DNA of 44,395 nt from a virus: positions 1-44,395 of the IMG/VR virus record IMGVR_UViG_3300031658_000021. The stretch is one strand, 5' to 3'. The notes beneath the pieces are model-generated. The model saw nothing but the letters and a program-made list of their open reading frames with translations. It ran no database searches and had not been told where the DNA came from. Positions 1-44,395 of the stretch are shown piece after piece. The stretch's first letter is position 1; every line of letters starts with the position of its first letter. A program made the position numbers and the translations under genes.

Positions 1-84
1 CCATAAGCGAAAGACTCGACTACGACCTGGGGCGTATGTGTGCCATTTCACTAATTCCTTTGTTTTCTTTTTGTTATTTTTCAT
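1..84 (-). CDS. Hypothetical protein, 3' end beyond window
   Basis: A leftward frame starts at ATG 84-82 and stays open to the left edge, giving 28 visible residues that begin MKNNKKKTKELVKW and are strongly basic. Its start overlaps the stop of the next upstream gene by 11 bases, the arrangement used throughout this leftward cluster, which is the main support for it. No family is recognised and the protein is truncated by the window edge. Confidence 0.4.
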   Translation of the reverse strand, partial: MKNNKKKTKELVKWHTYAPGRSRVFRLW

Positions 85-241
85 TTTGTATTTCTTTCCA
101 TACGGATGAGTGTTCATCCATTAGTATTCTCTTGAGCGATTGTAGTTCATGCCATAGCTCTTTGATTACTTTAGCTTGATTCTTAATCGCTCTGTCCTTG
201 TCTATTCTTTCTCGATCTTTTGCTCGTTCTTGTACTCCCAT
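74..241 (-). CDS. Small charged helical hypothetical protein (55 aa)
   Basis: The frame begins at ATG 241-239 and ends at TAA 74-76. The product (MGVQERAKDRERIDKDRAIK...) is rich in Lys, Arg, Glu and Asp with heptad-like spacing and is probably a single long helix. It is the first gene downstream of the 242-724 control region and would be read from a promoter there, for example the -7 box at 329-336. No family is recognised. Confidence 0.5.
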   Translation of the reverse strand: MGVQERAKDRERIDKDRAIKNQAKVIKELWHELQSLKRILMDEHSSVWKEIQNEK

Positions 242-328
242 TTTGTTTTTATTTAATGTTGGTTTATTCCATCGTTAAGGCGTTATATCGTCCGTCGTGA
301 TGGTTGCAGTGGTCAGGGTATGTCTTGA

Positions 329-336
329 CAAACGTA
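329..336 (-). promoter_or_regulatory. Possible leftward -7 box TACGTTTG
   Basis: On the minus strand the sequence reads TACGTTTG, matching the Bacteroidota -7 consensus TAnnTTTG. No TTG is seen at the expected -33 spacing, so it is weak alone. The box lies between two exact copies of ATACCCTGAC (minus-strand reading; plus coordinates 345-354 and 312-321), an arrangement expected of an operator pair controlling the 74-241 gene. Confidence 0.35.
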
Positions 337-400
337 GTATAAACGTCAGGGTATTCCCTTATCGTTATGCTATTTGGTGATTGTATTCACTTATAACGTG

Positions 401-433
401 ACTTGTCCAGTACTTGTCCACTACTTGTACGGT
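401..433 (+). repeat. Three tandem 11-bp repeats (iteron-like)
   Basis: Three contiguous 11-mers read ACTTGTCCAGT (401-411), ACTTGTCCACT (412-422) and ACTTGTACGGT (423-433). Period 11 places each copy on nearly the same helix face, as in iterons or cooperative operator arrays. They sit inside the control region between copies of the GTCAGGGTAT repeat. Function is inferred only from layout. Confidence 0.6.
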
Positions 434-484
434 AAGGGTATATTCTATTTGTCAGGGGTAATACTTATCTGTTCTGTTTGTTTA

Positions 485-542
485 TTATATCTAATTGCAT
501 ATGATTCTTAGAGGTATGCCACTTTTATATCTAATTGCATAT
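485..542 (+). repeat. 18-bp direct repeat, 40-base period
   Basis: TTATATCTAATTGCATAT occurs identically at 485-502 and 525-542. Each copy is AT-rich and contains the dyad-like core ATTGCATAT. The exact conservation inside non-coding DNA suggests protein-binding sites or duplicated promoter elements. Confidence 0.55.
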
Positions 543-585
543 ACTTATGCGCCCGTTTTTAATGCTGTGCGCTTATTATCTTTTA

Positions 586-604
586 GTGTACCATATTGGT
601 ACAC
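586..604. promoter_or_regulatory. 19-bp palindrome, probable operator
   Basis: GTGTACCATATTGGTACAC has perfect 8-base arms (GTGTACCA/TGGTACAC) around TAT. A symmetric site of this size without a T-run is more like an operator for a dimeric regulator than a terminator. The phage MarR-like protein at 12987-13409 is one possible ligand, but nothing in the sequence links them directly. Confidence 0.5.
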
Positions 605-724
605 ATGTTCATTCTTAATGCAAATCTGTACATGAGCCGATTATCGTATCATTATCGTGTCAAATACGTATCAAATCGGTTCAGCTATTTACTCTTATTG
701 GACATGAGAGGGTAAGTTGTCCAT

Positions 725-973
725 TTAATTACCCTCGTTAAGGTCATCGTCACTATGGATATTGAATTTGTTTAGTAGTCCCTCGAACTCATCGTACTTC
801 TCGTTGTAGAAGTCCTGAGCTTCAGAGCTAAGTGAAATCTCTATGGTTCCAATACCCTGACGCTCTCGGTAGGTCTCCTGCTTGAAAGCCATCTCTGTTA
901 TCTGTGTGGTTAGTTCGTCTAACAACTCCATGAACTCTGGGTTGTCTACGTAGTATGTTACTTTATTTTTCAT
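725..973 (-). CDS. Hypothetical acidic protein (82 aa)
   Basis: Begins MKNKVTYYVDNPEFMELLDELTTQ at ATG 973-971 and ends at 725 with the acidic tail SDDDLNEGN. No motif or family is recognised; predicted mostly helical and soluble. Its ATG lies inside the last codons of the 963-1142 gene, so the two are probably translationally coupled. It is the last gene before the control region. Confidence 0.6.
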   Translation of the reverse strand: MKNKVTYYVDNPEFMELLDELTTQITEMAFKQETYRERQGIGTIEISLSSEAQDFYNEKYDEFEGLLNKFNIHSDDDLNEGN

Positions 974-1142
974 CGTTCTCGTATTTATTTATGTATTCTC
1001 CTATTGTGCGTCTCAACCTACCCACTTTGATTTCATACATATTTACTCTTGCTGAATAATCAAGGATAGTCTCTTGTAGTTCTTTGTTCTTTTCTATTAA
1101 CTCATCTATACGATTAAGTCTGTATTGATCTATGTCAGTCAT
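963..1142 (-). CDS. Small helical hypothetical protein (59 aa)
   Basis: ATG 1142-1140 to TAA 963-965 encodes MTDIDQYRLNRIDELIEKNK and a charged continuation ending INKYENDEK. Heptad-spaced Ile/Leu residues suggest a short coiled coil. The start overlaps the preceding stop by eight bases and the stop overlaps the next start by 11, so the frame is locked by its neighbours. Confidence 0.55.
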   Translation of the reverse strand: MTDIDQYRLNRIDELIEKNKELQETILDYSARVNMYEIKVGRLRRTIGEYINKYENDEK

Positions 1143-1278
1143 GTTCGTCTATTGTTTTAATTATAATGTTGCACATATCATCCATCATCCCCTCGTTGTA
1201 AGTCCATTCAGTAAAAGCACCATTGAAGTACGTGAGTAGGTTTTCTTGTAGTTGTTCTTTTAATTCTGCTTTATTCAT
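1135..1278 (-). CDS. Small acidic hypothetical protein (47 aa)
   Basis: ATG 1278-1276 to TGA 1135-1137 encodes MNKAELKEQLQENLLTYFNG with an acidic, Met-rich second half (GMMDDMCNII). It overlaps the genes on both sides by 4-8 bases in the continuous leftward array. No family recognised. Confidence 0.5.
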   Translation of the reverse strand: MNKAELKEQLQENLLTYFNGAFTEWTYNEGMMDDMCNIIIKTIDEHD

Positions 1279-1418
1279 GTTTTCTTAGGGTTGTAGTGTT
1301 CTTTTATGTAGTCAAGGTCATACCCCTCATCTCCTTCAGCGAACCGTAGTCGTGTGGCGGTATCTTCGTTAGGCAGTAGGTTGTCCTTTGCCCATTCATG
1401 TAGTTGTTCGTTAGTCAT
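1275..1418 (-). CDS. Small hypothetical protein (47 aa)
   Basis: ATG 1418-1416 to TGA 1275-1277 encodes MTNEQLHEWAKDNLLPNEDT and continues to HYNPKKT. It begins with MTN like the 1415-1621 gene next to it, and the two overlap by four bases (ATGA). No family recognised. Confidence 0.5.
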   Translation of the reverse strand: MTNEQLHEWAKDNLLPNEDTATRLRFAEGDEGYDLDYIKEHYNPKKT

Positions 1419-1621
1419 GCTTTCCTATGGTTTAATATGGTTTCTATTATCATATGACCGAGAAACTCCATGATGTAGTCGTTGTCCTTAAACGTAGCTA
1501 CAAGTATGCTCTCGGCTTCTTCTTCGGTTAGGTCTATGTCTAAGTCTGTTGCTCGGATAAGCACGTCCTCAGCACTCCATTTTAATTCGTTTCCTTCGTA
1601 GTATGTATGTTTGTTAGTCAT
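1415..1621 (-). CDS. Hypothetical acidic protein (68 aa)
   Basis: Starts at 1621 with MTNKHTYYEGNELKWSAEDV and ends RKA at 1415. The core LIRATDLDIDLTEEEAESI is amphipathic and acidic, resembling small helical regulators common in phage early regions, but no family can be named. The start overlaps the stop of the 1614-1775 gene. Confidence 0.55.
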   Translation of the reverse strand: MTNKHTYYEGNELKWSAEDVLIRATDLDIDLTEEEAESILVATFKDNDYIMEFLGHMIIETILNHRKA

Positions 1622-1775
1622 GCTTTCTTATATGATTTAGCTGTCTACCTATATCTAGTACGTTCTCACCCTCCGACATCTCTAAACCGTAGTGGTCTCG
1701 CCACGCTTGGCATGATAGGAAGTTGTTGAACCAATCAAGGTACATGGCTTCTAGTTGTGTGTTAGTGTAGTTCAT
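1614..1775 (-). CDS. Small hypothetical protein (53 aa)
   Basis: ATG 1775-1773 to TAA 1614-1616 encodes MNYTNTQLEAMYLDWFNNFL and a charged tail ending QLNHIRKHD. The TNTQLEAMYLDWFNNF segment with a following HYGL resembles short modules seen in other phage early proteins, but no family is named. Overlaps neighbours by four and eight bases. Confidence 0.5.
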   Translation of the reverse strand: MNYTNTQLEAMYLDWFNNFLSCQAWRDHYGLEMSEGENVLDIGRQLNHIRKHD

Positions 1776-2023
1776 GATTCGTTGTTTCTATCTCTGTATG
1801 TGTCCATCAGGTCGGTAAGTCTATCCTGATACTTATCGTATATTCTTTTTTGATTGACGATCGGATCGCCATCTCGTAGCATATCCGCCAGTTTGTCAAG
1901 CCACTCTACCTCTGCTTTGCACTTAAACAAGTCGTACCTAAGTGTTAGTAACTGCCTTGCTAGTTGTTCTCGTGTAAGATCTAGGCTTACGATATTGTCT
2001 ATTAAATTCTGTCTAATTTTCAT
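1772..2023 (-). CDS. Hypothetical helical protein (83 aa)
   Basis: Begins MKIRQNLIDNIVSLDLTREQ at 2023 and ends DRNNES at 1772. Long charged stretches (LLTLRYDLFKCKAEVEWLDKLADML) predict an alpha-helical hairpin. The leader upstream on the minus strand reads ATAAAACCATC just before ATG, the recurrent AAACCA-type leader of this cluster. Confidence 0.6.
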   Translation of the reverse strand: MKIRQNLIDNIVSLDLTREQLARQLLTLRYDLFKCKAEVEWLDKLADMLRDGDPIVNQKRIYDKYQDRLTDLMDTYRDRNNES

Positions 2024-2059
2024 GATGGTTTTATATGATGATAGTGATACTCACTTGGT

Positions 2060-2305
2060 TTATGCTTGTCGCTTACAATCAGGGCAACTCTCGTCTAGGT
2101 GCAAGTCCACACCCTGACAATTCCTACACGCCTCTGCTTCCTCTTCGTCCTTGATTATGTTTCTTGTAGCATCTAGGAGTCCATAAAGGGCATCGCTAAA
2201 GTCTATGTCTAATTCGTTCTCATCTAAATCTATGGTGCTCTCAAGTGTTTGTATTAGTATGTTCCATAGTCTATCGTAATCGTGGTCTCGCGCTTTATTT
2301 TTCAT
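2060..2305 (-). CDS. Small protein with C-terminal Cys4 zinc-binding motif (81 aa)
   Basis: The first 55 residues are acidic and helical (ESTIDLDENELDIDFSDALY). The C terminus contains CRNCQG...CPDCKRQA, two CxxC pairs separated by about 13 residues, a probable zinc knuckle or zinc ribbon. Such terminal ribbons in small phage proteins often bind nucleic acid or a partner; the target cannot be inferred. The start overlaps the stop of the 2302-2589 gene (ATGA). Confidence 0.6.
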   Translation of the reverse strand: MKNKARDHDYDRLWNILIQTLESTIDLDENELDIDFSDALYGLLDATRNIIKDEEEAEACRNCQGVDLHLDESCPDCKRQA

Positions 2306-2589
2306 ATTAATTCTAGTTTGTTCAGTAATTCCTGTGTCTTTTTGTGTACCATAGGCTTTAGATAAGCCTCTACGAGCATGTCGTGAAGTATTTGCTCAAG
2401 ATCAGCTGGTCTAACATAACTGAACACCTTAGCATCTGTGCTACGACTCTCGCTCATAGTATATGAGGTTGGGTGATGATATGTTGAGTTCAACTTATTC
2501 AGTGATATCTGAAACTCGTCTACGACCTTCCGTAATTCTTTCTTTGCCTTGTCTTCAAGGGCTTTTTGTACTTGGTTTGTGTCCTTCAT
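2302..2589 (-). CDS. Hypothetical protein (95 aa)
   Basis: Begins MKDTNQVQKALEDKAKKELR at 2589, with a helical N-terminal half, a Ser/Tyr-rich middle (YHHPTSYTMSESRST) and a helical C-terminal half. No family is recognised. Its upstream leader on the minus strand is AAACCAAAATAATATACATC before ATG, nearly identical to the leader of the 2614-3117 gene. Confidence 0.6.
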   Translation of the reverse strand: MKDTNQVQKALEDKAKKELRKVVDEFQISLNKLNSTYHHPTSYTMSESRSTDAKVFSYVRPADLEQILHDMLVEAYLKPMVHKKTQELLNKLELI

Positions 2590-2613
2590 GATGTATATTA
2601 TTTTGGTTTTATA

Positions 2614-3117
2614 TTAGTATGTTGTGCCGTAGCATTCGTCACATTCAACCTCCTCGTTGTCCTCGTTGTATGACATTGCTCCGTCTTCAAAGTATTCCTT
2701 ACACCCATTGCATTTTTCTCGGTCAAAGTTGTGGTCTATGGTCACCCCTATCTTAGTAGCCCACTCGTCTAGGAAGCTGTCCTCCCATCCAATGAATCCT
2801 AAGGTCACATCCCTCTGCTCATCCTCAGTCAGTGTAGGCATGAAGTATTTTTGAATGAAGTCGTGTCTCGTTATGGTCGGTGGCTTAGTGTACTCGTCTA
2901 CCATCTTGCATATGTCTTCATATATCTTGTGCTTGTTGCCCTTGAGTCCGAAGTATCTCTTCACATCAGTCACCTTCCAGTGTCTGTTTGGCTTCATTCC
3001 TATCTTGCTCCATAGCCCTAAGTCTCGTTTGGAGACTATGAGATTCCACATCCCTTTGGACGATGCCTTTCCGTTTACGTCTAGGTCTTGTTCTAAATCT
3101 GTTTCAAATTGTGTCAT
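2614..3117 (-). CDS. Hypothetical protein with C-terminal Cys-rich zinc motif (167 aa)
   Basis: Largest gene of the left cluster. Residues ~20-75 are basic (MWNLIVSKRDLGLWSKIGMK, HWKVTDVKRYFGLKG), then KPPTITRHDFIQKYFMPTL, then a C-terminal CNGCKEYF...CDECYGTTY with two CxxC pairs about 20 residues apart, a probable zinc ribbon. The KRYFGLKGNKHKIYEDI part looks like a helical nucleic-acid-binding segment, but no family can be named. Related segments are common in marine phage early genes. It is preceded by an AAACCA-type leader. Confidence 0.6.
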   Translation of the reverse strand: MTQFETDLEQDLDVNGKASSKGMWNLIVSKRDLGLWSKIGMKPNRHWKVTDVKRYFGLKGNKHKIYEDICKMVDEYTKPPTITRHDFIQKYFMPTLTEDEQRDVTLGFIGWEDSFLDEWATKIGVTIDHNFDREKCNGCKEYFEDGAMSYNEDNEEVECDECYGTTY

Positions 3118-3262
3118 GATGTATATTATTTGGTTTGTAAAAATGATCGAAGAAGTACGCTTCGAAGTCGTTGTATATTAATGTATCATTGTTGAAGATG
3201 TCATCCCATACCTTCTTAGCTACTGCATACTCAGGCAGGTCTTCGTGGTTGTCATTTCTCAT
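3104..3262 (-). CDS. Small acidic hypothetical protein (52 aa)
   Basis: ATG 3262-3260 to TGA 3104-3106 encodes MRNDNHEDLPEYAVAKKVWD and an aromatic C terminus (FEAYFFDHFYKPNN). The frame continues across the leader of the downstream gene and ends inside its first codons. Its length and overlap fit the cluster; no family recognised. Confidence 0.45.
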   Translation of the reverse strand: MRNDNHEDLPEYAVAKKVWDDIFNNDTLIYNDFEAYFFDHFYKPNNIHHDTI

Positions 3263-3470
3263 GTGTAAATTCCTTCCATGCTATGCACTCCTTGTCACCC
3301 AAGTCTATGGCTATCTCGATATTAGATAGATGAGTGTACCCATCGTCAGCACATTTAGTCTGCTCGTCCATACCTCTCCCGCTTTCAAGGTGGTCTATGA
3401 TTACTCGTGCATCATCTATAATCATCTTCATGCGGTGGATTATATCTGCTCGTCCTTTGTCTTCGTTCAT
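3252..3470 (-). CDS. Hypothetical protein (72 aa)
   Basis: Begins MNEDKGRADIIHRMKMIIDD at 3470 and ends FTHEK. Alternating charged and hydrophobic residues predict two helices. Stop and start overlap both neighbours by 4-11 bases. No family recognised. Confidence 0.55.
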   Translation of the reverse strand: MNEDKGRADIIHRMKMIIDDARVIIDHLESGRGMDEQTKCADDGYTHLSNIEIAIDLGDKECIAWKEFTHEK

Positions 3471-3622
3471 GATGTTTGTTTTAATATCTCATCTATAATA
3501 TCACCTACTTGCCTTGCGTCATCTCGTGAGTCGGATACAATGCGGTTAGGTTTGTTACTGCTAAACTCTACCTTAACGGTGAAGTTCTTAGGCTTAGGTC
3601 TGTTGAATGTTTCTTCCTTCAT
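3467..3622 (-). CDS. Small hypothetical protein (51 aa)
   Basis: ATG 3622-3620 to TGA 3467-3469 encodes MKEETFNRPKPKNFTVKVEF and ends DEILKQTS. A short beta-strand-like half (FTVKVEFSSNKPNRIVSDS) is followed by a helix. The overlaps at both ends (ATGA-type) support the frame. Confidence 0.5.
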   Translation of the reverse strand: MKEETFNRPKPKNFTVKVEFSSNKPNRIVSDSRDDARQVGDIIDEILKQTS

Positions 3623-3873
3623 GTTGTGTATGAGTTGTAAGCGTTTTGCATAGATTCGATTAACCCTCTGCCGTTCCTAGTGTGGAAGCCGTAGCTATGG
3701 GTGTATAACTCATCGATAGGTACGTTAGCTAAAAGCAGTTCCATTAGGTTGTAGCTATCGTATCCAACCTCTTCTGCTACCTCGTTGATAGCTGAGGCGA
3801 GAGCCTCGCAGTCGTGTCTTGGCTTACTGTCTAGGTCTACCCTAATGTAGGTTTCTATTTGGTCTTGTGTCAT
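3619..3873 (-). CDS. Hypothetical protein (84 aa)
   Basis: Starts MTQDQIETYIRVDLDSKPRH at 3873 and ends SMQNAYNSYTT. Acidic and helical with one internal Cys; nothing diagnostic. Shares the MTQ opening with the adjacent 3870-4082 and 2614-3117 genes, which may only reflect a common initiation context. Preceded by an AAACCAAACATC leader. Confidence 0.55.
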   Translation of the reverse strand: MTQDQIETYIRVDLDSKPRHDCEALASAINEVAEEVGYDSYNLMELLLANVPIDELYTHSYGFHTRNGRGLIESMQNAYNSYTT

Positions 3874-4082
3874 GATGTTTGGTTTTGATGTTGATGTTGA
3901 TTATCCTCTGACATTTGATCGTACTCGTCAGCATAATGCTCGACTTCTTGTTGTGATATAAGGAAATCATATACCTCTTCGAGGTCTATATCCCATACGT
4001 TAAGAACGATTGCCTCGCCCATTACGTTGTGTCCTATGTTACGTGCATCTAGTCTATCTGATGCTTTTTCTACTTGTGTCAT
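3870..4082 (-). CDS. Hypothetical protein with Gln/His-rich tail (70 aa)
   Basis: Begins MTQVEKASDRLDARNIGHNV at 4082 with a compact alpha/beta-looking core (EAIVLNVWDIDLEEVYDFLI) and ends in the low-complexity tail EDNQHQHQNQTS. No family recognised. Start and stop overlap both neighbours by four bases. Confidence 0.55.
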   Translation of the reverse strand: MTQVEKASDRLDARNIGHNVMGEAIVLNVWDIDLEEVYDFLISQQEVEHYADEYDQMSEDNQHQHQNQTS

Positions 4083-4315
4083 GATATTAGTTTAATGCTA
4101 TCGCCTTGTAATTCCTCAAGGGTATGAAGCGTGTTAATCTCTCCGTTCTTTACGGGGTATAGGGTGGCTTGTATCGTGCCATCTCCGATGTCAAACACGT
4201 TGATGTCTATGTGGTCTCCAAAGGAGTACCATACATCTAGGTCGTATTCGTGGTTTTCGTAGGCTGATGAAGGTATTGTAATCAACCCAAATATATTACT
4301 TGTTACTTGTATCAT
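4079..4315 (-). CDS. Hypothetical beta-rich protein (78 aa)
   Basis: I chose ATG 4315-4313 (MIQVTSNIFGLITIP), which overlaps the stop of the upstream gene in the ATGA pattern. An upstream in-frame ATG at 4375 would add a basic stretch lying wholly inside that gene and is less likely. The product alternates hydrophobic and polar residues as in a small beta barrel (DINVFDIGDGTIQATLYPV). No family recognised. Confidence 0.55.
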   Translation of the reverse strand: MIQVTSNIFGLITIPSSAYENHEYDLDVWYSFGDHIDINVFDIGDGTIQATLYPVKNGEINTLHTLEELQGDSIKLIS

Positions 4316-4575
4316 TGTATCTCTATTAGTTCTCCGTTTATCTCTTCGTATTGGTGTTCGCTCTCGTCCTCCCATACAGTCCAGTAAAGGACATCGTGTT
4401 CGACCGCCTCTTCAAGCATTAAGTCATCGCTTTGACTATCGTATGTACCGAACTCAACCTCTCGTAGCCAAGCAATTACATCCTTCTCGTACTTGAAGTA
4501 TTGTTCTCCGTCTCCTTGTAGCCAACCTTCGTTCATTCCTTCACCCGTTATCGAGCATTGTCTTGCGTATTTCAT
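4312..4575 (-). CDS. Conserved small phage protein with GEGMNEG motif (87 aa)
   Basis: Starts at ATG 4575-4573 with MKYARQCSITGEGMNEGWLQ. The C-x-[IT]-TGEGMNEG opening followed by a Tyr/Lys-rich YFKYEKDVIAWLREV is a pattern I recognise from small uncharacterised proteins of marine phages and bacteria. Only one Cys remains here, so zinc binding is unlikely. The acidic C-terminal half contains WTVWEDESEHQYEE. A longer in-frame start at 4698 is rejected because the added stretch is a basic shadow of the upstream gene. Function unknown. Confidence 0.6.
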   Translation of the reverse strand: MKYARQCSITGEGMNEGWLQGDGEQYFKYEKDVIAWLREVEFGTYDSQSDDLMLEEAVEHDVLYWTVWEDESEHQYEEINGELIEIQ

Positions 4576-4745
4576 GATTGCTTTGGTCTTCCTAGTGGTA
4601 TGCGGTAGTCGTGAGGGAAGGCTTCTTCTATCCTTCGCTTGTTCTCTCCGTCTGCCTTGAACCACGCCTCTATTAAAGCGTATTGAAAGCCTCCGCAATA
4701 GAGTTGGTCTTCCCGAAGGAGGTCTATGTGTTGTTCGTCTGTCAT
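4572..4745 (-). CDS. Small hypothetical protein with KADxxNKRRIEEAFP motif (57 aa)
   Basis: ATG 4745-4743 to TGA 4572-4574 encodes MTDEQHIDLLREDQLYCGGF and then ALIEAWFKADGENKRRIEEA-FP. An alpha-helical 'KAD..N..RI..AFP' pattern like this recurs in tiny uncharacterised phage proteins. Overlaps the next gene by four bases. Confidence 0.55.
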   Translation of the reverse strand: MTDEQHIDLLREDQLYCGGFQYALIEAWFKADGENKRRIEEAFPHDYRIPLGRPKQS

Positions 4746-4746
4746 G

Positions 4747-4947
4747 TTAGTTAGCTTGTGAATACTCTTCGATTAATGTCATTGCCTTGTCCATAGCATA
4801 GGTACGTTGTTGTATTGATGTACCGCATACTTGTGGGGTTGGCAGGTTAATGGCTCCTCTCAGCTCCCATGTAGCATACTCGCTCTCATGTCGTTGGATA
4901 GCGTTGGCTATCTCGTTAGCGTGGTGTATTTTGTTGTCTAATGTCAT
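4747..4947 (-). CDS. Small helical hypothetical protein (66 aa)
   Basis: Begins MTLDNKIHHANEIANAIQRH at 4947 and ends LIEEYSQAN. Two helices joined by a Pro/Gly loop (INLPTPQVCGTS) are likely. No family recognised; it follows the 4949-5143 gene by one base. Confidence 0.55.
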   Translation of the reverse strand: MTLDNKIHHANEIANAIQRHESEYATWELRGAINLPTPQVCGTSIQQRTYAMDKAMTLIEEYSQAN

Positions 4948-4948
4948 G

Positions 4949-5143
4949 TTATCTGTTTTTACGTGTCATCTCGTTCTTAACCTTGCCTATGAGTTCTCCG
5001 ATTTGCATTTCAAAGAACCCCCTCGCAAAGATGCAAGTCCTACCTTCGGTCTCTATCTCGGTTATCTCGTTCTCACACGCTTCGATGTGATGGGTTAAAG
5101 CTTCCACGATTATGTGGCTTTCCCATTGGTTGAATTTCTTCAT
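4949..5143 (-). CDS. Small helical hypothetical protein (64 aa)
   Basis: Begins MKKFNQWESHIIVEALTHHI at 5143 and ends VKNEMTRKNR. The sequence is acidic in the middle (ENEITEIETEG) and basic at the end. It is the first protein gene downstream of the tRNA-like cluster and promoter 5461-5492, with the recurrent AAACCA...ATACATC leader. Confidence 0.6.
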   Translation of the reverse strand: MKKFNQWESHIIVEALTHHIEACENEITEIETEGRTCIFARGFFEMQIGELIGKVKNEMTRKNR

Positions 5144-5167
5144 GATGTATATATATTATATGGTTTG

Positions 5168-5282
5168 TCAGAGTAGGTGGATTCGAACCGCCTTCTTCCT
5201 GCCTAAGTAAACATATAGTAAAGGAATACCTATGTTTAATCAGTCCTTATGTAGGATGCATCACCTTAGATGCTTTACTCCG
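5168..5282 (-). ncRNA. tRNA-like element 1 with aberrant body
   Basis: Read leftward, CGGAGTA (5282-5276) pairs with TACTCTG (5175-5169) as a 7-bp acceptor-like stem with one G-T pair. A D-like arm GCAT/ATGC with a GG-containing loop follows, then a short stem TCC/GGA around TACATAA, then a hairpin of TAAACATA with TATGTTTA, then a T arm with loop TTCGAAT. Total length is 115, about 40 longer than a class I tRNA; no 3' CCA is encoded, position 8 is not T, and the T stem has one C-A mismatch. It could be a degenerate tRNA, a tRNA with a giant variable arm, or a tRNA-mimicking RNA. It is not a clean tRNA call. Confidence 0.45.
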
Positions 5283-5288
5283 ATGTTG

Positions 5289-5412
5289 TGAAGGATAGGG
5301 GAATCGAACCCCATACTGACGATACAGCACTTGCAAGTACCTTAACGCTTTCACCCCCTAGGCATATAGACCTCGTATTGCAATACAAAGTGTTGAGCCA
5401 TCAAGTTCCTCC
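5289..5412 (-). ncRNA. tRNA-like element 2 (T arm clear, body irregular)
   Basis: The minus strand has a T arm GGGG-TTCGATT-CCCC (5298-5312). The following TCCTTC pairs with GGAGGA near 5412, giving a six-pair acceptor-like stem including one G-T. Between them lies an 8-bp hairpin, CTTTGTAT closing on ATACGAGG, whose loop is TGCA. Length is 124. An alternative shorter element, 5289-5359, pairs AGGGGG-T less well and has no foldable anticodon arm. The boundaries are uncertain; the T arm and acceptor complementarity are what I trust. Confidence 0.35.
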
Positions 5413-5460
5413 ATGTATGTGTTGTAATGATGTGTTTGATTCTGATGTTTGAATCGACTC

Positions 5461-5492
5461 CAAAGATACAACAAACTTTACGAAATTCCAAA
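5461..5492 (-). promoter_or_regulatory. Strong leftward Bacteroidota-type promoter
   Basis: On the minus strand TTTG (5492-5489) is followed after exactly 20 bases by TATCTTTG (5468-5461), matching the Bacteroidota consensus TTG-N17-23-TAnnTTTG. Transcription would start near 5455, just ahead of the two tRNA-like elements and the gene array from 5143 leftward. Confidence 0.75.
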
Positions 5493-5513
5493 TCTAATTT
5501 GTAAGTCGTTGAT

Positions 5514-5813
5514 TTAGAATAGCTTAACGACCTTCATTCCTAGAAGACTTGCAACGTGGTTAACGTGCTTCTGCGTCGTTGCACTATGCCACTGCCTCTG
5601 TGTAAGTGTACCCTCACACACCTTGCCAGTAGCTACGTGTGTGTCGTAGCTGTAAACTTGGATGTGGATTTCTCCTTGTATGTACTCCTTATCTGCACGG
5701 AGGTTTTGCTTGTATTTCTTCACGTCTATAGATCGTGTATGAGGTGTACCCCATCTCCAACCCTCGTCGCGCATTTCTTCGTATCTATCGTCTGCTCTAT
5801 CTGAATAACTCAT
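5514..5813 (-). CDS. Hypothetical protein (99 aa)
   Basis: Starts MSYSDRADDRYEEMRDEGWR at 5813 and ends MKVVKLF. The N-terminal 35 residues are charged; the rest looks beta-rich (GEIHIQVYSYDTHVATGKV). No family recognised. It is the last gene of the 5514-7892 block, upstream of the promoter at 5461-5492. Confidence 0.6.
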   Translation of the reverse strand: MSYSDRADDRYEEMRDEGWRWGTPHTRSIDVKKYKQNLRADKEYIQGEIHIQVYSYDTHVATGKVCEGTLTQRQWHSATTQKHVNHVASLLGMKVVKLF

Positions 5814-5971
5814 GTTTTTTGTATTAAATTAGTTAATTTTTCGTTTATCACCCGTAGGTCTTCGTTTGCTAATGGGCTGAAATGTCCGTCGTTAGCGTCC
5901 ATCCACTCAATCAAGCGGTTGCGTTCCTGCTTAAGTTCAAGCACTCGCAGTGTGTTTACTGTTTCTTTCAT
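5810..5971 (-). CDS. Small helical hypothetical protein (53 aa)
   Basis: ATG 5971-5969 to TGA 5810-5812 encodes MKETVNTLRVLELKQERNRL, then IEWMDANDGHFSPLANEDLR. A helix-loop-helix is likely. The four-base ATGA overlap with the 5514-5813 gene fixes the frame. Confidence 0.55.
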   Translation of the reverse strand: MKETVNTLRVLELKQERNRLIEWMDANDGHFSPLANEDLRVINEKLTNLIQKT

Positions 5972-5986
5972 TGTATTGGTTTTTAG

Positions 5987-6139
5987 TTAGTTATCTCCGA
6001 ACACCTCAAGCTCTGCTTCAAGGCAGAAGGCATCGGCTACCATGTGTATTGCGTCATTATCACCACACCATGTGTAGTATGCATAGGCTAGTTCTAGTTC
6101 TTCTAAACCTAGACCTATAAAGGGGTTGAAATCATTCAT
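5987..6139 (-). CDS. Small acidic hypothetical protein (50 aa)
   Basis: ATG 6139-6137 to TAA 5987-5989 encodes MNDFNPFIGLGLEELELAYA and a Cys/Tyr/Trp-containing helix (YYTWCGDNDAIHMVADAFCL). Strongly acidic. It abuts the stop of the 6141-6515 gene. No family recognised. Confidence 0.55.
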   Translation of the reverse strand: MNDFNPFIGLGLEELELAYAYYTWCGDNDAIHMVADAFCLEAELEVFGDN

Positions 6140-6140
6140 G

Positions 6141-6515
6141 TTATTTGGTTTTTTCTATGTAAATACTCTTATCATTCTCGATGTCGTAGTAAGCTAGTTC
6201 ACCACGCATCTTACACTTGGCGTAAGCAGTTTCTTCGTCTTCGCAGTGTTCCACTACATCGAAGTGGATTTGCCCTTGATGAGTCCATGTGCCCATACCT
6301 ACAAGTATAAGCCAAGTGGGATTACTTGCTACTTTGGTGTAATTGTCGTACAGTTTAGCAAATCTAAAGAAATCATGCTTGTCACACACTTGTTCCTCGT
6401 CTACACCGCCTACAACAAAGCCTTTGCTACGCTTTTGTTCGTCGCTCCACAGCGTATATCCGCCGTCTATCATCGTACTTCCGTACGCCAGTCTGATTTT
6501 CTCTAATCTATTCAT
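6141..6515 (-). CDS. Hypothetical protein (124 aa)
   Basis: Begins MNRLEKIRLAYGSTMIDGGY at 6515. The middle contains FVVGGVDEEQVCDKHDFFRF and NPTWLILVGMGTWTHQGQIH, suggesting a compact alpha/beta fold rather than a helical bundle. No catalytic motif can be assigned. Overlaps the 6512-6670 gene by four bases. Confidence 0.6.
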   Translation of the reverse strand: MNRLEKIRLAYGSTMIDGGYTLWSDEQKRSKGFVVGGVDEEQVCDKHDFFRFAKLYDNYTKVASNPTWLILVGMGTWTHQGQIHFDVVEHCEDEETAYAKCKMRGELAYYDIENDKSIYIEKTK

Positions 6516-6670
6516 GTTATTATCTTCTTTACGTTGGTCATGATGCCTAGTAACTCCTCACCTGACTCGAAATAAGAGCAGTCCATTTCCCCTCGTTGGT
6601 TAATAATCGCCACCTCTTGGGTGAGTTCGTCTATGGATACTGCGTATCCGTTGTTGAAATATATTCTCAT
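6512..6670 (-). CDS. Small hypothetical protein (52 aa)
   Basis: ATG 6670-6668 to TGA 6512-6514 encodes MRIYFNNGYAVSIDELTQEV and then AIINQRGEMDCSYFESGEEL. Two beta strands and two helices are plausible. The ATGA overlaps at both ends support the frame. Confidence 0.55.
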   Translation of the reverse strand: MRIYFNNGYAVSIDELTQEVAIINQRGEMDCSYFESGEELLGIMTNVKKIIT

Positions 6671-6849
6671 GATTCGTTGAATATGGTTTGTGGGTTATTT
6701 TGGTAGTGTTCACTAGCTGTCTCATACGCATCGTATAAATGCATGAGTATGTGGCGTGGTGCGTTGTCATGATACGCCTCAGTGTACCTACGCCATGCCT
6801 CGAATTTCGCTTCGTGGTATGGGTTTGGAGGGTTTTTGTAGTCGCTCAT
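6667..6849 (-). CDS. Small hypothetical protein (60 aa)
   Basis: Begins MSDYKNPPNPYHEAKFEAWR at 6849 and ends NNPQTIFNES. Rich in Tyr, His and Asn; a single helical region (EAWRRYTEAYHDNAPRHILM) is likely. No family recognised. Confidence 0.55.
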   Translation of the reverse strand: MSDYKNPPNPYHEAKFEAWRRYTEAYHDNAPRHILMHLYDAYETASEHYQNNPQTIFNES

Positions 6850-6851
6850 GA

Positions 6852-7064
6852 CTACGAGCCGATTAAGTCCTCAAGCGTCATTTGATCGTCACACGTTAGT
6901 GCGTCCCACTCGCTTGTGGTAGTTATTTGACTGAAATCCAACCCCTCGAAGAGGTTTTTCATAGCTTCCACACGGAGGTCGTGTACTAGCGTGTCATTCT
7001 GTGCCTTCGGCTGATGTGCTTCGACGATAACTCGTGCGAAGTCGTGCATGTTGAAATTTTCCAT
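6852..7064 (-). CDS. Small acidic hypothetical protein (70 aa)
   Basis: Begins MENFNMHDFARVIVEAHQPK at 7064 and ends MTLEDLIGS. It is preceded by an AAACCAAAAACCCATACATC leader and lies directly downstream of tRNA-like element 3. No family recognised. Confidence 0.55.
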   Translation of the reverse strand: MENFNMHDFARVIVEAHQPKAQNDTLVHDLRVEAMKNLFEGLDFSQITTTSEWDALTCDDQMTLEDLIGS

Positions 7065-7094
7065 GATGTATGGGTTTTTGGTTTATAAAATTAG

Positions 7095-7141
7095 AGCATG
7101 AAGGGGAGTCGAACCCCTAATGCACCCTATGTGCTCATGCT
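7095..7141 (-). ncRNA. tRNA-like element 3: 47-nt minihelix with T arm
   Basis: On the minus strand AGCATGA (7141-7135) pairs perfectly with TCATGCT (7101-7095). Inside are only two arms: a 4-bp hairpin GCAC-ATAGG-GTGC and a perfect 5-bp T arm AGGGG-TTCGACT-CCCCT. There is no room for separate D and anticodon arms, so it resembles a tRNA reduced to acceptor, one small arm and T arm. A 74-nt reading to 7168 has a mismatched acceptor and runs into a coding region. Sits in the 84-base gap between genes at 7064 and 7149. Confidence 0.5.
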
Positions 7142-7148
7142 TGTATGC

Positions 7149-7577
7149 CTAGAACGGGCAGTCAGACTCAAGGCTTTCTTCGAACTCTGCCATCACGAGT
7201 GCAACTGCATCCGCATCCAGCTTCGTACGGAGCTTTGCCATAGCCATTTCGACCGTCTCTCCTTCGGAGAGTGTAACCACCTCCCTACGGGGAGCTTTGT
7301 AGCTGTCGACGTTCTTCGTGGGTAGGTATGATGTACATACGTTGTCCCTCGCTTGTTGTCGCTCTAGCCTATCATTTCGGCTTTTCGGCTTACCTGCCGA
7401 TGCCTTACGGGCTAGTACGTTGGGTTTATATTCCTTCCCTTCAACCTCTTCGAGGTTAGAGATAGCTTCCGTCAACTCCGTAAGGAGTTTCAGGGCTTGT
7501 GCCTTACGCTCCGCAGTGGGACCGTATTTGGCTTGGTTTACTGCCTTTTGGCAGTCTTTGAACGTGATGTCTTTCAT
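7149..7577 (-). CDS. Paralogue A: KAVNQAKY-domain protein (142 aa)
   Basis: Residues ~5-47 (FKDCQKAVNQAKYGPTAERK and the LLTELTEAISNLEEV helix) closely match the N-terminal domain of the neighbouring 97-aa protein encoded at 7599-7892. After that the two diverge: here a basic linker (ARKASAGKPKSRNDRLERQQ) leads to an acidic helical C terminus (KLRTKLDADAVALVMAEFEE). The shared domain is helical and of unknown function; tandem duplication followed by C-terminal replacement is the simplest history. Given the partner's histone-like tail, a DNA- or nucleoid-related role is possible but only inferred. Confidence 0.65.
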   Translation of the reverse strand: MKDITFKDCQKAVNQAKYGPTAERKAQALKLLTELTEAISNLEEVEGKEYKPNVLARKASAGKPKSRNDRLERQQARDNVCTSYLPTKNVDSYKAPRREVVTLSEGETVEMAMAKLRTKLDADAVALVMAEFEESLESDCPF

Positions 7578-7598
7578 CTTCGATGGTTTAATTGGTTA

Positions 7599-7892
7599 TT
7601 ATGCTGAAAGCATAGCTAGAAGTTCCGCCTTAGTTAGCTTCGCTAAGTCGACCTTAGCCACCTTCGGTGTAGCCTTCCCCTTCGGGGCAACCTTCGCTTC
7701 GGCTATGGCTTTCTTCGAAAGTTTAGCCTTCGGCTTAGCCTTTGCTTTTGGCTTAACCTCTACGAGGTTAGAAACTGCTTCCGTTAACTCCTTTAGGAGT
7801 TTGATTGCTCTTGCCTTACGCTCTGCGGTTGCTGAGTATTTAGCTTGGTTTACTGCCTTACGGCAGTCTTTGATGTTTATGTCTTGTGACAT
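7599..7892 (-). CDS. Paralogue B: histone-H1-like Lys/Ala/Pro-tailed protein (97 aa)
   Basis: I place the start at ATG 7892-7890 (MSQDINIKDCRKAVNQAKYS); a longer frame to 8156 would cross the promoter region and encodes an atypical Cys/His-rich stretch. Residues 1-46 form the domain shared with the 7149-7577 protein. Residues ~47-80 are a lysine/alanine/proline tail (KPKAKAKPKAKLSKKAIAEA...) like eukaryotic H1 or bacterial histone-like tails. The last 18 residues (VDLAKLTKAELLAML) resemble a short SAP/HeH-type helix pair. It is the first gene of the leftward array, so it is likely among the first expressed. Non-specific DNA binding is the likely activity, by analogy only. Confidence 0.65.
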   Translation of the reverse strand: MSQDINIKDCRKAVNQAKYSATAERKARAIKLLKELTEAVSNLVEVKPKAKAKPKAKLSKKAIAEAKVAPKGKATPKVAKVDLAKLTKAELLAMLSA

Positions 7893-7937
7893 GGGTATAT
7901 GGTTTTTGACTCTGCGGAATTGCCGAGTTGATGTCGG

Positions 7938-7971
7938 TAAAGGTACGGCGAACATTTGAACATTTCGACAA
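7938..7971 (-). promoter_or_regulatory. Probable leftward promoter for the histone-like gene
   Basis: Minus strand TTG (7971-7969) is followed after 23 bases by TACCTTTA (7945-7938), one base off TAnnTTTG. It lies 46 bases upstream of ATG 7892 and would launch the leftward array. Confidence 0.5.
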
Positions 7972-7980
7972 AAGATGGTG

Positions 7981-8616
7981 ACTGATTCCACGCGCCTTTT
8001 ACCGAAGGTAAAACACGCACGAAGAATCCGCGCACGTGAATGGGCTATGCACGGAGACACACCAGCACGTGTCCCGAGCACATGGCGATCGCACATGACG
8101 GGCACATGACGCACGCATGAGGCGAGGTGATTTTGTATTGGTAATTCAATTGTCAATAGTAAGTTGATTACGTAGTAAAGGCTGAGGAATTAATATCAAT
8201 AGTAAACTTGGAATTGTTAACAGCATCTCGCCTATATGGGGGTAAGGAGGTTAGAGTTACACTCTAGGTAAGGGATAGTCCTGACTTGAAAGATAGCTAC
8301 GTAGAACTACGTTCTTGATGTGATGCGTGAAGTAATCACCCGTAATTGCCTGAACGTCAGTACGCTAAAGGTTATTTGGAATACTCAACTATGTTGAGGG
8401 GGGCGGGTCAAACGATTGCGTTTTGGTTTGAGTTTCCTCGCGTCTTATAATATATATTATCCCCTGTCGGAACATTTCTACCCCAATTTTTACCATATTT
8501 GGACAAATTAGCCGATTTTGGATCTTCTGGCGTATTTTTTACGATTACATTTTTTGTAAATTCCACTCTAAAGCATTGAGAGGCGGTCAATTACCCCCAT
8601 GGTCTTAAATTTTTAC
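7981..8616. other. Gene-free junction between leftward and rightward transcription
   Basis: No convincing gene is seen. Notable items are ACGTAG-AA-CTACGT (8299-8312), the hairpin CTCAAC-TAT-GTTGAG (8384-8398) followed by a G-run (8398-8404), and the word CAATAGTAA near 8154 and 8200 with its reverse complement at about 8617. A 60-codon leftward frame (8408-8590) exists but overlaps AT-rich DNA and has no leader. The stretch could hold a structured RNA, operators or a replication origin. Confidence 0.5.
8299..8312. promoter_or_regulatory. Palindrome ACGTAGAACTACGT
   Basis: Six-base arms ACGTAG/CTACGT around AA, perfectly symmetric. ACGTAG also appears alone near 8168. A candidate operator at the divergence point; the binding protein is unknown. 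Confidence 0.4.
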
Positions 8617-8623
8617 TTTACTA

Positions 8624-8654
8624 TTGACTTTTCAATTTTAATGTTATACCTTTG
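8624..8654 (+). promoter_or_regulatory. Strong rightward promoter of the right arm
   Basis: TTG (8624-8626) followed after exactly 20 bases by TACCTTTG (8647-8654), matching the Bacteroidota consensus. The sequence TACCTTTGCTATAT is repeated almost exactly at the promoter of the 15349 gene. A transcript starting near 8660 would have a leader of about 170 bases before ATG 8832. Confidence 0.75.
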
Positions 8655-8660
8655 CTATAT

Positions 8661-8816
8661 ATCTATTGCATTAAAGAGCTTCTCTATATATTTTAAGGTG
8701 TATGTATACACTAAGAAGCAGTAATAAGATGTTAAATTCAGGCTAGCTATGCCCTTTGATGTATAACCGCTTGAAACAGTCCCTTTGGCGCTAAGCTGGG
8801 ACCTCCTATAAAGTAG
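8661..8816 (+). ncRNA. Leader / possible small RNA downstream of the 8647 promoter
   Basis: The leader contains the near-palindrome GTGTATGTATACAC (8698-8711) and a potential stem pairing AGTCCC with GGGACC near 8778-8804, then a second promoter box. No start codon with a credible frame is seen. It could be an untranslated leader with a hairpin control element or a short non-coding RNA; I cannot tell which. Confidence 0.3.
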
Positions 8817-8824
8817 TATATTTG
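8817..8824 (+). promoter_or_regulatory. -7 box TATATTTG seven bases before ATG 8832
   Basis: TATATTTG lies within an inverted repeat AGTAG...CTACT and is followed by CTACTGC and then ATG, so transcription would begin within a few bases of the start codon. No TTG at the usual -33 distance. Confidence 0.55.
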
Positions 8825-8831
8825 CTACTGC

Positions 8832-9443
8832 ATGGAACTACTTAAAAACGCTAAATCAGCAATGAACTTTCAAGAGAGATACTCCGATATGGAGGGATCT
8901 GAGGGAGGTTATGATAGAAAGGAAAAAAGAGCCTTAAAGCAAGCTAAGAAAGCTGGGGTGGGTTTAAATGACTCACAGTCTAATAGGTCGGAATACCTAG
9001 ACACAGTTGGGGCTGAAAGAACTAGGGCTGCCGCTACGGGTATTACTGCTGTAGCAGGAGTTGTTGCGGGTGCATATACAGGCAATCCCGCCATGGTGAA
9101 AAGTTCCCTAGCGATGGGGGCTAACTACATGGGTGGGGAGATGGCTGAGGATGCGGCTGGTAATGATGGTGTGGGGCAGCAATTAGGCATACAGGACGCG
9201 ATGAACATTGGTGGGCCTTTGGCTTCTACTATGGGTCAAGGGACAAGGGAAAAGAAAGCTGAGGGTGGTGGTCCAGGTGGGCCTCCAGAAACCCCAGGTG
9301 TAGACCCTACAGCCCAGGATCCATACAATCCCGAGTACAAACATCAGAGAAATGGGTCAACCCTACAATATAAGGCTGGTGGATCATTAAGATATAACCC
9401 GCGCAAATACGACTATATAAAGGGTAATTCCTTTGGATTTTAA
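8832..9443 (+). CDS. Gly/Ala-rich putative virion protein (203 aa)
   Basis: Starts MELLKNAKSAMNFQERYSDM seven bases after a promoter box. A basic helical N terminus (KEKRALKQAKKAG) is followed by an Ala/Gly-rich region (residues ~60-110, TGITAVAGVVAGAYTGNPAM) that could insert in or cross a membrane, then a Pro/Gly linker (EGGGPGGPPETPGVDPTAQD) and a C-terminal YKAGGSLRYNPRKYDY. The aromatic-x-x-GG-x-L motif also occurs in the 9914 and 42897 proteins and in structural proteins of other Bacteroidota phages. An internal or ejected virion protein is likely; function is inferred. Confidence 0.6.
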   Translation: MELLKNAKSAMNFQERYSDMEGSEGGYDRKEKRALKQAKKAGVGLNDSQSNRSEYLDTVGAERTRAAATGITAVAGVVAGAYTGNPAMVKSSLAMGANYMGGEMAEDAAGNDGVGQQLGIQDAMNIGGPLASTMGQGTREKKAEGGGPGGPPETPGVDPTAQDPYNPEYKHQRNGSTLQYKAGGSLRYNPRKYDYIKGNSFGF

Positions 9444-9452
9444 AACAACACT

Positions 9453-9884
9453 ATGGCAACTCTAACAGTATCAATAAAAGAAGAATTAACACTTAACGGA
9501 AAGGAACAGGGCGGAGAATTCGTAATGTCAGCCAACGTTACTCAGTGTTACAAAAGGATCATCACGGCCACTACCTCTGCACAGTCGGTACTGCTTTTTG
9601 CAGCTGCGGACGCGGCGGGCACATTGAAAGACGCTACGGCGGACTATATTCGCATTACTAACCTCGACTCCACAAACTACGTAATGCTACGTATCGTGGG
9701 CGCGTCGACTCAATACTGGGTCAAACTAGAACCTGGAGACAGTTGGGTAGGGGGGAACTCCTTAATGTATGCTGATCATACAGGTACAGCCGTTGCGGCT
9801 ATTGGGAGTTTTATACCTATAGATACTATATATGCTGATGCTAATACCGCTTCTTGCGATCTAGAAATATTCGCCGCTCTTTAA
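9453..9884 (+). CDS. Putative head decoration/fibre-type protein (143 aa)
   Basis: Begins MATLTVSIKEELTLNGKEQG, ends LEIFAAL. The layout (N-terminal MAT-x-T-beta strand, central ADYIRITNLDSTNYVMLRIV, then KLEPGDSWVGG) matches a family of small beta-sandwich virion proteins common in marine phages, and the same scheme is seen in the tandem pair at 26981-27792. Expected to be a decoration or head-fibre-like component. The start follows an A-rich leader nine bases after the previous stop. Confidence 0.6.
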   Translation: MATLTVSIKEELTLNGKEQGGEFVMSANVTQCYKRIITATTSAQSVLLFAAADAAGTLKDATADYIRITNLDSTNYVMLRIVGASTQYWVKLEPGDSWVGGNSLMYADHTGTAVAAIGSFIPIDTIYADANTASCDLEIFAAL

Positions 9885-9888
9885 TAAC

Positions 9889-9896
9889 TATATTTG
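9889..9896 (+). promoter_or_regulatory. -7 box TATATTTG upstream of ATG 9914
   Basis: TATATTTG lies five bases after the 9453-9884 stop and 17 bases before ATG 9914. It supports the 9914 start over the earlier in-frame ATG at 9854. Confidence 0.5.
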
Positions 9897-9913
9897 TACA
9901 AAATAACAACAAG

Positions 9914-10465
9914 ATGAATTTAAAATACCGCCAAGGCTCCAATATGCAAAGATTGGGTGAACTTGTGAAAAAATACAGAAATGGAGGAGGGTTACCTGAG
10001 GGGGATCCAAAAAAGGTGAACTATGGTGGACCGTCAGTTAGGAGCCTAGTAGCGGATGGACTAGCCTCCAACGCCAACCCTTCATTAGGATCTGGCGGCG
10101 GGGCGAACATCAATCTCCCTAGATTCGACGAAATGAGGGAAAAGTTTGTAGGAGCTAACCCAGATCTTTTTGATTCGAAGAAGCAACAGTATATCATCGA
10201 CGGTAAAAAAACATACTTCCCTAATACCACCGCAGGATTCGATGAAGCGCGAATGGCTTCCCATATGTCTAATGGCGATAAAAGTAAGTTTAATATGTCT
10301 TCCTATCAGGGTGATATTTACCATGGACTCATGGGGGAGTTTGACGGATATATAGATGGTTTTGACGGAAAAATAGAAAACATGACAGAAGACCAAATAA
10401 AAAGAATGCGAGAGCAATACCAAGAGCAAACTCGAAACTTTGCATCCCAAATGAACAGAGACTAA
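9914..10465 (+). CDS. Putative virion-associated protein with GGGL motif (183 aa)
   Basis: I choose ATG 9914 (MNLKYRQGSNMQRLGELVKK) because it follows a promoter box and an A-rich leader; the 9854 start lies within the previous gene. The N terminus is basic and contains YRNGGGLPEGDP, related to the GG-x-L motif of the 8832 and 42897 proteins. A Gly/Ser/Asn-rich stretch follows, then a mixed region with repeated D-G-[YF] (YIDGFDGKIEN) and a helical C terminus. No family recognised; virion association is inferred from the motif. Confidence 0.55.
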   Translation: MNLKYRQGSNMQRLGELVKKYRNGGGLPEGDPKKVNYGGPSVRSLVADGLASNANPSLGSGGGANINLPRFDEMREKFVGANPDLFDSKKQQYIIDGKKTYFPNTTAGFDEARMASHMSNGDKSKFNMSSYQGDIYHGLMGEFDGYIDGFDGKIENMTEDQIKRMREQYQEQTRNFASQMNRD

Positions 10466-10485
10466 GTAAAGACTATATCTTTACT
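10465..10485. terminator. Bidirectional hairpin between convergent genes
   Basis: AGTAAAG (10465-10471) and CTTTACT (10479-10485) form a perfect 7-bp stem with a 7-base loop, spanning the stop codons of the rightward 9914 gene and the leftward 10473 gene. It is AT-rich and weak, but the position between convergent genes fits a terminator. Confidence 0.4.
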
Positions 10486-10769
10486 GATGAGATTTGAACT
10501 ATCTTACCATCAATCTGTTGGCTTACTTGGTATAAACCTGGCTTAGTTGTTTTTAATCTGAACGTTCTATAGTCACCTATTCTGTCTAAAACCCATCCGT
10601 TACCTTCTTCTAGGCGTTCGTCCTGGATTTCAGGGTAGTGGGGAATGTACAGTACGGTCCATTCTGACTCTATGCCTTCACTGTACATAAGATCGTTAAT
10701 TACAAGTGTTGTTTGAGACAGCAGCGAAGTAGAAGCTATCAAGGCAATTATTAAAAGTAAATTTTTCAT
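10473..10769 (-). CDS. Small secreted beta-sandwich-like protein (98 aa)
   Basis: ATG 10769; residues 1-19 (MKNLLLIIALIASTSLLSQ) are a clear Sec signal peptide with likely cleavage near SLLSQ-TT. The mature ~79 residues are beta-rich (WTVLYIPHYPEIQDERLEEG, then FRLKTTKPGLYQVSQQ), resembling small periplasmic or PKD/Ig-like domains. It is one of two adjacent leftward genes with near-identical signal peptides and an identical 48-base leader, breaking the rightward operon. Possible roles are superinfection exclusion or envelope modification; this is inference. Confidence 0.6.
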   Translation of the reverse strand: MKNLLLIIALIASTSLLSQTTLVINDLMYSEGIESEWTVLYIPHYPEIQDERLEEGNGWVLDRIGDYRTFRLKTTKPGLYQVSQQIDGKIVQISSVKI

Positions 10770-11266
10770 TGTATATAAATTAAAGGTTAAAAATTAAATT
10801 CTGATTATCTAACTACAACTAAGTGGTCAGAACTCCCCGCCACCCATTCAATATCCGATCTTACGAATGTGTTCTCAATCATTACCCCAGGAAGGTATGA
10901 AACGACATAGTCAACGTATTTTTCGTTTATAATAAAGTAAGTATCCTCCCCCATTATATCTCCGTCTTTTGTGCAGGACACGACATACACACCCTCTTCG
11001 GTCCATGTATGTGCTGAGCGGCCACCGTAAGAAGCATAAAACTCAAACTCCTTGTCGAAGTTGATGTCTGGTCTCTCCGCATCCCATGCCTCCCCAGTAG
11101 CTTTCATGTCAAGCACTTTATAGATATGTGTGGAGTCTTGTATAGCTACTCCCCCAGAGTATGTTTCCTGTATACTGATAGAAAGGTCTTGTGCCGAGAC
11201 TCCAGCTACAACGAACGTGGCAATTATTAAAAGTAAATTTTTCATTGTATATAAATTAAAGGTTAA
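10743..11266 (-). repeat. 48-bp duplicated leader and signal-peptide start
   Basis: A 48-base block is identical at 10743-10790 and 11219-11266. It spans the leader (ATTAAAGGTTAA-type) and the first seven to eight codons of both leftward secreted genes. Conservation extends through the non-coding part, so it is a recent duplication or a selected shared expression cassette, not only a protein constraint. Confidence 0.75.
10805..11245 (-). CDS. Small secreted protein, partner of the 98-aa gene (146 aa)
   Basis: ATG 11245; MKNLLLIIATFVVAGVSAQ is a signal peptide with predicted cleavage after VSA. The mature part contains QDLSISIQETYSGGVAIQDS and EFEFYASYGGRSAHTWTEEG, GVYVVSCTKDGDI, a PKD/Ig-like beta-sandwich pattern with one Cys, and ends in a beta strand. 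Shares the leader and first seven residues with the 10473-10769 protein but diverges afterwards. Exported by the host Sec machinery and probably periplasmic or surface-exposed. Function unknown. Confidence 0.6.
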   Translation of the reverse strand: MKNLLLIIATFVVAGVSAQDLSISIQETYSGGVAIQDSTHIYKVLDMKATGEAWDAERPDINFDKEFEFYASYGGRSAHTWTEEGVYVVSCTKDGDIMGEDTYFIINEKYVDYVVSYLPGVMIENTFVRSDIEWVAGSSDHLVVVR

Positions 11267-11277
11267 GGATTCAGTTG

Positions 11278-11285
11278 TATATTTG
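11278..11285 (+). promoter_or_regulatory. Rightward -7 box TATATTTG
   Basis: TATATTTG lies between the divergent genes at 11245 and 11441. If active, its RNA would pass through the hairpin at 11351-11368 before reaching the 11441 gene, an attenuator-like arrangement. Confidence 0.4.
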
Positions 11286-11350
11286 AACCGCTGATCTTAA
11301 TCTACAACATTATTTCCGAAAAAACAAATTTCGATGGTAAATAAAATTCT

Positions 11351-11374
11351 AAAACTTGAATAAGTTTTATTTTA
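11351..11374 (+). terminator. Weak hairpin terminator or attenuator
   Basis: AAAACTT (11351-11357), loop GAAT, AAGTTTT (11362-11368), then ATTTTAAT. The stem is AT-rich, so termination would be partial at best. It precedes the 11441 gene by about 70 bases. Confidence 0.35.
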
Positions 11375-11440
11375 ATCCTATACGGAAAAGAAAGGATCAC
11401 GCCATGGAAGCAGAAAAAATTAGACTAAATAAAATTAAAC

Positions 11441-11962
11441 ATGAAACTAGAAGTAATAAGGTTCAACAAGGGCAAAGATTCAACTAACGGAATACTATTC
11501 GATATAACAAATGATAAAAGAAAATTTTTATGCTATACTCTCGAAGATGAGAGCCGCACCGAAAAAGTGTGGGGAGAAACTTGTATACCTGAAGGAGAGT
11601 ATAAAATCGGTCTTCGAACTGTTGGTGGACTCCATGCCAGATATTCTACGCGGTTTGCTGACATTCATATGGGGATGCTTCACGTATTGGATGTACCTAA
11701 TTTTAAATATATTCTTATTCATTGCGGTAATACTGACGAAGATACCGCTGGTTGTTTACTCCTTGGTGACACGCAAACGAACAACAACGTTAAAGAAAAC
11801 GGTTACATCGGTAAATCCACCCTTGCCTACTTCAGGGTCTACGAAGAAATCTCGAAAGCCTTCAAAGAGGGCGAAGAAGAAGTGACTATAACGTATAGGG
11901 ATTTTGCAACTAGCCTTATCCTAGATGAAAACAAAGCAACTGAATCCCCCGACGAATGTTAG
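11441..11962 (+). CDS. DUF5675-type protein, probable lysis/cell-wall role (173 aa)
   Basis: MKLEVIRFNKGKDSTNGILF begins a domain that I recognise as DUF5675: the FCYTLEDESR, GETCIPEGEYKIGLR and ILIHCGNTDEDTAGCLLLG segments are its hallmarks. The IH-x-GNT...GC segment is reminiscent of the H...GC active-site layout of L,D-transpeptidases, suggesting peptidoglycan chemistry, but this is not established. Such genes often lie near phage lysis genes. A second frame with membrane segments is nested inside (11511-11885). The C-terminal 20 residues are polar and probably disordered. It overlaps the next gene by seven bases. Confidence 0.7.
   Translation: MKLEVIRFNKGKDSTNGILFDITNDKRKFLCYTLEDESRTEKVWGETCIPEGEYKIGLRTVGGLHARYSTRFADIHMGMLHVLDVPNFKYILIHCGNTDEDTAGCLLLGDTQTNNNVKENGYIGKSTLAYFRVYEEISKAFKEGEEEVTITYRDFATSLILDENKATESPDEC
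11511..11885 (+). CDS. Nested holin-like membrane protein in another frame (124 aa)
   Basis: The frame runs entirely within the 11441-11962 gene, +1 relative to it. It begins MIKENFYAILSKMRAAPKKC and includes a ~37-residue hydrophobic stretch (LLTFIWGCFTYWMYLILNIF and beyond, ~residues 50-87) that fits one long or two short transmembrane helices. It ends in a strongly basic tail (GSTKKSRKPSKRAKKK). An N-terminal soluble helix, membrane segments and a Lys/Arg tail are typical of holins. The chance of a 124-codon overlapping frame with this composition is low but not negligible. Placement within a presumed lysis-related gene raises the odds that it is real. Confidence 0.5.
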   Translation: MIKENFYAILSKMRAAPKKCGEKLVYLKESIKSVFELLVDSMPDILRGLLTFIWGCFTYWMYLILNIFLFIAVILTKIPLVVYSLVTRKRTTTLKKTVTSVNPPLPTSGSTKKSRKPSKRAKKK

Positions 11963-12765
11963 GAATAGGAACAAGCTTTGGATCCCTAACTACTCAAGCA
12001 AGCGCTTCGGGTAATAGATTTTCCTATCCGACCGAAACGAACGCTTATTCTGTGAACTTCGACGGAACTAACGATACGTCAACTCAAACCTCAGCAGCAA
12101 GTGGAGTCAACTCCCTGACTCACGAGCTTAACGGAACTAATTGGTCGCTACAGTTTTATTTTAAAACCGCTACCGCTGGTAGTTTAAGCAATGGGTTTAT
12201 CTTTTGGAAAGGCCCATCTTTCAACAAATTCTTTAGAATGACCGTGTCAGGAGGAGGAGGAGATCTTGGGCTTCTGTCAGGTGGAGTTTCTGGTGGCGGG
12301 ACTGGTATTTCTACAACTTTTGATACAAACTGCGTTGCAAATACTTGGTATCATGTAATACTTACTAGCGACGGAACTGGGACAAACAGACTCACGAAGT
12401 GTTATTTAGACGGAAGTTTAGTGTCGACCGTTTCACAAAGTACCATTGCCTCCTCCAAGGAAGTGGTTCCTTCATCGGGAGCTAATACATTTGCCAACCT
12501 TGCAGGATTTCTATACTATGAATACACTATAGATCAATGGGCTACATGGAGCGAAGAGCTCTCTGCCGCCGAAGTATCGGAGATATATACAAATACTCCA
12601 GATCTAACTCAAGACGCTGGAGATTATGTCACTAGCGCAAGACTACAGCGATACTACAAAATGGACGAGGGTTCAGGAACAAGCTTGGCCGATAGCTCAG
12701 GAAATAACAGAACGGCTATAACCCTTGTAAACGGTCCAACATTCCAATCAAATACGCCTTTCTAA
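11956..12765 (+). CDS. LamG/concanavalin-like lectin-domain protein (269 aa)
   Basis: ATG 11956 overlaps the DUF5675 stop. Residues ~40-265 form a LamG-type (Laminin_G_3) beta-sandwich: NAYSVNFDGTNDTSTQ, WSLQFYFKTATAGSLSNGFI, NTWYHVILTSDGTGTNRLTK, TIDQWATWSEELSAAEVSEI, then YYKMDEGSGTSLADSSGNNR. The last motif is the characteristic 'MDEGSG...DSSGN' end of this domain. Carbohydrate binding is the expected property; a receptor-binding fibre or capsid decoration fits its place among virion genes. The short N terminus (MLGIGTSFGSLTTQA) could be a virion-docking peptide. Confidence 0.7.
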   Translation: MLGIGTSFGSLTTQASASGNRFSYPTETNAYSVNFDGTNDTSTQTSAASGVNSLTHELNGTNWSLQFYFKTATAGSLSNGFIFWKGPSFNKFFRMTVSGGGGDLGLLSGGVSGGGTGISTTFDTNCVANTWYHVILTSDGTGTNRLTKCYLDGSLVSTVSQSTIASSKEVVPSSGANTFANLAGFLYYEYTIDQWATWSEELSAAEVSEIYTNTPDLTQDAGDYVTSARLQRYYKMDEGSGTSLADSSGNNRTAITLVNGPTFQSNTPF

Positions 12766-12998
12766 TGACAAAATACGTAATAATAGAAGCAACTGATGTA
12801 AGCTCAGTGGACTTCACTAAAGTCTTAGAAACTTCATTGAATACCTTAAGGTATAGTACTGACGAATCTAAAACCTTTGTAAAATATGTTGGTAGTAAGC
12901 CTGGGTTCCTATATGGTAAACCCACTAACACTCACGCGGAAATGCTGGTTATATTGAATGATCCCGACGGGGAGTGGTTCACGGAATCACCCTTCTAG
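12765..12998 (+). CDS. Conserved small phage protein (77 aa)
   Basis: MTKYVIIEATDVSSVDFTKV followed by LETSLNTLRYSTDESKTFVK and a C-terminal THAEMLVILNDPDGEW. The VSSVDFTKVLETS...LRYS..E.KTFVKY pattern recurs in small proteins of marine phages, next to tail or fibre genes. ATG overlaps the stop of the lectin gene by one base, so the two are coupled. It may be a chaperone or adaptor of the lectin, which is inference from position. Confidence 0.55.
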   Translation: MTKYVIIEATDVSSVDFTKVLETSLNTLRYSTDESKTFVKYVGSKPGFLYGKPTNTHAEMLVILNDPDGEWFTESPF

Positions 12999-13409
12999 GG
13001 CTCTATATACTCTCTGAACGAGTAAACGTCCCTTCTGGGAAAGGGCATATCTAACCCTATAATTGTACTTGGTTTCATCTCGAAAGAGATGATCCTCGTA
13101 CGTACCTGAAGGTGTTAGCCGATCGAAGTGTTTGTAGAGGTAGCCCTCGTTAACTAATGGAAAGACAGTTCTTTCTCCTAGCTTCTTCTTACTTACTTGA
13201 TACTCTTTCGCGGCGTAGTCTAACGTCCAGAACTCAAGATCGTAGGCCCAAAACATGAACATAATCTCCTTCTGGAAGATGTCGTGGCTCTCTTGTGTGG
13301 ATAAAAGAATAGCCCGAAGGTTCTTTAGGTAGTTTCTTTTTACGTATCTTTGATTTAACCTGGACGACTCTCTGAATAGTTTTTTTTTGGGAACTCTACT
13401 TTTCGGCAT
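12987..13409 (-). CDS. MarR-like winged-helix regulator, leftward (140 aa)
   Basis: Begins MPKSRVPKKKLFRESSRLNQ at 13409. The segment KEIMFMFWAYDLEFWTLDYA, KEYQVSKKKLGERTVFPLVN, EGYLYKHFDRL, then RVRYALSQKGRLLVQRVYRA matches a MarR/winged-helix fold, with KKKLGERTVFPLVNEGYL as recognition helix and SQKGRLLV as the wing-adjacent helix. It is encoded against the late genes and its ATG is only four bases from the divergent ATG at 13414. A transcription regulator of the phage late genes, or a repurposed structural cousin, is likely. Family assignment is by pattern. Confidence 0.6.
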   Translation of the reverse strand: MPKSRVPKKKLFRESSRLNQRYVKRNYLKNLRAILLSTQESHDIFQKEIMFMFWAYDLEFWTLDYAAKEYQVSKKKLGERTVFPLVNEGYLYKHFDRLTPSGTYEDHLFRDETKYNYRVRYALSQKGRLLVQRVYRALEG

Positions 13410-13413
13410 TGAA

Positions 13414-13749
13414 ATGAATTTATTACGTAAAGATATGAAAGAACATGCTTTTCTTTTGGAAATTCAACGGCTTGCTATTGAAATGGACTTACTTATTGAA
13501 AAGTACGACGTCCGAGACAAGGTAATTTCGGTAATGGTTACTGGGCTTATAGACGAAGAAGAGTATGGGGAAGCACAGATGAAGGCTATATATAGCTATA
13601 GCTTAGACTCCAGGAACGAGCTCGAGAGCATAATGGAATTTATTGACACTACATGGAGCGCCGAAGCCGACCCCTTATATCCTCCAGAGGAGGAAGGGTA
13701 CGATAGCATCGACGACTTACTGGATGGAACTGGAATTGAATTAGAATAA
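13414..13749 (+). CDS. Hypothetical acidic protein (111 aa)
   Basis: I choose ATG 13414 (MNLLRKDMKEHAFLLEIQRL); a 13387 start lies inside the divergent regulator's coding region. The N-terminal two thirds are helical with VISVMVTGLIDEEEYGEAQM, and the C-terminal third is acidic (EEEGYDSIDDLLDGTGIELE). No family recognised. It is followed by a one-base gap and the 13751 gene, so they form one unit. Confidence 0.55.
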   Translation: MNLLRKDMKEHAFLLEIQRLAIEMDLLIEKYDVRDKVISVMVTGLIDEEEYGEAQMKAIYSYSLDSRNELESIMEFIDTTWSAEADPLYPPEEEGYDSIDDLLDGTGIELE

Positions 13750-13750
13750 A

Positions 13751-13990
13751 ATGGAAGGAATTATTAGGAAAATTGTGGTCGGAAGAGACCCTAAGGATGG
13801 TATGGCTTATTATGTTGGTATGAGAGCTGGCGCGGGTAAGGTTAGCACCATAGTTCAAGATGATCGTCACCTATCTAAATACGGGAAAAACAGATACCTT
13901 GTGTATATGCAAGACGAAGAAGGCGCTCAGACGCTATGGAAAGCCATAGATGGCATGCCCTGTATGTTGGAGTTCGACTGCAACTTTTAA
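13751..13990 (+). CDS. Conserved small phage protein with KYGK..Y motif (79 aa)
   Basis: MEGIIRKIVVGRDPKDGMAY, then TIVQDDRHLSKYGKNRYLVY and LWKAIDGMPCMLEFDCNF. The order GRDPKDG-Y-V-G...HLS-KYGK-RY-VY...LWK-x-IDGMP is one I know from small uncharacterised proteins of crAss-like and marine Bacteroidota phages. Function unknown; usually near GroES-like genes, as here. Confidence 0.55.
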   Translation: MEGIIRKIVVGRDPKDGMAYYVGMRAGAGKVSTIVQDDRHLSKYGKNRYLVYMQDEEGAQTLWKAIDGMPCMLEFDCNF

Positions 13991-13993
13991 CCC

Positions 13994-14590
13994 ATGAGGA
14001 CATTTGATCTATTTATCGTTAAGATAAAAAGCAGGCTTAAGGATACTATTACTTCCGAGAGTGGCTTTGAACTATTCGTGGACGCAAAGTTTAATGACTT
14101 CAAGAATAGAACGACAGAAGCCCCCGTGGTATGCGTGCCCTTTAAATATGATACAGGAGTAGAGGTGGGGGACACTTTATACTTTCATCACTTAGTGGTG
14201 CTTGGAGGGGATAATAACGGGCAGATATTTACAGAGGAGGATAACACTTATATAGTAAGCTACGACCCCGAGAGCGCAATTGCCAACCAGGCCATAGCTT
14301 TTAAAAGCAAGAAGACTGGTAAGATACAATGTCTCACGGGTTGGTGCCTATTAAAGGAAGTGGTGCAGGAGGAACTCACCCTTCAGTCCGATATTATAGA
14401 GATCGTAGACTTAACGGAAAAATTACCCACGAAAGCCGAAGTGGTGTATACTTGCAAACAAGCCGACGAGATAGGGGTTAAGCCAGGGGATATAGTTGGA
14501 TTCAAACAAAACAGAGACTATCGTATAACTATAGACGGGACGGAGTATTTCCGCACCCGCGCAGAAGACTTAATGTATGTCGAAATCTAA
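13994..14590 (+). CDS. GroES-like co-chaperonin protein with two candidate domains (198 aa)
   Basis: Residues ~40-75 (VVCVPFKYDTGVEVGDTLYF-HHLVV) and 150-198 (AEVVYTCKQADEIGVKPGDI, GFKQNRDYRITIDGTEYFRT, ending EDLMYVEI) both show the GroES-type 'V-x-GD-x-x-x-F' turn; the C-terminal copy also ends in a characteristic R-x-EDL-x-x-V strand. Known phage co-chaperonins (e.g. gp31 in T4) substitute for GroES in capsid folding. Size (~200 aa) suggests a tandem or elaborated version. It may support capsid protein folding with host GroEL; assigned by pattern only. Confidence 0.55.
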   Translation: MRTFDLFIVKIKSRLKDTITSESGFELFVDAKFNDFKNRTTEAPVVCVPFKYDTGVEVGDTLYFHHLVVLGGDNNGQIFTEEDNTYIVSYDPESAIANQAIAFKSKKTGKIQCLTGWCLLKEVVQEELTLQSDIIEIVDLTEKLPTKAEVVYTCKQADEIGVKPGDIVGFKQNRDYRITIDGTEYFRTRAEDLMYVEI

Positions 14591-14867
14591 ATTTACTACT
14601 ATAGGAGCCTCCAGAAGGCTTATGTCCAGTATGGAGATAGCTATAGAAAACATGATCGAGGAAATTAAAAAACCCGTCGATCCAGAAATCAATGGTTCAG
14701 CACGTAAAGCGGAGCTACAGTCTATTAAGCAAACAGCAACGGACTGTAAGGAGCTTATTATAGAAAGGCAAAGGCTTGGTCAAATGGTTAAAGACCTGGA
14801 GACGAGCGGGGAGATAAGCGGGGAAGCGGATTATTCAGGCGGGTTTGCCGAAAGATTCTCGAAATGA
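14577..14867 (+). CDS. Small helical hypothetical protein (96 aa)
   Basis: ATG 14577 lies in the last codons of the GroES-like gene (14-base overlap). MSKSKFTTIGASRRLMSSME leads into a long helix (IAIENMIEEIKKPVDPEING, then KAELQSIKQTATDCKELIIE) ending in a Gly-rich ADYSGGFAERFSK. Could be a terminase small-subunit-like or scaffolding adaptor, but no motif confirms it. Overlaps the HNH gene by four bases. Confidence 0.5.
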   Translation: MSKSKFTTIGASRRLMSSMEIAIENMIEEIKKPVDPEINGSARKAELQSIKQTATDCKELIIERQRLGQMVKDLETSGEISGEADYSGGFAERFSK

Positions 14868-15334
14868 AGAGGTGTTCCCACTGTCAGAGATTAAAGGATA
14901 ATGAGGAGTTTTACCTCCACTCCGATGGAAAAACTAGATTTAAAGATTGTAGAGAGTGTACCTCTATAAAAACCGTTGAAAGGAAGAAAAAGATATACGC
15001 TTGGGTGGACAAGTATAAGTCCTCCGTTGGGTGCGAGAACTGCGGGGAGACGGACAAGAGATGCTTACAGCTACACCATCGAGACTCCTCCAATAAAAAG
15101 AAAAGCGTTGCTACCCTTATAGGTAAGGGCTATATATTTAGAACTGTGAAGGCTGAAGTAGAAAAATGCGAGGTCCTATGCGCTAATTGTCACTCCATAC
15201 ATCATTACGACGACAGGAGGTCTGGACACTGGGGCGCAGGTAAATATGACTATGACTGCGTAGAAGAGGAGTGTTCCCCTATGGTAGAGCAACTAGAGCT
15301 TTTCCTTAACCACGACTATACGTTAGAAATATAG
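14864..15334 (+). CDS. HNH endonuclease with N-terminal zinc finger (156 aa)
   Basis: Begins MKRCSHCQRLKDNEEFYLHS: CSHC followed by CREC gives a zinc-binding head (residues ~4-33). The catalytic domain is GCENCGETDKRCLQLHHRDS then CEVLCANCHSIHH, i.e. CxxC...LHHRDS...CxxCHxxHH, the zinc-stapled HNH layout with catalytic His in LHH. HNH proteins next to terL often act in packaging or as homing nucleases; its position three genes before TerL favours a packaging role. The C-terminal 45 residues are acidic. Confidence 0.75.
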   Translation: MKRCSHCQRLKDNEEFYLHSDGKTRFKDCRECTSIKTVERKKKIYAWVDKYKSSVGCENCGETDKRCLQLHHRDSSNKKKSVATLIGKGYIFRTVKAEVEKCEVLCANCHSIHHYDDRRSGHWGAGKYDYDCVEEECSPMVEQLELFLNHDYTLEI

Positions 15335-15336
15335 CT

Positions 15337-15344
15337 TACCTTTG
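15337..15344 (+). promoter_or_regulatory. -7 box TACCTTTG four bases before ATG 15349
   Basis: TACCTTTG is followed by CTAT and then ATG, so transcription would start at or within a few bases of the start codon, predicting a leaderless mRNA for the secreted cassette. The TACCTTTGCTATAT string is shared with the strong promoter at 8647. Confidence 0.6.
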
Positions 15345-15348
15345 CTAT

Positions 15349-15717
15349 ATGAAACAACTTACCGTATTACTCCTTTTGACCTTTATGTCATGCACTGTTT
15401 GGGCTCAGTGTAACCAGCACGTCTTTAGCTCTGTAGGGGCTGAAAAATGGACAAACTTCCAATACCAGGATTGTGATGGGGGAGCCCATTACTTTGGGTT
15501 ACCCGCTGGAGGATACACTATAATTTACTGTGCAGACATAGGAACTGCCTTTGTTTTGAATGGTGATGGGTTTGTATACCCTCTCCTTCAGGAGCACCCA
15601 GCCTACGTATCGTGCATACAGGAAGAATCATGCCCAGGAGACCTAGACAATAGCGGGGCTATTGATGTGCAAGACTTACTGTTGTTCCTAGAGAATTACG
15701 GGTTGCCATGCGATTAA
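15349..15717 (+). CDS. Secreted protein with dockerin-like C terminus (122 aa)
   Basis: Residues 1-20 (MKQLTVLLLLTFMSCTVWAQ) form a signal peptide; cleavage near WA-QC is likely, and FMSC is a possible but poor lipobox. The mature body is Cys-rich (QCNQHVFSSVGAEKWTNFQY, QDCDGGAHYFGLPAGG). The last 28 residues, CPGDLDNSGAIDVQDLLLFL-ENYG, are a dockerin/F-hand-type calcium loop (D-x-D-x-S-x-x-x-V-x-DLL) like those ending secreted proteins of marine Flavobacteriia. It overlaps the next gene by 10 bases, so the pair is probably coexpressed and exported together. Confidence 0.7.
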   Translation: MKQLTVLLLLTFMSCTVWAQCNQHVFSSVGAEKWTNFQYQDCDGGAHYFGLPAGGYTIIYCADIGTAFVLNGDGFVYPLLQEHPAYVSCIQEESCPGDLDNSGAIDVQDLLLFLENYGLPCD

Positions 15718-16922
15718 ACCTTTTTACAATACTCTGGCTCCTATATGGATTTTTTATAACTAACAATATTTACGGTCAATGTGATCTAGCTATAAGTAGT
15801 TGGGATGCAGTCTCTGGGGACATAGTTATTGAGGTTATTAATAGTGAAAACTGCGGTTGTAACGAATTTACTTCCGAAGGAAACACTTGTGAAACGAGCA
15901 TAGTCCCTTATGTTAACAACAACACAACGGTGTCTCACATAGTTCTAGGGTTACATGTAGACGGATTAGACTATAACTGGGGGTGCACGGCTGCGACCAA
16001 CCACCCAGGATGGACATGGAAGGTATTTACTCTTTGGGGGAACCAAGAGTTAGAGAGTGGGGATACATGGACCGCCAATGTGTATGACTCCCCCGTAGCT
16101 AGTGATTGCTGGACGGAGATATTAGCTAATGATACTCTATGTACCGAGCTGGTTATATGGCAGATTAACCTATCACGCACGTCTTCTACCGAAGAAGGCG
16201 GATGGGCTGTCAATGGGGGCGGTGAAACTCAGACTCAGAATTACCCTGACGTAGATTTATCTAATAATTTCGCCGTAAATTGTGCTCCTCCATCTTGCGA
16301 CACTGTTTACGTAGACGTTGAGGTTGTCGAATATATATACGAGACGGACACTATAGTAGAATATGTAGATGTTGAATGGATCACAACCGACACACTCTAC
16401 ATAACAGACACTGTAGTGGAATACATAGAGATTATTGAATATATCCATGACACCATTGTTTTGATTGAAACGGACACTATAGTAGAAATTGAGTATACGT
16501 ATGTTACGGATACCATAAGCATAGAGACAGTGGTATACGAATACGTCTATGTCTTCAACACGGACACTATCATAGATCATTACACGGAGTATGAATATAT
16601 AGACTGCAACACGGGTGAACCCTGTATCAACGAGGAGCCAAACCCATGTGATGAAACTTCTATATTTGCCCCTAATGTAGTGACCCCTAACGGTGATGGA
16701 TGGAACGATACGTGGAAAGCTATAGCGGAGGGTGGTTGCTGGGGAACCTGGGAAACGCGCATATATAACAGGTGGGGTAGTCTAGTTTGGATCAGCACAT
16801 CGTCTATGGATGAGTGGGAGGCAGACGTAGCTACGGGTGTTTACGTATACACCATAACAGCCCATAGCTCCATAAACGCCAGCGTCTTTGAGTTCAACGG
16901 GACGATAACTGTGTTATATTAG
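15708..16922 (+). CDS. Type IX secretion cargo with type B (CHU_C-like) C-terminal domain (404 aa)
   Basis: A signal peptide (residues 1-23, cleavage near IYG-QC) is followed by a Cys-containing beta-rich domain to ~residue 195, then an Asp-Thr-rich stretch (~200-300, repeated TDTI/TDTV units such as ETDTIVEYVDVEW) that would be an extended stalk. Residues 318-404 match the gliding-motility-associated/type B T9SS sorting domain: FAPNVVTPNGDGWNDTWKA, then YNRWGSLVW, WEADVATGVYVYTITA and a final beta strand. This domain targets host proteins through the outer membrane of Bacteroidota. Here it lies between phage HNH and terminase genes, in frame and intact, so the phage apparently uses the host system to place a protein on the cell surface. 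Start overlaps the 15349 gene. Confidence 0.8.
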   Translation: MRLNLFTILWLLYGFFITNNIYGQCDLAISSWDAVSGDIVIEVINSENCGCNEFTSEGNTCETSIVPYVNNNTTVSHIVLGLHVDGLDYNWGCTAATNHPGWTWKVFTLWGNQELESGDTWTANVYDSPVASDCWTEILANDTLCTELVIWQINLSRTSSTEEGGWAVNGGGETQTQNYPDVDLSNNFAVNCAPPSCDTVYVDVEVVEYIYETDTIVEYVDVEWITTDTLYITDTVVEYIEIIEYIHDTIVLIETDTIVEIEYTYVTDTISIETVVYEYVYVFNTDTIIDHYTEYEYIDCNTGEPCINEEPNPCDETSIFAPNVVTPNGDGWNDTWKAIAEGGCWGTWETRIYNRWGSLVWISTSSMDEWEADVATGVYVYTITAHSSINASVFEFNGTITVLY

Positions 16923-16926
16923 CATT

Positions 16927-17178
16927 ATGGCAAGAGACTACAAAGACGAGTACGAAAAGTTCCAAGGAACTCCGAAGCAGAAAAAGCTAAGGGTTATAAG
17001 GAATCGCAATAGAAGGAAGCTTGTTGCTGGAGGCAGGGTTAGAAAGGGTGACGGAAAAGACATACACCACGTAGGAGATAAGTTAACAGTAATGTCTGCC
17101 TCTAAGAACCGAGGGCTTCCAGAGAAATCAAGATTAAAAAAGTCAAAGCGAAAGCGCTGGGGACTTAAAAAGAAATAA
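16927..17178 (+). CDS. Basic HNH-like small protein preceding terminase (83 aa)
   Basis: MARDYKDEYEKFQGTPKQKK then RNRNRRKLVAGGRVRKGDGK-DIHH and MSASKNRGLPEKSRLKKSKR. The GDGK-[DE]-[IV]-HH...SKNRG scheme is a known small HNH-like protein of crAss-like and marine phages, just upstream of the terminase. Only the first His pair of a full HNH core is visible, so nuclease activity is uncertain. Very basic, DNA binding likely. Confidence 0.6.
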   Translation: MARDYKDEYEKFQGTPKQKKLRVIRNRNRRKLVAGGRVRKGDGKDIHHVGDKLTVMSASKNRGLPEKSRLKKSKRKRWGLKKK

Positions 17179-17184
17179 AATTAA

Positions 17185-17373
17185 ATGGCTGAGTATAAAT
17201 GTGAATGTAAAGAGGACATCGTAGACGTCCCATCTGCTACAATAAGATACGTAGAGGGTCTAGGCGTGATACACGATGTTAAGTGCGAGGATTGTGGGGA
17301 GTATATGACCCACTCTAACCCGAAGTCAGGAGCCCCTGGATTTAGATCTAACAGGTATGGTCAAACATTTTGA
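17185..17373 (+). CDS. Zinc-ribbon small protein before terminase (62 aa)
   Basis: MAEYKCECKEDIVDVPSATI with VKCEDCGEYMTHSNPKSGAP. The CEC near the start and the CxxC (CEDC) give a potential four-Cys zinc ribbon. Proteins of this type, ending in PKSG-x-P, accompany terminases in related phages. Its stop codon overlaps the terminase TTG start (TTGA), indicating coupling. Confidence 0.55.
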   Translation: MAEYKCECKEDIVDVPSATIRYVEGLGVIHDVKCEDCGEYMTHSNPKSGAPGFRSNRYGQTF

Positions 17374-19490
17374 GTATACTTTTAGATGTTAAGGAATATG
17401 AAGACCCAGCTGTTAAGATTTGCCCCAACGGTACGGAGGGTGAGCTTATCGAACTCGGTGGGTTACTCATTTGCCTTCCAGAAAGGCCGCCTAAGAAAGA
17501 AATTTTCGGACATAAAGAATCAAACTCTATGCAAGTGTGGAGAAGGATACCTATGCCGAAGGAACTGCTTCGTATTCGTTCTATGGATGAGTGGTCAGAA
17601 ATGCCAAGGGAGTTTCGAGAGAGGTTTCGTCCATATATCGAGGAGGAGTTTAGGCGTAGGCGTGAGGGTTTTTGGTTTTATAACAACGGTACAGCTACAT
17701 ATATTACGGGGCGGCACTATATGATGATACAGTGGACCAAAATGGATATTGGTTACCCGTACTTTTTAAACTTCCAAAGAGATATCTTCTTGCACTTAGC
17801 TGCATGTGAAATAGACCCTAGGTGTATAGGCCAGCTATATACTAAGTGTCGCCGTAGCGGATACACAAACATGTGCTCTGCTGTCCTTGTAGATGAAGGA
17901 ACTCAAGTGAAGGATAAACTTATGGGTATACAGTCAAAGACTGGAAAAGATGCCCAGGAAAACATATTTATGAAGAAGGTGGTTTTTATGTTTAGAAACT
18001 ATCCTTTCTTCTTTAAACCCATCCAGGACGGTACAACCAATCCGCGTATGGAGCTGGCTTTTAGGGAGCCATCAAAAAGAATAACCAAGAAGAACAAAAC
18101 CTCTCAGATGGGGGAAGCTTTGAATACGGTTATAAACTGGAAAAATACAACTAACAACGCATATGATGGGGAAAAACTACACCTGTTGTATCTAGATGAA
18201 GCAGGAAAATGGGAAAGACCAACAGATATAAGGGACGCCTGGAGGATTCAGAGGACGTGTTTGATCGTCGGAAGAAAAATCGTGGGGAAGGCAATGGTCG
18301 GAAGCACGGTAAATCCAATGGACAAGGGAGGAAGCCAATACAAGGACCTGTGGAGGGATTCGAGCCCCCTGGAGAGGAACGCGAATGGGAGGACTAGAAC
18401 AGGTTTATATAGATTGTTCATACCAGCCTACGAGTCCCTAGAAGGGTTTTTTGACATACACGGTCATCCTGTTGTACAGGATCCCGACACCGAGGTTATG
18501 GGGGTGGACAAAGAGCCAGTTACTATAGGGGCTAAAACCTACCTAAAGAACGAGAGAGCCGCACTGAAGGATGATGCTTCGGAACTTAACGAGGTTACTA
18601 GGCAGTTCCCTTTTACTGAGGATGAAGCCTTTAGGGATAGTATAGAGGGTAGCTTGTTCAACATAGGGAAGATATACGAGCAAATACAATACAACGATGA
18701 GCTGTTCCCTAACCCTATAGTCAGGGGTAATTTCGTTTGGAAAAACGGAGAGAAGGATACAGAAGTGGCTTTTATGCCAGATCCAGCAGGGAGGTTCAGG
18801 GTTTCGTGGCTCCCTCCAGACGAACTAAGGAATAAAAAAGCTACGGAGCGAGGGAAAAGAGTTCCTCCAAATCCTCTAGTAGGTTGCGGTGGTGTTGACT
18901 CATATGATTTAGACGCTACGGTAGATGGTAGAGGGTCTAAGGGGGCTTTGCATTTATACAACAAGTTCAATATGGAGTACCCTTCTAACACTTTTGTTTT
19001 GGAGTACGCTTCACGTCCGCCCTTAGCTAAGATATTCTACGAGGATGTTTTAATGGCTGCTGTTTTTTATGGTTACCCTATACTTATAGAGAATAATAAA
19101 TACGGGATAGCCCGACATTTTGAAGCTAGAGGTTACGACGGGTATTTAATGAATAGACCAGATCACTTAAAAACACCTAACTCTAAAGTCAACGTAAAAA
19201 CTAAAGGCATACCCTCTAACTCTCAGGATGTTATACAGGCTCACGCTCACGCTATAGAGGCTTACATACACAATCACGTAGGTATGAACAGGGAGACAGG
19301 GCTCTACGGGGCTATGTATTTTAACAAAACTCTGGAGGACTGGATTGGATTTAAGATAGACGACAGAACAAAGTTTGACCTTACTATTAGCGCTGGTTTA
19401 GCCCTTTTAGCCTCTCAGAAATCCCGTCCGAAACCGAGGGCAACCTTCTCGGAAAAGAAATTTTTTAGGAAGTATAATGTCTTGGGATGA
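17370..19490 (+). CDS. terL: Terminase large subunit (TerL), 706 aa
   Basis: The packaging ATPase/nuclease. Residues ~153-163 (LYTKCRRSGYTNM) are a divergent Walker A of the type seen in crAss-like terminases, and LHLLYLDEAGKW (~270-281) is Walker B with catalytic Glu. The C-terminal RNase-H-like nuclease includes GVDSYDLDAT (~510), ENNKYG (~574) and FDLTIS (~668) as metal-binding positions. I accept TTG at 17370 as start since it overlaps the preceding stop and the N terminus contains a credible domain, but an internal ATG at residue 53 is possible. Length agrees with crAss-like TerL (~700). Confidence 0.85.
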   Translation: MSILLDVKEYEDPAVKICPNGTEGELIELGGLLICLPERPPKKEIFGHKESNSMQVWRRIPMPKELLRIRSMDEWSEMPREFRERFRPYIEEEFRRRREGFWFYNNGTATYITGRHYMMIQWTKMDIGYPYFLNFQRDIFLHLAACEIDPRCIGQLYTKCRRSGYTNMCSAVLVDEGTQVKDKLMGIQSKTGKDAQENIFMKKVVFMFRNYPFFFKPIQDGTTNPRMELAFREPSKRITKKNKTSQMGEALNTVINWKNTTNNAYDGEKLHLLYLDEAGKWERPTDIRDAWRIQRTCLIVGRKIVGKAMVGSTVNPMDKGGSQYKDLWRDSSPLERNANGRTRTGLYRLFIPAYESLEGFFDIHGHPVVQDPDTEVMGVDKEPVTIGAKTYLKNERAALKDDASELNEVTRQFPFTEDEAFRDSIEGSLFNIGKIYEQIQYNDELFPNPIVRGNFVWKNGEKDTEVAFMPDPAGRFRVSWLPPDELRNKKATERGKRVPPNPLVGCGGVDSYDLDATVDGRGSKGALHLYNKFNMEYPSNTFVLEYASRPPLAKIFYEDVLMAAVFYGYPILIENNKYGIARHFEARGYDGYLMNRPDHLKTPNSKVNVKTKGIPSNSQDVIQAHAHAIEAYIHNHVGMNRETGLYGAMYFNKTLEDWIGFKIDDRTKFDLTISAGLALLASQKSRPKPRATFSEKKFFRKYNVLG

Positions 19491-19495
19491 TTCAC

Positions 19496-19503
19496 TATAT
19501 TTG
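19496..19503 (+). promoter_or_regulatory. -7 box TATATTTG upstream of the portal gene
   Basis: TATATTTG begins six bases after the TerL stop and 26 bases before ATG 19530. No clear -33 TTG at the best distance. It would start a separate transcript for portal and the following genes. Confidence 0.45.
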
Positions 19504-19529
19504 CATGAAGTAATTATACTTATCTTATA

Positions 19530-21932
19530 ATGATCAGCAACTCAAGTAATCGCACTGGAAAGTTTCCAGACCCATTAGCAGCCAAGGAACTAAAAGACGA
19601 CAAGGCTTATGGTTTAAAGTATGCTAAAGCCATAGAAGGGCAGTGGAACTCAAATAATGCGGACAGCTCTTTACACAAGAAGAGAATAAAAGTATTCGAA
19701 AAAAACAGGGATTACGCCCAGGGCGTACAGGACACTACTATATATAAAAGGCTTTTAAACTCTCTGGACCCTAACGCAAAGGACGGGAGTTTACTTAATT
19801 TAGACTACACCCCCGTACCCGTTTTACCTAAATTCGTGAGAATTATTGTAAACAAAATACTTTCTAGAAACCCTTATCCAAACCTTGAAGCCGTAGACCC
19901 CTTAGCTTCCTCTGAAAAAAACAGAGAGAAAAACAGGCTACGTATGCAGGTTCAGATGAAAAAGGAGCTCGAAGCTCTAAAGAAGGACACTGGCGGTTTA
20001 GTTTTAGATAAAGATCCTGAGTCTTTGCCTGACTCGTCAGAAGAAGCGGAGATCTTTTTAGACACGAACGTTAAGCTCGACGCGGAAATAGCCGCACAGA
20101 TAGCAACAAACATGACTCTGTCTTGGAATAATTTCAATGACAATATATTTAGGCGTTGCGTAAACGACCTAGCCGCATTAGGTATGGCGGTTGTGAAGAG
20201 AGAAAACGATCCTAACTACGGCATAAGTACAGAATATGTAGACCCCTCGAAATTTATACATAGCTATACCGAGGATCCTAGTTTCGATGACTTAGTATAC
20301 GGAGGTAGCGTAAAGTCTATACCTATACAGGAGTTGAAGAGGCTTGCAGGTTCGGAGCTTACGGAGGAGGATTTTCAAAAGATTGCTAGGAAGTCGACTG
20401 GAAGCAGCATGAGCCCATACTCATCTCAAATAGACCCTAGCTCTAAGAAGGCTGCGTTTGGATACGATGAGCACACAGTAGAAGTTATGGACTTTGAGTT
20501 TATATCAGTGGACTGTATGTACTTTGAGGAGAAGGAAAACAAGTACGGAAACTCTAATTTCTTCTACGAAGGCTACTCATATAAGGATAAGCCAGGTAGC
20601 GTGTTTGAGCGTACTCCTTCTAAAATGGAAGTTGCTACACTTTACTCTGGGAAATATATCATGGGGACTGACTATATAATCAACTATGGCCAGAAAACAA
20701 ACATACCTAAGAACATACACGACATAAGCAAAGCTCGTCTTTCTTACTCGGTGGTAGCTACTAACATAGGTAAAATGATGCCTAAGTCCATGGTGGACAG
20801 TTGTATAGGGTTTGCCGATATGCTCCAGATCACACATCTAAAGATCCAGCAATCCATAGCTAAAGCGAAGCCAGACGGATTGATTATTGACATAGAAGGT
20901 CTAGAAGGTGTAGAGATAGGTAAGGGAGGTGAACTCCAGCCGTTAGATCTTCACGACATCTATGAGCAAACAGGTGTGTTCTACTATAGGAGCAAGAACC
21001 CTGAAGGAGGGCATCAGAACCCACCTATAAGAGAGATAGGAAACAGCATAAGAAACATCAATGAGCTTATAGCTCTATACAACCATTACCTTAAGTTAAT
21101 TAGAGACACCACAGGTATTAATGAAGCTATGGATGCTTCTTCCCCTAAAGGGGATGCTCTGGTTGGGGTTAACGAGCAAGCAATCGCAGCAGGAAACAAC
21201 GCTATATATGATATAACTAATGCTTCGATGATCCTTTATAAAAAGGTGTGCGAGGACGTTGTTAAGTGCCTACAGATAATTCCACCTGAGTCCACCCTAA
21301 TGGGTATATATGAGAATGCTATAGGGAAAGAGAACATGAAGGTGCTTTCCTCTTTTAGCGATCTCCCGATGTATAATTTCGGAGTTCAAGTGCAGAAAGA
21401 GATGGAAACGGCTGACAAGCAGTACCTAGAGCAAAGCCTTCAGATAGCTTTAGGCCAAAAGGAAATAGACTTGGAGGATGCTATGATGGTTAGATCCATG
21501 AAGGATGTGAACCAAGCGGAAAGGTTGCTTATGGTTAAGCGCAACAAAAGACAAAAACAACAGCAGGCTACCGCCCAGCAAAATTCAGAGATGCAATCTA
21601 AAGCGGCTCAAGAGGCTGCTCAGGCTACCTCCCAAGCTAAGCAACAAGAGATGCAGATGCAGGCTCAGTTTGATACTCAAAAAATTCAAGCGAAGGCTCA
21701 AGCTGAGATACAGGTAGCAACAGCTCTTCATGAGCTACATAAGGAAATAGAGATAATTAAAGCTCAAGCCACCCTTGGATTCAAAGAGGATGACCAGAAC
21801 TTCAAGGAGAAGCTGGACGTCTTTAAGGAAGGTAAAAAGGATGAGCGCCAGCAAATCCAGGCTGATCAACAAATGGCTATAAAGGAGGCCGATAAAGAAC
21901 TAGGGGAAAACGTACCCCCGCAAATGAACTAA
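19530..21932 (+). CDS. Portal protein (800 aa)
   Basis: Directly follows terL and has the size of the portal in crAss-like phages. The N-terminal third includes KRIKVFEKNRDYAQGVQDTT, FVRIIVNKILSRNPYP, and ANNMTLSWNNFNDNIFRRCV-type helices; the central region has NHYLKLIRDTTGINEAMDAS, typical of the clip/stem area ('RDTTGINE' is widely conserved in such portals). Residues ~670-790 form a Gln/Ala/Lys-rich coiled coil (QKAQAEIQVATALHELHKEI), long for a portal, probably the barrel or an internal extension. It forms the dodecameric ring through which DNA is packaged. Confidence 0.8.
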   Translation: MISNSSNRTGKFPDPLAAKELKDDKAYGLKYAKAIEGQWNSNNADSSLHKKRIKVFEKNRDYAQGVQDTTIYKRLLNSLDPNAKDGSLLNLDYTPVPVLPKFVRIIVNKILSRNPYPNLEAVDPLASSEKNREKNRLRMQVQMKKELEALKKDTGGLVLDKDPESLPDSSEEAEIFLDTNVKLDAEIAAQIATNMTLSWNNFNDNIFRRCVNDLAALGMAVVKRENDPNYGISTEYVDPSKFIHSYTEDPSFDDLVYGGSVKSIPIQELKRLAGSELTEEDFQKIARKSTGSSMSPYSSQIDPSSKKAAFGYDEHTVEVMDFEFISVDCMYFEEKENKYGNSNFFYEGYSYKDKPGSVFERTPSKMEVATLYSGKYIMGTDYIINYGQKTNIPKNIHDISKARLSYSVVATNIGKMMPKSMVDSCIGFADMLQITHLKIQQSIAKAKPDGLIIDIEGLEGVEIGKGGELQPLDLHDIYEQTGVFYYRSKNPEGGHQNPPIREIGNSIRNINELIALYNHYLKLIRDTTGINEAMDASSPKGDALVGVNEQAIAAGNNAIYDITNASMILYKKVCEDVVKCLQIIPPESTLMGIYENAIGKENMKVLSSFSDLPMYNFGVQVQKEMETADKQYLEQSLQIALGQKEIDLEDAMMVRSMKDVNQAERLLMVKRNKRQKQQQATAQQNSEMQSKAAQEAAQATSQAKQQEMQMQAQFDTQKIQAKAQAEIQVATALHELHKEIEIIKAQATLGFKEDDQNFKEKLDVFKEGKKDERQQIQADQQMAIKEADKELGENVPPQMN

Positions 21933-21933
21933 T

Positions 21934-22404
21934 ATGGCACAAAAAGTAAATTTAGATATAGCTCAAACGTTAAACATAACAAGCCGTAGGGGGGACACTT
22001 TTAACTTAGCAATAACATTAAAAGACGCAGCGGGAGCTGCCCTCCCTTTAGTTACCGATGGATATGAGTTTGTTATGCATGTACGTACAAGTGCTTTTGC
22101 CGATGGTGCGGACGGAATAGTCTTATCTACAGCAGCTCACGTTCCAGTTGGAGCCACGGGTAATGGGATATGGGTAGGGACTATAGAGAACATGATGGTC
22201 GTTGACGAGGTGGGGAGCAATATAGATGATAACGGCGTAGCTACTATAAAAATATCCGACGCTACTATGAGGATACTCCCTTCTGGTAGGTATGTCTATG
22301 ATTTACAGTATATAGCCGACAGCGTACACACAACCATCCTCACAGGGTCGTTTGTAGTTAACGAGGATGTTACGGAATACGCCATTCCTCCAGTAGTAGG
22401 TTAA
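21934..22404 (+). CDS. BppU-type N-terminal-domain-like protein (156 aa)
   Basis: MAQKVNLDIAQTLNITSRRG then DTFNLAITLKDAAGAALPLV and a C-terminal LPSGRYVYDLQYIADSVHTT, then TGSFVVNEDVTEY. The R-RGDTF-x-L...LPSGRYVYDLQ...L-x-GSF-V-x-EDVT sequence is the signature of the beta-sandwich seen in phage baseplate/fibre adaptor proteins (BppU N-terminal type). Probably attaches fibres to the virion. It starts two bases after the portal stop. Confidence 0.65.
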   Translation: MAQKVNLDIAQTLNITSRRGDTFNLAITLKDAAGAALPLVTDGYEFVMHVRTSAFADGADGIVLSTAAHVPVGATGNGIWVGTIENMMVVDEVGSNIDDNGVATIKISDATMRILPSGRYVYDLQYIADSVHTTILTGSFVVNEDVTEYAIPPVVG

Positions 22405-22407
22405 GCT

Positions 22408-23700
22408 ATGGCGGATGCTATTAACCTTACTCTTAGTAATGGTGACAGTTCATCCATTATTGTTAGTGCTTCCAATTCGGTTAGCACTATTGTAGGGACC
22501 CCAGATTCGTCTGTATCCTTATCGGTAAACCCCTCTACGGACTCTTCAGTATCTATTAACTCAGTTCCAACTACTCAGCTTACTGTAGCTTCGATAGGAA
22601 CGAGCGTAGCCACTGTTTCTCAACTAAACAATTCCCTTACCGTATCTACGGCTATTCAGGCTCCGCATAAGTTTAAGCTACGGGAGCTTTTAGATGTTTC
22701 GGGGGATCCTACTGATGACCAGGTTCTCGTATATGATCAACCCACGGACTCATTTATTTTCGAGAATCAATCAGGCGGCGGTGGTGGTGGGTCATCTACT
22801 GACCACGTTATAACATCAGACTTAATTGTTACTAATTCCGATCTAGCCTTTCAAACCATGGTTGGTAACACTATACAGAACGACACTACTATAGAGAGTA
22901 TACTTCAGCAAATACTCTCCCCGTATGTGCGCTCTAAGTTTAATTCCTTTAGTATATATGCCACTACGGAAATTGCAATTATGACGGTCGGTAGTAATTA
23001 CACTCAAAATCTAGAGGTGGGTGATGACATAACGATTTCCACAGTTAATTACAGTTTAACCCTGCCTGAGAACGTGTTAGACAACAGTGTTACTTTAGAG
23101 AGATCTATTGACAACGCATCCTATACGTCTTACCAAAGCGGTCTATCTGATTCACCTATAGGTAATGTAACATTAGGAACTGAAATCGGAGTATCAGGTA
23201 ACCCTAACGTAAAGCATAGGTACAGGTTTTCAGCAACAGATAACGGTAACCCTAACGGTCAGGTAGCAACTATATATAGTGGGGTTGCAACCTTGAGCTG
23301 GAAAAACAGGATGTATTTAATGGGGGGCGCCACGAACCTTCTTCCCTCCTCCTCAGATTCAAGCTTTAATAGCTTAGTTTCTAGCAATACGGTTGACAAC
23401 ACCCTCACCAATGACCCAGGAACTGCTTCCCTAACGTTTGATTGCAATGTTCAGAACCAATTAGAGAATAACTACTCGTATATAACATACCCCGCTAGTT
23501 GGGGTGAAATACAATCAATTAAACAAAACAACTCCACTGACGTAACCACGGATTTTTCACTTGTTATAAAGGCATCTTCTACGGACGGATCCTTCGAAAG
23601 AACCAACGCACACGGTATAGTGATTCCTTATTATCTTTACAAAACATTCGATACAGGCGCCTACCACGCCGATGTTGAACTAACCGTAACCCTCTCGTAG
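22408..23700 (+). CDS. Putative fibre protein (430 aa)
   Basis: The N-terminal 85 residues are Ser/Thr/Val-rich and repetitive (SVSLSVNPSTDSSVSINSVP). A KLRELLDVSGDPTDDQVLVY-DQPTDSF motif (~90-118) follows, which resembles the 'L-L-DVSG-x-P-x-DGQVLV-Y' linkers of phage fibres, then a Gly8-type spacer (GGGGGGSS) and Ig-like beta-sandwich regions. Contiguous with the preceding adaptor and with the next gene (no gap), so it is a fibre component. Receptor contact is plausible. Confidence 0.6.
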   Translation: MADAINLTLSNGDSSSIIVSASNSVSTIVGTPDSSVSLSVNPSTDSSVSINSVPTTQLTVASIGTSVATVSQLNNSLTVSTAIQAPHKFKLRELLDVSGDPTDDQVLVYDQPTDSFIFENQSGGGGGGSSTDHVITSDLIVTNSDLAFQTMVGNTIQNDTTIESILQQILSPYVRSKFNSFSIYATTEIAIMTVGSNYTQNLEVGDDITISTVNYSLTLPENVLDNSVTLERSIDNASYTSYQSGLSDSPIGNVTLGTEIGVSGNPNVKHRYRFSATDNGNPNGQVATIYSGVATLSWKNRMYLMGGATNLLPSSSDSSFNSLVSSNTVDNTLTNDPGTASLTFDCNVQNQLENNYSYITYPASWGEIQSIKQNNSTDVTTDFSLVIKASSTDGSFERTNAHGIVIPYYLYKTFDTGAYHADVELTVTLS

Positions 23701-24459
23701 ATGCCTACTTTTTCAGGACAAGTCAGACACCAAAATTCCAATCTACCCATAGTAGACCTTTCCGACGGCGCGGGTCAGTTTAATCAAGGGGGTAGATCGC
23801 CCGTAAAGGGGATGGGGTTGTTTACCAACACAGCGAGTAGGGGTAGCGTTACATCTGGACTTAGAGCTGAAGGGTATATGGCTATTGTGGGGAGTACCCC
23901 TTACCTATACAACTCCTCCTCTTTAGATGATAGTACTTGGGGAGACGAAGCTAATTGGACTTCCTTAGGCGGTTCCCATGGGATACCTTCTGGGGGTGGA
24001 ATCGACGACCTCCTATCAAAAAGCTCTGCCGCCGACTATGATGCTAGCTGGGTAAACAGCGTGGTGGTGGAAAGCGGCAAGTTTAAAAAACACGGTACTA
24101 GCGCCTCTGCAGCCCCTACTCTGACTTTCAGTAGAAAGAAAACGGGAGTAGCGCTATCCAGCGGGGATAGCCTAGGGGAGATAAACTCCGTAGGGTTCAC
24201 TTCGGGAGGGGTGGAAAAAGCAGCCTCTTCTATACGTTTCGTCGCGGACGGAACAATGGATGTGGGGATGGGGAGCAGAATGGAGTTCTGGACTTCAACT
24301 TCGGAAAACTCCTCCTCGAATATATCCGAAAAAGCCCTTACAATAGATTCAGATAAAAAGCTTATATTTGCAGGAAGTGATAACTCAAATATACCAATCG
24401 TGGTAGAAGGGGGTATGTACTACAATACAACTAACAAAGCCTTTTTTGTAGGCGTTTAA
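23701..24459 (+). CDS. Putative tail/head fibre protein (252 aa)
   Basis: MPTFSGQVRHQNSNLPIVDL begins the base after the previous stop. It contains GLFTNTASRGSVTSGLRAEG-YMAIV and STPYLYNSSSLDDSTWGDEA, a 'Y-MAIVG-TPYLY...ST-WGDEANWTS' unit used in phage fibre proteins, and a C-terminal LIFAGSDNSNIPIVVEGGMY-YNTTN. Beta-rich and Ser-rich, typical of trimeric fibres. No enzymatic motif. Confidence 0.6.
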   Translation: MPTFSGQVRHQNSNLPIVDLSDGAGQFNQGGRSPVKGMGLFTNTASRGSVTSGLRAEGYMAIVGSTPYLYNSSSLDDSTWGDEANWTSLGGSHGIPSGGGIDDLLSKSSAADYDASWVNSVVVESGKFKKHGTSASAAPTLTFSRKKTGVALSSGDSLGEINSVGFTSGGVEKAASSIRFVADGTMDVGMGSRMEFWTSTSENSSSNISEKALTIDSDKKLIFAGSDNSNIPIVVEGGMYYNTTNKAFFVGV

Positions 24460-24471
24460 AATAAAAAAAAC

Positions 24472-25782
24472 ATGGCAACTTGGAAAGAGGTCGCATTAGT
24501 AGAAGACTTAACAACAGCATCAGTCCAATCGGACGAGGCTGCAGCGGGTCAGGTAGCAATTGGATCATCTACGGCAGGTGAGATATCTTGGACCCCAGTC
24601 CCTACAAAATCTTTAATTGTAGGTAACGGTTCAAGCGGCGCGGCGGTAGTTACAACCGACGCTACAAACGGTGACGTACAAATCGCTTCTTCAAGTTCAA
24701 CTAAGGTTGTATTTGATATTATAGATGGTAAAGTTACCACGGATCATCACGCTGCATCTTCATCTACTTCAACGGGTGTTACTCCAGCTAAGATGTCTTA
24801 TGGCGCTGCTGGTGGAATTCTTGCTTACCATCACGATACCATAGGGTCTTCTGTGTCAGGCACAGCGTACGGACCCGAAGTTCTTGCAGCGGGAAGCAAC
24901 GGGCAGGTTTTGTCAACGATTGTTACGGCGGGGGGTAAAACATATCTAGACTGGGTTTCGGGTAGCTCGGCTTCGACTGTGACAGTGACGGCTGGAGGCT
25001 CACAAGGAAGTGCTCTCCCAATAATCTTCGCCGAAGGAACGGGTTCGGAGCAGGATTTATATAGCGACGTCTCATCAACCCCATTCACTTACGAAGCGGA
25101 CATTAACACCTTGCGCGTTGCAAATATCATTACTACTGGTAGCGTTACCGCACCTGGAGGATTTGCAGGATTAGCTAGTTCAGCTTCAACTGTAGCTACA
25201 GCGGTTACTACCGACACAACTTGCAGTGTAGCTCTTCTTAATGCTACAACTGGTCAGCAGGCAATTTCGTCTGACGCGGGGATAACATACAACGCTACGT
25301 CTAACACTCTTACCGTTGAGAATCTTACTGTATCAGGAACCAACACAGTACTAAACACAACCTCTTTAGTTGTGGAGGATAAAATTATTGCGGTAGCTTC
25401 GAATGCTGCCAACCCTGGCGCCGCGTCTAACGCTGGGTTAGTTGTTAATATTGCTAATATAGCAATTGATGAAGTCGCAGGAGCTGATCACGACGACTAC
25501 TTACCTAGACTTGTTTGGACAAACAACGCAACGACACCTGTAAGCTCAGCTGCAAATACATCTATAAGCACTGCTGATACAACTCTAGGGTGGTCGATTT
25601 CAAATATGGGTACTCTAGACACGGGATTACCCAACGCCGCCTCGGTAGCGTTTAATGTAGCCCCTACGCTTATCAACCAATCTACTCTTCCAGCAACTGC
25701 TGGCGCGGATATAGGGATCGGAGCGATGTATCTTATGGATACGACAGGAGGTTCTCGATTGTTTATTCAAACAACAACATAA
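24472..25782 (+). CDS. Fibre-type protein with MATWKE virion-attachment N terminus (436 aa)
   Basis: MATWKEVALVEDLTTASVQS resembles the MATWK-x-[VI] start found on fibre proteins of many marine phages, and the same start occurs in the 26140 protein. The body is Ala/Thr/Ser-rich beta material with repeated short motifs (TVTAGGSQGSALPIIFAEGT), NTLTVENLTVSGTNTVLNTT and VVEDKIIAVASNAANPGAAS, features of trimeric fibre shafts. It ends in DIGIGAMYLMDTTGGSRLFI. Likely a long fibre. Confidence 0.65.
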   Translation: MATWKEVALVEDLTTASVQSDEAAAGQVAIGSSTAGEISWTPVPTKSLIVGNGSSGAAVVTTDATNGDVQIASSSSTKVVFDIIDGKVTTDHHAASSSTSTGVTPAKMSYGAAGGILAYHHDTIGSSVSGTAYGPEVLAAGSNGQVLSTIVTAGGKTYLDWVSGSSASTVTVTAGGSQGSALPIIFAEGTGSEQDLYSDVSSTPFTYEADINTLRVANIITTGSVTAPGGFAGLASSASTVATAVTTDTTCSVALLNATTGQQAISSDAGITYNATSNTLTVENLTVSGTNTVLNTTSLVVEDKIIAVASNAANPGAASNAGLVVNIANIAIDEVAGADHDDYLPRLVWTNNATTPVSSAANTSISTADTTLGWSISNMGTLDTGLPNAASVAFNVAPTLINQSTLPATAGADIGIGAMYLMDTTGGSRLFIQTTT

Positions 25783-25793
25783 TAACTTAAAGC

Positions 25794-25967
25794 ATGGGGT
25801 TAATAGGAAAATCCAATCCAGTAACAACGGACACATTAACAAAAGTTGAATTAGAACATCTTTTATTTGCACTTTCTGAGTCGACCTTTAGGGGAAATGA
25901 CGTACATTTGCTATCAAGTATAGTAAACAAGCTAACAAATCAGCTTGGATCCAGAGAAAACAAATAA
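25794..25967 (+). CDS. Small helical conserved phage protein (57 aa)
   Basis: ATG 25794 to TAA 25965-25967: MGLIGKSNPVTTDTLTKVEL then EHLLFALSESTFRGNDVHLL and SSIVNKLTNQLGSRENK. The L-T-x-x-EL-E-x-LL...STF-x-G-x-D-V...V-x-KL motif is a common tiny helical protein in phages. It lies between fibre genes, so a chaperone or structural role is possible. A TACATTTG box (25913-25920) falls inside it, perhaps by chance. Confidence 0.6.
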   Translation: MGLIGKSNPVTTDTLTKVELEHLLFALSESTFRGNDVHLLSSIVNKLTNQLGSRENK

Positions 25968-25977
25968 ATAAAATATA

Positions 25978-26136
25978 ATGAAGCTTAACATTGATCAAGT
26001 ACACTTCCTAACGGAGGTTCTAAATTCCGTTAGTATATCCGCAAAAGATGCCCGTACAGTAGTGGCGGTTCAGGACGTTCTAGATAAGGAATTCGACCGT
26101 TTACAAAAAATCCAAAACGCTGAAGAAAAGAAATAA
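25978..26136 (+). CDS. Small helical hypothetical protein (52 aa)
   Basis: ATG 25978 to TAA 26134-26136: MKLNIDQVHFLTEVLNSVSI then SAKDARTVVAVQDVLDKEFD and RLQKIQNAEEKK. A two-helix hairpin is likely, similar in layout to the 25794 protein, suggesting a related pair. Stop is three bases before the next ATG. Confidence 0.55.
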   Translation: MKLNIDQVHFLTEVLNSVSISAKDARTVVAVQDVLDKEFDRLQKIQNAEEKK

Positions 26137-26139
26137 GCC

Positions 26140-26901
26140 ATGGCTACTTGGAAAGAATTAGCATTTACCGATCAGGTATTTATTGATAGAGTTAATTTCA
26201 GGCGGTGGTTTATGTCGGATACTTCTGGCGGTATGGTTGAAGATAGGGAGTATGCTGTCCAGGACAACCAGGCAAAGGGGAATACCATGTACAACGATTT
26301 GTACGAGGATGTGATGGATGATGACTCGATAGACGGGCTTCATAACCCATCAGGAGGCTCGGATCAGACGGGGGTAAACACCGCCGCTAGATGGGTCTAC
26401 TTAGCTAACAGTGTGGATGGCACATCCGACGACTACACTTACGGTAGACACTTTGGTGGGGCCAGAATGGCCGTCCCAAGACCGAATACAGCCCACCCGT
26501 CTCACTTTTTTTCAGCTACAATACAGCAGCACCACGATCACGGAACAAGCTCAGGGAACACTTCAGGAAGTGAGACTGCTAGATTTAGGATTAGGTTATA
26601 CCGAGCTTATCAGAATAATGGCGCTGGAAATCCGTACTGGTGGGAGAAGTTCAGGCAGGTGTATGAGACAGTCTTTACCCCCGCTGTACTGGAGGGGAGA
26701 GGCGTTAATATTCCTATCGTAAATATAGAGATACCATTGAGCCCCACGGAGATAGCCGAGTCTGGAGATTTCGTTAACTATATTATGACTGTTACTTCCG
26801 AGCTTGACAGGTACCCCCTTAATGACACTTCTCACTGCACGATGGCGGTGGACTGTAGGTTTGCTATGTACGCATCACCAGATTCAGGTTTAGGGGCGTA
26901 A
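26140..26901 (+). CDS. Fibre/spike-like protein with MATWKE N terminus (253 aa)
   Basis: MATWKELAFTDQVFIDRVNF repeats the attachment start of the 24472 protein. The rest differs: TARFRIRLYRAYQNNGAGNP, PSHFFSATIQQHHDHGTSSG and EIPLSPTEIAESGDFVNYIM, a beta-rich globular domain with an HHDHG His cluster that could bind metal. Probably another fibre or spike mounted on the same attachment site. Function by position and N terminus. Confidence 0.6.
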   Translation: MATWKELAFTDQVFIDRVNFRRWFMSDTSGGMVEDREYAVQDNQAKGNTMYNDLYEDVMDDDSIDGLHNPSGGSDQTGVNTAARWVYLANSVDGTSDDYTYGRHFGGARMAVPRPNTAHPSHFFSATIQQHHDHGTSSGNTSGSETARFRIRLYRAYQNNGAGNPYWWEKFRQVYETVFTPAVLEGRGVNIPIVNIEIPLSPTEIAESGDFVNYIMTVTSELDRYPLNDTSHCTMAVDCRFAMYASPDSGLGA

Positions 26902-26916
26902 TCATACGTCCTTATG

Positions 26917-26934
26917 CCTTAACGAGCGTTAGGG
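26917..26934 (+). terminator. Hairpin after the fibre block
   Basis: CCTTAACG (26917-26924) pairs with CGTTAGGG (26927-26934) with one G-T pair and a 2-base loop. No T-run follows, so it may act as an operator or RNA-processing site instead of a terminator. It sits just before the next promoter box. Confidence 0.35.
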
Positions 26935-26943
26935 TTTAGTAAT

Positions 26944-26951
26944 TATATTTG
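26944..26951 (+). promoter_or_regulatory. -7 box TATATTTG upstream of 26981 gene
   Basis: TATATTTGC precedes ATG 26981 by 29 bases after a strong hairpin, the same hairpin-then-box layout seen at 31101-31138 and 33747-33785. Confidence 0.5.
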
Positions 26952-26980
26952 CAGTACACAATTACTAACAACCATTTCAA

Positions 26981-27385
26981 ATGGCAACCACAACAGCAAC
27001 GCTAACACTTTCTAGTGCAGACCTTACGGGAGACGCACTTGCCCTTACAACAACCACTACTCTTGCGAAAGCGGGAACCGCTACTGGAATGTCAGAAACT
27101 TCTGGTGTTGGTAGAAAAACTACTGCGGCTACAGCCCAGTACGTTCTTTTTGACGGTAATGATTACGCTGCTAATGGCGCTCATAAGGTTTATATAAAGA
27201 ACACAAGCACAACTACTTCAGAGTACTTCCTCCTGACTATTAACGGTGAGGAGATCGGAAGACTCTACTCAGGCGACTGGGCGTTCTTACCATGGGGAGC
27301 TCACGATACGGACAATGATATTAAAATCACTCCGAGCGTTGCTACTTCTATGACTATAGAGTACATGCTTATAAGTCAGGCATAA
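26981..27385 (+). CDS. Decoration/fibre-like protein, paralogue 1 (134 aa)
   Basis: MATTTATLTLSSADLTGDAL then KVYIKNTSTTTSEYFLLTIN and GRLYSGDWAFLPW. It shares layout and motifs with the next gene (MAT-x-x-ATL-x-LSS-x-D...YIKN...E...G-[DE]-[WF]-AF-[LI]-P) and with the 9453 protein. A small beta-sandwich protein, probably exposed on the capsid or fibres. Confidence 0.6.
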   Translation: MATTTATLTLSSADLTGDALALTTTTTLAKAGTATGMSETSGVGRKTTAATAQYVLFDGNDYAANGAHKVYIKNTSTTTSEYFLLTINGEEIGRLYSGDWAFLPWGAHDTDNDIKITPSVATSMTIEYMLISQA

Positions 27386-27792
27386 TGGCTACAATAAAGG
27401 CCACTCTTTCTTTATCAAGTGTGGATGTTCTTTCATCCCCGCTCAACCTATCTATTACTACTAATCTACGCGCCGATTCTGGAAGCTTAATTAGAGCTAA
27501 AGTAAAAGGTACGGCAGCGGATTCAAATGACTTGGCTATATATATAGCCAATCAGGCGAACGATCGAGCATACCTGTATATCAAAAACCTGGAAACAGAG
27601 TTAGAAAACTACATATACGTACATAACGATACCGATGAGGGCCTTGTGGCTAAGATTGGTGGAGGGGAGTTTGCTTTTATACCAGTAGCAATAGATAAGA
27701 AATACGAGGTTTACGCAACTAGGGTTGATACCATGGTTGAATACGGTGTATTTGGAAACGACAACTCATCCGCACCATATGGTGGAAGCTAA
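27385..27792 (+). CDS. Decoration/fibre-like protein, paralogue 2 (135 aa)
   Basis: MATIKATLSLSSVDVLSSPL then AYLYIKNLETELENYIYVHN and GGGEFAFIPVAIDKKYEVYA. ATG overlaps the stop of paralogue 1 by one base (TAATG), and the two are clearly tandem duplicates with diverged middles. Likely the same structural role or a heteromeric partner. Confidence 0.6.
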   Translation: MATIKATLSLSSVDVLSSPLNLSITTNLRADSGSLIRAKVKGTAADSNDLAIYIANQANDRAYLYIKNLETELENYIYVHNDTDEGLVAKIGGGEFAFIPVAIDKKYEVYATRVDTMVEYGVFGNDNSSAPYGGS

Positions 27793-27805
27793 TTAAGACA
27801 AGAAA

Positions 27806-28186
27806 ATGAATTTACATAATCAACTACCCTCGAACCTTTACGTAATAGACGTTACCGCTACGGATGTGTTTGCTACGCCTAAAAGCGGAAAGTTTTTTGC
27901 TATTACTTGTACGGCAGCGGGTAGCGTTATTACCAAAGGGGGTAGCACTTTTATATATTGTGACGCTTCTACGCTTAGCGACGCTCAAGCCGCAACATTC
28001 TTAGACCCCAGTACGGGAGTTCCTTTTGTGAGCGATGAAGCGATGGAGACTAGTGGTGATGGATTCTATCAGTCAATTGCTACAGAAGAGCGAACTTTTG
28101 TCATGATTGCAGGACAGACTATATACGGAAGATTTGATTCACTCAAGAGCTCTAATAGCTTTACGGGTTTCGCTTACGCAGGATAA
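27806..28186 (+). CDS. Putative head-associated protein (126 aa)
   Basis: MNLHNQLPSNLYVIDVTATD then GKFFAITCTAAGSVITKGGS and FVMIAGQTIYGRFDSLKSSN. Beta-rich with an I-x-G-x-F turn near the C terminus, as seen in small head decoration or tube-like phage proteins located before the scaffold. No specific family. Confidence 0.5.
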   Translation: MNLHNQLPSNLYVIDVTATDVFATPKSGKFFAITCTAAGSVITKGGSTFIYCDASTLSDAQAATFLDPSTGVPFVSDEAMETSGDGFYQSIATEERTFVMIAGQTIYGRFDSLKSSNSFTGFAYAG

Positions 28187-28204
28187 TAAAAACAATTTAA
28201 TATA

Positions 28205-29299
28205 ATGGACGAACAATTTGAAAAAGTGGAGATCTTTGATACCCCGCAAGAACTTGCTGCCTCTATGCAGCAGGACACACAACCGCAAACAGAACAACCA
28301 GCTGTAGAAGCCCCTCAACAGGAGTCTCAGCCAGTTCAAGAAACTACTGCTCCTGAGATCATTCCACAGAGTGAACCACAGGCAGGAGAGTCACTACCGC
28401 AGCAGGAGAATGTTGTAGGTGACACGAGTCCACAGTACTCGGATAACGAAGTTGAAGAAGCAGTCTTTGGATTCCTGAGCGAGAAGCTTGGGAGGAAAGT
28501 CTCTTCTTTAGATGAGTTCAATACTGTACAACAAGAAGCACCACAGCTTGATGAAAGGGTGGAGGCGATTTCTAGATTCGTAAAAGAAACTGGAAGAACC
28601 CCCCAGGATTGGTTTGCATACCAGTCTTTAAATCCGTCTGAGATGGACGATTTAACGGCAGTAAAGGTACAGATAGCAACAGAAAATCCAAGCCTTACAG
28701 CACCAGAGGTGGAACTGCTTCTTAACAGCAAGTATAATCTCGACGCGGATCTAGCATCCACTCAAGAGCTTAATGTTGCAAAACTTCAGCTTAAGATAGA
28801 AGCTCAGAAGGCTAGGCAAACAATTGAGGGTTTACGCTCTCAGTACCAAGCCCCTGTAGCACCTCAAGCTGATGGTTCTTTTATTAACGATCAGTGGTTA
28901 TCTGATATGTCTAAAGGAGTGGATACGTTGGAAGGTCTAGAGTTTGACCTCGGTGGCGATAAGAAATTCACTTTCGGACTTGATGAAAACTACAGGAATC
29001 AACTAAAGGAAAACAATTCTAAGTTAGATGGTTTCTTTGACTCTTTTGTTAAAGAAGACGGTAACTGGGATTTCGATGCCCTCTCAGAAACGATGGCCGT
29101 AAGGGACAATGTCGATAAGATAGTTTCTTCGGCTTACACGCAAGGGCTCAGTGATGGGCAACGCGGAATCGTGAATAAGGCGGCAAATATTTCAACTCAA
29201 TCACCCCAGCTAGGACAGCAGCCACAGGCATCGCCCCTAGCCGATCAGGTGAAACAAATCATGAGGAGTCAAAACTCCAAAGTGATGTTTAACATTTAA
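28205..29299 (+). CDS. Scaffolding protein (364 aa)
   Basis: Directly upstream of the capsid gene. The N-terminal third is Gln/Pro/Glu-rich and disordered (QQDTQPQTEQPAVEAPQQES), then VEEAVFGFLSEKLGRKVSSL (~80-100), helical regions including KLQLKIEAQKARQTIEGLRS, and a helical C terminus with QVKQIMRSQNSK that would bind capsid protein. Disordered N terminus, coiled centre and charged C-terminal helix are typical of scaffolds. Expected to be lost on maturation. Confidence 0.7.
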   Translation: MDEQFEKVEIFDTPQELAASMQQDTQPQTEQPAVEAPQQESQPVQETTAPEIIPQSEPQAGESLPQQENVVGDTSPQYSDNEVEEAVFGFLSEKLGRKVSSLDEFNTVQQEAPQLDERVEAISRFVKETGRTPQDWFAYQSLNPSEMDDLTAVKVQIATENPSLTAPEVELLLNSKYNLDADLASTQELNVAKLQLKIEAQKARQTIEGLRSQYQAPVAPQADGSFINDQWLSDMSKGVDTLEGLEFDLGGDKKFTFGLDENYRNQLKENNSKLDGFFDSFVKEDGNWDFDALSETMAVRDNVDKIVSSAYTQGLSDGQRGIVNKAANISTQSPQLGQQPQASPLADQVKQIMRSQNSKVMFNI

Positions 29300-29313
29300 A
29301 AAACTAAGAAAAA

Positions 29314-30726
29314 ATGGCAGGATTAGGAACAGTACCTAACATAGATGCAACAGCAGCAGGATCAAATCCAGCTGCGTTTCGTCTAACACCAGAGTCGTAT
29401 ACAACTGTAGACTCTCTGATTAAAACAACAAAAGACGAGGTCATGCCTGAACTCGTCGAGGCATACGGTGATCAAGGTATCACTGGATTCCTTAAATTAA
29501 CAGGCGCAATTAACAGCGGAGGCTCTTCAGATCAGATTGACTGGTGGGAGGGATCACGTCGTCACAAGAAGCTAGCTTATACAGCGGGGCACACATCTAT
29601 TCAAGCAAGTGGTGTTACTGTAACTTTTACATCGGATTCAGATGTTTCTAAAAACTGTCAACCAAATGACGTAGTCATGGATGTTGCTACAGGATCTAGA
29701 CTTATCTGTTTATCTGTAGCTGGAGTTGTTGGAGCTTCTAGCTCTCTATGGGGTAAGTTAGACGATAGCGCTGTAGTCGAAGACACAGACATTGATGCTT
29801 CAGCAGGCGGTACTCTTATCAAACTTGGTAACATGTACGCTCAAGGAACGGATCAACCAACGGCTTTCGATGACCACGGAGCAGTTCGCTACTCTAACCC
29901 GTTTATGATTGTAAAAGATCGTTACGAGGTTAACGGATCACAAGCAACTAATGTTGGTTGGGTGAACGTAGGTGGCGGAGAATACCGCTGGTTTATGAAG
30001 GGTGAGCAAGAAGCTCGCGCACGTTTCGAGGACCGTCGTGAGATGATGATGCTTTTAGGGCAGAAACGACCACACGGCGCTGGAAGTACTGATCTAACTA
30101 ATGAACTAGCTGGATCTGAAGGATACTTTGCAGCTATTGAAGCTCGTGGAATTCAGGTTACTTCAGCGGCTTCAAATCCGTTAGACTCTTTCTCTGAGTT
30201 CGATGATATCATTATGGAGCTTGATAAGCAAGGTGCACCAGCAGAGTATGCTATGTACTTAAACAGAAAGCAGGACCTAGCTATTGACGACATGTTAGCT
30301 GCGGGTATTGGAACTCAAACAACTGCTGGTTTACCAGGACAGTTCGGAGCTTTCAACAACTCAGCGGATATGGCTGTTAAGCTTGGATTCAAATCTTTCA
30401 CTCGTGGTGGATACACTTTCCACAAGCATGACTGGAAGCTATTGAATGACCCTACTCTTCTAGGAGCATCTAGCTACGTTCAGGGGGCTATGATTCCTTT
30501 GTCGCAGGTTACAGACGCACGTAGCGGAATGAAGGCACCAGCTTTATCTATGTACTACAAAGAAGCTAACGGTTACAACCGTGAGATGGAGCACTGGGTA
30601 TCTGGAAGTATTTTAGGTCACAACAACAACGGTGATACAGGTAAAGACAACGCTGTCTTCCACTACCGTTCTGAGATTGCTCTTTGTACTCGCGCAGCGA
30701 ATCAACACATAATGATTAAGGGCTAA
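29314..30726 (+). CDS. Major capsid protein, HK97 fold (470 aa)
   Basis: The gene order scaffold-MCP, A-rich leader and length match HK97-fold capsids of crAss-like phages (~490 aa). Residues ~215-250 (GGEYRWFMKGEQEARARFED-RREMMMLLG) match a conserved E-x-RW-[YF]-MKGE-x-E-x-R-x-RFED capsid element. LAYTAGHTSIQASGVTVTFT suggests the P-domain. C-terminal ALSMYYKEANGYNREMEHWV then IMIKG. Codon use seems smoother than in neighbours, fitting high expression. The shell protein of the virion. Confidence 0.8.
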   Translation: MAGLGTVPNIDATAAGSNPAAFRLTPESYTTVDSLIKTTKDEVMPELVEAYGDQGITGFLKLTGAINSGGSSDQIDWWEGSRRHKKLAYTAGHTSIQASGVTVTFTSDSDVSKNCQPNDVVMDVATGSRLICLSVAGVVGASSSLWGKLDDSAVVEDTDIDASAGGTLIKLGNMYAQGTDQPTAFDDHGAVRYSNPFMIVKDRYEVNGSQATNVGWVNVGGGEYRWFMKGEQEARARFEDRREMMMLLGQKRPHGAGSTDLTNELAGSEGYFAAIEARGIQVTSAASNPLDSFSEFDDIIMELDKQGAPAEYAMYLNRKQDLAIDDMLAAGIGTQTTAGLPGQFGAFNNSADMAVKLGFKSFTRGGYTFHKHDWKLLNDPTLLGASSYVQGAMIPLSQVTDARSGMKAPALSMYYKEANGYNREMEHWVSGSILGHNNNGDTGKDNAVFHYRSEIALCTRAANQHIMIKG

Positions 30727-30760
30727 TCGTTTATTTATTAACTATTAAAACTTAAAAATT

Positions 30761-31075
30761 ATGATTTTTCCTTTATATTTTGATGCCGATCCTGTTTCCG
30801 TAACAGCTGACGACGCTACATACACTGTTGTAAGTAGCTCCGTTAACTTAGGTACTGGAGTTGATTTAACTCTAGACAATGCGGAAAAGATTGGTACTTG
30901 TGTGAACTTCTATTGTTCCAACTCAACAGCTGACGCTACTGTGACTTTCACAACAGCTGCTGGCGGTACGGGTAAAGATGTCATCACCTTCGCCGCAACA
31001 GGCGATAGAGCTGAGTGCATTTGGACGAAGAATGGCTGGAGGGCTGTTCGTTTAGAAGGTGCTACAATAGCATAA
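30761..31075 (+). CDS. Small head-associated protein (104 aa)
   Basis: MIFPLYFDADPVSVTADDAT then DLTLDNAEKIGTCVNFYCSN and ATVTFTTAAGGTGKDVITFA. A compact beta-rich domain directly after the capsid gene, followed by a strong terminator. Decoration or cement protein is the usual meaning of such a gene here; not proven. Confidence 0.55.
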   Translation: MIFPLYFDADPVSVTADDATYTVVSSSVNLGTGVDLTLDNAEKIGTCVNFYCSNSTADATVTFTTAAGGTGKDVITFAATGDRAECIWTKNGWRAVRLEGATIA

Positions 31076-31100
31076 CTAAGAATAAGACTACTACAAGAAA

Positions 31101-31125
31101 GGCTCCTTCGGGGGCCTTTTTTATT
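31101..31125 (+). terminator. Strong rho-independent terminator
   Basis: GGCTCC-TTCG-GGGGCC (31101-31116) forms a 6-bp GC-rich stem with a TTCG tetraloop, followed by CTTTTTTATTT-type T-run. It ends the scaffold-capsid transcription unit. Confidence 0.75.
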
Positions 31126-31130
31126 TGTCG

Positions 31131-31138
31131 TATATTTG
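31131..31138 (+). promoter_or_regulatory. -7 box TATATTTG after terminator
   Basis: TATATTTG begins five bases after the T-run of the terminator and 17 bases before ATG 31156. A clean terminator-promoter junction separating late transcription units. Confidence 0.6.
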
Positions 31139-31155
31139 TTATCTAATTGAATCCA

Positions 31156-31473
31156 ATGAAGAAATACTTACAATTCATAGACGCAGCGGACGATGCTGCC
31201 ACCTACCCAGCTGACAATCTTATATCCATGACCGTAGACACAGACGCTACGCTTATACTTAAGTTTTCACCTGGGTCGTTAGGCTTAGGTCAAGCGGCCA
31301 GCTTAGATATTGTAACTCTCACGATTACCGCAGACAGCGAAAAATCAGTGATGGGGGCTATAGCTAATGAAATCTCCTTAGGTGATACGCCTACCATAGT
31401 AGTATGTGACGATGTAAATAGCTTATTTTTGCACTCTAGTATTGCCTCGTGTACAATAACCCTTGATGCCTAA
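31156..31473 (+). CDS. Small structural protein (105 aa)
   Basis: I start at ATG 31156 (MKKYLQFIDAADDAATYPAD) rather than the upstream TTG. The sequence is beta-rich (ISMTVDTDATLILKFSPGSL, then LDIVTLTITADSEKSVMGAI) with a C-terminal strand SIASCTITLDA. Similar small proteins occur next to capsid genes in marine phages. It is joined to the lectin-domain gene by a one-base overlap (TAATG). Confidence 0.55.
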   Translation: MKKYLQFIDAADDAATYPADNLISMTVDTDATLILKFSPGSLGLGQAASLDIVTLTITADSEKSVMGAIANEISLGDTPTIVVCDDVNSLFLHSSIASCTITLDA

Positions 31474-32852
31474 TGAAGTTTTTCTTATTTAGAAGAGAGC
31501 AGATAAATGAAGCTAGCGTTAAGTCTTCCGATAGTGGAATAGGCTTAAGCGTGTTTGTCATTCCTGTGACTCAAATGGCTTTCATGACCGCAACTAAAGG
31601 GTCAATAAACATAACCTTCAACAATGCGGGGGTGTATGAAAATACCGCTCTACTCTCTGGCGAGTCCTTCGAGAAGACAAGTGTCAATATATCATGCATA
31701 GTGGGTCAGGAGTTAAACTTAATGGAGGACATCCTTGATTTTGTCACCAGCACCGATCCCAATAAGCTAGTCATGAGGTTTGATGTTGTGACAGGTAAAT
31801 CAACCTTCGAAAACGCCATTGCAAATAGCGTGTCTGATATTTCAACAACAGTAAAGACTAACCCAATCGTTATGTCTTCGGGTGAAATTAGCAAAGGTGA
31901 TTCACAAAAAATGTTTCTAGATACTATAGCGGATATATATTTTGGTGCGGATAAGCCCGCCATAGACTTTAATCACGAGGGTCTCTCCAGTTACTCTAAT
32001 TCCGCCGAGATAACCGCTTGGGCAAATGCGGGGACAAGGGGGAGCACATACAGCATAGTTGCCAACGAGGGGACGCCATCATGTCAACTTACGTTTGAAA
32101 CAAGCGGTTTAGCAAAAGCCTCCGCAACTGTTAATGCAAGTGAGTACTTCACTGTACCTAACGCCTACACTGCTTCTGGAGCTTACACCTTATATGTCGT
32201 TTGCAAGCCAGCGACGGGTGGTTCAGGCATGGGTGTTCTGTATGGAGATGCGGATGGAGATACAATGGGATTATGTTTTGGTGATGCTGTGTACGATGTT
32301 GACAACCATATAGATAAGGCTAAGGTTGCACTAAGCTTATTTAAGGTCAGGCACGACGGAAGAACGGGTGAACCTGCTTTTGTTTCAACATCTACAACAG
32401 AAAAGACAGCCTCTAAAACAGCCCCCAAAACCCCTGCTAAAACAGCTGGGAAAGTAGCACCTACAGTCATAAAAAAAGAAGAAGGAGGTACCGTAAAGTA
32501 TTCCTTCCCTGAAGACTACTACAGTTCTGACGGTAAAACATGTCATGTCTTCGTTGTACGTAGGGATAGCCAGTCTAATATGTATCTCCATAACAATGAG
32601 GGAGAGCTAGTTGCTTTTATACCATCCTTTACTATTGCTGATACTGCAGGAGGCAAGATTACGAGTATGTCAGGAATGACGGATGGCAACCTTCTTATAG
32701 AGCAAATAGGCTCTGGTGGAGGCGTTGTAGCTAGTGGAACGAGTCAGAGTTTTAAAGGAAGTTTAGCGAGATTTGGTGTTATAGAAAAGGACATAGGAAC
32801 AAGCAAGGCTGCAGAGCTAGCACGAAATCTTTTTAGTTTATATAATTTATAA
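31473..32852 (+). CDS. Concanavalin/lectin-like structural protein with KTA insert (459 aa)
   Basis: The first ~140 residues are a beta-rich module (FFLFRREQINEASVKSSDSG, IGLSVFVIPVTQMAFMTATK); residues ~150-455 look like a concanavalin-like lectin (IDFNHEGLSSYSNSAEITAW, YTLYVVCKPATGGSGMGVLY, CHVFVVRRDSQSNMYLHNNE), ending ARFGVIEKDIGT. The domain is split by a Lys/Thr/Ala/Pro insert (TEKTASKTAPKTPAKTAGKV, ~residues 307-326). The insert probably forms an exposed loop. Lectin modules here usually bind surface glycans or stabilise the capsid. Confidence 0.6.
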   Translation: MKFFLFRREQINEASVKSSDSGIGLSVFVIPVTQMAFMTATKGSINITFNNAGVYENTALLSGESFEKTSVNISCIVGQELNLMEDILDFVTSTDPNKLVMRFDVVTGKSTFENAIANSVSDISTTVKTNPIVMSSGEISKGDSQKMFLDTIADIYFGADKPAIDFNHEGLSSYSNSAEITAWANAGTRGSTYSIVANEGTPSCQLTFETSGLAKASATVNASEYFTVPNAYTASGAYTLYVVCKPATGGSGMGVLYGDADGDTMGLCFGDAVYDVDNHIDKAKVALSLFKVRHDGRTGEPAFVSTSTTEKTASKTAPKTPAKTAGKVAPTVIKKEEGGTVKYSFPEDYYSSDGKTCHVFVVRRDSQSNMYLHNNEGELVAFIPSFTIADTAGGKITSMSGMTDGNLLIEQIGSGGGVVASGTSQSFKGSLARFGVIEKDIGTSKAAELARNLFSLYNL

Positions 32853-32863
32853 TTTATTTTAAT

Positions 32864-33724
32864 ATGTCACAAACGACAAGAAGGGCAACAGGGCGCCCGA
32901 AAGCCCAACCCGAAACAGTCAAAGAGACTGTATCAGAAACAGCTGTAATGGAGGCTCCAAAGGATCCACCAGCTAAGAAGAATCGAACTATAAAGCGCAA
33001 GGAGACAATCCTATACCACGCGGAGTACGAGATCCCTACGAACGCAGGTATTGTATATATGCTCCCTCAAAAGGGGATTACCGTATATGATAGTGATAAG
33101 GATACTGTACGTGAAATGCGCTATTGTCCAAATGAGCCCAGTATCTGGGCGGATGAACAAGGTTCTAACGCTCGTAAAGAAACTGTAGCTTTCAGAGAGG
33201 GTAAGCTTTTTGTAGCTAAGGATAAACCTAACTTGCGCAAGTTCATGGACCTTCACCCTATGAATATAGGTAACGGCGGAAAGATCTTTAAGCAGGTAGA
33301 TAAGAAGCAAGATGCTGCGAAGGAGCTTGCAAAGGAGTTTCTTCTTTCGGAGGCAGTTGCTATGGTTCGGGACAAGGACATAGGCGAACTGCTTCCTATA
33401 GCTATGTACTTTGGGGTTTCCATTGATACAGCCGTATCGGAGATTCGATACAACCTACTCAATATCGCAAAGAAGAAGACGCAGGAATTCATTGAGTCGT
33501 TTGACTCAGCTCAAGTTCAGGCTAGATCTACTATACAGCAAGCTCGTGATTATCAAATCATAAGCATCAAGAATGACGGATGTTATTGGTTCGATGCAAA
33601 CAGCCTTATTGTATCAGTCCCAGTAGGGCAAGATGCTATGGATGTTATGGTGAGGTTTTGCTTAACTGAGAGAGGTGCTTCGGTGCTAGCCAGCCTAGAG
33701 GAAAAGCTAGATAGACTAGCCTAG
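32864..33724 (+). CDS. Conserved virion protein, RYCPNEPSIW family (286 aa)
   Basis: The N-terminal 40 residues are charged and disordered (RRATGRPKAQPETVKETVSE). Then IPTNAGIVYMLPQKGITVYD and DTVREMRYCPNEPSIWADEQ form a strongly conserved core (the RYCPNEPSIW-[AE]-DEQ motif), followed by KLFVAKDKPNLRKFMDLHP-MN and a long helical C terminus. Conserved in crAss-like and Pelagibacter-type podoviruses in this position; role as a head-tail or internal virion protein is assumed. A terminator follows. Confidence 0.65.
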   Translation: MSQTTRRATGRPKAQPETVKETVSETAVMEAPKDPPAKKNRTIKRKETILYHAEYEIPTNAGIVYMLPQKGITVYDSDKDTVREMRYCPNEPSIWADEQGSNARKETVAFREGKLFVAKDKPNLRKFMDLHPMNIGNGGKIFKQVDKKQDAAKELAKEFLLSEAVAMVRDKDIGELLPIAMYFGVSIDTAVSEIRYNLLNIAKKKTQEFIESFDSAQVQARSTIQQARDYQIISIKNDGCYWFDANSLIVSVPVGQDAMDVMVRFCLTERGASVLASLEEKLDRLA

Positions 33725-33746
33725 TCTTTACCACACACTATGAAAG

Positions 33747-33776
33747 AGCCGCCTTTTAGGGCGGCTTTTTCTTTTT
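33747..33776 (+). terminator. Strong rho-independent terminator
   Basis: AGCCGCC (33747-33753) and GGCGGCT (33760-33766) form a perfect 7-bp GC stem with loop TTTTAG, followed by TTTTCTTTTT. It terminates the lectin/RYCPNEPSIW unit. Confidence 0.8.
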
Positions 33777-33777
33777 G

Positions 33778-33785
33778 TATATTTG
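33778..33785 (+). promoter_or_regulatory. -7 box TATATTTG four bases before ATG 33790
   Basis: TATATTTGCTAT then ATG: the box lies directly behind the terminator T-run and the ATG follows after CTAT, the same spacing as at 15337. Predicts a leaderless mRNA for the tail-gene unit. The preceding DNA is a terminator, so there is no room for other control. Confidence 0.65.
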
Positions 33786-33789
33786 CTAT

Positions 33790-34533
33790 ATGATAAGCGT
33801 AACAGAGGTATACAAGAATCTAAAGGATTTCTGCAACAAAGACCAAAAGGGATTTGTTACACCCGACGTGTTTAATTCCTTCGCGGGATTGGCTCAGCAA
33901 GAGGTGTTTAATTCTATTTTTGCGGCACTTCCACAAGCTTTGGGGGCTCGGAGAAAATCTATAGACCCAGGCAGGGATAAATCCACGTACAAACAGCTAG
34001 AGGAAGACCTCGCTTATTTTCTTGATAGAGCTGAAATCAGAGCTTCAGGGGTTTCCACCGATGGATTACTCTTTGCTAAGCCCTCTGATTTATCTAAGAT
34101 TGTATCTATAAGCCTAGATGACGACAAAAGAACCTCTGTTGAGATCCTGTACAACCCTGAAAAAGCGGACAGAATATTAAATAGCAATTTATCAACCCCT
34201 TCTTATGAGTTCCCAGTAGCTCTAGTTTCGGGAGCCTTAGAGGTTTTCCCTAATACTGTAAGTAAGATCTGGTTAACCTACTACAGACAACCGAGGTCAA
34301 CGTATGCCGCAATGGTTTTAGATACGTATAAGCTAGGGGAACTAGATAAGTCCTCTACGCCAACCTATTCCGTGTTAATTTCAGATGAGGCGCTAGACAT
34401 AGAAATTGCTTCGCCCGTTAACTGCAGGAACTTCGATCTACCAGAACACTATAGGAATCAACTAATCACATCCATGTCAAAACTAATAGGCGTGAGTTTA
34501 CGTGATGACTTCCTATTAACTAAAACTGCATAA
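33790..34533 (+). CDS. Conserved head-tail connector/tail protein A (247 aa)
   Basis: I choose ATG 33790 (MISVTEVYKNLKDFCNKDQK) because the earlier in-frame ATG lies within the promoter box. The opening M-I-x-V-x-x-VY...DQKGF-VTPD-x-FN-x-FA-x-x-AQ is the signature of a common protein family in marine and crAss-like podoviruses, located before the tail-tube-like gene. The central KSIDPGRDKSTYKQLEEDLA and a C-terminal CRNFDLPEHYRNQLITSMSK support it. Probably a connector or tail-tubular-type protein. Confidence 0.65.
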   Translation: MISVTEVYKNLKDFCNKDQKGFVTPDVFNSFAGLAQQEVFNSIFAALPQALGARRKSIDPGRDKSTYKQLEEDLAYFLDRAEIRASGVSTDGLLFAKPSDLSKIVSISLDDDKRTSVEILYNPEKADRILNSNLSTPSYEFPVALVSGALEVFPNTVSKIWLTYYRQPRSTYAAMVLDTYKLGELDKSSTPTYSVLISDEALDIEIASPVNCRNFDLPEHYRNQLITSMSKLIGVSLRDDFLLTKTA

Positions 34534-34535
34534 TT

Positions 34536-35402
34536 ATGGCGTATACAGACGTTTCTTCCTTGGGCATGAACTACGTTCCGCTACGTCAAATAGTCGATGA
34601 CTACATAATAACCTTAGACACAGACGATTACGCTAATTCAGCTTCGGACACGGCTATAAGGAATATCTCCCTAAGGGGGATACGTGAGTTTGGATTCGAC
34701 ATTACTTCTCGTATAAAATCATTAAAGCTAGATATAAACTCTGCTAACAACACTGTGGCTCTACCTGATGATTTCGTCGATCTTTTAAAGGTTGGAGTTG
34801 TTGGTGGTGATGGCGTTCTTAGGGTTTTAGGTCAAAACAAGCACTTAAATCAAGCCCAGCGTGTAACTCAAGTTTCTAAAGGATCTTCAGTTTCGGACAC
34901 AACTTCAAAATCGGACAGCGAAAGCGGTCCTTTGGATATTACGGGTAACCTCGTTTTAAATCGTGAGGACAGCAAGACGGCAGCTACTAATTCATCTTCG
35001 GATAGTTATGTATTTGAAAACTACTTCCATGAAGGGGGTAACGGCAGAGTTTACGGACTAGGAGGAGGCTCCTCGCAAGGCGAGTATAGATTAAACCTAG
35101 ATCAGAACAGACTGGAAATGAGTACTGCTAGTGGTCTCAATGAAGTAATAGTAGAGTATGTTTCCGATGAGGCACGCTCTACAAACCCTGTAGTTCACGT
35201 ATATGCCGAAGAGGCCCTGCGTTGCTACATATATTATAAATTATGCGAAAGGAAGTCTACCGTTCCTGCTAATGAGAAATCTAGAGCAAGAGTGGAATAC
35301 TATAACGAGAGAAGAAAAGCTAAAGCAAGGATGAGTAATTTTTCTAAGACGGAGGCTTTAAAGACTATTCGCAAGAACTTTAAGTTATCCCCTAAGTATT
35401 AA
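34536..35402 (+). CDS. Conserved head-tail connector/tail protein B (288 aa)
   Basis: Begins MAYTDVSSLGMNYVPLRQIV and has RNISLRGIREFGFDITSRIK and SLKLDINSANNTVALPDDFV-DL near the start, a Ser-rich middle (SVSDTTSKSDSESGPLDITG), and a conserved C terminus (VHVYAEEALRCYIYYKLCER, ARVEYYNERRKAKARMSNFS, KTEALKTIRKNFKLSPKY). This two-ended conservation is familiar from marine Bacteroidota phage proteins placed between the connector and the giant stabilisation-like gene. Function likely tail/connector assembly. Overlaps the next ATG by one base. Confidence 0.65.
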   Translation: MAYTDVSSLGMNYVPLRQIVDDYIITLDTDDYANSASDTAIRNISLRGIREFGFDITSRIKSLKLDINSANNTVALPDDFVDLLKVGVVGGDGVLRVLGQNKHLNQAQRVTQVSKGSSVSDTTSKSDSESGPLDITGNLVLNREDSKTAATNSSSDSYVFENYFHEGGNGRVYGLGGGSSQGEYRLNLDQNRLEMSTASGLNEVIVEYVSDEARSTNPVVHVYAEEALRCYIYYKLCERKSTVPANEKSRARVEYYNERRKAKARMSNFSKTEALKTIRKNFKLSPKY

Positions 35403-38400
35403 TGGCTATAGATAAAATAAGACCGAGAAAACTAAATGCTACCGCAGACTCAAGGCTGAGAAAAGCCGATGAAATGCAAGATGCTCTTAACTTAGTTTCT
35501 GCTAATGATTTTAGAGCCGAAGGCGATACTACGGAGGGCAACGATGGAACGGGCAATGCAGGCGTTTTAAAGCCCACTAGAGGGACTTTCGAGGTTCCTC
35601 CCTTTGACAGCCTTAGCACGATGATTCCCAAGGTCAACAGCAGCGGCGTAGACATTCATAAAAGAGCCCTCGGTTCAGTCACGGATCACGCACATAACGT
35701 GGTATACTTTTTTGTCTGGTGCTCAGAAGCAATCTACCAGGGAGTATATGCTTATGACCCAACGGGGTATCTCCCGATGAGGATAGATGGTGTGGTTCAG
35801 GTAACAGCTGGGGATGAGACATATAAGAAGGTTTTTGCAAGCGCTTTGTTTAACTTTCCTTCTGACGGATTTATAAAAGCGGACTTAGTTCACGTAAACA
35901 AACCCCTAACCGTATCAACGGAAGGTGAGTTGGATACTGTATACGAAACCCAACCCGTACTGTACTTCACTGATAACACCAACGAACCACGTAAGGTTCA
36001 TGCTTTTAGGGCATTGACGGAGGATTTTACGAATTATGCTCTGGTTGATATTAACGACTTCATAACTGTCTGTCCTAAGACCCCTTTGTTCCCTATTACG
36101 GCTACTTTCGAAAGGGACGATAGCGATTCAACATCGTCTTTTGAGGGTTTGCCAGGATTTCAATTTGCTTACCAGCATATATATAAAGGAGGGGAGGAGA
36201 GCTCTCTTTCTACTTTTTCGGATATAGCAATACCTCAAGCGTATTACCAGCAAGGGTCCTCTAGTTCGGCGGACTTGTATGCAAATAACAGATGTGTACT
36301 TACTATACCTAGCCTCATAGAATATAATGTATTTTCCGACGATGTAACCCCTCAAAAAGTAAGAACAGAAGAGATTGCAGAGGTTAGAATACTAAGGCGT
36401 GTAGGAAATACAGGCACCTGGGCGACCATAGAGGAACTGCCTGTTTCCGAATTAGAAGCCAATGACAACAAGTACAATTTTTACAATAGGTCCATAGCGG
36501 CGGGATTCCCACCACAAATGGCTATAAAACCGTATGACAACGTTCCTCAAAAGGCTGAAGCACAGGCTGTTGTTAGCGATAGATTAATGTACGGGAACTA
36601 TGTTGAGGGGTATAATAACGTAAAAGTAACCGCAAAAGCCTCAGTACAATATCATAAGAGACCTCAGGATTTTAAGGAGCTGGAGATTTACCTCACTCCC
36701 ACTTTGAGGTTTGTTGGATCAGCAGCCTCTGATGTAGGGGATAACGTAGGTGGCCAAATAAATAAGAGAGCGGGGTATCATATAGACACTACTGGATTTC
36801 CATCCACCGTTGAGGTGGGTACTGTTGTTCAAATGGATTTTTCCATAAGACCTAACAGGAACTTCCATATATATAACTCAGACAATAGCTTCCATGGCTC
36901 CCGCCATCTTTCCATTCAGGACGTTCCACAGGATGACGGATCTAATGATGTATTGGGGGGTGCTATTAAGTACCCAGAGGTATACGGCCTAGAGGCTACG
37001 GAAGAGGAAACAAGAGGGAGTGTCTCAACAAATAAGGACATGAATCACATGTTCGGGAAGAACAAAGGGGTGGGTGATGGATTGGGTTTAAAATGGTTTA
37101 CTGTAGCTTCACAGCAGGGAGACATCCTATCGGGCGGCGGCGGTAATTCAGAAGTAGAGGGTGTATTTGGCACCTCCGCAGCGAACCCTTTTATCCTAAG
37201 GGGTAACTCACTGCACTTCTCTGTGAAGCTAGAAGCTAAGAGGACTTTTAGCGGAGCGGCAGCTGTACTAAGAAGGATTCTCACTACGCTCTTAACAAAC
37301 CATTTAACGGATCAGGAGCTTGGTGCGGGCTTATTATGGGACGACTTCCTTACTGCAGCCCCTATAGATGATTTTGGAAGTCAAGAAGACGAAGGGGATC
37401 AGACCCGAGTTAAGGTTTTAGAAGTTAAGAGTAGGTCTTCATATCAGATAAATGAGGGATTAAGCGGTCATAACGCAGGAACTTCATCGGTTGACGCCGT
37501 GGATTCAACATCCCAGATTCCCGTTTCGCACGGGGGGGATGATAGGAAACACTTAATAGTCTCCGTAGGCGACGGATTGATGGTTAATTCTGAAGCTTCG
37601 GATGATGATCTTATTCACTTAAGCCCAATTGGGTACTTTATTGTAAATAGAGCCGATGTAACTTTTGGGTTTTTATCTCAGGATAGCACTTCTAGTGATG
37701 GGTTTTTGGAGTTAGACATTAAATCACTAAACAATATAGATATTCTCTCCGCCGTTCCCTTTATAGATGCCGAGAAATGGAAGGACTCGTGGTACGAATC
37801 CGCATATGATAACAACAACGCACAGGAAGACCCTTACGACGAAGATAGCCCTAACCTAAAGAACAACAACCCTCGGAATTGGGGCCTTAGGGACGCAACG
37901 CTGTGGAGCTTAGACTCCTTAATTGTGGATTCATGGTATTGCTATTCTAGGGATTATATGCAGGGAGCTAGTTTTAGCCCTAAGATTTATACGCCGCAAA
38001 GCTCTGATTTTCCTCGGTATATGAATAATTCCAATGTGGCGGATATTGATGGGAGAACTGGCCTGCTGGCTGGTGATTTAAACCCCAACGTCACGAACAA
38101 CGGACGCGGAAAAAACGTAGCTACATTAAATATAGGGGATCATCAGGATAGGCATTTTGGTGGAGATGAGTCGATTAATCCAATGTACGCAATTAGATGG
38201 AATCCGCTGTTGTTCAAAGCTTTTAAGCAGTCACATCTAATGCCCTACTTCCAGGTTGTTGAAATAGATCAACTCCACGCTTCTCCAGTTAGACCGTCTT
38301 TAGCAAACATGTGGAAGTACGGTAGGCATAGAGTCCTCGGGTTTTTGACGGGTATTGAAAACGATGATATCCTTAACCTTGACCCTAACAGAAACTACAG

Positions 38401-41400
38401 CCTTGTAGACGGGGCTATAGGTCCAGGATCAACAGCAGACGGATCCGAAAACATAAGGAAGGTTTCGGGAGGGGACACGAACTATGCTGTAGGGAGCGTA
38501 ACGGGAGAAATGATATTTACGGGGCGTATTGCTCCTAGGGGGTATTTCAGACCTGAGATGCCTAAGACGGGTAAACGTCAGTCCTCTGGGCTTAGTAATG
38601 TAACGGGGTATGACAACTGGTTCCATCAATACGGACAAGGGGGCGTTCTCCCTTATCTTGGGGGGATAGGTTACCAGAAATACACTGAACCCGATTACGG
38701 TCCATCTGAAATGATCGCTAATCTCACGGGAAGACCTTTTAGTGATAGGTCCGTAGGGTTTATACATAATTGGAATTACTTAGGGCAATACACCGCTGGT
38801 AGTTCAGATGACGACGCAGACGATGATGGTATTACAGACTTAGACGATAGCTCACATTGTACATCCTATGTTAATTTGCATGACGAAGGAACAGGAACCC
38901 TATTTAAAAACCAGCACTCAAGATACTTGGGCGACCCTAGATGGAACGACGATGATGGTAGTAATGAGGACGTGTGGGATATTGTGGATACAGACAACGA
39001 TTTAAAATCGAGCGCTAGAATTCGTGATGCGGAGATTGGGTTGACGGGTAGGGAGTTTGCCATCTTTGGAGGTGGCGATTGGGATGCTGGAGGTAGATCC
39101 TTTAAAACTAGGGCTAATCACGCCTTTGGGATAGTCTATTATGACGAAAGAGGAAGGAGCGGGAAAGTTAACCCTATCACCTTCTCTAGCGTCACACAAG
39201 GGGGTAACGGAAGTATGGATGAATTCATTGAGTCACCTACAGCCTCATTAGGCGTGTATGTAAAAGGGTATAGCCCCTCCGAAAGATCCACTACGTATAA
39301 CGGAAGAGCGAGTGTAACGATAGACTTAGAAGGTGTAACTCCACCAGATTGGGCTCACCACTTTCAAATAGTGTATGGAGGAAACACGACTAAAGGGAGT
39401 TTCATTCAGTACACTACAGGTGGAGCTTTCGTTGCGAGTAAAAACACAAGCGAAGAAGGCGGCGAAGAAGGAGAGGATCCTAACAGCACCAACGTTTATG
39501 TTTCTTTGAATTATTTGCAGGGCAATAAGGACGTTTCTTATGCTGAAGCTTTTGGAGCGGTATCATCCGCAGGTACTAAAAATTTATACATACATAAACC
39601 AGGGGATAAGCTTCGGGTTTTAGCCTATTACAGAAAACCAGACGAGAGGGTTTGGGTAGAAAATATGGAGTTTGATATTACGGGGGTGGAGACAGTGTCT
39701 AATAATCCTAATTCAAACGTATTTAGAAGGGCTTTTGAGCTCAGCGAAGACAGTAACGTTGTAGCTGACTGCAGAGCAGGTCAGTTCCTTGTGTTAAAAA
39801 ACAACGTAAAGGCAGAGGGATTTAACTATTCTAGCGTAAAAGCGGGTGGTAACTCAGACCAAACCACTTCTCACTTATGGAACAACCTTTGCGTAGTGGA
39901 AATTTACTCCCCCGCCAAACAAACGGATGTGGAAGACAGGCTCTTCTACGAAACAGGGGAGGTGTACAGTATTCGAAAAGACCCAGACACAGGGGAACTG
40001 CTTCATCATAACTCCCTAACGGACAGCGAAAGAATTGTTTTAAACAAGGGGGATGTCTGGTTTAAGCCCGTTGCTATGGCGGCGGCTGATTACGGACTAA
40101 GAGCTTATAACGAGGACGGCGATTCGCTTACTTCATACCTAAAGTTCAAAAACCTCATAAGGAAAGGAGTGAAGGACGGGGAAAGCTCCCCACGATTTAA
40201 AAATTATTTTGTGGAGTCTATGACTTTTAACGACAGCTTTGCAGGCAACAACGTGACTTCGAAGGGTAAGCCGAATACGGTAGACAAGGATATTTCCCGA
40301 ACAAGGAAAGGGTCTTCTGTGATATTTTCCGATAAGCAGGATTTTGCAAAACGGAAGCTAAGTTTCCCTTCGTTCAACGGTACCGCCAAAAACTGGAAAG
40401 ATTTGCCAGGGGAGTTTGGAAATATAAACTTCCTCCAAAATAATTACGACTCACTGATTTGCCTTCAGGAAAATAAATCGAGTACAATACCTGTGGAAAG
40501 AAATATTCTTACGGACGCTTCAGGGGGTAACACTCTAATGACGAGCAGTAAGGTCGTAGGGGTTCAAGCATTCTTTGCGGGGGAGTACGGGTGTGACAAC
40601 AACCCTGAAGCAGTGGTTAAAAACGATGCAGCTACATACTTCGCCAGCAAAGCCAAAAGCGAGGTGTATAGGTTGACAAGCCAGGGCGTTCAGGTAATAT
40701 CAAAAGAAGGGATGTCTTCTTATTTCTTTCGAATCTTTGAGGAGGTTAAAAAAGCAAAAGCCGACGGAGAGGGGAAGGTTTATATCCCAGGAGGGTATGA
40801 CCCCCTGAAGGACGAATTTCTTATTACAGTTAGCAACCTAAAATGGATGCACACTAACGGCGCTTTGGCAGTATCTCAGGGAAACTGGGGCGACACGACG
40901 CCTATAATATACGGGTGTATGAATTCTGCGTCAATAAGCTTTAATGAGTTTGCAAACGTGGCTCAAGTTAGTGCGGATGACGATTCGGATCCATGTGTGT
41001 GGCCTCCTCCAGTAGAGGGCTGTATGGACCCGTGTTCCACGACCTGGAATCACAATGCAGAAATTTCAGATCCTAGTGCCTGTGCTTATTTTGATTTATG
41101 CTCCTTTGATTATTTTTCTGAAAGCCCCGATGGGATTGTTACTGCGGAAGATATTGCTTATTGCTACGAAAACGTCCTATATCCATCAGCAGTAGGGATG
41201 GGGGAGTTTGGAACGTCCGCTTGGGAGGGATTAACTCCTTTGCAAATAACTCAATTAGGATGGGAATACGGGTGGATATTACGACAAAGCTCAGTAGTAA
41301 AAAACAGTTTTAACAACCCAACTGGTGGTTCCTTCTGTACCGAAGGTGGTCAATACTATGATATACCGACGACTTACCCACTTGCAGATTTTAACGGAAG

Positions 41401-41704
41401 CGTATGGCAAACAGACATGCCAGTTAATGGGTGGGACTTCTCTGATGCTCAGCACATGATTTGGTTCACCCTTGGCTTTCTACAGCAAATAGAAACAGAG
41501 AACGGAGGTCCCGTAACGTGTAACATATATGGGTGTGCGGATCCAATGAACGATGAGTACAACGCCCTCGCAACCCACCACTGTCACGAAGCTCCAGACG
41601 TATGGACAGCTATACGCGAGTGGCATCTAAACAATCCGTCTCAAGACGTGGAGGATATTCCATGGGAGGAGTGCTCGTGCGGAGACGCGGACGGTCCTAC
41701 TTAA
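35402..41704 (+). CDS. Giant tail/stabilisation-like protein with GC-x-DP modules (2100 aa)
   Basis: MAIDKIRPRKLNATADSRLR-KADEMQDALN is the characteristic start of the long 'stabilisation' proteins of crAss-like phages (RKLN...DSR-L...EM-DALN). The body is a very long series of beta-rich segments with NNPRNWGLRDATLWSLDSLI and other modules; no enzyme motif is seen. The extreme C terminus (residues ~1870-2100) carries two GC-[MA]-DP modules: GCMDPCSTTWNHNAEISDPS-AC at ~1872 and YGCADPMNDEYNALATHHC at ~2043, which resemble the Cys-rich tail repeats of secreted proteins of marine Flavobacteriia. Probably wraps the tail or forms the tail tip; host-like end modules may aid surface binding. Confidence 0.7.
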   Translation: MAIDKIRPRKLNATADSRLRKADEMQDALNLVSANDFRAEGDTTEGNDGTGNAGVLKPTRGTFEVPPFDSLSTMIPKVNSSGVDIHKRALGSVTDHAHNVVYFFVWCSEAIYQGVYAYDPTGYLPMRIDGVVQVTAGDETYKKVFASALFNFPSDGFIKADLVHVNKPLTVSTEGELDTVYETQPVLYFTDNTNEPRKVHAFRALTEDFTNYALVDINDFITVCPKTPLFPITATFERDDSDSTSSFEGLPGFQFAYQHIYKGGEESSLSTFSDIAIPQAYYQQGSSSSADLYANNRCVLTIPSLIEYNVFSDDVTPQKVRTEEIAEVRILRRVGNTGTWATIEELPVSELEANDNKYNFYNRSIAAGFPPQMAIKPYDNVPQKAEAQAVVSDRLMYGNYVEGYNNVKVTAKASVQYHKRPQDFKELEIYLTPTLRFVGSAASDVGDNVGGQINKRAGYHIDTTGFPSTVEVGTVVQMDFSIRPNRNFHIYNSDNSFHGSRHLSIQDVPQDDGSNDVLGGAIKYPEVYGLEATEEETRGSVSTNKDMNHMFGKNKGVGDGLGLKWFTVASQQGDILSGGGGNSEVEGVFGTSAANPFILRGNSLHFSVKLEAKRTFSGAAAVLRRILTTLLTNHLTDQELGAGLLWDDFLTAAPIDDFGSQEDEGDQTRVKVLEVKSRSSYQINEGLSGHNAGTSSVDAVDSTSQIPVSHGGDDRKHLIVSVGDGLMVNSEASDDDLIHLSPIGYFIVNRADVTFGFLSQDSTSSDGFLELDIKSLNNIDILSAVPFIDAEKWKDSWYESAYDNNNAQEDPYDEDSPNLKNNNPRNWGLRDATLWSLDSLIVDSWYCYSRDYMQGASFSPKIYTPQSSDFPRYMNNSNVADIDGRTGLLAGDLNPNVTNNGRGKNVATLNIGDHQDRHFGGDESINPMYAIRWNPLLFKAFKQSHLMPYFQVVEIDQLHASPVRPSLANMWKYGRHRVLGFLTGIENDDILNLDPNRNYSLVDGAIGPGSTADGSENIRKVSGGDTNYAVGSVTGEMIFTGRIAPRGYFRPEMPKTGKRQSSGLSNVTGYDNWFHQYGQGGVLPYLGGIGYQKYTEPDYGPSEMIANLTGRPFSDRSVGFIHNWNYLGQYTAGSSDDDADDDGITDLDDSSHCTSYVNLHDEGTGTLFKNQHSRYLGDPRWNDDDGSNEDVWDIVDTDNDLKSSARIRDAEIGLTGREFAIFGGGDWDAGGRSFKTRANHAFGIVYYDERGRSGKVNPITFSSVTQGGNGSMDEFIESPTASLGVYVKGYSPSERSTTYNGRASVTIDLEGVTPPDWAHHFQIVYGGNTTKGSFIQYTTGGAFVASKNTSEEGGEEGEDPNSTNVYVSLNYLQGNKDVSYAEAFGAVSSAGTKNLYIHKPGDKLRVLAYYRKPDERVWVENMEFDITGVETVSNNPNSNVFRRAFELSEDSNVVADCRAGQFLVLKNNVKAEGFNYSSVKAGGNSDQTTSHLWNNLCVVEIYSPAKQTDVEDRLFYETGEVYSIRKDPDTGELLHHNSLTDSERIVLNKGDVWFKPVAMAAADYGLRAYNEDGDSLTSYLKFKNLIRKGVKDGESSPRFKNYFVESMTFNDSFAGNNVTSKGKPNTVDKDISRTRKGSSVIFSDKQDFAKRKLSFPSFNGTAKNWKDLPGEFGNINFLQNNYDSLICLQENKSSTIPVERNILTDASGGNTLMTSSKVVGVQAFFAGEYGCDNNPEAVVKNDAATYFASKAKSEVYRLTSQGVQVISKEGMSSYFFRIFEEVKKAKADGEGKVYIPGGYDPLKDEFLITVSNLKWMHTNGALAVSQGNWGDTTPIIYGCMNSASISFNEFANVAQVSADDDSDPCVWPPPVEGCMDPCSTTWNHNAEISDPSACAYFDLCSFDYFSESPDGIVTAEDIAYCYENVLYPSAVGMGEFGTSAWEGLTPLQITQLGWEYGWILRQSSVVKNSFNNPTGGSFCTEGGQYYDIPTTYPLADFNGSVWQTDMPVNGWDFSDAQHMIWFTLGFLQQIETENGGPVTCNIYGCADPMNDEYNALATHHCHEAPDVWTAIREWHLNNPSQDVEDIPWEECSCGDADGPT

Positions 41705-41714
41705 TTAAAAAGAC

Positions 41715-42875
41715 ATGAATAAGGGAAAAACTATAGCATTCGACAATACGGGTAAGGTCTGGAAGACTAGATACAGTTTTGTACCTACTCGATACGCCTA
41801 TTTGGATAAGAAACTGCTTTCGTGTCAAGGGTACAGAGGGGAAGCATATGACAACTCAGCCCTTGTGTGGAGACACGATGATAAGCACGAAGGTATAAAT
41901 AAATTCTACGGGGAGCAGTTTAGGTCTTCATTAAAATCCTCCTTCAATAAGGACTTATCAGCAAATAAGCTATACAAGAGTCTTTCGCTAGAGGGTACCT
42001 CAAATTTAAAAGGAGGAATAAACCGCTTCTTAGCAAACAGTACAACACAGAAATCCCAACTAAGGGACGCTTCAGTAGGTAAGCTAAAAGAGAAGGGGGG
42101 TATACTCTATGCTGACTTAGGTCGTGGAGCCCAAAACTCAAGCAGCAATGCAGGAATGATTGGAACCCTAAAAGGAGCAACTGCCTTGTTTTCTGATCCT
42201 AGTGAGGCGGACAAATACGGGTACTCATATGATCCAAATCTTATTAAGTTAGATGTTGATTTCCTATCGCCTAACTTCACTTCTTCTAGTGAATTCAAGA
42301 TATTAATAGGTCTTGACATCCCAGGAAGGACTACTCTCCAAGGGGTGTTAGCTCAGGTGGGTGTAAAATCCTATGAAGAAATTTCCTCCGAGCTTATTTC
42401 GGCTGGAGGTATGGCTAAAGGGAAAGATTTTTTAATTCTTAGAGGAATTGCTGGTACACCCAACAATCAAAGCACTGACATAAATGGAAACGGCATAGTA
42501 GATGTTAATGATTTAATACAACTATTAGCCCAGTTTAGCAATTTTGCTGAGGGTTTGACTGCGGACTTTAACGTAGATGGAACAGTTTCAACGATGGATT
42601 TGCTACAGTTGCTTTCGGCTTTTGGCGGTCCAGGAGACGGAACGGGAGGAACGGAAGGAACCGTAGCTATAATAAACACTATTATAAATTCAGCGGCTAC
42701 GAGTGGGGAGACCCCGTTTGCTTTTATCGTAACCCCAAATAAAATTAATGGAAGAGACCCTAAAGGTCAGTACGCGGATCTTTTTTTAAACTTAGGTGTG
42801 TGGGGATCGGAAGATTTCGAGTTGGATGTGTTAAATTTGAACTACGAACACACTAGGCTTGACCATAGTAGTTAA
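41715..42875 (+). CDS. Putative virion protein with two dockerin-like calcium loops (386 aa)
   Basis: The N-terminal third includes KTRYSFVPTRYAYLDKKLLS and GVQ-type beta strands and Ser/Asn-rich parts. Residues ~254-310 carry two dockerin/F-hand loops: DINGNGIVDVNDLIQLLAQF and DFNVDGTVSTMDLLQLLSAF (each with D-x-N-x-[DN]-G-x-[IV]-x-x-x-DL-x-QLL), an intact type I dockerin-like duplication. The C terminus has IVTPNKINGRDPKGQYADLF. Located right after the giant tail protein, so probably a tail or fibre component. Duplicated dockerin loops bind calcium and can lock a partner domain. Confidence 0.6.
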   Translation: MNKGKTIAFDNTGKVWKTRYSFVPTRYAYLDKKLLSCQGYRGEAYDNSALVWRHDDKHEGINKFYGEQFRSSLKSSFNKDLSANKLYKSLSLEGTSNLKGGINRFLANSTTQKSQLRDASVGKLKEKGGILYADLGRGAQNSSSNAGMIGTLKGATALFSDPSEADKYGYSYDPNLIKLDVDFLSPNFTSSSEFKILIGLDIPGRTTLQGVLAQVGVKSYEEISSELISAGGMAKGKDFLILRGIAGTPNNQSTDINGNGIVDVNDLIQLLAQFSNFAEGLTADFNVDGTVSTMDLLQLLSAFGGPGDGTGGTEGTVAIINTIINSAATSGETPFAFIVTPNKINGRDPKGQYADLFLNLGVWGSEDFELDVLNLNYEHTRLDHSS

Positions 42876-42883
42876 AAATACCT

Positions 42884-42891
42884 TAAATTTG
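42884..42891 (+). promoter_or_regulatory. -7 box TAAATTTG five bases before ATG 42897
   Basis: TAAATTTG then CAGAC and ATG. It follows the 42875 stop by eight bases. Another box very close to its start codon. Confidence 0.55.
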
Positions 42892-42896
42892 CAGAC

Positions 42897-43826
42897 ATGA
42901 CACCAGACGAAATAGCAGAAAGACAAGCTAAAATTGACGCCTTAGTAAAAGACGGTATGGACGTGGCTACGGCTACATCTCAAGTAGACGCGGGGGAGGG
43001 TTTTAACGTAAACGCAAAAACCTCAACTGACGAGCCCTGGAAGCTTGGGGCTGCGGGAAATGCGTCCGCTATAGCAAAATTAACTTCGCTAGGGCTCAGC
43101 GCAGGCAGTCTAGCTACTGCGGGAGGTAGACAAGACACTACAGTAGAAAGATTAAACGAGCTCGCGGACAAAACAGGAACATCAGTAGATGTGGACGACT
43201 CGGCAGTTAACTTAGCGGAATTGAACGCTCGGGGCGATACTGATACTAACGCATCCACTCTAGCTACGCTGCTTGCAAACGGGGTGGACCCCTCGGCAGC
43301 TCAATCCATGGTTGCAAAGCAACAACAAGGCCAATCTACGGAGCTTTTAAATCAGCTGAATTTACACGGAGGGAAGCAGCAGACAGCTGACGAATCAGCC
43401 GCTGCAAGAAGAGCCCCCATAGATGCGGCGGCAACTCAAGCGGGTATGCCTATTGATTACTTCGCGGGAAGCGCAGATATAGCAAGTAACTTTGGGGATC
43501 TTGCCGCTGGATTTGAGGCATTAAAAAACCCCACGCCAACTGCCTCGGCTCGTTCTGGAAGAACTTTAATGTACGAAGATGGAGGCGGTTTACAAACAAC
43601 GCAAGGGCCGTCGGATCACTCTGAAAACCCTATGTTAATAACTAACCCCGACGGATCCCCAGCAGCAGACGAGCAGGGTAATCAAATAGAGGTTACAGGT
43701 AAAGAAACTATTATCCCAGACTGGCTCATGGAGCAGCTTTTAGCTGCGGCTAAGAAGGGCCCAAAAGAACTAAGCAAAGTCTTCAAGGATGAAATTACAG
43801 ACGAGGAAAGATTTAATCAAGCATAA
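42897..43826 (+). CDS. Ala-rich virion protein with EDGGGL motif (309 aa)
   Basis: MTPDEIAERQAKIDALVKDG begins a helical, Ala-rich protein (ASAIAKLTSLGLSAGSLATA, LATLLANGVDPSAAQSMVAK). The C-terminal third has LMYEDGGGLQTTQGPSDHSE-NPM and then GNQIEVTGKETIIPDWLMEQ, a conserved 'M-[YE]-EDGG-x-L...E-x-TGKE-x-[VI]-[IV]' module known from structural proteins of Bacteroidota phages. Probably an internal virion or ejection protein. Its GG-x-L element links it to the 8832 and 9914 proteins. Confidence 0.6.
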   Translation: MTPDEIAERQAKIDALVKDGMDVATATSQVDAGEGFNVNAKTSTDEPWKLGAAGNASAIAKLTSLGLSAGSLATAGGRQDTTVERLNELADKTGTSVDVDDSAVNLAELNARGDTDTNASTLATLLANGVDPSAAQSMVAKQQQGQSTELLNQLNLHGGKQQTADESAAARRAPIDAAATQAGMPIDYFAGSADIASNFGDLAAGFEALKNPTPTASARSGRTLMYEDGGGLQTTQGPSDHSENPMLITNPDGSPAADEQGNQIEVTGKETIIPDWLMEQLLAAAKKGPKELSKVFKDEITDEERFNQA

Positions 43827-44395
43827 TGGCTACAGCAAAACCAGGTTTCGCGGACTCTATGTTCAACCTTGCCAGTCAACGGCAAGCAGCGCTAACGGCT
43901 GAGCAGACAAGAGCAACAAACAGAGAAAACATACAGAGAAGAGACGTTGATAAGTTATCAGGATTTAACGCTTCTCTAATAGAGGGGGATCAACAGAGGT
44001 CTATTTTTGAATCAGCAGTGGCTGACGTTCAGTCGTATATTTCGGGTACGGGGGAGTATGAGGATGCGGAGTACGATCCAGTAAATTTCAGGACTCAGAT
44101 AAACAAAATTACAAGCCTGTACAATGGATTTAAGGGGCATAACGAGGGTGATGCGGCAGCAGCTAAAAAATCCCTACAGGACGACGCATATACAGAAGGA
44201 GGAAGGGAGTTAGGTAGGGAGAATGGAATGATTCTGAAATCTAACAACACTCCTACTTCATATGAGGGCGCTGTTGAATCACATAACAATTACTTTGAAG
44301 CGGCTATGGTTAATGGTCAAGCTCAGTACGATGAAAACGGTCACCCTATAGGTTACCCCGTTATAAATGGCGAGGTAGATAGATCTCAGCCAGCG
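43826..44395 (+). CDS. Putative internal virion protein, truncated by window edge
   Basis: ATG 43826 overlaps the previous stop (TAATG) and the frame stays open to the end (190 residues visible). It begins MATAKPGFADSMFNLASQRQ and is Gln/Asn/Ala-rich and helical (ALTAEQTRATNRENIQRRDV), with acidic QSYISGTGEYEDAEYDPVNF. No family recognised. Lying after the tail and EDGGGL genes, it is probably a long virion/ejection protein continuing outside the window. Confidence 0.55.
   Translation, partial: MATAKPGFADSMFNLASQRQAALTAEQTRATNRENIQRRDVDKLSGFNASLIEGDQQRSIFESAVADVQSYISGTGEYEDAEYDPVNFRTQINKITSLYNGFKGHNEGDAAAAKKSLQDDAYTEGGRELGRENGMILKSNNTPTSYEGAVESHNNYFEAAMVNGQAQYDENGHPIGYPVINGEVDRSQPA

Follow-up and report, generated by a model that had tools for sequence, protein, structure and literature searches.

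The 44,395-nt stretch of DNA from a marine bacterial virus analysed here, hereafter the window (IMG/VR record IMGVR_UViG_3300031658_000021), encodes a terminase, a portal and crAss-like muzzle and structural genes, and its terminase is distantly related to those of cultured Flavobacterium, Cellulophaga and Maribacter phages. Two genes for putatively secreted proteins, dock122 and T9B, together referred to as the cassette, lie upstream of the terminase gene (Table 1), with the 3' end of dock122 overlapping the start of T9B by 10 nt and the next small open reading frame (ORF) starting 5 nt past T9B. The initial annotation of this DNA had described T9B as an intact ORF of 404 aa, and its coordinates, plus-strand orientation, length and integrity were all confirmed. 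T9B does lie between an HNH gene and the terminase, as had been stated, but not directly, since dock122 is found on the HNH side and ORFs of 83 and 62 aa precede the terminase on the other. In the window and in seven relatives alike, a TAnnTTTG box was spaced exactly 12 nt from the dock122 ATG (expectation, 0.03 per 60 nt), and a clear -33 element was absent near it; the box is suggestive only of a possible promoter of dock122's own, from which the transcript would be almost leaderless. A Cpn10-like protein (13994-14590) is encoded before the terminase, as in the cultured Flavobacterium, Cellulophaga and Maribacter phages, with the cassette between both genes. Elsewhere in the window, two adjacent minus-strand genes (10473-10769 and 10805-11245) encode small candidate secreted proteins of no known family that have near-identical signal peptides (MKNLLLIIA...).

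Table 1. Positions of the cassette, its parts and its flanking features in the window
Feature	Position	Strand	Basis or remark
HNH endonuclease gene	14864..15334	+	PHROG 2255, E 7.5e-25
TAnnTTTG box TACCTTTG, match to Bacteroidota -7 promoter consensus	15337..15344	+	12 nt 5' of dock122 ATG
dock122, secreted 122-aa partner with Cys-rich core and one dockerin/EF-hand-like motif	15349..15717	+	Own signal peptide
T9B, 404-aa type B cargo of the type IX secretion system (T9SS)	15708..16922	+	ATG start, undamaged ORF; signal peptide, head, stalk and C-terminal domain (CTD)
T9B Sec signal peptide, residues 1-23	15708..15776	+	Predicted cleavage before Gln24; sequence and hydropathy
T9B head domain, residues 24-195, Cys/Asn/Trp-rich	15777..16292	+	Alignment; nearly virus-only
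T9B stalk, residues 196-308, acidic, TDT-rich	16293..16631	+	Repeat composition; low pLDDT
T9B type B T9SS C-terminal sorting domain, residues 313-404	16644..16919	+	CHU_C match 321-387; fold match
Terminase large subunit gene, marker of late packaging operon	17370..19490	+	phrog_6681, E 9.3e-201

The Sec signal peptide of T9B predicted by inspection, MRLNLFTILWLLYGFFITNNIYG, is followed by QC after the cut, a Bacteroidota-style Q at +1, and consists of an n-region and a strong hydrophobic core (2.1 KD/12 aa by hydropathy); both the core and the cut site before Q24 agree with the signal peptide proposed earlier. The head (~170 aa) showed invariant Cys and Trp positions in an alignment of 20 diverse members, and a profile search of solved structures returned no match for it. 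Within residues 196-300 the stalk has 27 acidic and 0 basic residues and 8 occurrences of DT, whereas 10,000 shuffles averaged 2.1 and never exceeded 7; both the repeats and the charge are far from random, and the description of the stalk as TDT-rich was borne out. Among relatives the stalk varied in length and ended in a conserved YIDCxTGxxC, and it was unstructured in the AlphaFold model (pLDDT <50 over most of it).

The motifs quoted in the initial annotation for a type B sorting domain were present. In the profile comparison that had been proposed for this domain, CHU_C (PF13585) matched residues 321-387 of 404 well above its cut-off (E 8.8e-14; 51.8 bits versus 27), whereas the type B model TIGR04131 scored 30.2 bits on the whole protein and 34.3 bits (E 2e-8) on the domain alone, narrowly short of its stricter cut-off of 35. 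A six-frame CHU_C search of the window recovered the T9B domain at E 5.5e-16, TIGR04131 was matched by 20/20 T9B-family CTDs at E < 1e-3, and phmmer gave no useful match for the T9B CTD. The CTD was modelled confidently by AlphaFold (pLDDT ~88) with an Ig-like CTD fold, and the closest solved structure was the NucA CTD bound to the SprA translocon (8glk_D; Z 9.0, rmsd 1.8 Å, 72 residues). Translocon-bound T9SS CTDs (8glk, 8glj, 8gl6 and 8gl8) as well as the CTDs of FspA, RemA, RemZ, mirolase and RgpB were among the structural matches of the model, in a comparison that was dominated by the CTD and to which the head contributed little. The fold by itself is no proof of a T9SS signal, because Ig-like proteins unrelated to T9SS reach Z 8 to 8.8 against the same model; it is the profile matches and the predicted fold combined that prove the CTD, at the level of prediction, to be a T9SS signal, and they support the earlier reading of T9B as a phage-encoded, intact type B cargo.

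Relatives of T9B were found at 79 viral loci, the cassette records being metagenomic, and the survey of phages suggested at the outset showed T9B to be conserved in many other phage contigs. A signal-like N-terminus and a type B CTD were kept in 49/49 of the distinct full-length relatives retained. Whole-gene dN/dS was ~0.04-0.21 in 12 comparable pairs, with values for the separate parts mostly <0.25; T9B, head and stalk included, is under purifying selection.

A search with dock122 only retrieved 54 viral loci, and a T9B relative adjoined it in all of them (54/54). The two ORFs overlapped or abutted in most of these loci, their order was reversed in some, and a few had an insert, such as a fibre-like DUF285 protein or a DUF5675 protein. 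The dock122 tail matched dockerin 2y3n_B (E 1.7e-4) over one calcium-loop motif, and in this motif lies its likeness to type I dockerins, which is one of working only: no Pfam dockerin match was obtained in 23 dock122 members, no cohesin is known for dock122, and its identification as a type I dockerin was rejected on account of a single repeat in place of two tandem calcium-binding F-hand repeats. Identification as a lipoprotein or spanin was rejected for lack of a lipobox, and the structure model was poor (pLDDT 60) with no usable fold. Phage L040 has, in place of dock122, a gene for a secreted M43 protease that shares its dockerin-like tail; L075 likewise has an M43 gene upstream of T9B, and L070-L072 encode fusions of an M43 domain to the N-terminal side of a T9B-type head. 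Given these M43 variants, which replace dock122, precede T9B or are fused to a T9B-type head, dock122 looks like a slot in which partners or effectors can be exchanged. The M43 (pappalysin-type) metalloproteases on these phage contigs (L040:6692-8005, L075:5674-7674 and L070:1035-3887) comprise two that combine a dockerin-like motif with a type A-like tail and a third that is joined to a T9B-like head plus type B CTD.

In window-like relatives free of the cassette, the site between the Cpn10-like/p96/HNH and p83/p62/terminase genes was empty, and several cassette-free relatives had the HNH gene at this very junction. The cassette occurred with three terminase types, the window's having no detectable similarity to the other two and those two matching each other at ~30%; a Terminase_6C search gave no match in any record. 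Cassette identity does not track terminase identity: L040, which has another terminase type, encodes a T9B head 71% identical to that of the window; L049 and L063 have terminases that are 30% similar, yet their T9B proteins are 69% identical over the full length; and L049 differs in T9B from L052 and its group, with which it shares terminases that are 99% identical. Swapping within T9B ran in two directions, in that some relatives kept the head of the window at 77-83% identity and had a different CTD at 38-48% (e.g., head 83%, CTD 46%), and others kept the CTD at 77-78% and had a different head at 29-34% (e.g., head 29%, CTD 77%). Because of these swaps and the low dN/dS, all parts of T9B appear to be functional and to recombine as modules.

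The cassette is located in an operon with packaging genes and recurs across independent phage contigs, as evidence of its phage origin. Among 84,980 species genomes the T9B head had one relative, on a phage contig misbinned into a bacterial metagenome-assembled genome (MAG), in a scan with two exact conserved peptide patterns that distant bacterial homologues could escape. As far as tested, and within the scope of this pattern scan, the head appears to be virus-restricted. Within the reach of these two patterns, a bacterial origin of the head was rejected, the contig of its sole relative carrying phage terminase, portal and structural genes. That contig (L131, WLWP01000006.1) is a Bacteroidota-type phage contig within a MAG labelled Pseudomonadales, which is a binning error; a SprA_N search of this MAG gave no match, with the controls equally silent.

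For comparison, 45 records were picked by terminase alone (77-88% identity). CHU_C was present in only 4/45 of them, and its standing as core to the phage lineage of the window was rejected. All of the records >50 kb in this set (7/7) encoded at least one T9SS signal of type A or type B, sub-threshold in one of them. Type A Por_Secre_tail proteins, mostly ~700-830 aa, were frequent among the 45, and those inspected had both a type A tail and a signal peptide; window-like phages without the cassette mostly had a type A T9SS cargo elsewhere, and one of the type B-bearing records >50 kb tested had type A too. From these predicted signals, T9SS use looks common in the phage group of the window. 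Beyond the cargo itself, which it had recognized, the initial annotation had missed the partner gene, the module swaps, the spread among unrelated phages and these type A cargos of relatives. Four type A cargos of close relatives of the window's phage, each with a signal peptide (L210:15155-17608, L211:15157-17658, L217:13274-15502 and L229:17797-20031; 740-830 aa) contain GCTDPxAxNYN repeats and are located within the structural gene block. In the window, the tail/muzzle-region protein at 41715-42875 and the C-terminus of that at 35402-41704 have two dockerin-like repeats and GCMDP-type repeats as in secreted T9SS cargos, and because of this resemblance the same modules may be in use in virions and in secreted proteins. 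Type B CTDs are encoded on at least 507 viral stretches, some of which may be host fragments, and type B-like CTDs were observed in two huge uncultured phages of ~640 kb (LR756502.1:519109-519384 and LR745206.1:27673-27960). CHU_C and Por_Secre_tail were absent from the cultured relatives (Flavobacterium elemo, Cellulophaga and Maribacter phages), and the module is therefore dispensable for such phages.

Type B cargos of F. johnsoniae require specific PorP/SprF shuttles and stay surface-anchored, and the shuttles are scarce and consumed one-to-one with cargo (PMC12618676, PMC9143113, PMC12635249). Because the ORFs 3' of T9B (83 and 62 aa) are below the size of such a shuttle and PorP_SprF had no match in 20 phage records (a search in which the positive control gave none either), T9B looks like an orphan cargo needing a host shuttle. 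Since CTD sequence sets the choice of shuttle, the CTD swaps under a constant head resemble retargeting to other hosts, and the shuttle dependence and surface anchoring of type B cargos favour display on the infected cell. We consider it likely that 15349-16922 is a mobile two-gene phage accessory cassette whose T9B product is exported by the host T9SS, anchored through a shuttle and involved in remodelling the infected-cell surface. We strongly infer delivery of T9B to that surface, and we infer its export, use of a host shuttle and anchoring. Both T9B and dock122 would reach the periplasm by Sec; the type B CTD would then take T9B through the host T9SS translocon, and T9B would borrow a host PorP/SprF-like shuttle and remain anchored on the infected cell, with the ~110-residue stalk holding the virus-specific head away from the surface. 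dock122 would act with T9B as a ligand, co-exported subunit or interchangeable effector, a role that a secreted M43 metalloprotease, separate or fused to T9B, may fill in some phages. The net effect would be that receptors are blocked or removed, limiting superinfection and progeny re-adsorption, and/or that host adhesins are displaced through exhaustion of the scarce shuttle; any benefit that the phage derives from surface remodelling by T9B and dock122, including the superinfection block and the influence on aggregation put forward in the initial annotation, is a guess. More tentatively, and with slightly less than an even chance of being right, the cassette may represent a mobile virus-specific two-component surface-display system among unrelated Bacteroidota phages, in which head and partner act at the surface and the type B signal is exchanged to suit host shuttles.

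The limiting supply and one-to-one use of type B shuttles (PMC12618676) would also fit a decoy, in which the CTD of a late-made cargo soaks up the scarce PorP/SprF shuttle and keeps host adhesins, as possible receptors, off the surface, and the head and stalk are filler. Retargeting of such a decoy to other shuttles predicts the observed swapping of CTD type beneath a constant head, but purifying selection acts on the head and stalk too, the head has invariant Cys/Trp positions in 20 diverse members, and a fixed partner gene would be senseless for a pure decoy; we regard this explanation as unlikely. A role in lysis or release, with the late-exported pair weakening the outer membrane or freeing progeny from debris as a functional spanin stand-in, seems no more probable. 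The genes are an overlapping secreted pair within the late region, a DUF5675 gene lies between T9B and dock122 in several phages, a carboxypeptidase-type lysin gene occupies the comparable region of the cultured elemo phages, and M43 protease variants exist; however, neither a lipobox nor a transmembrane helix occurs in the pair, the predicted location of T9B is outside the cell with no bridging of the envelope, a lysin role of DUF5675 is unproven, and the pair is missing from near relatives. It is less probable still that the Ig-like CTD is structural and T9B a never-exported fibre or decoration protein of the virion, given that every full-length relative, those of different-terminase phages included, has a signal peptide and a type B CTD and that the solved structure matched best is a T9SS signal bound to the translocon, even though the stalk is reminiscent of a fibre shaft, some relatives have a fibre-like DUF285 protein encoded between T9B and dock122, and the tail-region protein of the window (41715-42875) likewise has dockerin-like repeats. 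A misassembled or captured host gene, carried as a neutral passenger with no phage function, is very improbable, because, despite the likeness of the CTD, and of the GCTDP-type repeats in related cargos, to Bacteroidota cargo and the possible presence of host fragments in IMG/VR, T9B is in an operon with the terminase in many contigs, CHU_C occurs once per virus record even in records of 160-200 kb, the head is nearly absent from genomes, and purifying selection on T9B is strong.

As a probable surface-anchored cargo, T9B can be compared with the three type A T9SS cargos of Cryophage, for which superinfection exclusion was suggested (Bellas et al. 2020, PMC7468147). These are likewise phage genes with T9SS C-terminal signals, they vary between Cryophage variants, and a change of host surface was suggested for them as well (PMC7468147); however, their signals are of type A and belong to enzymes (endoglucanase, GH39, PA14), and they were reported as unique to one phage (PMC7468147), unlike T9B, which has a type B signal, a conserved virus-specific head and a fixed partner and is present in several unrelated phage lineages. 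The F. johnsoniae type B cargos (SprB, Fjoh_3952 and Fjoh_1123/1720/4934) share with T9B a Sec signal and a C-terminal type B CTD, and the orphans Fjoh_1123/1720/4934 also have no adjacent sprF-like gene, whereas T9B is phage-encoded and short, with a virus-specific head. BFVD contains automatic 'gliding motility-associated' annotations on viral proteins, and A0A7S9STS8 of virus NIOZ-UU157, annotated only automatically as a 'gliding motility-associated C-terminal domain-containing protein', is a full-length T9B relative (38% identity, Foldseek E 6e-28) that is undiscussed in those passages of the literature found that name the virus. The literature searched, to which preprints and most subscription papers did not belong, contained no phage type B cargo study besides the type A work of Bellas et al. 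(2020); the phage-T9SS interaction can still be called little described, as had been claimed, but the idea itself is not wholly without precedent (PMC7468147). The type B class, obligate partner, cross-lineage spread and two-way swapping were not found described earlier in that literature.

If the cassette works as proposed, marine Bacteroidota phages would regularly dress the infected cell by way of the T9SS, a machine for secretion and gliding that is particular to their hosts. The cassette would then offer a named gene pair and swaps from which host-shuttle specificity could be predicted, which makes this virus-host interaction testable, and the virus-restricted T9B head could flag T9SS-positive hosts of uncultured phages. 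Together with the type A cargos of relatives, this would, if true, mean that an entire phage lineage routinely hijacks the T9SS during infection.
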